Source of the DNA: Rhizoclosmatium globosum
Taxonomy: Eukaryota; Chytridiomycota; Chytridiomycetes; Chytridiales; Chytriomycetaceae
Assembly (NCBI GenBank): GCA_002104985.1
Contig: MCGO01000026.1
Coordinates: 124,001 to 188,000 of the forward strand
Reading direction: 5' to 3'
DNA length: 64,000 nucleotides
Part shown: positions 1-64,000 of the stretch, one piece after another
Position numbering within the stretch: the first letter of the stretch is position 1
How the letters are laid out: each line of letters opens with the position of its first letter
Notes under the pieces: generated by a model
Database searches by the model: none
What the model was told of the DNA's origin: nothing
Seen by the model: the letters and a program-made list of their open reading frames with translations, nothing else
Translations under genes and position numbers: made by a program

Positions 1-1560
1 ATGCATTCTTGGCGCTGAATTCGAACGGTAACCGCCATCCCACACACAACAGAGTTCAACCAACACACTCCACTGAATTTCAAATTTTGAGTGTACCATC
101 TCCTTCTTCTGATTCCTTCACACACCTTCCACACCTTCCACACCTTTCTACTTGTGCAAAGCACACATATATTCCACACAATATAAAGAAAAAAGAAGAA
201 CTTACCGCAAGGAAAGCCTCGAGAGTAACACCATCATTACCCGTACTCAACAACTTCAATTTCTGGAGTTTTTCAAGAACAGAGGTGGCAGCTTCACCAG
301 CCTTTGTCGAAATGGAAGCAAGATCAGATTGATGGATCCATCCGTGGTTGTCTGAGTCCAAGTCCTGGAAGATACGGTGGAAAGTTGAGACCTGTTACAA
401 GCAATTACGTAAATATGTATCATTTTTAAGAGTGGCAAGAGGGGTTTCAGAATTTTGGTATGCGTAGTTGAAATAAAAAACGCGTTGTTTTGGGTGGTGT
501 GGGCAAGGGGTGGATGTCAAAACACGAACCTCAGAGGGAGAAAAGTAAGGGAATTTTGAGGAGAGAGTTTGGGCGACACTAGAGAGCTCTGGGTCGGAGG
601 AGAAAGTTTGACGACGCTGGAGAGGGGCAGGGGCAGGAACGTATTGAGGTTGAGGTTGGTAGGAGACGGGACGCTGGGGAAGAGTGGTTGGAGGGGCAGA
701 GTAAGGGGCGCCACCAGTTTGGGAAGGAGTTTTGTTCATTTGAAGGAACGGGTTGTTTGTGAGAGGTTGTGGCTTTGGAGTGGGCGATGGCTGTGTCTGT
801 TGTTGCTGTTGTTGCATGAATGGGTTTGCCGACAGCGACTGGGTGACCTGGGCTACTCCGTCGGCCTGTGCATTGCTCGCAGCAGCTGCAGCAGACACTT
901 GGAACTTTGCAGGCTTTGGAGGTGGTGCGGGATTCGGGACTCTGTGCGAGTTCATTGGTTTTAGACAAGAATTAATTGCATTAATTAGAGGGAGAAAGAA
1001 AGAGAGACAAACCCTTGGCCCTGAGCAAGTCCTGGAAGCGCATGCGGGGCTCCTCCAAAGTGAGCTGGCTGGAAGATGCCGCCGTAGGCTGGGCCAGTTG
1101 GAAGTGGGCCTGTTGAAGGCGCGTATCCACCACCGCCTGAGCTGAACTCTTGATTGGATTTGATTGAGTTAGAAATGTAATGTTGCTGGTATTTGCGGAA
1201 GAAGGAAGAAGGAAGAAGGAAGAAGGAAGAAGGAAGAAGACGAGGGTATCCCCACAAGCAACTACTAAGGACCACTAGGTACCACTAGGTACTATCTCAG
1301 AGAAACAAGGCCGGCACCAACTACAACTAAGCACACTACTCATCAATGCACGCACCAGTGTAGTCCGCCTGGGGCGCGTGTCTCGTCAGCTTCGCGTTCT
1401 CAACGGGTCCACGCGCAAGCTTGGCATCGAGATTGGACACGATCGTCTGCTTGAGACTCTTTGCCTTGGCCTGTGGGTCTTCATCGTCTGAGTTGCCTGT
1501 GCGCCAATCGTCGTCGTCGTCGTTGTTGAGCTTGACTTGTCGGAATTGCGAGGAGGCCAT
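1..1560 (-). CDS. NPF-motif and EF-hand/EH-like protein, 3' end outside the window
   Basis: Likely an endocytosis or trafficking adaptor; this is inferred from motifs only. Phase-consistent exons are 1560-1356, 1148-1013, 941-530 and 391-206, with introns of 207, 71 and 138 nt. The N-terminus is acidic (a run of five Asp). It is followed by a Gly/Pro-rich linker, an Ala run and a Gln/Pro-rich region with two NPF tripeptides (SANPFMQ, NNPFLQ), the classic ligand of EH domains. The last exons encode a helix-loop segment (SPSEVSTFHRIFQDLDSDN) that reads like an EF-hand of EH type. Start chosen at the ATG at 1560; the frame upstream has only a TTG. The donor GTTCGT (529) is weak but gives the only open continuation. 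Sequence below 206 probably holds an intron and one more exon (perhaps 72-1), which I could not fix. The gene is divergent from the cyclic-nucleotide gene on the right. Confidence 0.55.
1198..1240. repeat. GAAGGAA-type purine microsatellite in an intron
   Basis: About six copies of a GAAGGAA/GGAAGAA unit lie inside the first intron (1149-1355) of the NPF/EF-hand gene. On the coding strand this is a TTCTTCC pyrimidine run upstream of the branch-like CTAAC, so it may act as an extended polypyrimidine tract. Confidence 0.8.
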
Positions 1561-1698
1561 TTTGTGTTGTGTTTCTTCAGCTTCACTGTTTCTCCACCCC
1601 TCACTATCACCCAAAAACGAATGTACTAGTATTTTCTATTTGGTAAAATCCCATTAATTGATTTTTTTAATAAGGAATGTGGAATGTAAATCGTAGAA
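1561..1698. promoter_or_regulatory. Short divergent intergenic promoter region
   Basis: This 138-bp stretch separates the start codons of two divergent genes, the NPF/EF-hand gene and the membrane/CNBD gene. It must hold the promoters and 5' UTRs of both. The right half is AT-rich (TTTTTTAATAAGG near 1664). No specific site is recognised. Confidence 0.5.
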
Positions 1699-4600
1699 AT
1701 GAGTGACGATCCCACCTCCGATCAGCCTACTTCATCCAACCCATTAAACGATCAAGGTGTCAATAACAACATCATTCCACTTGTCAATGCCACAACATCA
1801 AGCCCACCAACAGCAACTCCAGCTCCAAACTTCAACTCCACGTTTCTCTCACCAAAAGTACATCGCAAAAAGCTAGAATCAACTCCTCGTAATTCCCCCG
1901 ATTCTCCAGCCGCGTCTTCTTCCTTCGTCATGATTCCTGCCCTTAGTAGCTCACCTGCAAACACTGGGTCATCAGATATGTCTCGCTATGGTGCAACAGC
2001 AAATTCACAAGGTTTCAGCACGAATAGTCTCGAAAGAAATCGCGATTATGTTGTATCTCCTTCTCCATCCAGCCTCCTCCTTTCACCGCACCGAACTCCG
2101 GGGCGAGGCTTTTTGCAAGGTTTACCGGATTCGGTTCCTTCAAAAGAGAGAGATTCAATGACACGGTCGAATAGTTTTCGTTCCAACATTGTTCCAGGTA
2201 AGAATTCTGCAAGAATTCTTCTGTAAAGTGAGGATGAGTGGGAATGGTGGGAAGCTAAATCAGGACTTGGAATAATTTTATTAAACATGACTAACTTCGC
2301 TCTGTTTTTTAGGATGGAGGCGCAGCAATCAGGCTTCTCCAAGAACATCCCCTCTTACAGCATTTCAACCCGAAGGACAAGCACAAAACGCAGAACAACA
2401 GCATGGTCTTGATTCGCCAAAAGCGATACATGTACCGAGATCTTCCCCATTTGTTGAACCAATTGCCTTCAAAGAGCCAACAACATTTGCAGCAAAGCGT
2501 GCAGCGTCAATGGCGAAACAAAAAACCGCCGCCGATCTACCGCGCCATCTGCAGGGCCTCCGTCGCTCCAGCGTACAAGCGTCTACTTCTCCCGAAGAAA
2601 TCGCACCCGCAAAACTCCTCTCCCAACCTTCCTTCTCAAAAATTATATTTTCTGCCTTCTCAGCATCTCGATCAACTTCAGTCTCAGAACCCCCTAAACC
2701 AAAAAAACGCCACAGTTCAAGTTCAGACCAACAGACCACATACATTGAGCCCCAGCAATCCTTTGGATCAAGAGGATCCTCCAGTGCCGCCCAGAAACGA
2801 GCTAGCCTGAAACCCCAGGATCCTATTCTCGAAGACGACCCAATGTCACCACCACCACCACCAATTCCATCTTCACCCACTTCATCATCAAGACGGTCCA
2901 GCTTCTCCGTTCCCTTGAAAGCACCCATGATTGTAGAATCCACGTTATCCCCACCCCCATTGGCCCGTGCACCAGCCTCCAAGTCGGCTCATTCGAATGT
3001 TTTGTTTCTCGATGACGGTCGTGGAAGTGATTCGTTGCGAAAATACAAAGGAGTGACGGGGACTAGAAGTGGAGGGGGAATGGAAAGGGACTCGCGTATG
3101 CCGCCACTGGACAGAGTTATGTGAGTCTACGGAAGAGTCAGACTGCGAGTCAGCATTTTGAGGAGAAGGAGATAAATGTTGGGCTGAAGGTGAGAGAGCG
3201 TTTTGTGTTTTGAGTACGGGGGGATTGAGTATCTTATAAATTTGATAGTACCATCCAATCATTCTGTGGATGATGGAACGGCAAGCATCGATACTTCAAT
3301 CGATTTGGTTTAAGCGCATCGTTGATTTCCTCGCATCAGACAAGACCTGTATATTCATTTGGTTCGGAATCGTGCTCTTCATGCATACCGTCATCACCAC
3401 CATATTCATCATTTCCGTATGGTTGATTATCCCTGGAATCTGGGTATACAACCTCGCCCAACTATTCGTCGTCTCCTCCACCGTGATCGCCCACCTCGCC
3501 TCCAAAAAACTCTCCAGCATCATCCAACGATCCATCACATCCTCAGATTTAATGCGCGGCCGCATCACAATCCCCGAAATCGCCGACTACTGGGTCCACG
3601 GACCTCTCAGCCCAGCATACAAAGTCATCCGCACAGGTGCAATCATCGAACTCATTTCCGACGCTATCGTCATCATCAGCAGTATCAGTTTCAGCTGGGC
3701 CGACGTACAAACCAAGCTGATTACAGGGGTCTGTCAACCACCGTTATACATCAACGCGTCGTTGCCACCGGGAATCGATGTCCCGCAATACGTGCAAGGC
3801 GACGTTGATTATGCGGAGGTGTATAACTACGGGCTTCCGCTAGCAGATGGGTTGATTGGGGGCTGGCCTGGGTGGCCCAACAGTAACCCAAAAGACGATT
3901 TCTGGATGTTTGGTGAAGGACCTGTGTACATTATCCAACTTCTCTGCGACAATGGAACTCCGAGGCCGGATCTGTCGACGGACCTTGGTATTGCGACGCA
4001 TGTTAGTTCTCGGTTGCTTGAGAAGAATTCGAGGAGTATTATGCTTGAGACGGATATCTTGTTCCCGGCTGGGAGTGTGTATGACGATGTGAGGAAGACA
4101 CTGCATAATACGACTGTATTACAGACTTGTTCAAGTCTGATTACTGTTAGTTATGGAACTATTGCGTACGAGTTTCATAGTGATCAGTGGAATATGGTGA
4201 CGAATGGACAACATCGGAACATTCGGTCTCAGGACGCTGGCTTTTATGCAGAGTATCCAAGTAGTATTTATCAGTATAGCAAGGATGCCTATAATCTGTT
4301 TGAAAAGTTTCCCGACAAGTATGGAGTGCTTCCACTGTTTTCTGAGACTGTCAAGATTGTCTTTCAAAACAATTCATATTACCCAAGCCAAGGGGCTGTA
4401 TTCTGCAATTTGCTGAGCGAAGGAACATACCCGGACGGATACTATCACACAGCCGCAACCTACCGAGGCATGGCCACGGGAATCGGAGTCGCCGCCCACT
4501 TTGCAATGATGCAATACACAGCCGGCATCACAACCCCCTGCGAATACATGGGCTACACCGGCTCCGGCCAACTCAAAGTCCCTCAACTCGCAATCTTCCT

Positions 4601-5653
4601 TTCCGCCGCAAGTTCCGTCATCGCATGTTTCGTGAAACTCTTTGAAATCATTTGGTGGTCGTTTGCACAGACGGAGACTGACGCGTACCATGCGTACCGC
4701 CGCGCGCGACGGCTGTTGCGACACCCGATGCGGTTCGCGATGGATATGGCGGAGATGTTGCAGTTTGGGATGGTGGCTGGGAAGAAGGAGGAGGATGTGT
4801 GTGATGTGAATACGACACGTGCGATTGAGGAGTTGGGGGGCGGAAGGATTCATTATGGGGAGGATGCAGTTACGACTGAGTGTGAGGCAGGGCATTTGAG
4901 GATTGCTGAGTATGGGAAAGTGAAGAGTATTCTTCCTGATCGGATGTATGGGACTATGCGGATTAATGATAATTTTGAGATTGATGAGTTGTTGGGTGGG
5001 TTGCAATTGTTACCGACCATGTCCGCGGAAGACAGAAAGGTGAGGCCCTTATATTAGGCATGGAAATGTCATATTGAGACTTTATGGATAGGAACTCAAT
5101 TTAGCAACATGCAAGCAACTGCTAAAACGAGTTCCATTCTTGAAACGAGAAATGAGAGATGGACGAGACGACATCTTTTACGATATGCTGAGTGGAATGT
5201 TGATTGAGCGAATGTACAACCCAGGAGTATTTATCGTCCGTCAAGGTGACGAAGCTGTAGAAATGTTTTTCCTTCTGTCAGGAAAAGTTAACATCATTGT
5301 TAACGATGCGATAGTCGCATCTTTGAAAGAAGGAAACTTCTTTGGTGGTAAGGAAATTTCTTTCCTCCTTTCCTCATATAATTCTATTGACAGAACTCGC
5401 GTTGATTGAAAATATACCAAGAACGGCATCGATTGTAGCCACGAGATATTGTAATGTGTTTTGCCTACATTCTTCAGATTTTCGTGCCATCTTGGACCAA
5501 TTTGAGGATGTGAAGGAAAGAATCCATTCGATTCATAAGGAGCGAATGAGCAGAGTTGCTATGGAAAGAACGTCAGAAGCCTTTGAAACAAATTCTTTGA
5601 AACAAAGCATTCATCGACTGTCAGCCCTTTTATCAAAAAATCAAAATAAATAG
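1699..5653 (+). CDS. Multi-pass membrane protein with C-terminal cyclic-nucleotide-binding domain
   Basis: Exons 1699-2197, 2313-3052, 3115-3189, 3249-5039, 5092-5347 and 5394-5653 join in phase to give 1,206 aa. Residues 1-440 are Ser/Pro/Thr-rich and probably disordered. Hydrophobic helices follow: two near 470-510, one near 570-590 and one near 885-905. They flank a long loop (about 600-880) with several NxS/T sequons. The last 170 residues form a CNBD. It begins with a CKQLLKRVPFL helix, then has the beta-roll, an FFGELALIENIPRTA phosphate-binding cassette (glycine, Glu and Arg present) and a C-terminal helix. No GYG pore filter or six-helix channel core is visible, so it does not look like a canonical CNG/HCN channel. 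The 3053-3114 intron (donor GTGACG) is the least certain junction. Without it the frame stops at 3124 and the N-terminal part would be separate. Confidence 0.7.
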
Positions 5654-5668
5654 AATTCTCTTTGAAAA

Positions 5669-6494
5669 ATGAGCTATTTTGACCGTGTTACCTCATTTGA
5701 CAAGGTAGTTATTACCGAGCAGGGCATTGACGTTGCAACATTCTGCAAGGCATGCGAAGGATTGAATGGCGTTCTTGGTGAGTTTTTGTGCCAGGCTAAT
5801 GCTGGGCCATGCATATGCTAAGCTGTGCCATGCAATAACACACTTACGCTATGCACTTCATTCAACAAGATATCCTCGGCACCGCCTTTTCCGTCGTCAA
5901 ATCTGACATTCAAGGAAACGTTACTGTTAGTACCATCCTTTTATTACCTTCCCTTCCTCCAGGGTACTTAATCGATTGGGTCCGCAGAAAGTGCAGACCA
6001 AGGCTGCAGAGAACCCTGCGGTTTTCACCACGCTTGAGTCCTTTGTCAAGGCTGAGCTTGCTGAGAAGAAGCGTCCTGCTTCCGAGGGTCTTTTGTGGTT
6101 GAAGCGTGCGTTGGAGTTGATTGGTGCGTGTCTTTCCCCTTGCAGTTGCAGTTGCAGTACCCTTGTCAGTCGATAATAACTCAATCTTTTGTCAATAGCT
6201 ATTGCCCTCAGACGCAGCTTCAACAACCCTTCCGAGGAACTCAGCGTCTCCTTTGGTGAGGCTTACAAGGTTGCTCTTGGCCCCTTCCACTCGTTCCTGA
6301 TTCGTCCCGTCTTCTCAATGGCCATGGGTGCCTGTCCATACCGTGCAGACTTTTACAAGACCCTGGGCGATGCCGATCCAAACTTCAAAGCGTCTTTGGA
6401 ATCTTGGTTGAAGGGATTGGAGAAGGTTGTGGCCACTTTGGTTGCCTTCTATGCTGCAAACGGCATCGACAAGGACGTCTACGCCAAGAAGTGA
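5669..6494 (+). CDS. Glycolipid transfer protein (GLTP fold)
   Basis: Moves glycosphingolipids between membranes in the cytosol. Exons 5669-5777, 5870-5925, 5988-6123 and 6199-6494 give 198 aa, close to the usual ~200-210. The GLTP signature is complete. VKSDIQGNVTK supplies the Asp, Asn and Lys that hold the sugar head group. LLWLKRALELI supplies the stacking Trp. HSFLIRPVFSMAM supplies the conserved His, followed by ACPYRADFYKTLG. The third exon must begin at AAAGTGCAG (5988); using the AG at 5961-5962 would bring a stop into frame. The gene starts only 15 bp after the CNBD gene ends, on the same strand. Confidence 0.92.
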
Positions 6495-6681
6495 TTCAAC
6501 AATCAAGAAAAGTATTACTTTTGTGGAATATGGATGAAATATATGTTGCATATCAGAGTAACTATTTTTGGAATATTGGATAATCAGTCGCTTGGTTGTT
6601 GCTCGTTTCCCTCCACTTGTATTTTTGGAATATTTCGTCAACGACGAAAGCTACACCCCTTCATCAGAAACGACAAGCATC

Positions 6682-8342
6682 ATGGCTAGCTACCCAACCC
6701 ATGCATTCAGCAGCACTAGCGGCCTATTCCAGAATTCCGAGGACACTGCTGATGATACACTCAACTTTGATGACTTGTTGGATTCCTTCACTGGCAATGT
6801 CTCAAATGATGACTTGACGTCTAGCGTGCATTCAAGTGAATTTCCAATCCGTCTCGATTCTAATGTACCTCTTTTGGTTCTGGATTCAGTGCCAGAGGAT
6901 ACAAAGTATGGTGACGAGCCGGACGACCACTTTCAGTTTGGAATTGCATCGGCAGCCAATTCCCCTGCCGCATCTCCTCTTGGATCCCCGAACTCAAGCT
7001 TCAATATTCGAGTTTCTAATGCTGGGGCTACTGTGCACACTGCTGGAATTCAGTCTCTCCTTCCCGTTGAGCTGCAATTTCTTAGTCAGTTTGTCCAACG
7101 TCCCAACAACCAGAATCAGAATCAGAATCAGCAGGGACTAACTCCATTAATAACTCAACATCAATATAAAAAATCGAGTGCCCCACATTCTCCTCAATTG
7201 CTGCGTGAATTCGGAATTATGAGTGATTCCGTTTCTCCAACCTCAAACCCACGGTCAACTTCCAGTGCATCTAGCACTATTAAGAACGAAACTAATACTC
7301 TGAATCTGTCCTTCAATGCATTCGAACTGTCCCAATTGGGCAATATTCCAAGTTTGCCATTCACCAGTACTCAGGTTTAAACACTCAATTATTTTCTTGC
7401 AAAAATATCAACTCAATTGTATATATTGTTTAGGAGCCCCTCTTGGATATTCAACGCAGTGGTAGAATGAGTCTGGCAACAAACACACCAACGCGAGCAC
7501 GCAGCCCATCCCCAATGCCAGTAACACCAAACTACAACTATCAATCGTTTGTTCCAAGCTACCAAGCCAAACTTCAAAGCAACAATAATAACATAAACCA
7601 ATTTATTCCAAGAACTGGAAACAACAACCCCTTATCTATTAATACGTCTCAAACATATGTGAATTTCACATCAGCACGTTCCCCGTCCAACATTCCATCT
7701 GCTACACCTACCACTGCTAATACACCGACGCCTTACTTGAGCCACCCAACTCCTTCCATTTCAACATACTTCAACGCAATCACAACCACTCCAACTCCAA
7801 CATCAGCCACTACAACGACTCCAACAACTCCACACACACCCAGCCGCCCCAAATCCCAAACCTTCAAATGCCCACTTGAAGGCTGCACCCAAACCTTCCA
7901 TAAACAAATGAACCTAACCTCCCACCTAAAAACCCATAAATCCTCCAAAATCTACCGCTGCACCGACTGCGACACCACATTCCGCCGGTCCCACGACCTC
8001 CGTCGACACGTCTCGTCCCTCCACTCCGAAGCCGGAAAAGCATTCTGCTGCCTAAAGTGTCCGAAACGGTTCGCCCGCCTCGACGCGTTGAAGCGGCATG
8101 TGAGCCGGGAAGGAAATAAGTGCTATATCCCGTTGGGTGATGAAGGGGGCATGCAGAAGCTTGCGAGTTTGGTGGAGGAACAGGAGAGGAGGTTGAGGGA
8201 GAGGGAGTTTCGTGCTGCGAATGTGGATGAGAGTGGGAGTGGGGGGTCTTTGGATTCTTTGGCTTATGAGGTTATGTCAGGAATGGAGGATGGGGTGGAG
8301 CAACAGCAACATGTGGGGATTTCGCTTAATGTTGGGATTTGA
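6682..8342 (+). CDS. C2H2 zinc-finger transcription factor
   Basis: Predicted nuclear DNA-binding regulator of 533 aa. Exons are 6682-7374 and 7434-8342, joined in phase 0. The first 390 residues are Asn/Ser/Thr/Pro-rich with an acidic N-terminal patch (DTADDTLNFDDLLDSF) that could act as an activation domain. Three adjacent zinc fingers lie at about 392-480: one C-x4-C with a TFHKQMNLTSHLKTH helix, one C-x2-C with FRRSHDLRRHVSSLH, and one C-x2-C with FARLDALKRHVSR. The spacing resembles fungal Azf1/Crz1-like fingers, but the target cannot be inferred. The ATG at 6682 was taken over an upstream in-frame TTG. A short acidic, Glu/Arg-rich tail follows the fingers. Confidence 0.85.
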
Positions 8343-8868
8343 GAGTGTTGAGGAGGAACAGATGACTTTACGAAATGCAGCACGACGTAGCAATTACTTT
8401 TTATTACTTTGATTGTTTTCTTTCTCTTTGTTTTCTTTTTCCTTGAGTATATGTGAAAATGAGTTCCTTTTCGTGTGAGATTTCCATTGACAATTCTCTT
8501 GTGAAGACTTACTTCTTCAACAACCCACACTCGTACCCGTTGTTTCCTTCTCACCGTTTCTGCACAAGAGTAAGTTCTTTCTATAGCTATTGCTCTAAGA
8601 ACTGGGAGGGTTAAATGGATCATTTGGATCCTGTTTTTCTTCACAATGATTGCCGAATGATCTCAGCCACCGAAACCTTTCTGTTCAATAATACATTCTT
8701 CTAATAGTTTTACACTTCTTTAGGGCCTATTTTCATATTTATAAGGGCTTGGACTTTTATCAAACACGTATCTGTTAGTTATTCCTTTTGGTACGTGGTC
8801 TCCTGATTTATAGATTCCAAACCTGATATTTTACCATGCAACCACATTAGAGATTACTTAATTTGTAA
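8343..8868. other. Intergenic region without a recognisable gene
   Basis: 526 bp between two plus-strand genes, AT-rich toward the right. It should hold the 3' UTR of the zinc-finger gene and the promoter of the next gene. I see no credible coding region, tRNA or repeat. Confidence 0.6.
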
Positions 8869-10266
8869 ATGGGTTGTGCTCCTTCCAAAAATGCGACCGA
8901 AAATACCGTAGTCCAGACTACACTGCCAGCACCTGTTGCGCCTTCCGTGGCTGTAACGCCAGCGGTAGCACAAGAACAAGTCAGACATGAAATTTTACAG
9001 AATAATGTCCAGAATCCCGAAGTTGAGTCATCTGCAACTGCTGTAACAGCCAGTTCCAATGACGCGAACGTCACTCCTGATTCCGTCGACGCTTCATCTG
9101 AGCCCCTGTCTGCCGCTAAAGATCACACTTCGGCAACTCCTCAGGCAACTCCAGCGATTGTTGAAGATTCCACTGTGGCTACTCTGATTTCTGTTGAGAT
9201 TGTTCGACCAGATTTTACCGAACAGCCCCTCAAGAGTGAATTGGAGCAAGGTAAAAATAGCTTTGTAACTTTGACACGTCAGTAGGAAATTTAACACATT
9301 TTCTATTCCTTAGCTTCTGTCCTTTCTCGTTCGGTCATGCCATCGATTCCTGTGTTGGATGGTGAGTTCGAAACAACAACGCGCGAGAAATTCCTAACAA
9401 CTGTGCAATAGCTCCTGTCAGACCCTCCACCGCGAAGCCAGTTGCCTTTGAAATTCCTCTTGATGACGATCTTTTCAAACCAACAGCTGTAGCTGTTGCC
9501 GCCGCTGTTGCAGTAGCCTCTGGCAACCCAGTTCCATTGGCTGGCAATGCTGTGGTCGCAGCTCCAGCAGAGGCCGTCAATAGCTCCAACAATAGTACCA
9601 AATTGTCGTTGCCTAAGCTGGCCCTTAGCAACAGAGACATTATGGCAAAATTGGCAAACACTGAAGAACGTTGGAAGGTTTGTTAATAACCTAAGTTACG
9701 ACTAGGGGAATGTATTGATCCAATTATTGTGAAATTAGGATCTTGAAAGAGCACAAGAATCTCGCCACCACAAGCGCAGATCCAAGCCATCTCTCACGTC
9801 CCAGCAATCCGCTGCGGCTGCTTCTGCCGAAAAATCAGATGCTGCGACTGAAGATCCTTTGGTTCTCAAGCAACGTTTGTTGGAGAAGGAGGCACGTGCC
9901 GCAACTCGTCGTGCCCGTGAGCTTCTCAAGCTCCAAACTAAATTGGCAAAGCAAGATGAACACGCCAAACAAGTTCAAGAGCGTAAGAAACGTCTTGGAA
10001 AGCTTTCAGCTGAAGACTTGAACCTCTCTTGGGGAGGAGAAGAGGAGGATGAGGAAGCCAAGAAAAAGTTGTACGGACAGAAGCTTCAAGATGCTGTCGG
10101 AATTGACGGTTTGATGAAAATGAAGCTAGCTAGAAAAGAGGAGCTGCTTGACAACGACTCTGGGAAAGGGAGTTCTGCCGCAAGTGTCAGTAACGGAAGT
10201 CGTAGTGGCAGTGGGCGAAGTTTGGGCTTTGCCGAAGACGGGACTGAAATAATCGAAAGTATATAG
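8869..10266 (+). CDS. Putative N-myristoylated coiled-coil protein with weak stathmin-like stretch
   Basis: Exons 8869-9250, 9314-9361, 9412-9677 and 9739-10266 give 407 aa. The protein starts MGCAPSK: Gly2 with Cys3 and Ser6 is a good N-myristoylation/palmitoylation signal, so membrane attachment is likely. The middle is Ala/Val/Thr-rich and disordered. From about residue 200 a segment (FEIPLDDDLF ... LSNRDIMAKLANTEERWK) and a long charged helix (about 285-345) follow. The order of a short beta-like motif, then a basic/acidic helix with an EERxK-like turn, is reminiscent of stathmin-like tubulin-binding domains. That similarity is weak and is my inference. The C-terminus is Ser/Gly-rich. Function otherwise unknown. 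Confidence 0.7.
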
Positions 10267-10366
10267 TAATAGAGAAAAATAGATAGATAGCTTAATAATA
10301 GAAATGATGATGGTGGATTCAAAAATTAAACATTCCTATAAATCTATCTATTTATTCAGTCGTTTA

Positions 10367-13300
10367 CTAGTCCGTATTCAACATCAACGCTACTCCTTGT
10401 AGCACCCAATGACTAATGTGACTACCTGTACTCAAGTCTGCATCAAACACCCATCCAATGCCGGAAGCGTTTCTTCGAAGTTGAGTGGTATATACTGGAG
10501 TTCTGAACGTATTTACAAGTTTGAGTCTGTGGGCTTCAATTGGAATGATTCTCAGAATTGGAAGTTCTTGAATCAACCTTCCACCATTTTCCAATCTCAC
10601 AATTGTTTGCTTCTTTATATCCCATCCTGCACCCTCGAGGTATAATCCTTGAACGTAACATCCACTTGGTGCACGTTCGGTAATTTCTTTTGGATCCGTG
10701 AACTGCGTGACTTGAGTGTACAAAGTTGAGCGATCGAGAGGCCACCCATTCTTACGACAAGTCGTTTGAACCAAAGCGGTGATATAGGCTTCTGGGACAT
10801 GTAATCCGGACAACCAAATGACGATGGGTTCTCCATTCTTTATCCATGTAGTGTACTGATTTAATCGACGTTCAAAGTGCTGCATCCAACCTCCAAGTCC
10901 TTTTTCTGTTTGTGGTGCCAAAGATCTCCACATAGGAGGCAAAGAACCATTGAATAACGCGTTCGCAAGCTCATCCAACTTGACAGACATTCCAATTTCT
11001 CCTTTCAACGCCCTTTGCAAATCTTTCAATGAACTCTTCATACGCTCTACAAGATTGTTCCATCGTTCCAGCTCTTGCAACAAAACAACCTGGGTGGGAG
11101 ATGGTGTGCTTCCAATGGCTTTGTAGATTTTAGGAATATCAAATGTTCCAGGAAGTTTGGTTTGAATGTCTGTGGCAATACCAGCAATAAAGTCTTCACG
11201 ACTGATACCTCCACTTCCTTCCGCCGTTCTAGGTTGTAGGGAAATCAACTGACCCCACATATCCTTTACAGCAGTCGTCAAATAACCAATTTCCGCATCT
11301 GGGTGCAGTCCAAACACGTCCGGAGCGTTCGTCAGTGGAAGTGTGTCGATATATGCGATGTATTCATCTTTCGTACCATTTAGCAGTACTTTGTACTCAA
11401 CTTGCGGTGATTGGAAGAAGAAGAATGGTTGGAACGTATCGAATAAGAAGTCTCCCAAGTATTCGTCCAAATAAGTCATTAAGACTCGTCGATCATAGTC
11501 ATCTGTTACACGGCCGCCATAAATAGTTTCTCCTACCAAATACCTCAGGGTAGTCCATGGAATTTTTCCATCAGGTGTTGTTGCCGTTTTGTTCAAGTAG
11601 GTTCTCAAAATTGTCAAACTGACACGGAAATCAGACTCATTGAAGTCATACTTTACGTTCCAACCGATTTTACCGTACTTTCCACGTTCTTGCTGTACTG
11701 CATGGAAGAATGCTAAAACATACACGAGCGGTTTAAAGGCTTCATGCATGCAATCTTGTAATGCCTCATCTGTAATTTTAAAGTAACTACTACGAATGTT
11801 TAACTTCAGACCATTTGGTGGCTCTGTTACAACTTTGAGCGACCGTTGTAGGATTCCAATGGGAAATTGTGGGGTTGGCTCTGTAGTTAACCACAGGCGG
11901 AAATCGCGGTGCGGCCTTTCAATTTTCTCCAATACTTTTTCCAAGTGACGGAGCCATTCCACTAGCAAGTGACAATTTTGAAGCATTAGCCATTGTCCTC
12001 TAGCTACAGCAGTTTCAAGGAGCTGTAAGGCGATTGGTGCTTGACCTTGCCCAAGAGACAAAAACTTGAGTCTGTTTCCTCCAAAACCAAGAGTTTCAGC
12101 AAGTTTTTGCAAATCGCTTTGAGGATCGGCTCCAGGACTTAGAATAAACACCACTGGACCAGTTGGTGATGATTGTTCGAAAATATTTTGGTAGTTGACA
12201 ACAGGGGGCATGACAAACTTTTCTCCCATATGCTTGATGACAAAGTGAGTTACACTGTTGTAAACGCGATCTGTTCTGAAGCAACGAAGCAAGCAAAGTT
12301 GCTGGAAGGAATTCAATTTTTCCGAGTAGCCCATCGGCATAGCTTCTGTTTCCGGTGCTTCAAGTCTTGCCCACGTTTTCCAGACTGTCTCGTTCTCTGT
12401 TACTTCTGTCGCTATGTTTGAAAACACAGGATTAATGGTGGTCAACTTAAGCAAGTCTTTCCAGCCTTGGTCCAGCAACCATGTGTATGGTTTTGCTTGT
12501 GCCACTTGATCCAAAGAAATATCACCCTTCAAAAAGAAGTTGAATTCAGATAAGTCAATTAATCCATCAACTTCCAATAACTTGATTGTCATTTGGAATG
12601 AGAACATGAGCTTGTGCTTTTCAAACAGACCAGTACAAGAGTAGTTATAAACGGCATATTTCAGCGTATCCGATATTTTTACCAACCGCTTACTGAGAAC
12701 CGGATCAGGCTTACTCTTGTGAAGCGATGCCACGAATACTTCGAGGAAGGCACCAAGACTGTACTCGTACATAGGATTGATGGTTGACAATTCAGCCATC
12801 ACGAAAAAGAGCACGGCTCCGATTTTGGCTACAGGTCTATATGCGTCACGAGATATTTCGACTTCTGCAGATGTGTGGTTTGCCAGAGCAATCTTTTGTG
12901 CGATTTCTGTTGCTTTGGATTTGGTTTCTTCCAACGTTCGAATAAGGTCAACGTTGTCAAGCATAGAACCGGTGGAAGCAGCAAGTTCACGAAGCAAAGT
13001 ATCTTCTAGATCTTTCAGTAAACTTTTGTTTGCACTCATTTCTGAAATAAGTTGTTGTCTTTGCTCTTCTAGCTCGTGCCTTTCGTGCCCCACTACTACG
13101 TTCAGTAATTGATCACTTAATCCCTTAAACGTTACACTGTAGTTGATAATCATAGCAGATCCAAACACCTTCGGTGTATATGTTGGATTCGCCAATCGAG
13201 AAGTGAGGTATAATCTGAAGTTTGGATCGAAGTCAACTTCCTTGTCCCCAAGAACAATAAAGCGACGGGCTCCGGCCGATTTGATGTTCTTTTCAAGCAA

Positions 13301-16300
13301 ATTATCAATGACAGGATCAATGTACTCGTCGACATCTTCGAAAAGGAATGGAAAACCATATGTCACAGCCATTTCCAAGTGTTTCAAGAAGTCTGGATCA
13401 GTGAAAGTTGATACTTTAAGATTGTTGGCACTTTCACGTTTTTTGATCCATGTTATTGCTTGTCGCTGAGGGTCAATACAAAGAGGGAATCTTGAGGCTT
13501 TGGTGGTAAGAATACCGTTTTGAATAGAAAGTTCATCGGCTGGAAGACCTTCTTGTGCCCATTTCGACATTTCAACATCTGTCACGAGAATACGTTCTAC
13601 CCTGAAGGCAGCACTGATCGGAACCTCTTTTCCATTGAGATCGACCATCCAGCGTTTGTAAATGAGCTCGTTACGCAATTCCCAGTTGAATGCTCCCGTG
13701 TAACTCAAGAATCCCGACACAAGCAAACAATCGCCAAGTAATTGAACTCTTTGTTCTTTCAAGAGCTCAAGATCCTTAGCCCAACGAACTTGCTCAGAAC
13801 CCAATCCAGAAATCAGCTTGTCAGCTGCCCTGAGTCGTCTTTCCATAACTTCAGCCATTTCTTTCAATTCAGCTTGTTCCGATTTCGCTTGGTGGAAATT
13901 TGTCTGGAAGCGTATTAGATTTCTGAATCGAAACTTTGAAAATCATTAGACATACCTGAAGGTTGGAGAGTTCTTCATTCAAACGTTTCAGTTCTCGAGT
14001 AATTTTTTCAAACTCATTCTTCGATAGTGCTAAGTTCTTTTCAAGGGCAGCGACAGCCTGTCTCTTTGGTGCAATCATTTTCGCAACATTACAATATCCA
14101 ACCACAGCTAAGACGAATTTCAAGAGACCTGAACCAGCAGACGAGATTTCTTGCATACGCTGCACAGAAACATCCATTTCTCTGAGGATACCTTTGACAG
14201 ACTTGATTTGGTTGGAAGAAATAGCATCGACATCCAAGGTTGACAGGGAGGACTTGAAGTCTCCTTGAGACATCATCGTTTTTGCACTTTTCCAAGACAC
14301 ATCTTTGATTCCTTTGATGACACAGATACACTCACAAACCTTTTGCACTTCTTTTGGCGGCTTTGCAAAGGATCTGATTTCAGTAATTTCAGACGATGAG
14401 AGACTGTTCAACGCGATCTTGGCTTCCTCAAGAGCAGGAAGGGCCTCAGCTAGAGCAGATTCTGCTTCCTCCTTATCCTTGGCAATTTGAATATTTTGGG
14501 CGTCTAATTCGATACCCTTCGCTTCAGCCATGGTCTTTTTCTCTTCGGCTTCTGCAGTGTTCTTTGTGATGACTTCCAAAAGCTTATTGCACGCCTCTGT
14601 TTTGTTTTTAACGGCGATATTTTGTTCGGCCAATTGAACGTTAAGTACATCAAGCTGCTTTGATGATTCTTCAAGTTTACCCAGACCAGACTCTAGACGT
14701 AGACACAAGCGACCGTTGAGCTCACGTGTTTCTTCGAGTAAACGATTGTATGTATTGATGTAATCAAGGTAGTTCTTGGGTGTGACATAATTCGCACGAC
14801 GGTATTTCTGCAAAAACGCTGTACTAACTTCTCCAACGGAAATATGAACAGAAACCATATGTGCCACGATATTTGATCGGTGCTCGGGAGTTACCAGGTT
14901 GTCTTTTAAGAATGCGTCTGCAACAGAAAACAACGCTTGTTCAGGCCATGGAGGGAACCAGTCAATAAGAGTATTGTTGACGAGTCCTGGGAACGAACGA
15001 CAACGCTCACGGAGTTTATCACCTTGCGGAGACATACAAAGAACAATATGCATGTTGTCGCTACACTTATTGACGAGGTATTGCCACATACTCTCTTTTG
15101 TCTGCGACAGTCCCAACTTAGTGACTTCATCACGTACAGTCCCTAAGAGAATTTCCTTTTCATCATCTTCAAACAGAGCTGGAACCATTCCTGTCGTGAG
15201 CATATTATTGATCAGTTCAAGGAATCCTTCTTGCACAACATGAGCGTCTGTAAACATGAACACAGTCTTTGCACCACTTGCTAATTGATTGTAGAGACCC
15301 TTAAGAGATTCACGGAACTCATTCTCACCATATCCTCTGGTGAGAACAATCTCAAATACAACATAGCCAGCAGCAAAGGCTGCCAGCCGAGTGAGGGACT
15401 GTTTACCAGATCCTCCAACACCAACCAGCAATGCATGACCTCGTTTCATTCGAATCACTCTGTGAATACGAGTCAAGTGGTCCAAAGCGTCCTCAAAGAG
15501 AACCAGATTCATCTTGTTATACTTTTCGTTATACTCTTCTAAAATTTCTTGGAAGATGGGTCGAACTGCAGCAAAGTCCAACAGGTCTTCATACAGACGA
15601 GCAGTTTCTTCATGCATGGCATGTCTGAAGTCACCGAACAAAGTGGGATTTTTGGTGACATATTCTTCATCGGCTTCAAAGTTATCCAATACGAGACGAT
15701 TGATTAACTTGTTGACGTAAACTCGGTCTTGGTCAGTGACTAATCTGTCATAGAACACACGTAATGCTTCGTTACGCCAAAGTCTTGCGAACTGTTTTCC
15801 AGTATCGAAATGATCGGGCGTGGCAGAACAAAGCCCCTCAAAGATTCGGGAAATATCACGAAGGTTGAAAATGTAGTGGAATTTTGATGGTGTTGGCATC
15901 AAGTTTTTGACAATTTCAGAATAGAGTTTCAACGTCATTGGTGTAAGCTTCTTGGCCACCGACTTAACGCCTTCAGTGAAGATGCTTGTGTGACCTTCAA
16001 TAATTCCACTATAAATTCGTCTCAAACTGTCTTCCATGGGGAACGTGATGTTGAAAACAGCAAACAACGATGCGAATCGAGGATCAATTTCATTACGGCC
16101 TCCACCTATTCAAAAACTTAAGAAATTAACCATCTCAAAATGAGAACAAACCAGGAGTTCCCATAGAGCTGACAAACTGAACGTCCTTGAGGTACTTCCA
16201 ACTGAGCTCCTTTCCACGATCATATAATCCTCCTTTTTCGATCAGCAGCTTTAACAAAGCGATAGGCTGCTGTGTTCCGTAAGTATCTTTGCCGGGCATA

Positions 16301-19300
16301 TTGACATCATCAACAAAGACAACCAGTCTCTTCCCTGCAGTAGGACCGTAAGTGTCTTTGGTACGTTTCTCAACGTTGACTTCCATATTTCTCTGAACAT
16401 CCAACGAAGTAGTTCTTGATGAAAAGTTAATATTCAGAACCAAGTTTTTGTCGATTGGGAGTTGACGTAGGTAGTTTTGAACAGTAACAGTTTTAGAAGT
16501 TCCAGAGTCACCCACAAAAAGAACTGTTCAAAAATCAATTTCAATCTAAAATATTTACTATTACATACCTGGTTTCTTTGCACCAATCAGCTTTTCAAGA
16601 AGCCAAGTGTGTCGAACAGTGTCCAATGTTGGAACCAAGATTTCGTGGAACGAACTGTTCCTTTTGTGTTCATATTCGGGGACAAAATGGGTCCATGGAA
16701 TCCACTGCAACTCTGAAACGTCGAAAAAGTAGTCATAGAGTGATCTCTCGTTTCCAGGCACCTGACCTGGCATGATACTGTTTCCAACATGTACTTGGGC
16801 CAATTCTGACATTTTCTTAACAGCGTCTGAGAACTTAATTCTATCTTCGTCCAATAAGGTGGCTCCAATGGACCAAATAATGGATTGAATGAAAACTGCC
16901 TCAACAACATTTTCCTGAGCGCATTGCTTGGGGTCAACAAGCTGCATTTCCAAAACAGAACAAAGTTGCGAAATCATAGCCAGAGACGTTACAGGAATAA
17001 CTCTCTTGAGAGGAACACCGTTGAAGCCTTCAAAAGTTCCTTCAAGAACCAAGTCAACAGCCGCTTGAACGTATTTGTGAAACAATTTGTTGAGCAAATC
17101 AGTTTCAGTCTTCGTACTTCTTGTGTTTGCCCACTTGTAAAAGTAAGGCTTAAATCCTAAATTCTTTGGATCCATGTACACCATTCCTGTAAAAATTAAT
17201 AAGCCAAAGAATTAATTGGTAATTGAAGAAGATAAATACCACAACGAGAAACCGTCGCTGGACTTGCATATTGAAGGTCACCTACTTCAAACAACAGTGC
17301 AACGTGTTTCTGAAGTCGAATACGCTCTCCATTTGGTAAAGTCAGCAGTTTGTTGTCATCCATAACTGAGTTCATATTTTCCACCCATACAGCATCTACG
17401 TCTCCATCAAAGACGATGTATTTTCTCTCCTTCTTATCAGTTGGCTTGTTAACTTCTCGGAAAATATTGGAGAGGAGTCCATCTGTCCAGTCACGAGTTA
17501 CAGGATCAAGAGTTCCATACAACTCTGCAACAGTTACTGCTTTTGGATTGAGCAAATAGAGTTTTGTAGGAATGCCGAGTTTAGTCTGAGACTTGGCCAA
17601 TGTATCAATAACAACAGTCTTTCCACCTTTCAAACGTAGTTAGAATTATGAATTCGAAGAGTTCGGTATTACCTCCAGCAGGCCCGACAACCATCGATGT
17701 GTGACGAGTTAGCATTGTCTCGTAAAGTTGAACAACCTTATCAACTTGTTCAGGAAGCATAATGTAATGACCATCTCGCAATACATCTTCGACAGCATCA
17801 TTGAAACTTGGGTATCTAACACGTGGGCAGTCTAAACCAGGGAACAAATCGTTGATTAATCCCAAAAAGAGTGGTACATCGTCAAAAACGAATTTGGGGA
17901 GGTTCATATCACGCAAAGCTCTCATTAGCACTACATCTTCGTTAAGATCGGGTGATCCACGCTTCAAACTTCCAGCCATGACTAACACAGACTTGAGAGC
18001 TCGGAGACCAAAGTCGTAGTGGTGCTGTTTGGAAAGCTGACCCCTGGACAGTTTGTATAGAACGACCATCTTCTTGGCCAAACCCTTCGCCATTGTGAAT
18101 CCTTCCGAGAATAACATGTTCTCACAAATCAACTCCAAATCGGGAATCGCCATCACGACTGGCCGGAACAATGCTTTTAAATTATCAGGAAGCTCCGTTC
18201 GCCCGGCATAACTAAGAGATAAATCAGAATTACGAATCAATAACCGACTCGACTTACCCAGGATTCATGGTGATAAAGATTCCAGTCTTTCTATCCAATC
18301 CAATCTCGTTTCCTTCAAATTGAAACCTCTTGAGACCCATAACCAAAGCATTTTGGATAGTTTTAATTTGTGCCGAAATAACGGACAAGACGGCAACTAA
18401 TAATCAAAGTTACCCAACCGAATTTGTCACCAAGCAAAACTTACGTGGAATACGGTTAAATTCGTCAAAACATCCCCAAGCTCCAGTTTGTACTAATCCA
18501 GAGAAGATTTTACCCATCGCTTGAAAGTCCAAACCTTCACCACAATTTGTGACCATACAGAGAAGTCCCAATGCCTTTGCTAGATCCTTTACAGTTTCAG
18601 TTTTTCCAGTTCCGGCAGGACCTGTACCGTATAATTAAAAACAACGATTATGCAGTATTTAGAACGTACCAGCTGGAGCGCCTCCAAGTTTCATAGATAG
18701 TGCTTGAGTCAAAGTAAGGTAACATCTGTCCGTCAGCGGAGTAATTACAAGACGTCCATTGAGGCCCATGTATTCATAACCGTAATCAAAGACTCCATTG
18801 CATTGACGAACGAGAAGTTCATCTGCAGTCCTGTCCCAGTAAAATCGAAGTTGAGATTCCCATTCAAATTCTGACTCATCCATGATGGAGTCTCGCACAA
18901 ACTTGTCAATAATGTCTTTTGCGTGTACATCAATAATGATTTGAGAGTTGATCTTCTTTCGATCATTCGATGACAAGTCTGACCGTACTGCGACTACCAA
19001 ACCCTCAAGCTGTTCCACGAGTGTCTTTGCGTATTTCTTCATTGCCAGTTTGTTTCCCATCTTGATTTTCCTGAACACATCCTCCACTTCAAACGTCCAC
19101 CAGACCTGAGCTCCCGCGAGACCAACCATTCCTTGGTAGGCATATAGCCATTTGATTCTATCCATCGATGCGTAGTAGAACACGGCTTCCTTGTGAAACG
19201 TTCGGTTCGTCTTTTTCATTTCAATCTCTACCGCCGACATCCATTCCTCAACTCGTCCTTCTACCGGAACAACTTTCTTGAAATCAAGTGTTTCATTTTC

Positions 19301-22300
19301 TGATGAACTCATACCAACAACAGCTTTCTCGTTTTTACCGGTTCCAAAGTTTAACTTCATCACGTTATCATACATTTTAATAATGTGTTCCTGCACGTTC
19401 TTTGGATCATGGCTTCCAAGAATAGATAGCAGTTCTTCATCTGAAATGAAGAAGAAACGCGGAAATGCATTTCGCTTTGATTCAAGATAATCAGACAGAG
19501 ATTTTTGACAGGATTCCAAATCATTGGACAGATTACGAAGTAGTTCAAGGCGTCCTTCGGTGTTACACGCGTCAATAACGAGAGGGTGCTTTGCGGTCTC
19601 ATTCATAATCTTTTTGAATGCTTTGTCGATACGGTCGAACTTTGCCGCCTCCTCTGGAAGTTGCTGTCTGATGTCACCAGCACCAATAAAAATGGATTCA
19701 AGGTACATCCATTTTCGTTGAACAACCATCCACACTTCTGTGACTTCTCCAATATGAGACAAAACCTTTTCCCATTGTTGAACAATAGGTAAGAACGCAG
19801 TGACGAATCTTGAAGCACCCATGGATTGAAGGGACATGGCGTTATCATCAAGCATGAGAGTAATTTCGTCTGTGGCACCCAAAACGAATCCACGCTCTTC
19901 AGTGCCTTTCATATACTTTGCGACTGTAAATTTGGTGTTTTTCCAAGTAGTTTCGACCTCCTTCAATCCGTTTTCAATACTAAGTTCCTTCATGGCTCCA
20001 TTTACAATTTCCCCAATCGCTTCAGAGTGTTCGTTCAAATGCATCGAAAACAGCTTTTCGAGGGTGAATGTCTCTGGATTCATATCAAATGTCTTTCCTG
20101 TAATTTCCATAAGTTTCTTCCAGTGACGTTCACGAAGCGCTTCATTTTTAAGGTCGGCGAAGAGTGGAATCGAGTCCTTGAAGGTGACAATCTTCTCAGC
20201 AACTACGTTATAGGGAGGCAGTTGTTTGAGTTCCTTAGGAAGCTTCTTGAGTCGCCCTGAGAACAACTCAACTCCTTTTGTAAGAACGTTGATGTCCAAG
20301 TTGGACCAAAGCGTGGTAGACCACCCATTAATGGCCCCCTTGACTTCTGTGTACAGTTCGTAGATTTTGTCGAGCTCCTTGATTTGTTGTTCCAAGTCAA
20401 AAAGCTCTGGATATGACGTGATGTTCAAACTGAACAATTTTTCAGCCTGTACAAGTTGTTCGCGCTTTGTGAGGAAAGCAGACGTGATTCCGTGAGCCTC
20501 TTTTAACAACACAAGCCCGCGATCCATATCAGAGTCGATGACACCTGGTCCATTCAAAGAAAACTCGTCTTTGAACATCTTCAATTCAGCTTTGAAGTCT
20601 TTAACTTGGTTTTGAGTAGTTTCGGTGAACTTTGCTTTCACCGGGATTAAAGAATCGTCAACTTCGGTGGCTTTCAAGAGCATAGCCTCCCAGAGTTCCG
20701 CAAGCTTGTTTGCAGCTTCTACTTCGGCGGGATCACATTCGATGTTGCTGAGACACAATGTACGATAACCTTCCATCACGTCTCGGTATTTGAGTTCAAC
20801 TTCCTCGGAAGAAGCACGGATGTCAGCAATAACGTTCAAAACAAAGGTTAAATCGTCCAGAGTTTCTGGGATACGTTGTAGATCTTCTTCAAACTTTGCA
20901 ACTCTAGTTTGAATAGAAGTAAGGCCCTCATTTGCTAACGCATTCAAGTGTTTGCCTGTCCAACAAATATTAGCTATTGCAGATACTACAAAACTAGTGA
21001 AATACCAATTGCAATGATCCATCCCATAGCTTCGTTATGAATAGCTGATTTTAAAGGACTAGAAATGACTTTCATAAAGTCGATATCTCGCACATTAGAT
21101 TGACTATCGACATCTTTGGCCAATTTTGAATAAAACGTGATTTTCTCGTCATACATAATCACAGACGGCTTTTTCAGCGCAAACTTTTCAAGTGTAATCA
21201 CCTACGTTTTAAAAGTGAATCAACAACCCCTTAACAGTTTTTTAAAGATTTTGCAATATACCTTATCCACTTTCCAAAGCGGCCTATACTTTCTCCACGA
21301 ATCAAGCCATTTGTTCAGATTTGAAAACGTTTTTGAAATAGTGTTGTTGAGTTGTGAGACCATTCCAATTATAATCTGGTTGCAGACCACGTCCGAGTGG
21401 AAACTGAAAATAATGGGGTCTTCATCTTCATCAATTTTTTGTGGTGGCGTAATGAGACAGGTCCCATGCATCCATCGATGGAATTGCTTTGTGCTGTCTA
21501 TGATTGAACGGGCACACTTGACAATCAACTTGTAGATTTCTCCACTGAGCGGTGAAATTACAATTTCAGGCGCTGATAGAGACGCAGAGACTTTAAAGAG
21601 CGGGACGGATCGAGGCTTTGGCTTTGTAAACCTAAACCCAGAAACTTTCTTGGTCTTGGTCTTTGAATTTGGATTCAACAGCGCTTCCAAGAAATGGAGG
21701 TTGTTCATGACGAGCTATACTTAGCAGTTAATATTTTACTTCTTCTTTCCCTCCAGTACTCACGAATGTCAATCCGTTGAAGATTCTCTTCTCCCAGTAT
21801 GCATAATACTCTTTGAGCATCTTGCTCTTTCCTGTGTTTGTTCCAGCAACTACGGATTCCATTTTGATCAAGAGAGGTCCAATACTGCTGTACTTTTGTA
21901 CAATTGTCTCCAACGTGTTGACTCGATGCTTGTTGAGGAAATCAAAGAATTCCTATGCGAAAAAATGAACCAATCAGTAATCTAGAAACGATTCTGGACG
22001 AAGTGTTTACATGTGCATCCAAGATATCATCCGTATTCGGCTCCCCAATCAACAACGCATGACTAATGCTCTCAACAGCATTCGAAATATTAGCACTGTT
22101 TTTCTGGATCTGATTCACAACCGACGACAGTTTGTTGATTTCTTGGTTACACCGAAGGATGAATTCAGGAATTCCAAGAGAGTTCCAGTTAAGTCGTGAA
22201 AATCCTGGTTTCATTACGCGTTTGAGTTCTCCAATATGATCAGCGAGAAGCTTGATTTCAGCCGCATCAAGGAGATCAATAACGGCGTGGTAGTTGTTGA

Positions 22301-25300
22301 GCATGGATGTGAGGTTTTCAACGAAACTATAGTACTTTTCCTCCTATTTGTTTGATATTAGAGTCAAGTTTTCAAGCATTTTCAAACACTCAACCTGAAG
22401 AGCCACGTTCAACGCAGATTCTGGAACCACATAACCCAGTTTATCCAAATACTTTGTTTCCTTGATAATTTCCTTCAACTCCGACCGGAAATTCACTTTT
22501 ACACGCTCTGGTGTTGCGGTTGATGGATCTACTGGAGAATCGTTGCCGTATACAGTCGACATGGCCGAGTTATTTGCTTGTGAGACATCTTTCACAAGGA
22601 TGTGCGCTTTAAGACATTGTAACGAGTTGGCTTCAACAGTTTGGCACCATTGTGCGTATAACTGATGAAAGCGGTTAAACTCACAGAGCTATGGACACTA
22701 GCAACTCACAGTTTCTTCGTATTCTCGCATAGATTTCGCAACAACGAGATATTTTTTTGTTACAGAACGTCCCATTTCACTCGCAAGCATTTCTAAAATC
22801 ATAAAACGTTAGGACACTTAAATAAAGAAACAAGAATAAAAATCCACCTTGTAAAGATTGAAACCTCACAATCGTCTTTTTGATGCGGTAAAACAAGCTT
22901 CTTGACCAAGCAATTGCACCAGCAACTTTGGGCTGATTCTTGGTCAGAGGAGGGTTTGCTCTAGAAACAAAACTTGATTAACACCAACACGAAAAAGACC
23001 TGTCTAAATTACCGATGATTCTTGAAAATCTCATCAATGCTGTCCACCTCTCTCGCATACTGGTCCAAAATCTCATACCACTTGCCCATCAACTGATTAT
23101 TAATACTCTCACGACTTTTGATGTTCTTGATATTCTGCAACAGATCAAATGCACCTTCAGCACTTCGAAGTTTTTTGAAACTGGCATCGATAAACTGTTT
23201 AGCCATATCTTCAATCTGAATGATTTGTTCGCGGAATCGAAGCATAAGGGATTCCCAGTTTTGCTGGTACCTGTGTATGAATAAAATTGGTTATTTTGTG
23301 AACACTTGGTGAGAGATAAAGTCATTACTTTTTGGAAAAGATGTCAAAGGGGATTTGCTCGAACGGAACAATCAGTGCTTCTACTCGCTTGATGACTTCA
23401 TCAATTTGTTGGGGATCTCCTGTCACAGCCTTCAACTCAGGACCGAAAATGTTGTAGAATTGCTCCATCACTTCTGCAATTTGGTACAAGTCCCCACATC
23501 GTTGCGCCATGTAGTTTGTTTGCTCAAACAACTTTTTACGGTCGAATTCCCAACGTTGGTCGCGTCCACTTTGCTCAATTCGTTCTCGGACTTGGAAATA
23601 TGTCTTCATTTTTTTCAGTTAGCACTACAGATCAAATCAAGGCAAAAAACAAAGATTTATGCCTTGCTCCAACTGTCCAATAGCTCTCTTGAGTCTTCGA
23701 TTTTCTTTTTCGCTTGTTGAGGAGTCTCTCGAAGAATAGTTCGAACGTTTACAATGTTTGCCACTTTGTTGGCGATTTCCCATGCAATTCTCGACATTAG
23801 GGGAACCATTCTTTCGTCGCGGTTGTAGTGTCGAGAAATAATCCAAACCATTCGAATAGAGTTGAGTAAAGAGGGGAGGGAGTCCTAAAAAATTGTTTGG
23901 TTAAGGATATTCCTCTGAAATGAAAACATAATACATACCTGAACACTACCCAAACTTCCCGTCACGATATTTTTAAAGTGACGTTCGAGCGTACTCAAGA
24001 ATTTTACGTTATCCTTGGCTTCAGTGTAAAACTTGTTGAGTTCTTGGAGTTGAAAGTCAAGTGCCGGCGAGATTGGCGTTTGAGCCTTTGCCAATATTTG
24101 AACGAGCGTTTTTACGATGGGAAGGTTGAGTTGTTCATAGAGTGTGGAGAGAGACGCGTTTCTGTCACGCCAGAATTCAATTTCAGCAAGAGGACCCTGG
24201 CGAGAAGTAATGGTGAGCTTTTAAAAGGCTGGAATAGAAAAACTGTAGACATACATTTCCCAATGGAACTTTCTTTGCTTCTTTTGCCAGAGCTCCACTG
24301 ACAGTCTCAACCCATTCCTCAGCCAATTTCTCCAATCGTTTGACCACAACAGTATCTTTAGCTGCTTCAGCTACATTTGCATTCCCAAGCGCCATGACTT
24401 CGTCTGGAATCTGCAGTTTCGTCTCACCCGCAACTTGTTGAGCAGTGTGAGAGATTTGACTCGCGAATTTCTGCATACTGACAACGAACTCTGATTTGAG
24501 GTGATCATCTTTTGTGCTATGTTTTGAGTTTTCATTTTCAGCAGCTTCTGCCGCGGCGGCTGCGGCTGCGGCGGCTGCAGCTGCAGCAATCGGCTTTGTA
24601 GTAGTTGACGTGCCATGAGAAGCTGCTGCCGCCGCATTCAGCGCAGCTTGTTGATCCGTGTTCAATAGAGGAAGGAAAATCTCCGTCAAGACACGTTCAA
24701 GCATAAGTAGAGCGTGTCCACTAAAATAACCAATTTCAAAGATTTTTGGTAATGCGACGTCGGCATCTAATTGCAAAGAAAAACGCGTCAGCAAGCGTTG
24801 AAGTAGTCACATTGAGAGAGAGAGAGAATTATGTACCTTCAAGGGATCGTGGCATGGGAACACTTCCAGGAATATTCTTGAGAAAGTAGATTGAGTTTAC
24901 TTCAGCAACCTTCTCGGGCAGGGCCTGGACACACATGTGGAGTCTGTAGTATTCGCGGGTGATAAAGATTGGCTCTCGTTTTGCGGCTGGGACCGAGGCG
25001 ATAGCTGTAGCCAGATGCAGGTCATGATCCGAAGCAGCAACGGTGTCCTGGACCGAATTCTCCAGAGGCAGTGTTTGAGTGTCGAGTGGTTCTGAACCAT
25101 CTGAACCAGGTTGGGCTACTGTGTCGTTTGAAGGTGGTTGTTGTTCTTGGTGCTGATCTTGTTGCTGCTCTGCTGGCTGGGGCTGCGCATCGGATGAAGG
25201 AGCATCCTGGTTCGCAGTTGTCGGTGGTTGATCGGCAGTGCTTGTTTGTTGAAGTGGTGGCTGTGGCTGTGGCGGAGTTTGTGGCGAAGCTGTGGCTGCT

Positions 25301-25880
25301 GCTGCTTGTTCAGAGGAGGGTGGTGCTGGCTCGCCCTCATTTCCTGTTTGTTCGGACAAACCCTCACCCGTCTCCTGTAACACGAATCGCTTTAGAATCC
25401 TCTAACCCCTCTCGATAACAAATAAAAATAAAAAATATCCTGAAATATGTATGTACTCACATCTGTCACTTCAGGAACCGGTTCGGGTGGCGTAACATCA
25501 ATCTTCTCAACAACGCGTTCTGCCCAAAACAAAAGCGCGGATGCTGCTTCAGTAGCTTCATGCTGCTTATCCGACTTGGGCGGGTCAAGAAAATTCGCCA
25601 ACTGCTGCAAATTGTATCTGCCATCGCGTTCCAAACAGTCCTTCCATAGATCGGCGGGAGGTTTCGGCGGGAGGGGCGGTAACACGTCCAATAGAAATGC
25701 AGGGGGTGTAGGCTCAATGGCCGGCACAAATTCAACCATGAGACCGCTTTCAACGTGTTTACGAAGCCACACAATTCGATCGTCGCTGTTGATGTCGGAA
25801 GGCATTGACGCGTTTACCACCTCCGTAGCAGGAGGCGGTGCTCCACCCATAGTACGCGCACTACGAGGGCGCTTTGACAT
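10367..25880 (-). CDS. DNAH10: Axonemal inner-arm dynein heavy chain, DNAH10 type
   Basis: Force-generating subunit of a flagellar inner-arm dynein (I1/f alpha class), hydrolysing ATP to slide axonemal microtubules. Twenty-three exons give about 4,773 aa. Exons: 25880-25461, 25374-24837, 24766-24255, 24196-23939, 23884-23663, 23603-23329, 23270-23013, 22960-22848, 22792-22710, 22661-22395, 22343-22011, 21952-21764, 21714-21262, 21201-21006, 20955-18670, 18621-18445, 18396-18258, 18211-17673, 17626-17240, 17186-16569, 16523-16152, 16105-13956, 13903-10367. P-loops: AAA1 GPAGTGKT (about residue 2135), AAA2 GPAGGGKT (2420), AAA3 GDSGTSKT (2758) and AAA4 GVGGSGKQ (3107). The stalk coiled coil and a C-terminal domain ending in [14 protein letters not shown] follow. 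DNAH10 assignment rests on that C-terminal pattern and the linker; DNAH2 is the alternative. The tail carries a Pro/Gln-rich insert and a poly-Ala tract. Confidence 0.9.
24536..24600 (-). repeat. Poly-alanine coding tract in the dynein tail
   Basis: A GCN-rich run within dynein exon 3 encodes about 13 consecutive alanines after a TTKPI sequence. It lies between two well-conserved tail segments, so it is an expandable low-complexity loop rather than core structure. Confidence 0.8.
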
Positions 25881-26050
25881 GGTGTGGTATTTGTTGTTTT
25901 TTTGTAGAGGAGAAGTTTGTTTTTTCCTTTCCCCTCTTTTGACACTTTGTGACAATTTCTACCCCTCCTCTATGTGCATATACCTATACGTTATATTTAT
26001 TGCATAAATGTACTACAGTGAATTCCAACCATTTTCCCCTTGTCGATTCT

Positions 26051-27609
26051 TCACACTTCAATCATTTTCGGCGCTGGCCACACATGCTCTATTTTCACAA
26101 ACAATTAGATACAAACAAAAAGCAACAAGCTCATACCTGTCGTCTGCGCAACTTCCATATGAGAATCATAAATTTCTGCCCATTCCTGAACAGTGGTCAT
26201 TGCATGACATTCATTCATAATATACTTGATCATTTCGTTACGTGGTAATACATCTTCAAACTTGCTTGCCATGTCTTCCATGGCTTGTTTCAAGTCCGCC
26301 TAACGAAATGATTGCAGTCAGTTATATTTCTTATTGGATTGAAAAATTCGTGTACGTGGGGGGAGAAGATTCTTTGTTGGACAAAAAGCCACTTACTTTA
26401 CTCAAACTGCTAAGGCCAATCCCAATACTAGTTATATCAACGCAAAGTTTTGCAATCTATATAATTAAAATTCAGTTTTTTGATAAGAAGACCAACCCCC
26501 AATTCCCAAAGAAGTAAGTAAAACAAAACACTCAACTGTCCGTTCCAAATTCTCCTCATTAAACATCATTTCATCCACGTAATACGGTGCAGCACCAGCC
26601 CCAAGTTCAATGCTCCTACTCGCCCAGAACGAATACGTTCGTCCAGAAACGTCACCTGCCAGCAGGAGGACTTTACTAGCTGAGAAATACTGGTTCCTAA
26701 TGCTACTGCTGAATGAGGACCCAATTGCAAGAGATGCGTTTTCTGCGGCAGCTGCTGCGGCGTTGTTGTTGTTATTGTTGGGGGATGGGTTTGAAGAGTC
26801 TGGTGGAGTTTGGAAGACTTCAGGGGTTCGTGGGAAGGAAGCGGGGAGGATTCCGCGGAGTTCGCGGAGGAATGCTGTTACGACTTTTTCGGAGGCCTTG
26901 TCGAGTAGTTTGAGAATATTAGGAACGATGTTTCGAAATTGGTTGACACACCTCTAGAACGTGGACGTAAGTGTCTTGGAACATGAGTAGCATTCCAGTA
27001 ATCAGTTCAGAGTCATTCTGGAACACTTTAAAGAATCGCTGGTAATGGGCTATGGTTTCGTACGAAAGTCAGCGTTACATTCCCCTTGAGAACTGTTGGA
27101 CGTTACATGAAATTTCCGTCTTTTTGCTTGAATCATCGAGCTTTCCACATACAATGACACGATATAGAATGAAAGTCTGGGATTGAATTGAATGAATAAA
27201 TTCAAGGAATTATTGGTGTGAACTTACTTTCCCTTGCTTTACCAAGTTGTCTCTTGTAACATCCAGTAAAGAAGTTCGTTTATCTTCCTATTGATTCGAT
27301 CAATATGTGTCATACTCCACATATTCGGATGGTAGTTTGAGAATCGTCGGCTCCATGACACAAGTATTATACCCATCACCTTTAACAGTTCAATCTCTCA
27401 AAATATTTCACAACAAGGCCAGAATATACAATCCATGATGAAGTTTCCAACGAGAATATCCATATTCCACTTTTTCTTTGTTCAACACGTACCCCACCAG
27501 CCACAGGCGCCACTGAGCTTCGTTTGAAACCAGAAATACTAGAGCGACGGCGTGTATCTGGAGCAGCAGCACCTGCTGGAATAGAAATGGGTGCAACAGT
27601 GTTTGGCAT
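26051..27609 (-). CDS. Unrecognised protein, eight exons
   Basis: Exons 27609-27493, 27287-27228, 27176-27107, 27049-26952, 26896-26537, 26456-26397, 26299-26137 and 26088-26051 join in phase to 321 aa. I do not recognise the family. The first 39 residues are Ala/Ser/Arg-rich. The middle is predicted helical (EDKRTSLLDVTRDNLVKQG; HYQRFFKVFQNDSELIT). A low-complexity insert with Asn and Ala runs sits near residue 160. The C-terminal third is helical and acidic and ends in VWPAPKMIEV. No membrane segment or signal peptide is seen. The intron at 26897-26951 removes a stretch that would itself look protein-like in another frame, so that junction is the weakest. The gene lies 170 bp upstream of the dynein gene on the same strand. 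Confidence 0.55.
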
Positions 27610-27786
27610 TTTTCTATGACGTTCTCCCTGTTTTCAATGTAAATCTGAAAGAGCATCATTCAATTACTCTCCTGTAGAAAAGTGAAGAAAGCAAGGAGGA
27701 TACGCCATGTATTTTCCTTCTCTATTCCAAGCAACGATGATTCCACAAAAAGTTGTCCGAACTTCTTCATCGAAGCGGACACCACA
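27610..27786. promoter_or_regulatory. Divergent intergenic promoter region
   Basis: 177 bp between the start codons of two divergent genes of unknown function. An open frame runs into it from the right-hand gene but starts with GTG, so I treat it as non-coding. No specific motif is recognised. Confidence 0.4.
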
Positions 27787-28962
27787 ATGCTGGGCAACCA
27801 ACGACGACCGCGCAGTTTGAGCGAAGGATTCGCAAAGGCCAAAGCACCGGACTCAGCGCGCAAAGTGAAACCAAAGGCGAAGGCGGCGTTTGACACGAGT
27901 GAGTCACCTTCCTTGCCAGTGCTTGCTACCCAACCACCAAACATAAACCAATTAACTAATCGACTAATTAATCAAACAAAACAAAACAAAACAGCAATTC
28001 ACAATTTAAATGAAATGGCGCTAAGTCCCGCCCAGCGAAAGAGACGAGAAGAAGCCAGGATTCTCTATGCCCCAAAGCACCTTTCAACTTCAACTTCAAC
28101 TTCAACTTCGAATCAAAAGAAGGTTCAAAGCACTGCCTCCGTCTCTCCTTCACTCTCTCCCTCCCCCGCAACAACCAACACCACTGCCACTTCTAAAGTA
28201 CCATCCCGTATTCCTGCCTCCCATTCATCCTCTTCATCTCTTCCAGACGAAGACGATGCCGTAGTTGACCTCGACGAAGAACTCAGAAACTTCTCCCGCA
28301 AAACCACAAAAGAAGCACCTGTTTCAAAAGCCGCTTCCCTCAGAAACACCCTCTTGACTCAAATCCAACACCAACAACAACAACACCACTCTCAACCCAC
28401 AAAACCGTCCCTTACACCTACACCCAACAACAAAAAACACGTACAAATCGACCAGAATACATCCTTTTTCCATCCAATCATACAAAACCAACTCATATCC
28501 CTCCTCGAATCCCTCGAAACTCTTTCAACAGCCATGAACATTTCTCCTCCTCCTCCTACATCTACCTCTACATCCTCTTCGGAAGATCCTATTCTTGCAG
28601 ACCCGTTAAACCCGCTCTTTCTCCTCTCCCATACACTTGCAACTGCAACGCAAACTGTATCCTCAGCAACACGGCTCGTGCAGAATAATTATCTGCGCAC
28701 GGATTCGATTGCGTCTACGATCGAGGCTTTGTGTGTGAAGGTGAATTCACTTGAGGCGCGGTTAGCGGTGAAGGAGAAGGCGGATTCGGCTGGTGCATTG
28801 AAATTGGATGCCGTGCAGAAAAGTGTGGATCTTGTGCATTCTTTGGTGGATGGAGAATTGGGTCAAGTGTGGAAGGCTGTTGATTCGATGCGTGCTGAAT
28901 GCCGTGCGGCGGGTTTTGGTAATAGTGTGATGAGGACGTTGAGAGGGGAATTTGCGGAATAA
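27787..28962 (+). CDS. Unrecognised low-complexity protein with C-terminal coiled coil
   Basis: Two exons, 27787-27898 and 27995-28962, give 359 aa. The 96-nt intron is a multiple of three and stop-free, so retaining it would give a 391-aa form. The N-terminal part is basic (RPRSLSEGF, KVKPKAKA) and then Ser/Thr-rich with a (TS)n run and a His/Gln stretch. Residues from about 225 onward form amphipathic helices with heptad-like spacing (TIEALCVKVNSLEARLAVKE), typical of a coiled coil. No catalytic motif is visible and I do not recognise the family. The first in-frame ATG was used; upstream there is only GTG. It converges on the UBE2H gene 199 bp away. Confidence 0.6.
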   Translation: MLGNQRRPRSLSEGFAKAKAPDSARKVKPKAKAAFDTSESPSLPVLATQPPNINQLTNRLINQTKQNKTAIHNLNEMALSPAQRKRREEARILYAPKHLSTSTSTSTSNQKKVQSTASVSPSLSPSPATTNTTATSKVPSRIPASHSSSSSLPDEDDAVVDLDEELRNFSRKTTKEAPVSKAASLRNTLLTQIQHQQQQHHSQPTKPSLTPTPNNKKHVQIDQNTSFFHPIIQNQLISLLESLETLSTAMNISPPPPTSTSTSSSEDPILADPLNPLFLLSHTLATATQTVSSATRLVQNNYLRTDSIASTIEALCVKVNSLEARLAVKEKADSAGALKLDAVQKSVDLVHSLVDGELGQVWKAVDSMRAECRAAGFGNSVMRTLRGEFAE

Positions 28963-29160
28963 TAATAAATAAAACGGGGAAGAAACAAGAGTTACAGACT
29001 ATAGTTTCATGAATTCATTATACAATTGAGAAAAGACAAGGAGAAAAACCAAAATCAGATACCACACCGAATGCCCCTCCCTTTTTGCCCCTTCATACAA
29101 TAATTATCATTTCAACTCCATCCATTTCCCCGAGAAACGTCTTCATTTTTTCCAATACAT

Positions 29161-30317
29161 TTACAATTCCAACCCAGCAGCTTCATCATCTTCGAACGAG
29201 TGAATAGAACTCATATCGTCATCATCATCATCCTCTTCTCCCGCAGCTTCCACAGCTTCCTTTGTTGCATATTTCGAGGTATGGTCTATGTATCAAAAAT
29301 ATCGGTAAGCCCCTTCATACATTCAATTTTGAAAACAAAATATCACCTTTCACTTTCGTTTCATATGCGGCTGGATCCCGCATAAGCATCGCTGCTGCCT
29401 CTCCATTCAACGGATCCGTTGGGTTCGGGTATCTCAACAACTGCGGGAGGAAGACTTCGAAAATGTTGATCATGTCTGTTTTTTGAGAGGGAGGGATCAG
29501 CAAAAAACAAACAATTTTTTCCTTCCCCTCCTCCAGTTCTTCCACAACTACTCACCAAACATTGGAGACCATGTTTGGTTAATCACGTCAAGACACACGG
29601 AGCCGGACCTACATGTTTTAAGCGTGGTGAGTCAAAAGACACCGAAACACAATACACAGAAAAATGTAAACAAGACAACATACAACTCGTCAATATTTGG
29701 ATGAAAAATCTTGTTCATGAATCCGATTGAGGGTGACTTGTATGGATATTGGTCTGGCAATTCGACATGTACTTTCCATAAACCGCCTTTGAATGGAGCT
29801 GTTTATGCATGTTTGTTGTTTTAGAGAGTTTTAGAGTATATAGGGTGGCACCCTGTGTGGATGAAACGGGGGGAAGGGGGAGGGATGGGCTGAAGGCGGA
29901 GGGAAAGGGGCGGAAACTCAACTGTCTTCCGGGCCATGGAACAACACATAGAATTCCTGCATTGAGTCATTTACGAGTGTTACTTGATAGTCACTCATTA
30001 ACCTGAGTAAGCAAGGGAATGGGTTTAGTGATTGTGAGTGGTGGTGGTGGTGGTGGTGGTGGTGGTAGGCAGGATTAGTGTTTTGTGGCATGATATCGAC
30101 CGTCAGCATTGACGGTCGAGTTGAATAGATTCGTGTTGGACCCAACCAAGGTCCAGTCCAAGGGATCGCGACAGTCTCCGTTAGCTGATTTGAGTGGGAA
30201 ACAAGGGTGGCTCTCTCGTTTGTGACAGGATTTCCCTCAAATCTGAGCCTTTCTCTGATGAAAAGGTACTCACAACTTCATCATATCGACTTCAATTCTT
30301 CGTTTGGGACTACTCAT
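29161..30317 (-). CDS. UBE2H: Ubiquitin-conjugating enzyme E2, UBE2H/UBC8 type
   Basis: Accepts ubiquitin as a thioester and passes it to substrates with an E3; yeast Ubc8 acts in the GID/CTLH pathway (family knowledge). Exons 30317-30274, 30002-29923, 29798-29684, 29608-29556, 29475-29347 and 29285-29161 give 181 aa. The N-terminus [14 protein letters not shown] matches the UBE2H subfamily. The HPN motif is in IFHPNID and the active-site Cys is in [13 protein letters not shown]. The [19 protein letters not shown] block is diagnostic of this E2 class. The acidic Asp/Glu/Ser-rich C-terminal tail is also typical. Its first intron (30003-30273) is long for this window and holds a GGT repeat. Confidence 0.95.
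30037..30066. repeat. GGT trinucleotide microsatellite
   Basis: About ten tandem GGT units within the first intron of the UBE2H gene (CCA/ACC on the coding strand). The open frame through it, which would give a His run, is not part of the E2. Confidence 0.85.
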
Positions 30318-30484
30318 TTGCTGCCTTCTAAAATGTAGGGCGTTAGTTGGTTAGGTGTTGGTGGTGGTCACACACCTTTTTTTGTCCAAGTTTTTTGGTT
30401 GGTGATTCCCACTCAGACACAACGAGGCGTCTCTCCTCACAGTGTTTTGGGTAATGATTTCCGCGTCTCAGTATTTATTTCAAA

Positions 30485-33400
30485 CTATTTACAAAACGCG
30501 CCACCCTTCATATCCAACAAATGTCTCATCGTTGGCCTTCCATGCGGGCAGTTCCAGGGATGTTCCAAACCAGACAAGTTCCTCACAATCTATAATACTT
30601 TAAGTAAAATTAATCACGTGGTAACAAAACAACAACACCTTTTCCATCGCACTCATATCAAGCGCATCTCCAATCATGATCGACTTTCTGCAAGCCTTTG
30701 AAGCAAGTTGTGCCAACACACGCGAGCATTTCACTTTCTCTAACGCACTTACCGTTGTGCATTCATTGATCTTGTGTAAAAGATCCTCTAGATCTTTGTC
30801 ACAAAATATGTTAGTGGGTGAAATTTAGTAACAACAAACAAACTAAAAACACAATACCTGCAACCCCAAATGTAATCGTAGATTGAGGGATAGCGACTAA
30901 ATGCACACGACTGCCAGTCACTCTCGACTCGTCTACCATGATTTCAAATCCATTCTTTCTATAGTGCATAATAGTTTAGAAACAGAAACAAACAATGGAG
31001 AAGCAAGAACAAAACACAAGATAACATACTTCAAGACATCCGCATGCTCAATCGCCATCAACTCAGTTTGCGCAGGTAAATCCAGCGGCATCGGAGAAAT
31101 GAGTCTCTGCGTCGTAAACTTCCAATTCACCATCAAATCTTCGTAATTATACTTTTCATCACTATAACAATACTAATTAGTAAGCACCAGTTTTCCATAA
31201 CCACAGAATCAATTATTTACCTTGCATGTTGATCCACAATAAACAAGTCCCCGCGTAACTCAACAACAATGAAGCCAAGGTTAAACTGTCCCAACACGCG
31301 CATTTCAAGGAAATCTGTTTTTTGGATGTATCGATTGAATTCTTGGATCGCGAGGGATTCTTTGTCTCGTTGGATTCCTGACTGGAACCCTGTACTTTTT
31401 GCAGTGTCGAGACGAGAGTTGGGATGTGCTTTTTTGGTGGCTCGACGGCGAAAGAGGGTTTTGATGGAGGCTGTGGATGTTGAAATTGTTTTGTTGTGGT
31501 TGTGGATTGATTCCACGAGACGTTGGGTGTTGACTTGAGGCAGTTGGTCAGTTGTCTGCTGTTGCTTTTTCGTGTTGATTTGGATAACGCGTGGGGTTGG
31601 AGTTGAAGACGACGATGGTGCAAATCTTGGATTGCTTGAGGATGAGTTGATTGTGGATGTAACTGAGGGTTGAGGTGAACTTGACGACGAAGATCCTGTA
31701 AGTCTTTGGCTTTGAGCCATAAGCTCAACAACGCGTGCACGAGGAGCTTTTGAAGTTAAAGAAGTGGTTGCTGTAATTGGAGTCACCGCAGGTATAGGAG
31801 AAATGAGTTTGGAAGGGGCCAGAGAACTTGATGGCTCAGAGTCATTGATTCGTGCTCGTTTCAATGGTTCGCTTTCCTCTGCACCATCGGGATGAACGTG
31901 ATTCACATCTCGCTTATTATGAGAACAACATTCAGAGTCGTTAGCGGAGGGCGCTGCAGATGCTATGACTGCAACAGCAGGAGCAGATGTGCTTTGAATA
32001 ATAACACTGTCATCAACTTGCATGGGTTCTTCAATAGACTGAACAGCAGCAAACCGAGGCTTTGCAGCAAACTGTGACACAGCAAAAGCCCGATTCGGAT
32101 TGAAAATGCGTTCCAGTTGATTCTTGAATTAATAAGGATCAAATAAAATATACAAACGCAATCCCCAACAGAAAACTCACCTTGATGTTTTCAAACACGA
32201 CTTTTTCATTATGCAAGAATATAGTACGCTTGTTGGGAGAAACGTTAACATCATACATGTCTAATGAACAGTGTTTACAAATGACAATGACGAAAGGTGA
32301 AAGTACATACCTGGGTCCATCACCAAATTCCAGACAACACACGGATACTGATGTGAATTGAACGTTCTGTAGACTTCGTTCACAAGCTTGGTGAGCTAAT
32401 TCAACAGTTTAGGTCAATGATTTTGAACTTTGGAATAGAGGAAACCTTTGGCAGATCACAGGGACGATTATTGATGTAAAAAAACTGCCTGTCATTCGAA
32501 GTTCTCCCGAATCCTTGAATAGGTCGCGAAATAAGACCTTTTACATTGATGGTCCTGTTGTCTTGCGTACTATCTTCCTCCTCCTCTTCCTGTGTAACTT
32601 GTGGGGAATCCTCAGAACCTTGTGAGTTGTCTCTTTCGTTTTCTTCGATATGGTCAGTTTCAGTAAGTTTTGAGGATAAGGAAGCAACAGTAGCGACTGG
32701 GACTGTGAAGTCGACTTCCATAACAGTCGGTAATGATTTAGCTCCGAAGACGTTTGACATATTTAATTTCACTGTTGAATTCCCACACGTGGAAACAAGG
32801 ACGTTTCGACCACTAAATACAGTTACATGAGACCAGAACTTTCATAATATACAACTCACGTTTTGGTATTCAAAGTCACACCCGTTATTCGAACATCAAT
32901 CGAGACGAGGGCAAATGCTTGAAGGAGGTCGATGCATTTGTTGAGTTCACGCTTAAAGTTCTTTTTGAATTCACGTAATCGAACAGGGAGTGTCGCAAAC
33001 AGATTTTTAATCGTGATTGTTGTACCTATCGACATTACTCTCTGAGTTCTACTTGAAAGAAAGAAGATCCTTACCTCGTTCTCTGGGAGCAGGTTCCGTT
33101 GATACGAGAACTCCACGGGAATCGTATTCCAGCTTGACTCCAATACCATCATCACCAACGGTATTCTCTACTGATGCATCCGCATCGCTTGGTTGGTATC
33201 TAGTGATTACCGAAAGACCGCCAGCAACGGCACACAAAGAGCTCAAGGCCTCTATGGGTACAAGTCAGCTTCCCACAATAAGCACAAACAAGCCTGCGAA
33301 CCTCCTCGAAAGCCGAATGAGGAAACTGACGCCAGATCATTAAAAGAGGATATCTTTGACGTGTAATGTTTGAGGCAAAGGGACGCGTAGTTTTCTTCGC

Positions 33401-33737
33401 TGATTCCAGATCCGTTGTCTTTGAAAGGGAAAGCGGGTGGGTGGTTTGAGGGTAAGCAACTGTGGGTTCCAACAAATAAGACTAAACCAATAACAGTCAG
33501 GGCATCCAATCCATCATTTGAAGCAGTTGTTGAAAAGCGAACTTCGACAGACGAGGCCTTTGCATCAAGCGCATTCTCAACAAGCTCCTATGATAAAGCA
33601 TTCATTCAATTAAGTATATTAAGTACCTGATACAAGTAGGTAGGACCCACTTTCACACAGCCAGGAAGATCGCTAATGACTTGGCCTGCGCAGATTCGAT
33701 GCACTGAAGACTTGTCAATTGGTTGGATGGATGCCAT
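30485..33737 (-). CDS. PMS2: DNA mismatch repair endonuclease, PMS2 (yeast Pms1) type MutL
   Basis: Subunit of MutL-alpha that nicks DNA during mismatch repair in the nucleus. Exons 33737-33627, 33587-33488, 33418-33302, 33251-33075, 33025-32860, 32812-32446, 32395-32311, 32260-32181, 32122-31221, 31161-31030, 30958-30858, 30793-30639 and 30589-30485 give 865 aa (human PMS2 is 862). ATPase motifs are intact: ELVENALDAKA, VIDNGSGI and SFGFRGEALSSL. A long disordered linker occupies about residues 400-670. The C-terminal endonuclease motif DQHASDEKYNYE (DQHAx2Ex4E) is complete, split by an intron after DQHA. SKACRKSIMIGDAL and CPHGRPTMRH follow, so the nuclease should be active. The gene is divergent from TOR. 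Confidence 0.95.
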
Positions 33738-33745
33738 TTGTTTCT

Positions 33746-33778
<33 letters not shown>

Positions 33779-33826
33779 TCAATATTAATTGGTTTGATTC
33801 CTCAAACACAAACCAAACAAGAGGGA
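33738..33826. promoter_or_regulatory. Very short divergent promoter between PMS2 and TOR
   Basis: Only 89 bp separate the two start codons. The left half is a CTTT microsatellite (about 33741-33779) and the right half is AT/CA-rich. Both core promoters must fit here or overlap the neighbouring first exons. Confidence 0.6.
33741..33779. repeat. CTTT tetranucleotide microsatellite
   Basis: About eight CTTT units directly upstream of the PMS2 ATG and within the shared PMS2/TOR promoter. On the PMS2 strand this is an AAAG purine tract just before the start codon. Confidence 0.9.
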
Positions 33827-36800
33827 ATGGCCACAATCGAGGCACTTGTCTTTGATTTGCGGACAGCGGTGAGGTAAGCAACAGCGATGAATTGCCAGTA
33901 TTCGTAGCAGTACTTGAAGCTGTCAATGTCAACGAATCCAACTGCCCTCTTTCAATTGAATCCTATTAATCTATCATCCAGATCCGGCGATCCTTCAACT
34001 GTCCTGCGAATTGGTTTGCGCATTCGCGAATCCCTTGCTCAGGTACCTTGCATCTCATGTGTCTTTGCTGTGAATTACCCTTATCTTGCCTACTAGTCCC
34101 CCGTCCAAGCCACAAATGCTATGTACAAAAGGATATTTGATCTCATGTGTTCGTTGGATCCGTGGGACAAGCTGGCTGGTCTCGCTGCAATTGGTGCGTG
34201 TCTTGCGTGAATTGGACCCTGTTCCCCCACCCAAAACCCAACCCAGTACCCATTATCGACTATATCTTGTACCCGTCAACTCGCGACTATGAATCGAACC
34301 TATTTCAATGAAGTAGCACAGGCAGTCGCTTAATGATACGGAAACATATGGATCGGAATATCTGGATCAAATACAGACTGCCCAAACACCCTCACACAAA
34401 AACAACGACAAACAATAGCTAAATATCGTCAATTAATTGATATAGATGCTCTTACTGACGCCGACACGGGAGGCGAAGGAGATCTCACCAGCATGAACCG
34501 TTTTGCAAACTATATCCGTCTAGCTTTACCAGGCCAGATCGAGCCCGACGTTTCTCAAGTTGCCGCACGAGTACTCGGTACATACAAAACACATTAAATA
34601 AACCTCTCCCACACTCACCCCCACACTGTATCTCACATCATTCAATACAGGTCGCCTTGTAAAGTCCGCAGGAACTCTCGCAACAGACTTGGTAGAATTC
34701 GAAATCACACGCGCACTTGAATGGCTCCAAGGCGATCGTAACGAATCTCGTCGATACGCTGCAGTCCTCATCATTCGAGAACTCTCAATCAACTCGTCCA
34801 CAATCATTTACTCGTACCTACAACAAATTCTGGATCATATTTGGACAGGATTACGGGATCCAAAGGTTTGTTGCTCTCGTGGTCATGGGCAAATATTGAA
34901 ATATTGCGGTTGGTTTAGTTGCAAGTTCGTGAAACTGCTGCAGATGCACTTGGTGCATGTCTTAAGGTTATGGTCCAACGGGAATCGCATCAACACACCC
35001 AGTGGTATACGAAAGTGTATGCAGAGGCCAGTAAAGGGATTCTGTCCCAAAAGCAAACAGTAAACGTGGACACACTTCATGGATCTCTCCTGGCGTTGCG
35101 CGAAATGTTGCGATGTACAGTTTCTGTAAGTGCGGAACAGAGAAAGTGGCTGAATTAACACCAAAATGAAGTTTATGGCCAACAAATACCCGGAAGCAAG
35201 TGAATTGATCCTTCATAACCGAGACAACAAAGATATTCTTGTTCGAAAAACCGTCATTTCGCTTTGCTCCACACTCGCGAGCTTTGATACACCAACCTTC
35301 TTGTCCATGCATTTCAATACGTATATCCCATATTTGTTGGGGCAATTACGCAGGGAAAAAGATATTCTTATTGGTAACTTTTGCGTCTCTATCAACTGGG
35401 ACTTTGACCTAACCACCGTCTTTGTAACCATAGTCAACCGCGCTTTCGCCACGTTTGGTGAAATCGCTGTTGTAGTAGAATCAGCAATCAGTCCATACCT
35501 TGAAGTCTTTCTGAAAATCGTCAAAGAATCTCTCACAAAATCGTATGTTGATATCGAAAACTGCTCAAGCCATGTTTGTTTCTAACCTCGATAAATGTGA
35601 CAGGAAATCTCGATCGAATGATTCAGCAGTTTTCCAGGCGATTGGAAATGTTGCGAAAGCTGTGGGACCTACGCTCACGAAATATATGCATGAAGTTCTT
35701 GATGTGTTGTTTGCACTTGGATTGACGGAATCACTTTGTCGACTTATGAGTGATTTGTGTCTTTTCATTCCACCACTTCGATCCACTATTCAAGGTTTGT
35801 AGTTTTCTTGCTCAATCGCCAGTGTTCTGGGTTTTAACTTTTGTCATTTAGACCGCTTACTGGATCTGCTTTCATATCTTCTTTGTGGTGAAAAGTATCA
35901 ACATTTGGCAATGGTCAAAAAACTTCCACGTGATTTCTTTGTAAGTTTCATTTTAAACTTGAGGATTTTTGTCTCATCATTTTTGCTTTCAGATTGCAGA
36001 ATCTCAGGACCCCGAAACAGTTTTACTGGCTTTGAATGCGTTGGGAACTTTTGAATTTACGGATCATTCTTTGCTTGAGCTTGTTCGTGAGATAGCGGCT
36101 CTATATTTCTATGACGAATCTGTTGCGATCCGTAAAGCTGCCGCCTTGACGTGTTGCAAGTTGCTCGTGCGTGATCCAATCAATTATTTGGACACAGAAC
36201 ATGGGAATAAGGTTGTGAATGGTGTAGTTGAGAGGCTTTTGGTTGTTGGAATCACCGATCTTGGTAAGCATATGGGCGTCGTATTTCTCAATCTATATTT
36301 ACCTCGTTTTAAAGATTATCGAATTCGACGTGCCATCATATCTGCCATTGATGTGAAGTTGGACCACCGCTTGATTCAACCAAACAACATCCAGTCTATT
36401 TTCGCAGCACTTAATGACGAAGATTTTGCGATTCGTGAGATGGCGGTTGCTGTTATTGGACGGCTGTCGATGCGGTGTCCTGCTGGCGTTATGCCACTGT
36501 TAAGACAGGCTTTCATTCAATTTTTGACTGAGATTCAGTATTCTGGTGTCAGGTACATTTGCCCATTATTCAAGCAACCGTTTTGCTAATCAAAGTGCAG
36601 TCATATTACCGAAAAGAGTGCCAAATTGTTGGCTGGATTAATCGCATCGTCACACCACCTTGTAAAACCATATGTCCCATCCATTCTGAAAGTTCTGCTA
36701 CCTAAAGCGAAAGATCCCAATCCCAACATTTCATCAAAAATTATCATGGCGATTTGTGAACTTAGTCGATATGGGAATTTAGACTTTTTGCCGTACATAG

Positions 36801-39800
36801 ACGAAATTTTGGATATTCTTGTGGAAGCCATCAAGGACCAAACAAGTACTGTACGACGGGAAGCCGCTTTGAGGACCTTGGGACAACTGAGCACAAATGT
36901 TGGTATTGTTATCACGCCATATCAAAAATATCCAGAGTTGTTGGAACTGTTGATGGACAAATTCAAATCGGAGCAAAGCGCTGTTTTGAGGAGAGAGACT
37001 GTGACTGTTGTTGGATTGTTGGGAGCTTTAGATCCATATCGGACTAAGGTATTCTCTGCAATTATTACTTTTCAAGGAAATTAACGTTTCCTTCAGCGCG
37101 AGAACGAAAGCAGTGTAACAATTGTTCAAGACACATCATTTCAATCTATTCCAGTTGGTCCGTCGTCTGACGAATATTACCCAATGGTCGCCATCAACTC
37201 ATTAATGAAAATATTGCAAGATGTCCTTGCCAATCATTATCATGCATCAGCTGTTCAAGCTGTTATTCTGATCTTTGAGAAATCGGGACCAAAGTGCTTC
37301 TCCCTCTTACCTACTGTGATGCCTCCAATTTTGGCGGCTATGAAAATCGTGTCAGCTACGGATCTTGAATTCTATGTTGGTAAACTTGCAGAACTCACTC
37401 TGATTGTGAAACGGCATATTCGACCCTACTTGAACGAAATCTTTGCCATGATCAAAGAGTTTTGGAATGTCAGTGCCGGATTCCAAATTAGTGCGCTGGG
37501 TCTATTGGATGCCATTGCTGGAGCCCTTCAATCGGATTTGAAAGTATTCTTACCTCCTATTCTGCCTCAAATTCTTCAAATCTTTGAGTTGGACTCAAGT
37601 GAAAACAAGTACCCTATTCAGAGAGTTTTGGAATCATTAGTATCTTTGAATTCGAGCATTGACGAGCATCTTCATTTAATTATTCCGATTATTGCACAGC
37701 TCTTTGAAAACCAGGGATTGCCATTGGGATTGAGGAGATATGCAATTCAGGTGGCTGGACATCTGTCAAAGAACATCAAATTCAATCAATCCTCGAGAAT
37801 CATTCATCCGTTAATTCGTGTTATTAATGGTCCGCATGCTGAGCTGAAGATGGCTGCGATGGACACACTTTCAATCCTGGCCATTAAACTAGGCCCAGAC
37901 TTTACAGTGTTTATCCCCATGATTAACAAAGTAAGTTGACACGGCGATTTAGTTGTTGCTCATGTGTGTTTCTACAGATTATGGCGAGAAACAACATGAA
38001 CCACGTCAAATATAATGCACTCATCAGCAAGATTCTAAAAAATGAAAAGTTACCCGATTTACAAGACGTGATCAAAGAGAGGTTTGTCATTTATTTCTGT
38101 GCGACGAGAGTCTAACTTTGTGAGCAGGGTGGTCGAGTTTCCTCGTGAAGATGAACCTGTCAAGAAGTTGGAAGTCGATATGCCAAAACTCAAACGATCA
38201 TGGGATACAAGCAATAAGACAACGAAGGCTGAATGGGCTGAATGGATGCGTCGATTAAGTGTCGAATTGTTGAAAGAATCCCCTCAGTTTGCACTTCGTG
38301 CTTGTTCCACTCTTGCAGCCGTTTATCCTCCCCTTTGCAAAGAACTCTTCAATGTTGGATTTGTTAGTTGTTGGTGGGAGCTATATGACCAGTTTCAGGA
38401 TGACTTGGTTCAGTCGATTTCTTCCGCCATCAATTCGTCCAACTTTCCTCCTGATATGCTTCAAACCTTACTGAACTTGGCTGAGTTTATGGAGAGGGAT
38501 GAGAACAAAAAACCGCTTCCGATTGCCCGTAAAACGTTAGGACAGTACGCTGCTCGCTCGCATGCGTGGGCCAAGGCTTTATACTACAAAGAGAGCGAAT
38601 TTCTCACTGATCCTACCCCTGAGACTGTTGAAACTTTGATTGGCATTTACAATCAATTGCAACAACCAGATTCTGCAGTTGGTATCTTGCGCCGAGCTCA
38701 CGAGAATCACAGTATGTTCTTTTTAGTATCCTTTTTCATGCTAAATTGTTCTATCTATTAGACGTTGAACTTATCTCAACTTGGTATGAAAAATTAAATC
38801 GGTGGGAAGACGGTCTTGCCGCACACGAACGAAAGGCTTTAGAAGACCCCGATTCTTTTGAAGCTCTTCATGGAAGAATGCGTTGTTTGGAAAAGATGGG
38901 AGAATGGGAGGCTTTGTCCAAGTTGGCACAAGAAGCGTGGACAGACTCTGATGACGACACAAAACGAATAATTGCTCCATTGGCTGCTTCTGGTGCATGG
39001 GGTATCGGTGAATGGACCACGATGGAACAGTATGTCAAGATGATCACGTCCGAAACTTTCCCAGGAGCTTATTATCGAGCTATTTTATTCTTGCATCGGA
39101 GTTTGTTTCCACAGGCATCCTTCTATATTGAAAGGGCTCGTGAGTTGTTGGACTCAGAGCTCATGGCTGTATCGGGCGAAAGCTATTCTCGTGCATACTC
39201 TTCCATTGTAAAGGTTCAGATGCTTGTAGAGCTGGAGGAAATCATCAAATACAAACGGCTTCACGACTGTCCTGAGCGCCAAACTATTATCAGGAATATG
39301 TGGATGGAGCGATTAAAAGGCTGTCAAGAGGATGCAGAAATTTGGAACCCCATTATTCGACTGCGTGAGCTTGTAATATCCCCAAAAGTCGAGCCAGAAA
39401 TGTGGATTAGGTTTGCCGAAATTTGCCGCAAGACAAAGCGCATGAGTTTGTCGTTTAGAGCTTTGAGTTCTGTGGTGAACTCAGAGTCTACTGACCTGGG
39501 AATGATTGTACGTCGTTTCTTTGTAAAGATCATTCCTAACGATTTTGAATTTTCACAGAAAGTGCAAGACCTTGAACGAAACCCACCTAAAATTATATTT
39601 GCATGCTTGACTCATGTCTGGGACGTTGGCTCTCGCGAGAGCGAAGAACACGCAATAACGCAAATGCGTAAATTTGCTAGCTCTTTGGCTGCAAGAGTAG
39701 ATTTGGATAATCAAGAATCTAATGATGCAGATCCAGAGAAGCGTGAACTAGCCAAGCTTTTGAGCAAATGTTATCTTAAGTTGGGTCAATGGACACTTTA

Positions 39801-42479
39801 TTTGCACCAAAATGATCTTAAGGAAGAGAATATCGCAGATATGCTTCGATCCTTCAGTGCTGCTGCCAAATTAAATAAGTCATGGTACAGCGCGTGGGAT
39901 GGATGGGCTGTTGCCTACACGTACATCATCAAGCATTATGAGAAAGCCAACAGTGATAGACGTGATGGAGACAAGAACCTTGAATTTATTTCACTTCATG
40001 TTGTTCCAGCCATCAACAGTATGTTTTGATGATATGTTTTGAGACATTGCTAACATACATTCAAGGTTTCTTCCATGCAATTGCGTTGTCCAAAACGAAT
40101 AGTCTTCAAGATACGCTGAGATTGCTTACAACATGGTTCAAGTATGGTCATGAGCATGAAGTGAACAGTGCAGTAGCCGAAGGATGTGGTAGTGTCAGTG
40201 TTGATACTTGGCTGCAAGTGATTCCTCAGTTGATTGCAAGAATCCATTCACACAGTGATTTCCAAAGACTAGTTCACAAACTTTTGTCTGATGTCGGAAA
40301 AGAACATCCACAAGCTTTGGTATATTCCATTACTGTTGCCTCAAAGTCGCAAAGTAAGAGTGAAAGCCGAAAGAATGCAGCTGTTGCAATTATGGATAGA
40401 ATGCGTACGCATAGTGCCAATTTGATCGAACAGGTTTGAATTTTCGTTGAAGTGAAGTATGTACCTAATACTTGGCAGGTACTGGTTGTGAGTGAGGAGT
40501 TGATTCGTGTAGCAATTCTATGGCTTGAGGCTTGGCATGGTGGCCTAGAGGAGGCATCACAGTGCTATTACAATTTCAATGACGTTGATGGAATGATGAA
40601 TGTGCTTGATCCTTTGCATAAGTCACTCGAAATGGTTTGATTTTCATAACTGAAAGTGTCTTTTGATTTAATCTTTGCTCAGGGCCCTGAAACACTGAAA
40701 GAAGTATCTTTCTACCAAGCATATGGACGAGACTTATTGGAAGCGTATGATTGGTGCAAGAGTTTTAAAGTGTCGAAGAATGTGAATGATATGAATCAAG
40801 CATGGGATTTATACTACAAAGTATTCCGGAAAATTCATCAGCAGTTACCACAGCTCACGACATTGGACTTGAGTTTTGTGTCTCCTAAATTAGTTGCTGC
40901 AACGGATTTGGAATTAGCTGTTCCTGGTTCGTTTTTGGAATATTTCAACTGACTATTCTAACAATATACTTAGGAACGTACAAGAGTGGTGACCCCATCG
41001 TCAAAATTCTTTCCTTTGAGCCAATGTTGAAAGTGATGCAATCAAAAGCTCGTCCCAGAAGGCTAACGATCAAGGGTGCTGACGGTGTCGACTATCAGTA
41101 CTTGTTGAAGGGTCATGACGACATGCGACAAGACGAGAGAGTTATGCAATTATTTGGCTTGGTTAATACTCTTCTGAAGTTGGATGCCGAAACTTTCCAA
41201 CGACAGCTCAGTATCAAAAGATATACCGTGACTCCGCTGTCTGAGAATTCAGGATTAATTGGGTTCGTTCCTAATTGTGATACCTTAAATCAAATCATCA
41301 AGGATTACCGAGAGAGTCGAAAAATCATTCTCAACATTGAGTCTAAATTGATGAGCGAGGTATGTAATCATTCATTTACTTGCAACGGTATACTGAATTG
41401 CTTTGAAGATGAATCCAAATCGAGAGAGCCTGACATTGCTTCAAAAAGTGGAAATATTCGAATATGCCATGAACAAAACGGATGGAAAAGATTTGTACAA
41501 GATGCTATGGCTTCGAAGCAAGAATTCCGAAGTCTGGTTAGATCGTAGAACAAATTACACCAGATCTTTGGCATTAATGTCCATGGTCGGATACATCTTG
41601 GGTCTGGGTGATCGTCATCCCAACAATTTAATGATTGATAGATTCACGGGTCAGGTTGTTCATATTGATTTCGGTGACTGTTTCGAGGTGAGTGCTCCTT
41701 CGTGGCTTCCTGTTTTTCTTTCAATGCTAATGAATGGTACTGTCCAGTCTGCAATGGACCGTGATAAATTCCCCGAAAAAGTTCCTTTCCGATTGACTCG
41801 AATGCTTGTCAATGCCATGGAAGTTAGTGGTATAGAAGGAAACTTCAGAATAACATGTGAACATGTCATGCGAGTTCTTAGAGAACACAAAAGTAGTGTC
41901 ATGTCAGTGCTTGAAGCATTTGTTCATGATCCATTGATTTATTGGAGGTTATTTGATAGTCCGAAATTGGGTAAGTTGTTGCATTGTCAGTATCAAAGTA
42001 ACTGAATCTGTATCAGACCAGAAAAAGAATATCACCTTTGGAGAAGATGGCGCGGTTGGAAACGGTAAAAATACCCCCAGAATCGATTTTTAAGGCTGAA
42101 TATCAAACGCAGATGTCGATGTGGAAAACCTTGATAACTTACAATCCGCACGATATATTGGAAGCCGGAAGTTCAAGTCGCTAAAGTCATATGGCGGAAC
42201 TGACTATAGTGGACCTGATGATCAGGCGATTCCTGAAGCCATTAACTCACGAGCTATGAAAATTGTAAGCCGTGTCGAGGCTAAATTAACCGGAATGGAC
42301 TTTAAAACGAAGTCAAATACTCCACTTGATATTGAGTCGCAGGTAGACCGCCTTATTCTACAGGCTACTTCAACGGAAAACTTGTGTCAGGTACGTGTTT
42401 CTACTTAAATGAATGAGGTGACTAATTAGACATATTTTTCCCCTTCCAGAATTACGTTGGATGGAGTGCTTATTGGTAG
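33827..42479 (+). CDS. TOR: Target of rapamycin (TOR) serine/threonine kinase
   Basis: Central growth kinase of TORC1/TORC2. Twenty-five exons give 2,391 aa: 33827-33873, 33982-34042, 34097-34193, 34419-34577, 34651-34865, 34919-35125, 35172-35373, 35434-35542, 35604-35794, 35852-35940, 35993-36552, 36601-37048, 37097-37930, 37978-38081, 38128-38711, 38762-40018, 40066-40433, 40479-40634, 40683-40926, 40974-41359, 41409-41687, 41748-41970, 42017-42064, 42113-42390, 42450-42479. Order: N-terminal HEAT repeats, FAT domain ([20 protein letters not shown] ...), FRB domain (about 1850-1950), PI3K-like kinase with GLGDRHPNN catalytic loop and HIDFGDCFE, then a FATC tail ending NYVGWSAYW. The FRB keeps the Ser, Trp and Phe of the rapamycin pocket but has Tyr where mTOR has Phe2039. 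All key kinase motifs are intact. It converges on IFT20, 45 bp away. Confidence 0.96.
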
Positions 42480-42524
42480 ATTAAAATGTATATTGTTCAA
42501 TAAACTGTTCCTTGTCATGCAATT

Positions 42525-43088
42525 CTATTTCGAACTGAGTTGTTCAATGAGACGTTGTTGTTCCAGTGCAACCGTTTCAAGTGAATCAGACTGTGTCTTA
42601 AGTCGATGAAGCTCAGCATGTCTTTCTTTAATGAGGAGTTGGAGCTAAATTGTGGTGAGTGACTGTTTGAAAGCTCGTTTTGACAAATACCTGAAGTCGT
42701 TTTGACTTTCGGTTGTCCAGTTCAGATTCCACGCGATTTCTCAGTCCAATAGCCTGAAATATGCAACAGATAAGCCTGTAGTGACGTTTTGTTGAGTTTG
42801 GAATACCTTGAGCTTCTCCATCTCAATTTGCTCGGCCTTTGCCCTGAGCATCTCAAGGAATACCTGTACAATAGAATTGAAGTCTTCAATCTCTATTAAA
42901 ACGGGCATTAGGATCGCCTTATAACCCACAGCCCAATAGGTTCTGCTGAGCTGTCAAATCAATCACATACTCTGGGTGAAATCCTTGCATTCATCCTTCA
43001 GGTTTTCTGATGCTTCAAATTGATCGCTAGGAAGGATGCGGATCTTGGAGAACTCATCGAATGTGACGTTTTCAATATCGCGATTCAT
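42525..43088 (-). CDS. IFT20: Intraflagellar transport protein IFT20
   Basis: Small coiled-coil subunit of IFT complex B needed to build the zoospore flagellum. Exons 43088-42971, 42892-42807, 42753-42691 and 42644-42525 give 128 aa; human IFT20 is 132. The sequence follows the family throughout: FDEFSKIRILPSDQF near the start, LKDECKDFTQKIEDF, EMEKLKAIGLRNRVE and a helical tail ending LIEQLSSK. An ORF frame through 42893 (GYKAILMPVLIE) is intron sequence. Its presence, with the dynein, is the main evidence that the host makes a flagellum. It starts 59 bp downstream of the CH-domain gene stop on the same strand. Confidence 0.93.
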
Positions 43089-43147
43089 TTCGGCACCAAA
43101 GACAACAATTTCAACACGCCTTTTCCCAAATGAAATATACTATATTA

Positions 43148-44586
43148 CTACTCAAGATTAAAAAACAAAGCACCGCCAAATTCAGACGATTTGATGGTGG
43201 AATCTCGTTTTAATTTTGCCGGCTGTTTTTCATCAAGCCTTTTCTTCATCTCCACAGTAGCGTTCTCGGCGAGAACCAGCTGTTTTGTGAGAGCGGCATT
43301 TTTTGCAAGGAGTTGATTATATCGTTCCTGAAGGTCGTCTAGCGCAGCTTTCTCCTCTGTTTCTGATTTAGAGACAGCCTCCAATTCAAGTTGCTTTGAT
43401 GAATACTCTCGCTGCAATTCGTGCAACGCATTTTCCTTTGATTTTAATTTGACTTCGTATGTGGATCGTAGTAAATCTGCCGCGGATTCCTTCTTTACAA
43501 TCTGTGCTTCGAGCTTTGAAACCTTCGAGCTTGATTGATCAATCTGAATATTGGCAGCATCAAGAATTTTTGATAATCGGTCCAATTGCTGCTTCAATTC
43601 GAGGTTTTCGCTGTTAGTCTTGCTATTTTGTAACTTCAAGTTTCGATTCTCATCGTCAAGAACAGCATTTCTATCCAAAGCTTCTTGAAGCAGCCTCCTT
43701 AGCTTAGTAATTTCACTCGCATCTTTGGTATTTGATTCTACTCTGAGTTTCAATTCCGCTTGAGCAGCAAGTTCACTGGAAGTCACATTTCGAAGCTGTC
43801 CATCCACGGAAGTCAATCGTTCCTTCAAATCAGATATCTCTAGTTCTCGCTCTTTGATTGTTCGCAAGGCAAGCTCCAATCTTCCTTGCAAGTCCCGACT
43901 GTCTACGGCTTGGCACATCTATCAAATATCAGTAAACCCCTTGTACAACTCATGTCCCACAGTAAATTTTACCTTCACAATCTGCCAAATCAGTCCCAAC
44001 AAAGCCGTTGTATTTCCCCCCAATATATCCGTTGGATCAATGTTGGTCAACTTGACGCCAGCCTCACTCGCACCTTGTAACATAATCTTTAAGTTTTCAG
44101 CTTGCTGAAGAATGTGTTTCGCATTCTTGTTTAGTGACGACTCATTTACGGTCCCTGGCATTGCGTAATTGACTAATCGAGACAAGAGACGACCGTCGCG
44201 ACATTTGTCGAATATTGAATCATGCGGCTCCATTGGAATCGGTAATACACCAAGAACGAATAGGTCTTGTTCTTCTGAAAGGAGTGTGTTGATGTAACTT
44301 TTGAAATGGGCTACATCAAGTTCTTTGATTCGCCCATCTGACTTTCGAAGGCGAGAGAGCCTTTGAAATGCTTCATTCTCTGGAATAAAACAGTTTAATG
44401 AATTCTCATAACAAAGAATCGAATTACCTTCAATCATGGGTTCAGTCCTTGTCGGACTATCAACATCTCGGTATCTGGAGTCGGACTTTCTCAATGCTGA
44501 TAAGCGTCTAATCGCCTCGTTCTCTAAAGGGCTGCTATCAAACACAACAGCGAAAGATTCCAGAGTTCGCGTCTCTCACCTTCCAT
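43148..44586 (-). CDS. Calponin-homology (fimbrin-like) domain plus long coiled coil
   Basis: Probable cytoskeletal protein. Exons 44586-44580, 44523-44428, 44379-43973 and 43918-43148 give 426 aa. The first exon is only 7 nt (ATG GAA G). A single CH domain spans about residues 45-170: HFKSYINTLLSEE, IFDKCRDGRLLSRLVNYAMP and ILGGNTTALLGLIWQIVK, closest to the fimbrin/plastin CH1 pattern. About 240 residues of uninterrupted heptad-rich coiled coil follow. A short motif, ENEAxxRLSxLRKSDxR, occurs twice in tandem at the N-terminus, one copy per exon, so it looks like an exon duplication. Only one CH domain is present, so it is not fimbrin itself. Binding to actin or microtubules is an inference. 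Confidence 0.8.
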
Positions 44587-44726
44587 TCGATGTTATTTTC
44601 GGATTTCACTTTCCCCCTTCATCAAGTTTCTAAAATTAAAATCCGTTCTACAAACTCAATTTGACACATAAGATAGGGAAATTGAACGCGAATACAGCAA
44701 TACAATCAAAAATCAAATAGAGTCTC

Positions 44727-47700
44727 TTAGAAATCGTCCTCCTCTTCCACAGCCTCTTCGTCATCGTCTGCTTCTATCATTACATTCCCCTTCCCGCCAC
44801 CTGTTGTACCTCGACCATTCATCAACAATACAGGCCCAGCCTCTTCATGAAAGATAACCTTGATATCGGAATACGGACGCGCTTGAACAACGGAAACTTC
44901 ACTCCACGTAGCAAGATAAAGGACATGGTAAAACGCTTGCGACGACGCTGCACGACTCTTGAGACCACCGACTAGTTCATTCAAGTATACTATAAGGAAG
45001 AAAGGGAAGGGAAATCGGGAGCAAAGGAAAGTTCAGAAAATTGAAACGACGCAATCGAGGAAACGAAGGGTGAAGGGATATGAATGTAAATCAAGAAACC
45101 ATGAGATTCGCCTTTCCTTTCCGCGTGATCTTTTGCATACCTGAAGCACTTTAGTATATCGTCAATCCTCAACATAATAACTCAACTGCAGGAACCCGTC
45201 ACTGTCTTCGCCGCCATGAATCGTATCAGCCGTATCCTTGAACGCCAAACTGCTTTGATTACTCTCATCTAACATCTTCGCGTTAACACCAACAGCCACT
45301 ACTGCAAACAACGAAACCAACTCAACTCAACGAATTCAACAATAAATCACTATCCCCGAGAGACCATCCATCTCCACCACCGCCACTCCCTCCGAAACTT
45401 GCACTCCCACTGCCCCTCGCAGCACCTCCACCAATCGAACTACGGGCACTGCCAGCACCCCCTTTAACCAACCCTTCCTCCTCCAACAAACTCAAATGCC
45501 CATCACTCCCCAACAAAGACGACCCAACAGACCCTCCAACAACCCTCTGTCGTCGATTAAGCGCTGCAGCAGAAGACCACGGCATACTGATTCTCGACGC
45601 GACAGAACTCTCACCACCGCCATCAATGCCACCACCGCCTCCACTTTCTAAGCTCGAGTTGGCTGCGACGGCAACCTCCATGCTGCGAGAGTGGCTCATG
45701 TCGTCCATATCGGGGAACTCGCGACCAACGTCGTCAGGGAACGCTCCAAACTCGTGGTCAACGCCGTCTTGTTGGTTATTGTTTTCGTCAGCGGGCATTG
45801 GATTTAGGCGTGGGACATTTTGGTTCTTGAGTCCTACTTTTGGAAGAGGGGTCAGGGTTAGGATTGGTGAGATAAGAGGATGTTACCAGTCTTTCTTCGC
45901 TTTGTTTTTTGTTTGATGATGGCAGAGGATGCATGAGCCGTGGTGGAGGTTTTGGAGAAGTCTGTTTGTTTTGATTGAGTCAAAAAGAAAAAAGAGGAGA
46001 AAAAAATTTTTGGCTTCTCACCCCAATGTTTTTGGTGCTTGAAAAACTGCTGCAACACAGTACCATAGCTAAAGCTGAATCGATTATAGGAGCTGTGAAC
46101 GTGAGAGATCATCTTGGTCTCGAGAGCCTACGAAATTTAAGGTTGGAAAGTGGAAGTCACCAAAGACATCAGACTACCTTGCGCTCCTTGTTTCTTTCAA
46201 ACAAATCCATTTCTTCATTAATCTTGTCGCGCATAGCAATCCCCATGTTCTTGTTTTCAAGCATTGTCTTCATAGAAGGATGTGAGAAATTACACATGTC
46301 AGAATATGGTAGCACATTTACCTTTGCATCGACGAGATTCTTTTTTGCTCGCTTTCGCTTCTTTTTTCCTTCACTGTCCAACTGACTTGTTGCAACACTT
46401 GGAGCATCTCTTCCTTCAGGAGAGAGGAATCCACCTTCTGGACGACGACGTTTCACGGCACCCATTTCATCACCAGCAACATTAAAATAGAATGCATTTT
46501 GATGAACGCCTTTTTCTTGGTCGTCAATGGAACCATCATCATCATCACAATCCAATCCAACGCGATTTCTCTTCTTCTTTTTCTTGCGCGTTTTATCAAT
46601 GTCCTCTGCATTTTTGATGGAAGTATTGTCCACAGGAAACTCTGGAATAGCGTCATACTCAAAGAAATTCATTTCCAAGTCAGCCTGTTGGTTCGGGTCC
46701 ATCAAGACAAACTCATTTTCGCTGAAACCTTCTGGTTGTTGTTGATGATTCAAGAGAATATCTTGCTCTTCGTCACCCCCAAATCCACCCCCGAAATCAA
46801 AGAGACCACTTCCGCCACCACCGGCTGAATTCGAGTTGGATGCGAGAACTCCAAGGTCAATGCTGTGTGCCGAAGAAGTGATTGAAATATTTGCGTTTGA
46901 TGTACGATTGTTGCGATTTGGAAGGGGCAGAGTTGCGATAGTGAATGGAGACTCAGCAGAGAGGGAATCGTTGTTGTCCATAGCCGTGGGAATATTATTG
47001 TTTGACCCTGAAGATACAGAAGCGTCTTGTTGGGAAGCAGGCAGCAGTTGCGAAAGTTGTTGGAACCATCCCATATCGCGTTCCTTCAAAGTGTCCGAGG
47101 ATGAGAAAGGTTGACTTGAATTCCCGGCAAAATGACATCATACCTTTCGAGAGCTTCGATCCATGTAAGTTTCGTCTGTTGGAATATCATCTTCATTGAG
47201 TATGTGAAGGGTGATGGAAGCGGAGCTAATGAAGGAACAGTCAATGTTCTGAGCTGGATAGATACGAGATACACACGTTGCTTCTACAGTCAGCATTGTA
47301 ATTGAAGCACCAGTGGACGCGTCTGAAAAGACCTATATATTTAGAGAGGGATCAGAATTCTGTTTTGAGCCAAGCATTCGAAACAAGCACACCAACCTTT
47401 TTCAAGCGCACAAAGACGTTGTTCGCATCGTTCCAAAGAAAAGACATTTGCGAATTAAGGACACGCGATGCGCCGTACATCAGATTGGACGAGAGACGCA
47501 GGGCCATTGGTTCTGGCGGGGCAGCGAGGAAGGCACAGACGCGTTTGAGCGAGACGGACGAAAGCTCCTTTTTGAGAGAGTTTTTAATGCGTTGTTTCCA
47601 ATGCTTTAAAGTTAAAGTAAAGGAAGAAGGGGGAAAGCACCTTCTTGGAAAGGCGTCGGAATGCACGCGCCGTCGCTGTTGCACTTGAATTGGACGTCAG

Positions 47701-47837
47701 AGTGCCGGCAACCCAAACAACTTGTACGAGAGAGTGTGCGTCGTTTAGTCTTCTTTCTTACTCCTTTAATAAGTAAGTTAGTCACCTTGCATGTTGGTTG
47801 AATCAGTGCGTGTGTCGAATACGAGATTGTTGAACAT
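44727..47837 (-). CDS. Cohesin alpha-kleisin, Rad21/Rec8 family (Rec8-like)
   Basis: Bridges the SMC heads of the cohesin ring. Exons 47837-47786, 47720-47641, 47603-47397, 47332-47144, 47083-46322, 46267-46178, 46127-46022, 45836-45351, 45301-45203 and 44989-44727 give about 777 aa. The N-terminal SMC3-binding helix domain is seen in VVWVAGTL ... PPEPMALRLSSNLMYGASRV; the PxPxALRLSS wording favours Rec8 over Rad21. The middle is long, disordered and Gly/Ser-rich with a basic KKRKRAKKN patch. The C-terminal winged helix that binds SMC1 is SSQAFYHVLYLAT ... RPYSDIKVIF, followed by an unusual acidic tail. The junction 45203/44989 is uncertain; a microexon may be missing. The 54-nt intron 46268-46321 is in-frame and stop-free. 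Confidence 0.75.
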
Positions 47838-48124
47838 TTTGTGTTCTATTCAAGTTTGATTTTGGTTTCAGGAATCAAAGTTCCGTTTTTTTGTCGGACG
47901 TTTCTCCGCCTTCTTTGGATTCAGAAATCCAAACCTCCAACACAAGTAAAATAAAACTCGTTGTATGATGTGACGTATGGATGGCACTAGATAGGTAAGA
48001 CTTCTTCACTTATGAATGTCTCATCTTCCCCTCTTTCTTTCTTAATTACATATCTCCTTTCCTCTAATGATTATTCTTGAAGAGAAAAGGAGAAGAAAGA
48101 AAAGGGAGAACAGAAATCCAACAA
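47838..48124. promoter_or_regulatory. Divergent intergenic region between kleisin and COX10
   Basis: 287 bp between two divergent start codons. Purine-rich just before COX10 (AGAAAAGGAGAAGAAAGAAAAG). No specific promoter element or RNA gene is recognised. Confidence 0.4.
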
Positions 48125-49709
48125 ATGACTCACTGTTGGACCAGACTGCGACTGGCTGGGGCCTGCATTCGCCCCACCAGTCCTTTTACTCTTCAATCTG
48201 CTCCAAGGATTACGCGAACATTGTATCCCGCATCAGTAACCAACATTGTACGCTTGTACGCTGCTGCCCCTTCACCAACACCTGCAGCTCAACCAGCTTC
48301 AGCTATCCCACCCACACCCTCTACTGTCCAGCCATCTAATGCATCAGCAACTGCCTCACCCGAACTGCCATCCTCAGCATCGCCCCCGTCAGCCTCCCTT
48401 GAAGACCTGCGATGGAAAGATCCCCCTCCTTCTCCCTTGCCACCTACGCTTCCCTCGCGAAAGCTCGATTAGCTGCCCTTGTCGTATTGACCACTATGGC
48501 TGGGTAATCTCTTTTCCTACTCCATCAATAGATTTTGAGATTGCATGACTCAACCAAACACTTGCACTCATAGATATGCTGTTGCTCCCATGGCCGTTAC
48601 CCTTCCTACTCTTCTTGCAACAACTGCCGGAACCGCTCTTTGTGTTGCTAGTGCGAATTCATTGAACCAGGTGTGTGATTCCTCAAATCGGTGTCATCAA
48701 GCAAACCAAAAGGAATCATCATTCAAATCAAAACGAATACGTGCTTCTCTCGAAAACGAACTTTTCTCAATGGGATGCGTTTAAAAAAGAAACTTCGAAA
48801 CCATTCCAATCCAACTGCTCTTTCACCTCCAATACTCACACTTTACATTATTCTTCAAAAAAAGTGGGTAGAAGCTCCATACGATGCTCAAATGAAACGT
48901 ACAAGGACCCGCGTTCTCGTAACCCATACTGTATCCGGATTCCATGCATTCTCCTTTGGAATCGCGTCAGGCATTGCCGGTTTCGGAACTCTATACGCAT
49001 TCGTGAACCCCATTACAGGTACCGTGGGAAAAAAAATGAGACGAAAAGAGGAACATACTGACTGACTTTATGTTAATTGTGTAGCTGTATTGGGACTTGC
49101 CAATATCGTTTTGTATGCTGGTGTGTATACCCCGATGAAGAGATTCAGTATTTACAATACGTGGGTTGGCGCACTTGTTGGTGCGATTCCTCCGATTATG
49201 GTAAGTATCATTGCAATTTTTCAATACTCGAGATATTAAAGCTCGATAATAAATAGGGATGGACGGCTTGTACAGGAACATTGGACGCTGGTGCAATTTT
49301 CATGGGTGCTATTCTGTTTGCATGGCAGTTCCCACATTTCAATGCGTTGAGTTGGAACTTGCGTGCAGATTATTCCAAGGCTGGATATCATATGATGGTA
49401 AATTTTTGAAGTTTCATGGTCGTATACTGATGCAACAACTGTTTTTAGTCCGTAACTGATCCTGCGCTTAACGCGCGCGTGTCACTTCGATATGCGGCTG
49501 CATTGATTCCGTTGTGTGCTGTTGCGCCTGTGGTTGGAATCAGCAGTTGGACGTTTGTGGCAGCTAGTTCTGTTGTGAATGGGGCTTTCTTTGTGACTGC
49601 GTACCGGTTCTGGAAGAACAGTAATGATAAGACGGCTCGTGAGCTCTTTTTCATGAGTTTGTTGCATTTGCCAGTTTTACTTGGGTTGTTGATGGTATTC
49701 AAATTATGA
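48125..49709 (+). CDS. COX10: Protoheme IX farnesyltransferase, mitochondrial (heme O synthase)
   Basis: Transfers farnesyl to heme B, making heme O for cytochrome c oxidase, in the inner mitochondrial membrane. Exons 48125-48255, 48405-48503, 48574-48670, 48865-49018, 49085-49200, 49257-49397 and 49449-49709 give 332 aa. The N-terminus is Arg/Ser/Ala-rich without acids, as for a mitochondrial presequence. UbiA-family motifs are clear: [34 protein letters not shown] (prenyl/Mg site), [20 protein letters not shown] and [13 protein letters not shown]. Several membrane helices follow. The first junction (48256-48404) is the weakest: the skipped region is open in a Pro/Ala/Ser-rich frame, but only the second frame matches the family from 48405. 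Confidence 0.92.
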
Positions 49710-49819
49710 GAATAAATATGACTGAAATTAAGTGTTATTTCTTCTCTCTCTCTTCCTTCTACTTTCATTCATTTTTTTCCCACCAACAAACCAAACCAAC
49801 TCAAATCCAAACCAATCCA

Positions 49820-50339
49820 ATGGCCATCGAACGCCCACAACTTCTTTCGAACGCCGAAGTCCTCGAATTCCTCCGAAGCCAAGACGCCCAAGATCATCTG
49901 ACACACAACAACACATCGCAGCACCTCCGAACTGTCTCATTCGAAGTAACCCACAACTACCCATTCTCTCAAAACACACTCACTAAAACACACTTCTTCT
50001 TTCACTAAAAGGTCACAAGATACCTCACAAATCCAACAACGGCAACGCAACTCTCAACCGAACAGTCACTTCACCTCGCAAAACAGCTCAAAGAAATCGG
50101 ACTCACTCAAGCTGAAGTGCTTATGCTAGTGAATTCATGTCCATCTTCGCATGTCGAGTTGTACTTGGTACGCTTTGTTCCGAATTTTGTGTCCTCTTGT
50201 GATCTGGCAAAGCACACTACAGTTATTGATAATGCTTTTTTAACAGATGATTGAAGAATTAAGCGATCGATTCAATGAGGAAATGGTTGAAAAGATTCTG
50301 GCAATGATTCAAGAGGCTGTGGGTGGAATGCAACAGTGA
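49820..50339 (+). CDS. RPC9: RNA polymerase III subunit RPC9 (Rpb4-like)
   Basis: Stalk subunit of RNA polymerase III, pairing with RPC8. Exons 49820-49945, 50012-50167 and 50247-50339 give 124 aa, a usual size for the family. It begins with a family-like LLSNAEVLEFLRS helix, then VSFEVTRYLTNP and the HRDC-like helical core ILTQ/LTQAEVLMLVNSCPSSHVEL and IEELSDRFNEE. Assignment to RPC9 rather than Rpb4 rests on the short N-terminus and the LSN-EV-FL start. The gene lies 110 bp after COX10 on the same strand. Confidence 0.85.
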
Positions 50340-50505
50340 ACACTGTACCAAATGTAGATTATTTATCAGGCAATAAAGTGAATATGGCACACAATGGCTT
50401 GTTAATCCTCGTCTATTCACGGATTTTTCATTGATTTGGGAGGCAAGTTGGGAGGCAACCATATACAAGAGATTTCCCCCCAAAACAATCACCATCCCTT
50501 CAAAC

Positions 50506-51133
50506 ATGTATGAAGCACCAACATTATGCATTGAATGTCAATCTCCTACAGTTTCTTACTATTCTTGGAACACGACCCGTCCTGAGTCCTTGGCCGTTGC
50601 GTTTGGATCAGGCAGAATAAACGCGTTCACTGTAAGAATACCTTGAATCTTCCTCTTCCTTCTAAATATTAATACATTTACTCAAAAAAAAGTCATACAC
50701 ATACTATCCAAACCGGAATTGGCCAGGCTTTACAACGTTTATTCACTACGACGCGTACACGATTGCAATCTGTGCCGAGAAGGCCGCATACCATCAAGCA
50801 AACTTTTATTCTTTCCATCCTCCTTCGTTCACATGTTACATACAATCCCCAAAACCTACACTGGCCATCCATCCAGTGCAGACGCTTATTCCTGGACCAA
50901 AAGGCATTGAATTCAAGGGTTATAATCGTATAATGAATCGCGATTTTAAAGACGCATTTGATTTGTACAAGGGAATGTGGGTGTCGTCGGAGGCAGCTTG
51001 TGCACGTGCATGTTGGGAGGATGTGGATTGCGTTGCTTCTTCGTTCCTCTATCGAGGTTGTTATTTCAAGGCGCCAATGGCGCAAGCAGGAATGATTGCA
51101 GGAACCATATTCCGAATCACCCAACAGTCTTAA
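50506..51133 (+). CDS. Cysteine-rich PAN/apple-like protein, 5' end uncertain
   Basis: Exons 50506-50631 and 50693-51133 give at least 188 aa. Two similar modules are visible. The first ends AICAEKAAYHQANFYSFHPP with a CYIQSP strand. The second is ACARACWEDVDCVASSFLY then CYFKAP. The alternation of a Cys-containing helix with a C-x-YF strand is typical of PAN/apple (or WSC-like) domains of extracellular proteins that bind carbohydrate or protein. No signal peptide is found. The open frame extends upstream of the ATG to about 50376, almost to the RPC9 stop, so a first exon with a signal peptide may be missing, or the gene is 5'-truncated. It sits directly upstream of the Fanzor-like gene. Confidence 0.55.
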
Positions 51134-51668
51134 AAAAATAGAAAGAAAGGAAATAGGAAAAAACTTCAATTAAACAAAGATTTCCTCTCAAATAAAAAAA
51201 GAACTCCTGCAGAATTGGCAAAAAGTAAAGTTCCTCAAATACATCAAAAAAATTTTTGTGTTCATGGGTGTGAAAACCCTCAAAATTCTTAAGAAACTTT
51301 GCAAGTGAGTTCATCCCCTCATCCCCTTCGTCCCTGCTCCCTTCCACATCTGTGAGGTGTTGATAGTGGTCCACGTTCATTATAAGTGCTCTATCTACTT
51401 TGTACTATGTGCGATCATTCCGCAGACACTTTCTCGATGATCTGGTCCTTCAAGGCCCAGACCACTAACCCCACTCAACCTATCGCACCCTTCTCGCCTT
51501 TCCCCTCTTTCTTTTGTTTCCTTCTTCCTACTATCAAATGCCTTGTTTCTTCTTCTCGTGGCTGTCTTTATGACTCTCATGTTGGATTGTCTGTGAAGGA
51601 GGATGGAAATCTCCACAGAGGTTACCTCTTCTCTTACTTCTTCTTCTTCTTCATGTCATTGATACTAG
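51134..51668. other. Region upstream of the Fanzor-like gene; 5' exons unresolved
   Basis: 535 bp. The left part (51134-51260) is very A-rich and looks like a 3' UTR. From about 51404 a long open frame runs rightward (MCDHSADTFS ...) with a pyrimidine-rich centre. Part of it may be the first exon of the Fanzor-like gene: a donor at 51621 joins in phase to acceptors at 51668 or near 51676. I could not decide which. No terminal inverted repeat was recognised. Confidence 0.35.
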
Positions 51669-54600
51669 TTCCTTTGAAGCCATTGTCAAGTTCTATCTAT
51701 CTGTTATCGTACCAAATGGATCAATCGTTATGGTTCTTGTCTCCAACAATTCCACTGTTCTTGAAGCAAAGCAGGCTGCAACTTTGGCTGTTGGTCTCTC
51801 TGTTGATGGTTTCCAACTCTATCGACCTGGCCGGCACTGGAAGCGATTGCCCTCATCTCGATCACTCTATGGTAAGTTTTTATTGTGTTCACTCGTATTT
51901 GTTGTTGCTTATTCAAGCTCATAGATCTTGGTCTGAATCCCAGTACCCTCGTGCAGCTTGGACAACGTCCACAGCCACATAGCCGATCCGCCATTCCAAT
52001 CACTACTCCATCTATCAGTATGCCATGAATTTGCCTGCCTATCAAGTGGACAACGAAATCGATGATACTATACAGTCGCAGAATAATATTGAGCGTTACA
52101 GGTATCCTGCAATCATCATTTGTCATCAAGCCTGTGAAAGAAATTGATGTTGAAATACCTGTTGGAATTGGAGTTGGCGGAGGTGTTGGAGTTCAAATGG
52201 AAGAGGGAGTGGATGAAGAAGACGAAGCCCCAGAGGACAACTCCCAGCTAACACTTGCTCAACTACGAACCTCGTTCAAGACCTCTATTCTCCAATATAT
52301 CCAGCCTGTTCAGTGGGGCTTGTGTCTGGAAACTGGAACACGACTAGTATCTTCAACACCATATGTCAGCATCACACATTTATGCCGAGATGATCTTGTA
52401 AACTTGTTCACTGATATATTTAAGCTGAGCAAGAGCAAGTATTTGTTGTTTGGGAATGAAGGATTCTTGGAAAACAAGGTTGGTGAACAGCTCAACAACA
52501 CAGGTGTTGTGCAGGCTGCATTCAAAGGTGCTATTGCCAGATACAAGACATGGACTACAACTGGCTTGAAATTTGGTAATCTTTTTTCCTTTCTTTGACA
52601 TCGTCTCTTTCATTCTGCTTTCCTAACCCAACACATTCAACCAGGAAAATCATTCCATGAACAGTTCAGCCACTCAAATTGTCGATATCTCTCAGTTGAT
52701 GGTCACACCATATTTCCCAGACTTCCTGACTCTCAAGTTCGTGGGATGCAGTCTGCTGTCTTTGATCAGAACAAACAAACAGCTTTACACATTGAAGGCT
52801 ATTTCCTTGATTCTTGTGATGAACCCGCCAGAGACATTCCATGGCCGCCTAATTTCCCTTCTGTCAATTTGCATTACCTGAACTTGATGCGTCTGGCTTT
52901 AGAAAAAGGAGGTCCACTCTGTCAGAGGCTTGTTGTTCATCCACTGGGATTCAAGATATTTGCGAGTGCAAGGAATGTCATCCATCTCTGTCTGACAAAG
53001 AGCTCAACAATCAACTTCCTGACTTCCAAGAATAAATTTGTGACGTATAGGCCAGGTGCAATCAGCATTACGTATGACAGGGAAACTGGAGTCTTCAAAT
53101 CAATGCTGCCGCTTCAAACTCACCACATGTACACCCGTGAATTATTACTTATTATGAAACAATATTCATACAACGACGCCCCTCGACGCTATCCAACAAC
53201 AACACCCCCAGTCAACCGCAATTCCATTGATGTCAGCTTTAATCAAGTCCAAGAGTTATTGTCTAATTCTTTCAAAGAGATGGCTGAGACTCGAAAATAC
53301 TATGCTGCAAATCCATCAAACCCGAAGGCACGTGAGGAATATCGGCATGCATCTCACTTGGTTCAGTACCTCCGAAATCGAATTCAGAAAGAATGTTCTG
53401 CAAAGCACCGTCGCAAACTGGAAGATGCCATGATTGTGTATGCCCGTCAGCACAACTTTGGTTTGTTTCGTTACAACTCTGTCAAATTGGGCGCAGTTCA
53501 TGCTGAAGATACGGAACTATTCAAGTCTCGGATGGGATCCTTCCATAGTCCCGACGTGTGGATCACCAATCCTACCAAAGCGGTCCAATCTGCGTTTCGA
53601 AATGCTTTTGGAACATCTCGTTTATTGTTGAGCAGTGATCCAGGTGGAAGAACAGTGGAAACGCAGATGGCGAGTACTGGTCATGTTGTTCAGATTGGAG
53701 TTGGATTTGAAGCAGTAATTTGTCGTCTTCAGAAACGCATCAGCAAACTTCAATCGTTTCGAGATAGGGCCATTGATTGACTTGGGGCTGTGGTGGAGTT
53801 AAGGAGCCTAATCGCTGCTGCTGAATTGGATCTTGTTGAATATGCCGCGGGTGATGCAGTTGTAGCAAAAGAAACATTGCGACTGGAAAATCTTGTACTT
53901 GCAGCGGAACAGGAGTTGGAGGCTAGGTTGAAGGAGCTTCGTGCGTCAGCAAGAATGGTTCGTAAACCAACTCCTGGCCCAGATGACATGAATGTGGTGG
54001 ATGAAGAAAATGATGTTCTGGATGAAGTGGGGAGAGTGGATAAGGAGTTGAAAAAGATGCGAAATGAATTCAATGTCACCTTTGTCTGAGGTGGTAACAG
54101 AGGTGGTGGAGATGACACCAACTTTTTGTCACGCCTGCTCAAGAACGCGCAAGAGGACTTGAACAAGTACGCTCGGAGAGTTTGCCAATCTGCCGCGGAA
54201 TGGAATTCTGGTGCAGACTCATACGCTACATCTGACTTCAACTCCAAAACTACAAACAAGAAAGTGACTTCTGGGAAGGATGGTATTCCAAGTGAGTTTG
54301 ATTGATTACTTAATTTTGAATCTAACCACCTACCTCTGTCTTAGAATGGGTCAAGACTGTCCTCTCATATGCGGCCCATGCTTCCATCAGGAAACAAACC
54401 ACAGTAATGGCGTACAAAAAGTCGGAAAATGACGGCGCGTTCTTTAATCCTGGTGGACCTGCCTGGAATATATCCAAAATGAAGAAAGTCATGGCGAAAG
54501 AATTTGATCCCCAGTTTCCTCTTGTTGGTAGAGTTGGAAAGATCAAGGCTGTAATCATAGTGACTGAGGTACCTGTCTTATGGTTTTTGTTTATTTAATC

Positions 54601-54994
54601 TGTTCATTAGATTGGATCAACAATCATGTGCTTTTGCGGTCGCATCTCACGCATCGGGAAGGCCAAGACGTTCAAATGCTCCAACCCACGTTGCAGTGGT
54701 CGTGCAATATGTTCACGTGATAGTCTCACCTTCCGTCTCCCACGTGACGTCAAGAGTGGCCTGTTTATTGAAAATCTAACATGGGCAATTGCATTGATGC
54801 GGGTTCATCACCACATTCGAGGTGGTGGTACAGGAGGTGCTGAAAGCAATCCTGGAAACGGTGATCCAGGTGGTGGAGGACCGGGAGGAGGGGCTGGAGG
54901 TGGGAGTCTGTCAGCGAGTGGACTACAATCCACATGCTTTCCTATCTTGCACTTGGCCTCCCGTGGAGCTGCTGGACACGTTAGCGACGTATAG
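51669..54994 (+). pseudogene. Fanzor-like (eukaryotic TnpB) RuvC nuclease with N-terminal ubiquitin-like domain; two in-frame TGA codons
   Basis: Fanzors are RNA-guided DNA endonucleases related to IS200/IS605 TnpB (family knowledge; one from the chytrid Spizellomyces is active). Exons 51669-51871, 51925-52017, 52102-52575, 52645-54291, 54345-54568 and 54611-54994 join in phase, about 1,000 codons. Residues about 1-75 read as a ubiquitin-like fold (STVLEAKQAATLAVGLSVDG, KRLPSSRSLYDLGL, STLVQLGQR). After an acidic linker comes a long N-terminal region, then RuvC-I (LLLSSDPGGRTVETQ), RuvC-II (VIIVTEIGS), a zinc-ribbon-like CFCG/CSNPRC and RuvC-III (PRDVKSGLFIEN or CSRDS). TGA codons at 53778-53780 and 54087-54089 lie in the same frame, between RuvC-I and RuvC-II. 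Each is one C-to-T change from CGA. A Gly-rich segment precedes the end. 5' start unresolved. Probably a recently disabled copy, or an early-terminating product. Confidence 0.72.
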
Positions 54995-55110
54995 CTGATG
55001 TAAGTTTTATGATTCTCAAGGCACGTACTAACCGAGCTCAAAAAGAAAATACACGTTTATTTCCCTACTTTGAGTCGCTTAAAGAACAATTTAATGAAGT
55101 TCCCTCATCC

Positions 55111-55951
55111 TTACGCAACAGTAGTGATCATCTTGGAATTCAACTCCTTCACTTCCGTGTTCAATTCATCAAAAGACTCCTTGTATTCTCCCGCAGCTTC
55201 CTTGTTCTTCAATGACGAAGGTGTCACAACCATTACACATGAAGTTGGTCTCTTGGTGTTGGATGCGGCTCCCAAATCCTGCTTGGATGGGGCATAGATG
55301 TATGGAACTGAGTTTTCCTCGCACAATACTGGAAGGTGGGTGATGACGTCGATGGGGGAAATGTCTCCGGCGAGGACAACGATTCTGTGATGTGAATGAG
55401 TGAATGAGCAACCAAGAACTGAAGAAAAAAGCTGTGCAAGAAAAGGGAAGAAATGCATTGAGAAAGCTGATGGATGCACGATATTTGCTGCTGTGCGATG
55501 CATTTGGTAGAATGAAAGTTGGTCGAGTCCTGAGTGTATCCAAAAGCGCTTCAAAACAAGAGTATCGCCCATTCCCAATCACAAGCAACCCCGGTTGAAC
55601 CAATGCATACACATCAAAGCGTTCCATTCCCCTTGTTCTACTCCAAGAAAGCAACAAAACAACACCTCAAAGCCAGAGAGCAACTCACCCTTTCGATCCC
55701 TTTCTCAAAGCCTTGATCACCTCCTTCACGCCCCGCTTAACACCCTTTGCCTTTGAAGCCTTCTTGATGGCCTTGTAGACCTTCTTGGTCAGTTTCTTTG
55801 AAGCGAGAGGGTGGGCAATGGCAGAGACTGATTGGCAACGTTGCTCGTATGATGGTCCTTCCTCCTGTTCAGCGGCGGCGGCGGCAGCAGATCCTTCCTC
55901 ATCGTGCTTCTTCTCCTTCTTCTCCTTCTTTTCTTTCTTCTCGGATCCCAT
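55111..55951 (-). CDS. NHP2: H/ACA snoRNP protein NHP2 (L7Ae family)
   Basis: Core protein of nucleolar H/ACA particles that pseudouridylate rRNA. Exons 55951-55689 and 55384-55111 give 178 aa. The N-terminus is Lys/Glu-rich (EKKEKKEKKEKK) with an Ala run. The L7Ae core follows: HPLASKKLTKKVYKAIKKA, RGVKEVIKALRKGSKGIVVL (RNA-binding), AGDISPIDVITHLPVLCEE, YIYAPSKQDLGAASNTKRP. The single intron is 304 nt, about five times the local norm. The gene converges on the Fanzor-like gene, 116 bp away. Confidence 0.95.
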
Positions 55952-56122
55952 CGTGTTTGGTTGTTGGTTGCTTTGTTTTGGTTCTTTTCAAAGTCTTCGA
56001 AAAAAACAAAAAAAAGGAAAGCTCGTGTATACAGAAAGAAGACAATAATATTCAAATACTATTCACACTTTCCAGTCATACTTAAATAGTAGAGCATGAA
56101 TCAAAAACCTAGTAATTCATTG

Positions 56123-57915
56123 TTACTTTCCAATACCCTTCTTGAAAGCAGCCAAAAAGGCCTGACTGGCAGTCTTGTGGTCAACAATTGGCTTTGGGTA
56201 GCCCAATTTAGCAAAATATGCTGAGCCCAAACGGCCCTTTGGATCATGAATTTCCTTTCCTTTGACGGCACTCAGCTCCTTGACATACTTGCGAATGTAG
56301 TGACCATCAGGATCAAACCGTTCACTCTGCAACAACGGATTGAAAATCTACAGGGATTAGACAGGATGAGTATATAGTATAAAATAACTTGACACAAAAG
56401 ACATACACGAAAGTAAGGCTGCGAATCTGTTCCAGTACTTGCACTCCACTGCCATCCCCCATTATTACTCGCCAAATCCCCATCAATCAAATTACGCATA
56501 AACCAACTCTCTCCAAGCCTCCAATCGACTCCCAAATCTTTGGTCAGGAAGCTGCTCACAATCATACGAACACGGTTGTGCATCCACCCTTCAGTCGCAA
56601 GCTGACGCATACCGGCGTCAACAATAGGGAAGCCGGTTTTACCCTCACACCATGCAATGTACAACGGGTTATCGCGCGAGTAGTTCCATTCAACATTGTC
56701 GGTTTCTGGTTTGAAGGGCAAGTTCTTGCAAACGCGTGGGAATTCAATGAGAATGTTGCGGTAAAAGTCTCGCCAACAGATCTAATTTTTACATGTTAGA
56801 TCCCAACTTTTTTTTTTTTTGAATCCGATTGAAAACAAGGAATTTGCAAATAAATATACCTCACTGATCCAGGTGACTAGACCTTCATTTCCGGAATCGT
56901 ATTTGCCGTTGTTGGCTTTGACTGCAGCGTCGAGACAGACACGTGGGGAAATGAGTCCAAGAGAAAGGTATGGAGACAGTTTTGAAGTGAGGTCCTTTCC
57001 GGGAAAGTCACGCGTGTCCTTGTACGACTTTCCGCGGGACTCGATAAAGGTTGCGAGACGGGTTGCAGCAGCTTTTTCGGAGGGTGCAAACGTTTTGTTG
57101 ATGAATTCTGTGACAGAGGCGGGTGGGTTGTCACTTTCAGTGTATGGTGCAGGGAGTGGGTCTGATGGACCAGGGATTGCAGTTGACAGAGTTTCAATTT
57201 TAGCGGCGAGAGTGTCAGAGATGGGCGCCGTGTTTTCTGTGGGGGCATCACGAAGTTTGACAAGATGTGCATTTTTGACTATAGTTTGGATCCAAGTCTT
57301 TTTGAATGGAGTAAAGACCGTGTATGGCTTTCCTTCCTTTGTCCGGACACGCGATGTGTCGATGACGCACTGGTCGTGCATACCATTGTGTTTGATGCCG
57401 ACTGTGTGAAACAAGTGGAATTAGATTTATAAGGCCTTTTATGGTGAATACGCGAGTATTATAGTACCTTTCTCAAGGGAGTCCATGACAGTATGGTCTC
57501 GCCACTCTTCATGCACCTCATACTCCCAGTTCCAGCCAACAGCCTCTGCACCCAGTTCCGAAACAGTATCCACAACCACCTTTGGCACGCCTCTCCTGGA
57601 CTCTGAGACACGGACAACAAGGGGAATGCCGCGTTCCTTCAGGTTTTCCTTCAATGATTCCAGGGAGGCAAGAAGCCAGCGCACTTTTGCAGGAGCCATT
57701 TCGTGCTGGTTCCACTCGGCAGCTGAAATGACAAAGAGGCAAACGACTGGCTTGGATGCCCTGGACGCCTCTTGAACGACCCAGGACAAGGACGTGTTGT
57801 CGGCAAGGCGGAGGTCGTTGCGGAACCAGTGCACAAAACAGCGGCTTTCGGTGCTTGTCTTGGCCTTCTTGGCATCGCTTTTGTTGGTGGCCGTTGGACT
57901 GCCTGCTCGCTTCAT
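56123..57915 (-). CDS. PHR1: Class I CPD DNA photolyase
   Basis: Flavoprotein that splits UV-induced cyclobutane pyrimidine dimers using blue light. Exons 57915-57468, 57401-56860, 56781-56407 and 56347-56123 give 529 aa. A short basic N-terminus with KKAKT could serve nuclear import. The N-terminal antenna domain begins [15 protein letters not shown]. The FAD domain has [50 protein letters not shown] and [18 protein letters not shown], the last carrying the Asn next to FAD N5. DSQPYFRIFNP completes the class I CPD signature, which separates it from animal-type cryptochromes. All catalytic features look intact. The E2/E3 intron contains a T/A homopolymer of about 12. Confidence 0.95.
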
Positions 57916-58050
57916 TGTTTGGGGTTTTGATTTCAAAGCAAGGATCGAGAACGAAATCTCAAACAAACGGTGGAAATCGGACATCCTTTCTCTTCTTCTT
58001 TTTGATTGATTCAATTCTTTCATCGGAATAGTTTGTTTATTTATTTGCAT

Positions 58051-59100
58051 CTACTCTTTGGTTGCAGTAGCTTCCCATTCAGTGACCCATTCATCCAACC
58101 CGCCGCCGAGAGGCTCAACGACGAGATCAATCAAAGACTTAAGCGACTTGTATCGTTCCACCAACTCCAAATCATCACGAGCAATACGACGACTGAGCTG
58201 CAATGCTTTTTTGGCATCCTTTCTTTTGTCCCCTCCTTCAACCACGACTAAAGTAGAATCCGCAACGAGATCCAAAAGGGCAGCATTCTCTTTAAGATCT
58301 AATAAACGCTTCTTTGGTTTCACCGACCACCATCCACGCGACTCATACAAAACGTCAAGTGCATTCGAAAGGCAGACAGACAGCATGATTGAACCTGAAG
58401 CAGCATCCCCAATTTCAATCGCATCCCACGCGTCCAACAAACCATCCATCAAAAAGTACCGCTTTGAGTCAATTTTGAACTGGGACCAAGTATCGCAAGT
58501 TGGTTTTCCTGACTTGTATGTTTCGATGGCACGGGCACGCAGGAAGGAGGTGGGGTTGAGATGAAGGGAGGCAGGCGCATCAAGATTCAGTGGATTGGAT
58601 TCGTAGAGAACATGACCGAGACGCCAGGCTTGGACCGTTGGATCCTCCGTATTATTAAGTTCCTCAAGCATGCGGGAGGCAGGATTCACAAAGACTTCGC
58701 ATTGAACTTTGATCTGTGTCTGCGCCTGGGCCGCCTGAGGAGTGGCAGTTGTGGCAGTGGTGGCAGTGGTGGCAGTTGTGGCAGTTGTGGCAGTGGCTGT
58801 TGGAGAGGAAGGCGAAGTGGGCAACACAGGCGGCACAAACGACGTCGAAGGAAGCTGGAACAGGCGACGCTGCCGCTTTTCTTGAGCAATAATTGCGAAA
58901 ATGTCGACATCTGAATTGACGTGCACGTGCGGAGTGATGATGGAGCCAGTGACAAGAACTCCAAGGAGGTCTGATCCAAACTCCTTCTGAAGCCCAATGA
59001 GAATCGCTCGCACCGCTCCATCAAAGGGAGCTGCTACAGATGCCTGTCTGCCACTTGGACAGCAGATGCATTCAACTCGCGCATTGGTCGTGATGAGCAT
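58051..59100 (-). CDS. Nucleotidyltransferase-fold (MNT-like) protein
   Basis: Single-exon gene of 349 aa. Residues about 25-75 carry a minimal nucleotidyltransferase motif: LLGVLVTGSIITPHVHVNSDVDIFAI, that is GS followed by D-x-D, which would bind metal and nucleotide. A Thr/Ala repeat loop (about 100-125) interrupts the domain before QIKVQCEVFV, where a third acidic residue (Glu) is expected. The C-terminal half is helical, like the HEPN/substrate-binding helices that often accompany such folds. The substrate cannot be predicted. Similar bacterial-type MNT proteins occur sporadically in fungi, so horizontal origin is possible but untested. It is divergent from the DAG lipase gene, with 73 bp between the starts. 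Confidence 0.7.
   Translation of the reverse strand: MLITTNARVECICCPSGRQASVAAPFDGAVRAILIGLQKEFGSDLLGVLVTGSIITPHVHVNSDVDIFAIIAQEKRQRRLFQLPSTSFVPPVLPTSPSSPTATATTATTATTATTATTATPQAAQAQTQIKVQCEVFVNPASRMLEELNNTEDPTVQAWRLGHVLYESNPLNLDAPASLHLNPTSFLRARAIETYKSGKPTCDTWSQFKIDSKRYFLMDGLLDAWDAIEIGDAASGSIMLSVCLSNALDVLYESRGWWSVKPKKRLLDLKENAALLDLVADSTLVVVEGGDKRKDAKKALQLSRRIARDDLELVERYKSLKSLIDLVVEPLGGGLDEWVTEWEATATKE
58738..58800. repeat. GTGGCAGTG/GTGGCAGTT minisatellite, coding
   Basis: About six 9-bp units within the nucleotidyltransferase-like gene. On the coding strand they give a Thr/Ala tract (ATTATTATTATT type). The length is likely variable between strains and sits in a surface loop. Confidence 0.8.
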
Positions 59101-59173
59101 TGAAAGGAAGTTTTCGAATCACTTTTGTCGAAAGCTTCCCCAATCTTTGAATTCCCCCCAACCAAAAGAAAGA
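59101..59173. promoter_or_regulatory. 73-bp divergent promoter region
   Basis: The whole space between the starts of the nucleotidyltransferase-like gene and the DAG lipase gene. It contains AAAGCTTTCG and a CCAACCAAAAG stretch. No defined element is recognised. Confidence 0.4.
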
Positions 59174-61943
59174 ATGCCCCCACTCAAAGCATTCAATCGA
59201 ACATGGCCACTTGCGGGCGATGATCTTCTCTTGCCTGCGCTACTTGGGGGAGCTGTGCATAGCGCGTGGCTTGCTCTTCTAGCTGGCTTGTGGGCCTCAA
59301 GGGGCTCATGCACGCCATACGCACTTACTACAACCTACGCAGCAATGAATGCAGCACTGGTTGGAACATCGCTTGTTGCTGAGGTGCGCGTGGGTCTCTT
59401 GTCCCTGAAGGGTTCGGTAAGGGATGCAACTCCCAGACGAAACCTCAAGTTCTGGGTGTTTGTACTCTCTCTTTCATTCTTGATTGCCTTCAATTGCTGA
59501 CTACTGTGATCCCTTGCAGACCCGCTCTTGTCATTCTCAACTCGTGCGATGTCCTGACACAGGCGCTTGGTATTTACCTGCTTGTTGGAGGCGGCGATGC
59601 ATGGCACCTGGAATGCCCGGCATCCCGTACCCCAGTCATCCTCATTCACCTGTCTGTTGGAATTGGAATCATTACGCAGATTATCTGGTTTGGCGCTTTG
59701 GCTCAGGTACCGTGTTTCTTGACTTCAACCAATCAATTTTCCTTTGATCGTCCGTTCCAGCGCTTAACTGTTATGCCAACAACCTTAGGTGTTTCTCCTC
59801 TCGTCGCCAGTCAACTTTTCTACTCTTCAGCAGAAAGATTCATGGGATAGGTGGCTCCGTTTCCTTTGTTTTGGACACTCGTCGTCCCTTTCAACTCGAG
59901 CTTCTGCCCTTGTAAGGAGTGGAAATGGCAGGGGACTGGGAACTCATGGCGACGATTCTCTTTTGAGAGATGTCGCGCGTGTGTTTGGAGACATATTTCA
60001 GGATGCAGAGTTTGTTGTCTCAGACGTAAGTCGTACCTCACAGAAATGCACCATTTAAACACAAATACCGCATAGATTTTTATTGGACTCATCTATGTGC
60101 GGCATTTGCAACGGAAAGCGCGGCGAAATATTATGTTGGAGGCACAACGAAATGGTGAACCAACCTATTCAGCAATCATATCAGGAACACCATCGCCTGC
60201 GGAACTCGACATATATACATCCACGACACAGCAACCATCTTCTTTCGTCATGTCATTTTCTCAACCACCCGCCGTGATACCCCAAACCAGTATACCAATG
60301 TCAACTTTGAGTCCAAAGCTGAACCCACAACCCCAGTCAACATCTATACCCAACGCCTCACCTCTCGATTCATCTTCTGATACCCCTCTACAATCACATG
60401 CTCTTCACTCTCGCGTTGCGCTCGATGACGAAATGCGAGAAATCATCCACTTCAGTCAATACGCTGAAGCCATCTATGGACTGCCTCTCCATATGATCAC
60501 AAACTTTTCGAACTTTACCCGTACATTGCACCACCTTTGCATTCCTGAGTGCTGCACGGGTGACTCGGAATACCATGGCCCACCTCAAAGCGTGGTTGAA
60601 AATGTACGAAATCATTTGGGAAGGCCTGGTTGGCCGTTCTGCTGTGTCCAGGAACGGGCTCCACGACATCGTCATCATGATTTGATTACCATCAGCTTAG
60701 AGAATGGGCTGTTTCGGAGTCCGTATATGGTTTGTTTGGATCATGAGCGAAGTAAGATTGTCGTTGCTGTGCGAGGAACCATGTCGACTGCTGATGGTAA
60801 AGAAATTCTTTTATTGTATTGTTTGTATTCTAATTTTGATTACCGCAACAAAATAGTTTTGGTTGACCTGAACTGCACACTTGCAGAGCTTACAATTCCC
60901 ATGCATCCACCAACATCTTCAGACCCAAACCCACCACTCTTGCACACTAAAACACACGCTGGAATGCTTCAAACCGCGCGTCATATCCATCAAGACATAT
61001 CAGGCCTCCTCGAGTCTCTCACAACATCCCCCACAACCCAGTCCTACGAAACAATTGTCTGTGGGCACAGTCTCGGTGCCGCCGTCGGCGCCCTCCTCAC
61101 CCATCTACTCCGTACCCAAAACAAAATCTCCGCCCGCTGCATCGCCTACTCTCCACCAGGCTGCATCGCAACCCCCAAAGCGAACCAACTTCATTTCCGG
61201 CACTTTGTCACAAGCATCGTACTCGGAGACGATGCAGTGCCGCGGCTCACGCGACGCAGTGTCGAGCGGTTGAAGCGGAAGGTTGGGGAAGGTGTGAGGC
61301 GGTGTTCTGCGCGGAAGGTTGATGTTGTTGGAGGGTTTCTTGGAGCTGAGTGTTTTGGTGTGAAAGTTTCTGGGGCTGGAGGGGATGACTTTGATGAGAT
61401 GTTTGGGTTGAATGGGGCGGAGGGAGGAGGTGGTGAGGTTGTGATTGATGTGAGGGAGGATGGGGAGGAGGAAGGGGTGAGGTGGAGTCGGCGGGAGAGT
61501 GAAGTTGAGGAGGATGGGATTGGAGGGAGAGAGGGGAGAGAGGGGGTGGGATGTTGGCTGATTTTGGTGGCCATGGTGGGGAGGATGATGGGAGGGAGGA
61601 GTTGCAGGTTCCTGGACGCGTTATTCACTTCCGCAAGGAAAAAGTGCTTGTGGCGCCGAATGGTGGTGGTGGCGAAGAGGACGAAGATGAGGACGAAGAT
61701 GTTGGGACTGATAACGGGTCGTCAGCTGCATTAGCGGTTAACGCAGCATCGTTGGGAGTTACTGGAAGGTCTGCCAAGTTAAAAAAAGTGTATAGAGCTG
61801 TTTGGAGTGAGCCTGGGCAGTTTCGCGATATCATTATCAGTTCAACTATGGTGTCAGAACATATGCCACATATCTTGGGACAAATTCTAAGGAAAGCGGG
61901 TGATACAGAAGGGCAATATGTGAATGATGTTAACTTCCGCTGA
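59174..61943 (+). CDS. sn1-specific diacylglycerol lipase (DAGL, lipase class 3)
   Basis: Hydrolyses diacylglycerol to monoacylglycerol and fatty acid at a membrane. Exons 59174-59448, 59520-59706, 59789-60025, 60076-60796, 60857-61503 and 61608-61943 give 800 aa. The start MPPLKAFNRTWPLAGDDLLL parallels animal DAGLs, and four hydrophobic helices follow. FGDIFQDAEFVVSDIFIGL and a RHLQRKARR basic stretch also match. The lipase core has VVAVRGTMSTAD, the nucleophile Ser in CGHSLGAAVGAL (about 546), AYSPPGC and the catalytic Asp in VLGDDAVPR. The C-terminal IIISSTMVSEHMPHIL block is conserved too. The donor at 59449 (GTTCTG) and intron 61504-61607 (GTTGAG) are inferred from phase and homology. 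Intron 60797-60856 is in-frame and stop-free. Confidence 0.9.
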
Positions 61944-62157
61944 AAGTAAATATATGATAATTCTGTTTCGAAAGCTTGTAAAATATTGACACAAACTCGT
62001 CCACACCCGTCTCCTTCAGCACCACAGCATTCTTCCAAAATTCCTCGTGCACAAATCAAAAGAAGGTTAAGAACAGTTTGAAATATAAATGCTGTATTTT
62101 CCAATTTCTTTTGAATGAAAAGGATATTTGTTTTGTTTGCTTCAATTCTTTCTTTGA

Positions 62158-64000
62158 ATGGACTCTGTTGAGGCGACACCTGTGCCAACGCCAATCGTTC
62201 CTGCCGCTTCGCTTCAACCCACGAGCGAATCAGGCTCGGCAGCCGCCGCACAGCCCACACAAACAACCAATGCCAATGCGAATGCAAATGCGAATGCGGG
62301 CACTGTCACTCCCACGTAGGCGTCACCTTCCCCGCATCCTTCACTTCAAACAACTAGTTACAAACCCACTCCAACCAACCAACCTGATCCAATCCAACAA
62401 ATGAACCGTCTCATTAAATACAATCCTCCTCCCAGTCTCGTAATGGACTCAATTAGCACCGGCGCTCCCTTTGTCCAGAAACGAATTGACCTGTCTGTGC
62501 CCGTCAAAATCGGCAGAAAGGTCAACATCAAAGCCGGACCAGAGCCAAACAACGGCATCTTCGACTCAAAAGTACTCAGTCGAAACCACGCAGAAATTTG
62601 GTTCGAGGCTGGAAAGGTTGCGCTTGCTTGCTTTGTGCCCCCCTCGTGTGAAACTCAGCTGTCACTATTAGGTCTGGATCAAAGACGTGAAATCCAGTAA
62701 CGGTACTTTCATCAATGGCGTGAGACTCAGCGAGGAAGGACAACCATCTGGCCCGCATGAATTGAAGACGGGTGATACTGTAGAGTTTGGTATCGATATC
62801 ATGAATGATGATGGCATTACAGGTATTGCTTAGTTTTCTCTGGTTGTATCCTTTTTGCTTACTATAGAGCCCTCTTACAGTTATGTATTACAAAGTGTCC
62901 TCGAAAATTGCTCTTTGGGACCCCTCACAAGGGCCGTTGCCGGCGCCACTTGCATTCAACACTGTAAAATCTGGAGAGACTTGGTATGTACTGAGTTAAT
63001 GGGGTGGCAAACAATCATCGAGGTAGACGCGTTAATTTATTAATTTTACCTAATATTAGGGCACCACCACCACCAAAGAAGGCTGCAGGGAAGATGGATA
63101 TGGTTGTCAGCATGTTGGATGTACGCGTCGCTTTTATTATATTCTGTGTGGTCGTTATCTCATCGCACAATACAGGAGGAAATCAGAAAAGCAAGCGCTA
63201 CTAGCGATCAAATCAACAAACTCAAATCCGAACTCACAGATATCGATCAACTTGTTGCCACAAATACTCAACTCAACCCAAATTTTGGAGACATTGGGTA
63301 CCCAACCCATGCTTACCTTCCCAATACCCCGCCCACCAGTGTCACAGCTAATAAGGACTCAGCTATTCCCGCTCGTGGAGCCAGAACAACAATATTGGCC
63401 AAATCACCTGCCGCAACTGCTGCGGAAACTTCCCAACAGCAGCAACCTCTTCAACCCCAAAACAACTCGAGTGAAAATAATGTTCCAACGGATTCAATTG
63501 TTCACATCAAATCTGATGCTGTCTCTGTGGATCCTTCTCTTCTCACACAATTACAAGCACGTATTGCCGTCCTGGAAGCAGACCTCTCAACGACGCGAGC
63601 CAAACTATCCGAGGCCACAAAAAGCCTGAAAGAAACTCGTGAATTGAGCCAACCCATTTATCGCGACAATGAAGACCTCAAGAAGAAGCGACAGGAAGTG
63701 GAAGCTGAACTTGTACTTGTTCGACGAGTAGAAGGCGCCAAAGTTCTCGAATTAGAGAAACGGTGCGAAACCTTGATGAAAGAGTGTACTGCATTGAAGG
63801 AGGTTTGTGTCCGGAAATTTTTTTCATCTTGATGTCTAAGCAGAGTACAGCGAGAAGAAGCCATCATTGAAACATCGCTCGCAACGACAACAGCACAAAA
63901 ACAGCATTTAACGTCGCTAGAAACAGAGCTTTCGTCATTACAGGCCTCAAACACTGCATTATCTGTCAAACTCGCTACAGCCCAAGCGGCAGCTGAGACT
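62158..64000 (+). CDS. FHA-domain coiled-coil protein, SLMAP/Far9/Vps64-like, 3' end outside the window
   Basis: Probably a membrane-associated STRIPAK-type scaffold that reads phosphothreonine. Exons 62158-62315, 62358-62616, 62672-62822, 62881-62983, 63060-63120, 63176-63802 and 63851 to the window edge run in phase for 503 codons. The first 85 residues are low-complexity (Thr/Pro then an (AN)n run). The FHA domain follows: KIGRKV, SKVLSRNHAEIWFE, IKDVKSSNGTFINGVRLSEE and LKTGDTVEFGIDI, with the phosphopeptide-binding Arg, Ser and Asn in place. A Gln/Pro-rich linker and then long coiled coil (LEADLSTTRAKLSEATKSL ...) continue past the edge. The class (SLMAP versus other FHA coiled-coil proteins) rests on domain order only; the diagnostic C-terminal membrane anchor would lie beyond the window. 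Confidence 0.8.

Follow-up and report, generated by a model that had tools for sequence, protein, structure and literature searches.

Fanzors have so far been studied mainly as compact RNA-guided nucleases. Ubiquitin-like sequence placed before an enzyme is a feature of the Crinkler-type proteins, in which a ubiquitin-like header region precedes the enzymatic part, and which occur in fungi as well and have suspected links to transposons. Fanzor1 and Fanzor2 are found in eukaryotic transposons and large DNA viruses (PMC3627910, PMC10711439). The Fanzor motif of Bao and Jurka 2013 spans 125–275 residues from its D to the [TS][TS] pair (PMC3627910), and a DPG together with a glutamate six residues before the finger are features distinctive of Fanzors according to Yoon et al. 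2023 (PMC10711439). In addition, PpFz1 carries a small insertion in RuvC, the FRI domain, that binds cyclophilin, and thus provides an earlier example of a Fanzor whose accessory domain engages a host protein (PMC11423790).

The locus described here lies in the window, a 64,000-nucleotide stretch of the Rhizoclosmatium globosum genome that was analysed as a whole. It is probably a decayed and internally deleted copy of a ~12-kb repeated element. At full length, this element is predicted to encode a single giant protein, at least 3,500 residues long, that carries ubiquitin-like sequence close to its N-terminus and ends in a likely RuvC nuclease of the Fanzor type. In common with Fanzor1 and Fanzor2, the nuclease has the DPG and, six residues ahead of the finger, the glutamate; [TS][TS] precedes the finger and RD follows it, and the nuclease is carried by a repeated element. 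Unlike them, it makes up the C-terminus of a predicted giant protein (3,500 residues or more), ubiquitin-like domains (UBL1 and UBL2) lie upstream of it, its D to [TS][TS] distance is 295 residues, and it matches no profile. While the FRI domain of PpFz1 sits within RuvC, the putative accessory domains of this element are N-terminal and ubiquitin-like. UBL2 resembles ubiquitin and the ubiquitin-fusion precursors (Pfam PF00240) in its full-length alignment and in a GG followed by more protein, but it is only 51% identical between the two subfamilies of the element, so that about half of it has diverged, and an LPGG occurs in one of them. The element differs from the Crinkler-type proteins in size and in its C-terminal enzyme, and Pfam scans of the UBL-bearing proteins (P0005–P0009 and 12 UBL1 rows) gave no Crinkler family model. 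Neither a UBL–Fanzor nor a ubiquitin-fusion transposon polyprotein was found in the searched literature, chiefly open-access papers. The wider architecture, a giant multidomain Fanzor-type element with ubiquitin-like domains, appears to be new.

The window copy and its deletions

The first-pass annotation had read this locus as a ubiquitin-like domain joined directly to a Fanzor-type nuclease through two introns. The ubiquitin-like frame is present at about 51687–51988, followed by nuclease-like frames that run on to 54994, and the first intron is borne out as well: it is a GT-AG intron of 53 bp in the window, and an intron of 47 or 53 bp is spliced at this position in 17 of the 20 UBL1 loci, the window included, while two loci show no splice and one has no frame. 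The supposed second intron (52018–52101) lies within the relic of an exon that is coding in other copies. This relic reads SIYQYAMNLPAYQVDNEIDDTIQSQNNIERYRYPAI and matches the exon immediately 5' of the nuclease, and the segment claimed as an intron is open coding sequence in all nine other copies aligned, which represent both subfamilies. The 29 codons that correspond to it evolve rapidly between the subfamilies (dN/dS 0.82–0.88), so their coding status is indicated by the open frame and the position and not by constraint. Taking out the supposed second intron masked a frame broken by a 77-bp deletion.

Comparison with other copies reveals how much of the element is missing (Table 1). Relative to copy E1, ~0.8 kb of the coding region that precedes UBL1 at the 5' end has gone before 51687, and relative to copy E9, ~8.0 kb has gone between 51988 and 52007, including UBL2 and the zinc-finger-like and middle regions. 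Furthermore, the loss of 77 bp at 52118 shifts the frame, and ~0.17–0.19 kb has disappeared from the last exon near 54907, together with the basic KPPPAKKQR of other copies. Two in-frame TGA codons (53778–53780 and 54087–54089) interrupt the nuclease region; all 19 other long copies lack them. The first M of the UBL1 frame, at 51730, is already within the domain, and no in-frame ATG precedes the ubiquitin-like sequence in this copy. The deposited model of the window copy (P0001) starts 3' of the ubiquitin-like sequence and stops at the first TGA. Read against the other copies, these deletions and the two stops make the direct UBL–nuclease join a deletion scar.

That the window holds a working two-intron UBL–Fanzor fusion gene is thus next to negligible as an explanation. 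Its first intron and its ubiquitin-like frame are real, but the gene is not intact, given the two stops, the 77-bp frameshift and the missing start codon; its second intron is coding elsewhere, the deposited model omits the ubiquitin-like part, and the two parts are adjacent in no other long copy. What survives of the proposed fusion is that both pieces are genuine and share one predicted frame in copy F1, whereas their direct contact results from the loss of ~8.0 kb.

Table 1. Features of the element copy in the window (positions counted from the first nucleotide of the window)
Feature	Positions	Strand	Evidence
5' leader segment of element copy	51250..51653	+	87% identity to L028; parts match L025, L029, L030, L032
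Deletion junction 1	51654..51686	+	51627 and 51687 are 865 bp apart in E1
UBL1 exon, first part	51687..51871	+	20 UBL1 loci genome-wide; weak ubiquitin-fold matches
Intron 1, GT-AG, 53 bp, position conserved	51872..51924	+	17/20 loci; deposited models P0006, P0007
UBL1 last part and linker start	51925..51988	+	E9 alignment up to 51988
Deletion junction 2	51989..52006	+	51988 and 52007 are 8,028 bp apart in E9
Relic of coding exon preceding nuclease; encloses claimed intron 52018-52101	52007..52118	+	87–94% identity to 12 other copies
Deletion junction 3, 77 bp gone, frameshift	52116..52118	+	Comparison with other copies
Nuclease-region exon: acidic linker and nuclease start	52119..52575	+	Deposited model P0001 begins in same frame
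Nuclease-region intron, GT-AG	52576..52644	+	Same place in E9 and E1
Nuclease exon with RuvC-I DPG (53637-53645) and two TGA	52645..54291	+	Sequence, motif alignment
Nuclease-region intron, GT-AG	54292..54344	+	Same place in E9 and E1
Nuclease exon, last codon = relocated glutamate (GAG 54566-54568)	54345..54568	+	Motif alignment
Nuclease-region intron, GT-AG	54569..54610	+	Same place in E9
Last exon: zinc-finger string, RD, Gly-rich tail, stop	54611..54997	+	Sequence and copy comparison
Conserved 3' terminus of element, possible guide-RNA region	54905..55010	+	35 genome matches; flanks diverge beyond

As to its surroundings, the element in the window is flanked (51133–51300 and 55010–55100) by the ends of two convergent open frames, and copy E1 lies closely 3' of an open-frame end and next to a 54-bp piece of another 3' end. 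An insertion preference for gene ends is possible.

Element copies and the predicted giant protein

The copy search covered the 57-Mb genome (G000), which includes the window locus, and found at least 20 long copies of the nuclease body, the window among them. By DNA identity, the 19 others fall into 12 at 91–92% and seven at 75–77%; the element comes in two subfamilies, which are ~74% identical in DNA and have the same exon order. UBL1 was located at 20 loci. Among the 19 other long copies, 16 have it on the strand of the nuclease and 8,207–8,518 bp upstream, with small exons strung out between the two, and three lack it within 12 kb of the nuclease (in one of these the contig ends); three UBL1 loci are listed without a long nuclease copy. 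The two parts do recur together in independent copies, as a true fusion had been expected to do, but at a distance of 8.2–8.5 kb, and they adjoin in the window copy alone (0/19 others). UBL2 was detected ~1 kb downstream of at least eight of the 20 UBL1 loci in a genome search with the Pfam ubiquitin model, three of the matches being above the cut-off and five just below it. Across 959 reference codons of the nuclease region, neither a stop nor a frameshift-size indel is present in any of the 19 other copies, a count that includes the reference L013 itself, with 33, 87 and 150 codons absent in L011, L019 and L020, respectively. These alignments demonstrate a repeated element in which a conserved chain of coding exons leads from the ubiquitin-like sequence to the nuclease.

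The chain bears marks of purifying selection. Between subfamilies, the nuclease region has a dN of 0.163 and a dS of 0.802 (dN/dS 0.20 over 955 codons), a value taken from a separate subfamily comparison and not from that of F1 with E9. In the latter, dN/dS is 0.25 for UBL1, 0.29 for UBL2, 0.50 for the linker between them, 0.30 for the acidic region, 0.21 for the finger region and 0.11–0.21 for three middle segments; this comparison is valid as far as domain C, because the frame of E9 changes beyond it, and everything from domain D onward was dropped. One pair within a subfamily, L014 and L018, gives 0.61 on very few changes.

Four full-length copies were read from contiguous genomic stretches, namely E1 (C190), E9 (C63), F1 (C334) and F9 (C413). 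All of them, from two subfamilies, present a single-strand chain of exons with short predicted introns at the same positions, and parts of this splice pattern agree with the deposited models P0002, P0004, P0006 and P0007. Starting at UBL1, F1 stays open for 3,538 codons across 17 predicted introns, down to where the nuclease ends. In its numbering UBL1 occupies residues 1–75 and UBL2 346–421, two zinc-finger-type cysteine pairs begin at ~1162 and ~1232, and the DPG at 3054 is followed by the zinc-finger string from ~3350 and the basic KPPPAKKQR at 3466. There is a further open stretch upstream of UBL1, where L038 has an open frame of 232 codons. A frame break in the fifth exon is accounted for by a 47-bp intron that this exon holds and that is also spliced in P0006.

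One giant protein from UBL1 to the nuclease is predicted, in line with the open frame of F1. The other three copies read (E1, E9 and F9) each have a stop or a frame change upstream of the nuclease: E1 a frame change within the exon preceding it, E9 a TGA in a middle exon past the finger region and then a frame change further on, and F9 a frame change in the middle. These breaks suggest that the upstream region is perhaps under less constraint, or that the protein is split. In the latter case, a UBL1–UBL2 protein and a nuclease would come from at least two distinct genes lying on one strand, and a giant protein would not exist. The deposited gene models of the element, which are separate fragments, and the breaks between UBL2 and the nuclease in three of the four copies speak for such an arrangement; F1, on the other hand, is open throughout over its 17 introns, intron positions are equal in both subfamilies, and in E1, E9, F1 and F9 no stop separates the nuclease from the exon preceding it. 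We regard separate genes as unlikely and favour the single predicted protein. The first-pass annotation would have given up the fusion if the ubiquitin-like part and the nuclease were always separate genes in homologues, and F1 holds both in one predicted frame.

At the start of the protein, a charged stretch of helical character is conserved before UBL1 in L038 and other loci of the series L035–L054 (HRRHKSWAKRSLKAVEKELKLAQLVELL and related sequences), and hydrophobic segments are likewise present upstream of UBL1 in L035–L054; this 5' region is gone from the window copy.

A Pfam scan, which included the middle exons of E9, found no transposase in the element. Terminal repeats were sought by exact matching and not found: inverted exact matches between the element ends did not exceed 6–7 bp in three copies, with shuffled sequences scoring as well; the 5' ends are not sharply mapped and target duplications were judged by eye.

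Relatives are confined to the genus in the searches performed. P0003, P0005 and P0009 come from R. hyalinum and P0004 from Rhizoclosmatium sp. JEL0117; three protein searches gave 4, 5 and 4 proteins, from Rhizoclosmatium only, the second of them scoring the 7,995 candidates with most shared words, and no relative turned up when viral contigs were scanned with the nuclease alignment. Across 484 aligned columns, F1 (L061 and L016) and P0003 of R. hyalinum show a single residue difference and a single gap of nine residues, a near-identity that could reflect very recent movement, interspecies transfer or mislabelled isolates. A 5'-half copy (L025 and L034, C360:185851-198500) is split by ~5.7 kb that does not match E1, after which more element pieces follow; its 3' end may lie at C360:199645.

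Identity of the nuclease and of the ubiquitin-like domains

The nuclease carries the string SSDPGG...VTE-IGSTIM-CFCG...CSNPRC...RD. The RuvC-I DPG is present in all 20 rows, the window included, and the glutamate lies six residues ahead of the first cysteine (VTE-IGSTIM-C) in 19/19 rows with data, its position in the E1 subfamily depending on an intron position taken from E9. Four cysteines with the spacing C-x-C and C-x4-C form the putative finger in 18/18 rows with data, again including the window, and past it the second RD is found in 18/18 rows and the first in 15/18. The motif string, in a form that was loosened so that this family would fit, was matched by 0/20,000 shuffles. In E9, the distance of 295 residues from D to [TS][TS] is outside the range of Bao and Jurka.

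Pfam, NCBIfam and solved-structure libraries returned nothing or chance-level matches for the nuclease, Pfam PF07282 (OrfB_Zn_ribbon/TNB type) matched neither P0002 nor the spliced nuclease segment, and an AlphaFold model of P0002 built from four sequences was discarded at a mean pLDDT of 37.6. The segment with the glutamate and the finger aligns over 34 columns with another repeated family of this genome, L060, at an hhalign E of 0.00088 with a probability of only 23%, and L060 itself matches the Pfam TNB domain below the cut-off. Since the Fanzor motifs are present, yet no profile matches and one spacing is exceeded, the C-terminal part is termed Fanzor-type, likely to be RNA-guided, and not a proven member. 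The original label is hence upheld by the motif (the DPG and the relocated glutamate) but is matched by no profile search. Another zinc-finger or RNase H-like protein could carry the same string of residues without being a Fanzor, a reading that fits the blank searches of Pfam, NCBIfam and solved structures, the D to [TS][TS] distance of 295 against a published maximum of 275 and the finger spacing, but that we hold to be improbable in view of the invariant DPG and six-residue glutamate–finger spacing, the shuffles of the loosened string and the 34-column match to a repeated family with a weak TNB match.

Other Fanzor-like sequences occur in the genome. L060-like families on C334, C201, C223, C399 and C410 have frames of 385–415 aa with a weak Cas12f1-like TNB match, and the glutamate–finger string is common to them and this nuclease. 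A second Fanzor-like family (L055–L059, e.g. C63:48880-48936) has an open frame of 737–741 aa ending in CHHCGTMWDRDRNAARNI; one such locus lies ~1.7 kb from the nuclease of E9, and the R. hyalinum model P0009 appears to join an end of this type to the start of the UBL element. L055 and the nuclease gave no match.

The first ubiquitin-like domain had been called a canonical ubiquitin fold, which is too strong. Among solved structures, ISG15 is the best match of UBL1 at an E of 0.074, with an antibody chain at 0.11, and in Pfam 12 members gave E-values of 0.0052 at best, with RBD matched in nine (best E 0.0052) and ubiquitin in four (best E 0.01), which falls short of a family match to ubiquitin. 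RBD is also of the ubiquitin-type fold. UBL1 is nonetheless a probable ubiquitin-like domain. That its likeness to this fold is due to chance, with UBL2 as the only such domain of the element, is quite conceivable, though we lean the other way: the E-values are modest, antibody chains score almost as high and a comparison of the UBL1 and UBL2 profiles gives no match, whereas ISG15, UBX, DSK2, RBD and ubiquitin are all among the top matches and its dN/dS of 0.25 speaks for constraint.

UBL2 is established as a ubiquitin-like domain at the sequence level. In E9 it matches Pfam ubiquitin at an E of 1.2e-5 and, with 25.5 bits, narrowly passes the cut-off of 25.4, while in P0006 and P0007 it scores 22.7 and 22.6 bits, under that cut-off. 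A profile of four UBL2 sequences finds solved single ubiquitins from an E of 1.8e-10, aligned over the length of UBL2. In E1, E9, F1 and F9 the domain ends in GG (RGG or PGG), followed by AD. An AlphaFold model of P0006, which spans UBL1 and UBL2, was discarded (five sequences, mean pLDDT 30.7).

The 3' end and a possible link to the ubiquitin system

The last ~100 bases of the element match 35 sites in the genome. In 20 aligned ends the flanks diverge at, or a few bases past, GCTGATGTAAGT, and some copies have up to ~24 further bases in common beyond it. The synonymous difference between E9 and E1 is 0.00–0.26 in the last ~140 codons and 0.20–0.81 in the body, where it also dips to about 0.20 around RuvC-I (E9 11420–11659). 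Low synonymous divergence at the 3' end fits a candidate guide RNA read into the flank, and gene conversion is an alternative explanation. Folding and covariation are weak, with z-scores of −0.84, 0.22, −3.08 and −1.74 for the 3' end and one compensatory pair of 47, and Rfam gave no match in positions 51200–55200 of the window.

A working model can be outlined for the full-length element. Some enzyme would move it, and its C-terminal nuclease would cut DNA with a guide RNA that starts in the conserved 3' end and extends into the flank, which may help the element to persist or spread. UBL2, with its GG followed by AD, may be recognised by the ubiquitin system of the host. In the simplest form, a host deubiquitinase would cut the polyprotein at the GG of UBL2 and thereby free the nuclease part; alternatively, UBL2 could serve as a handle to the ubiquitin system. 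We tentatively propose, as a possible and still somewhat doubtful reading, a new class of transposable elements that produce an RNA-guided Fanzor-type nuclease as the C-terminal portion of a giant ubiquitin-fusion polyprotein. Two ubiquitin-like domains would lie in tandem near the N-terminus, and host deubiquitinases would cut at the di-glycine that ends the second, so that the element would use the ubiquitin system of the host to mature, dose or localise its nuclease.

To conclude, this case shows that the direct fusion, striking as it looks in raw sequence, is an artefact of decay. If the proposed link is real, it would be a first sign of a eukaryotic RNA-guided nuclease wired into the ubiquitin system, and a family under purifying selection would offer a testable handle on what Fanzors do for the elements that carry them.
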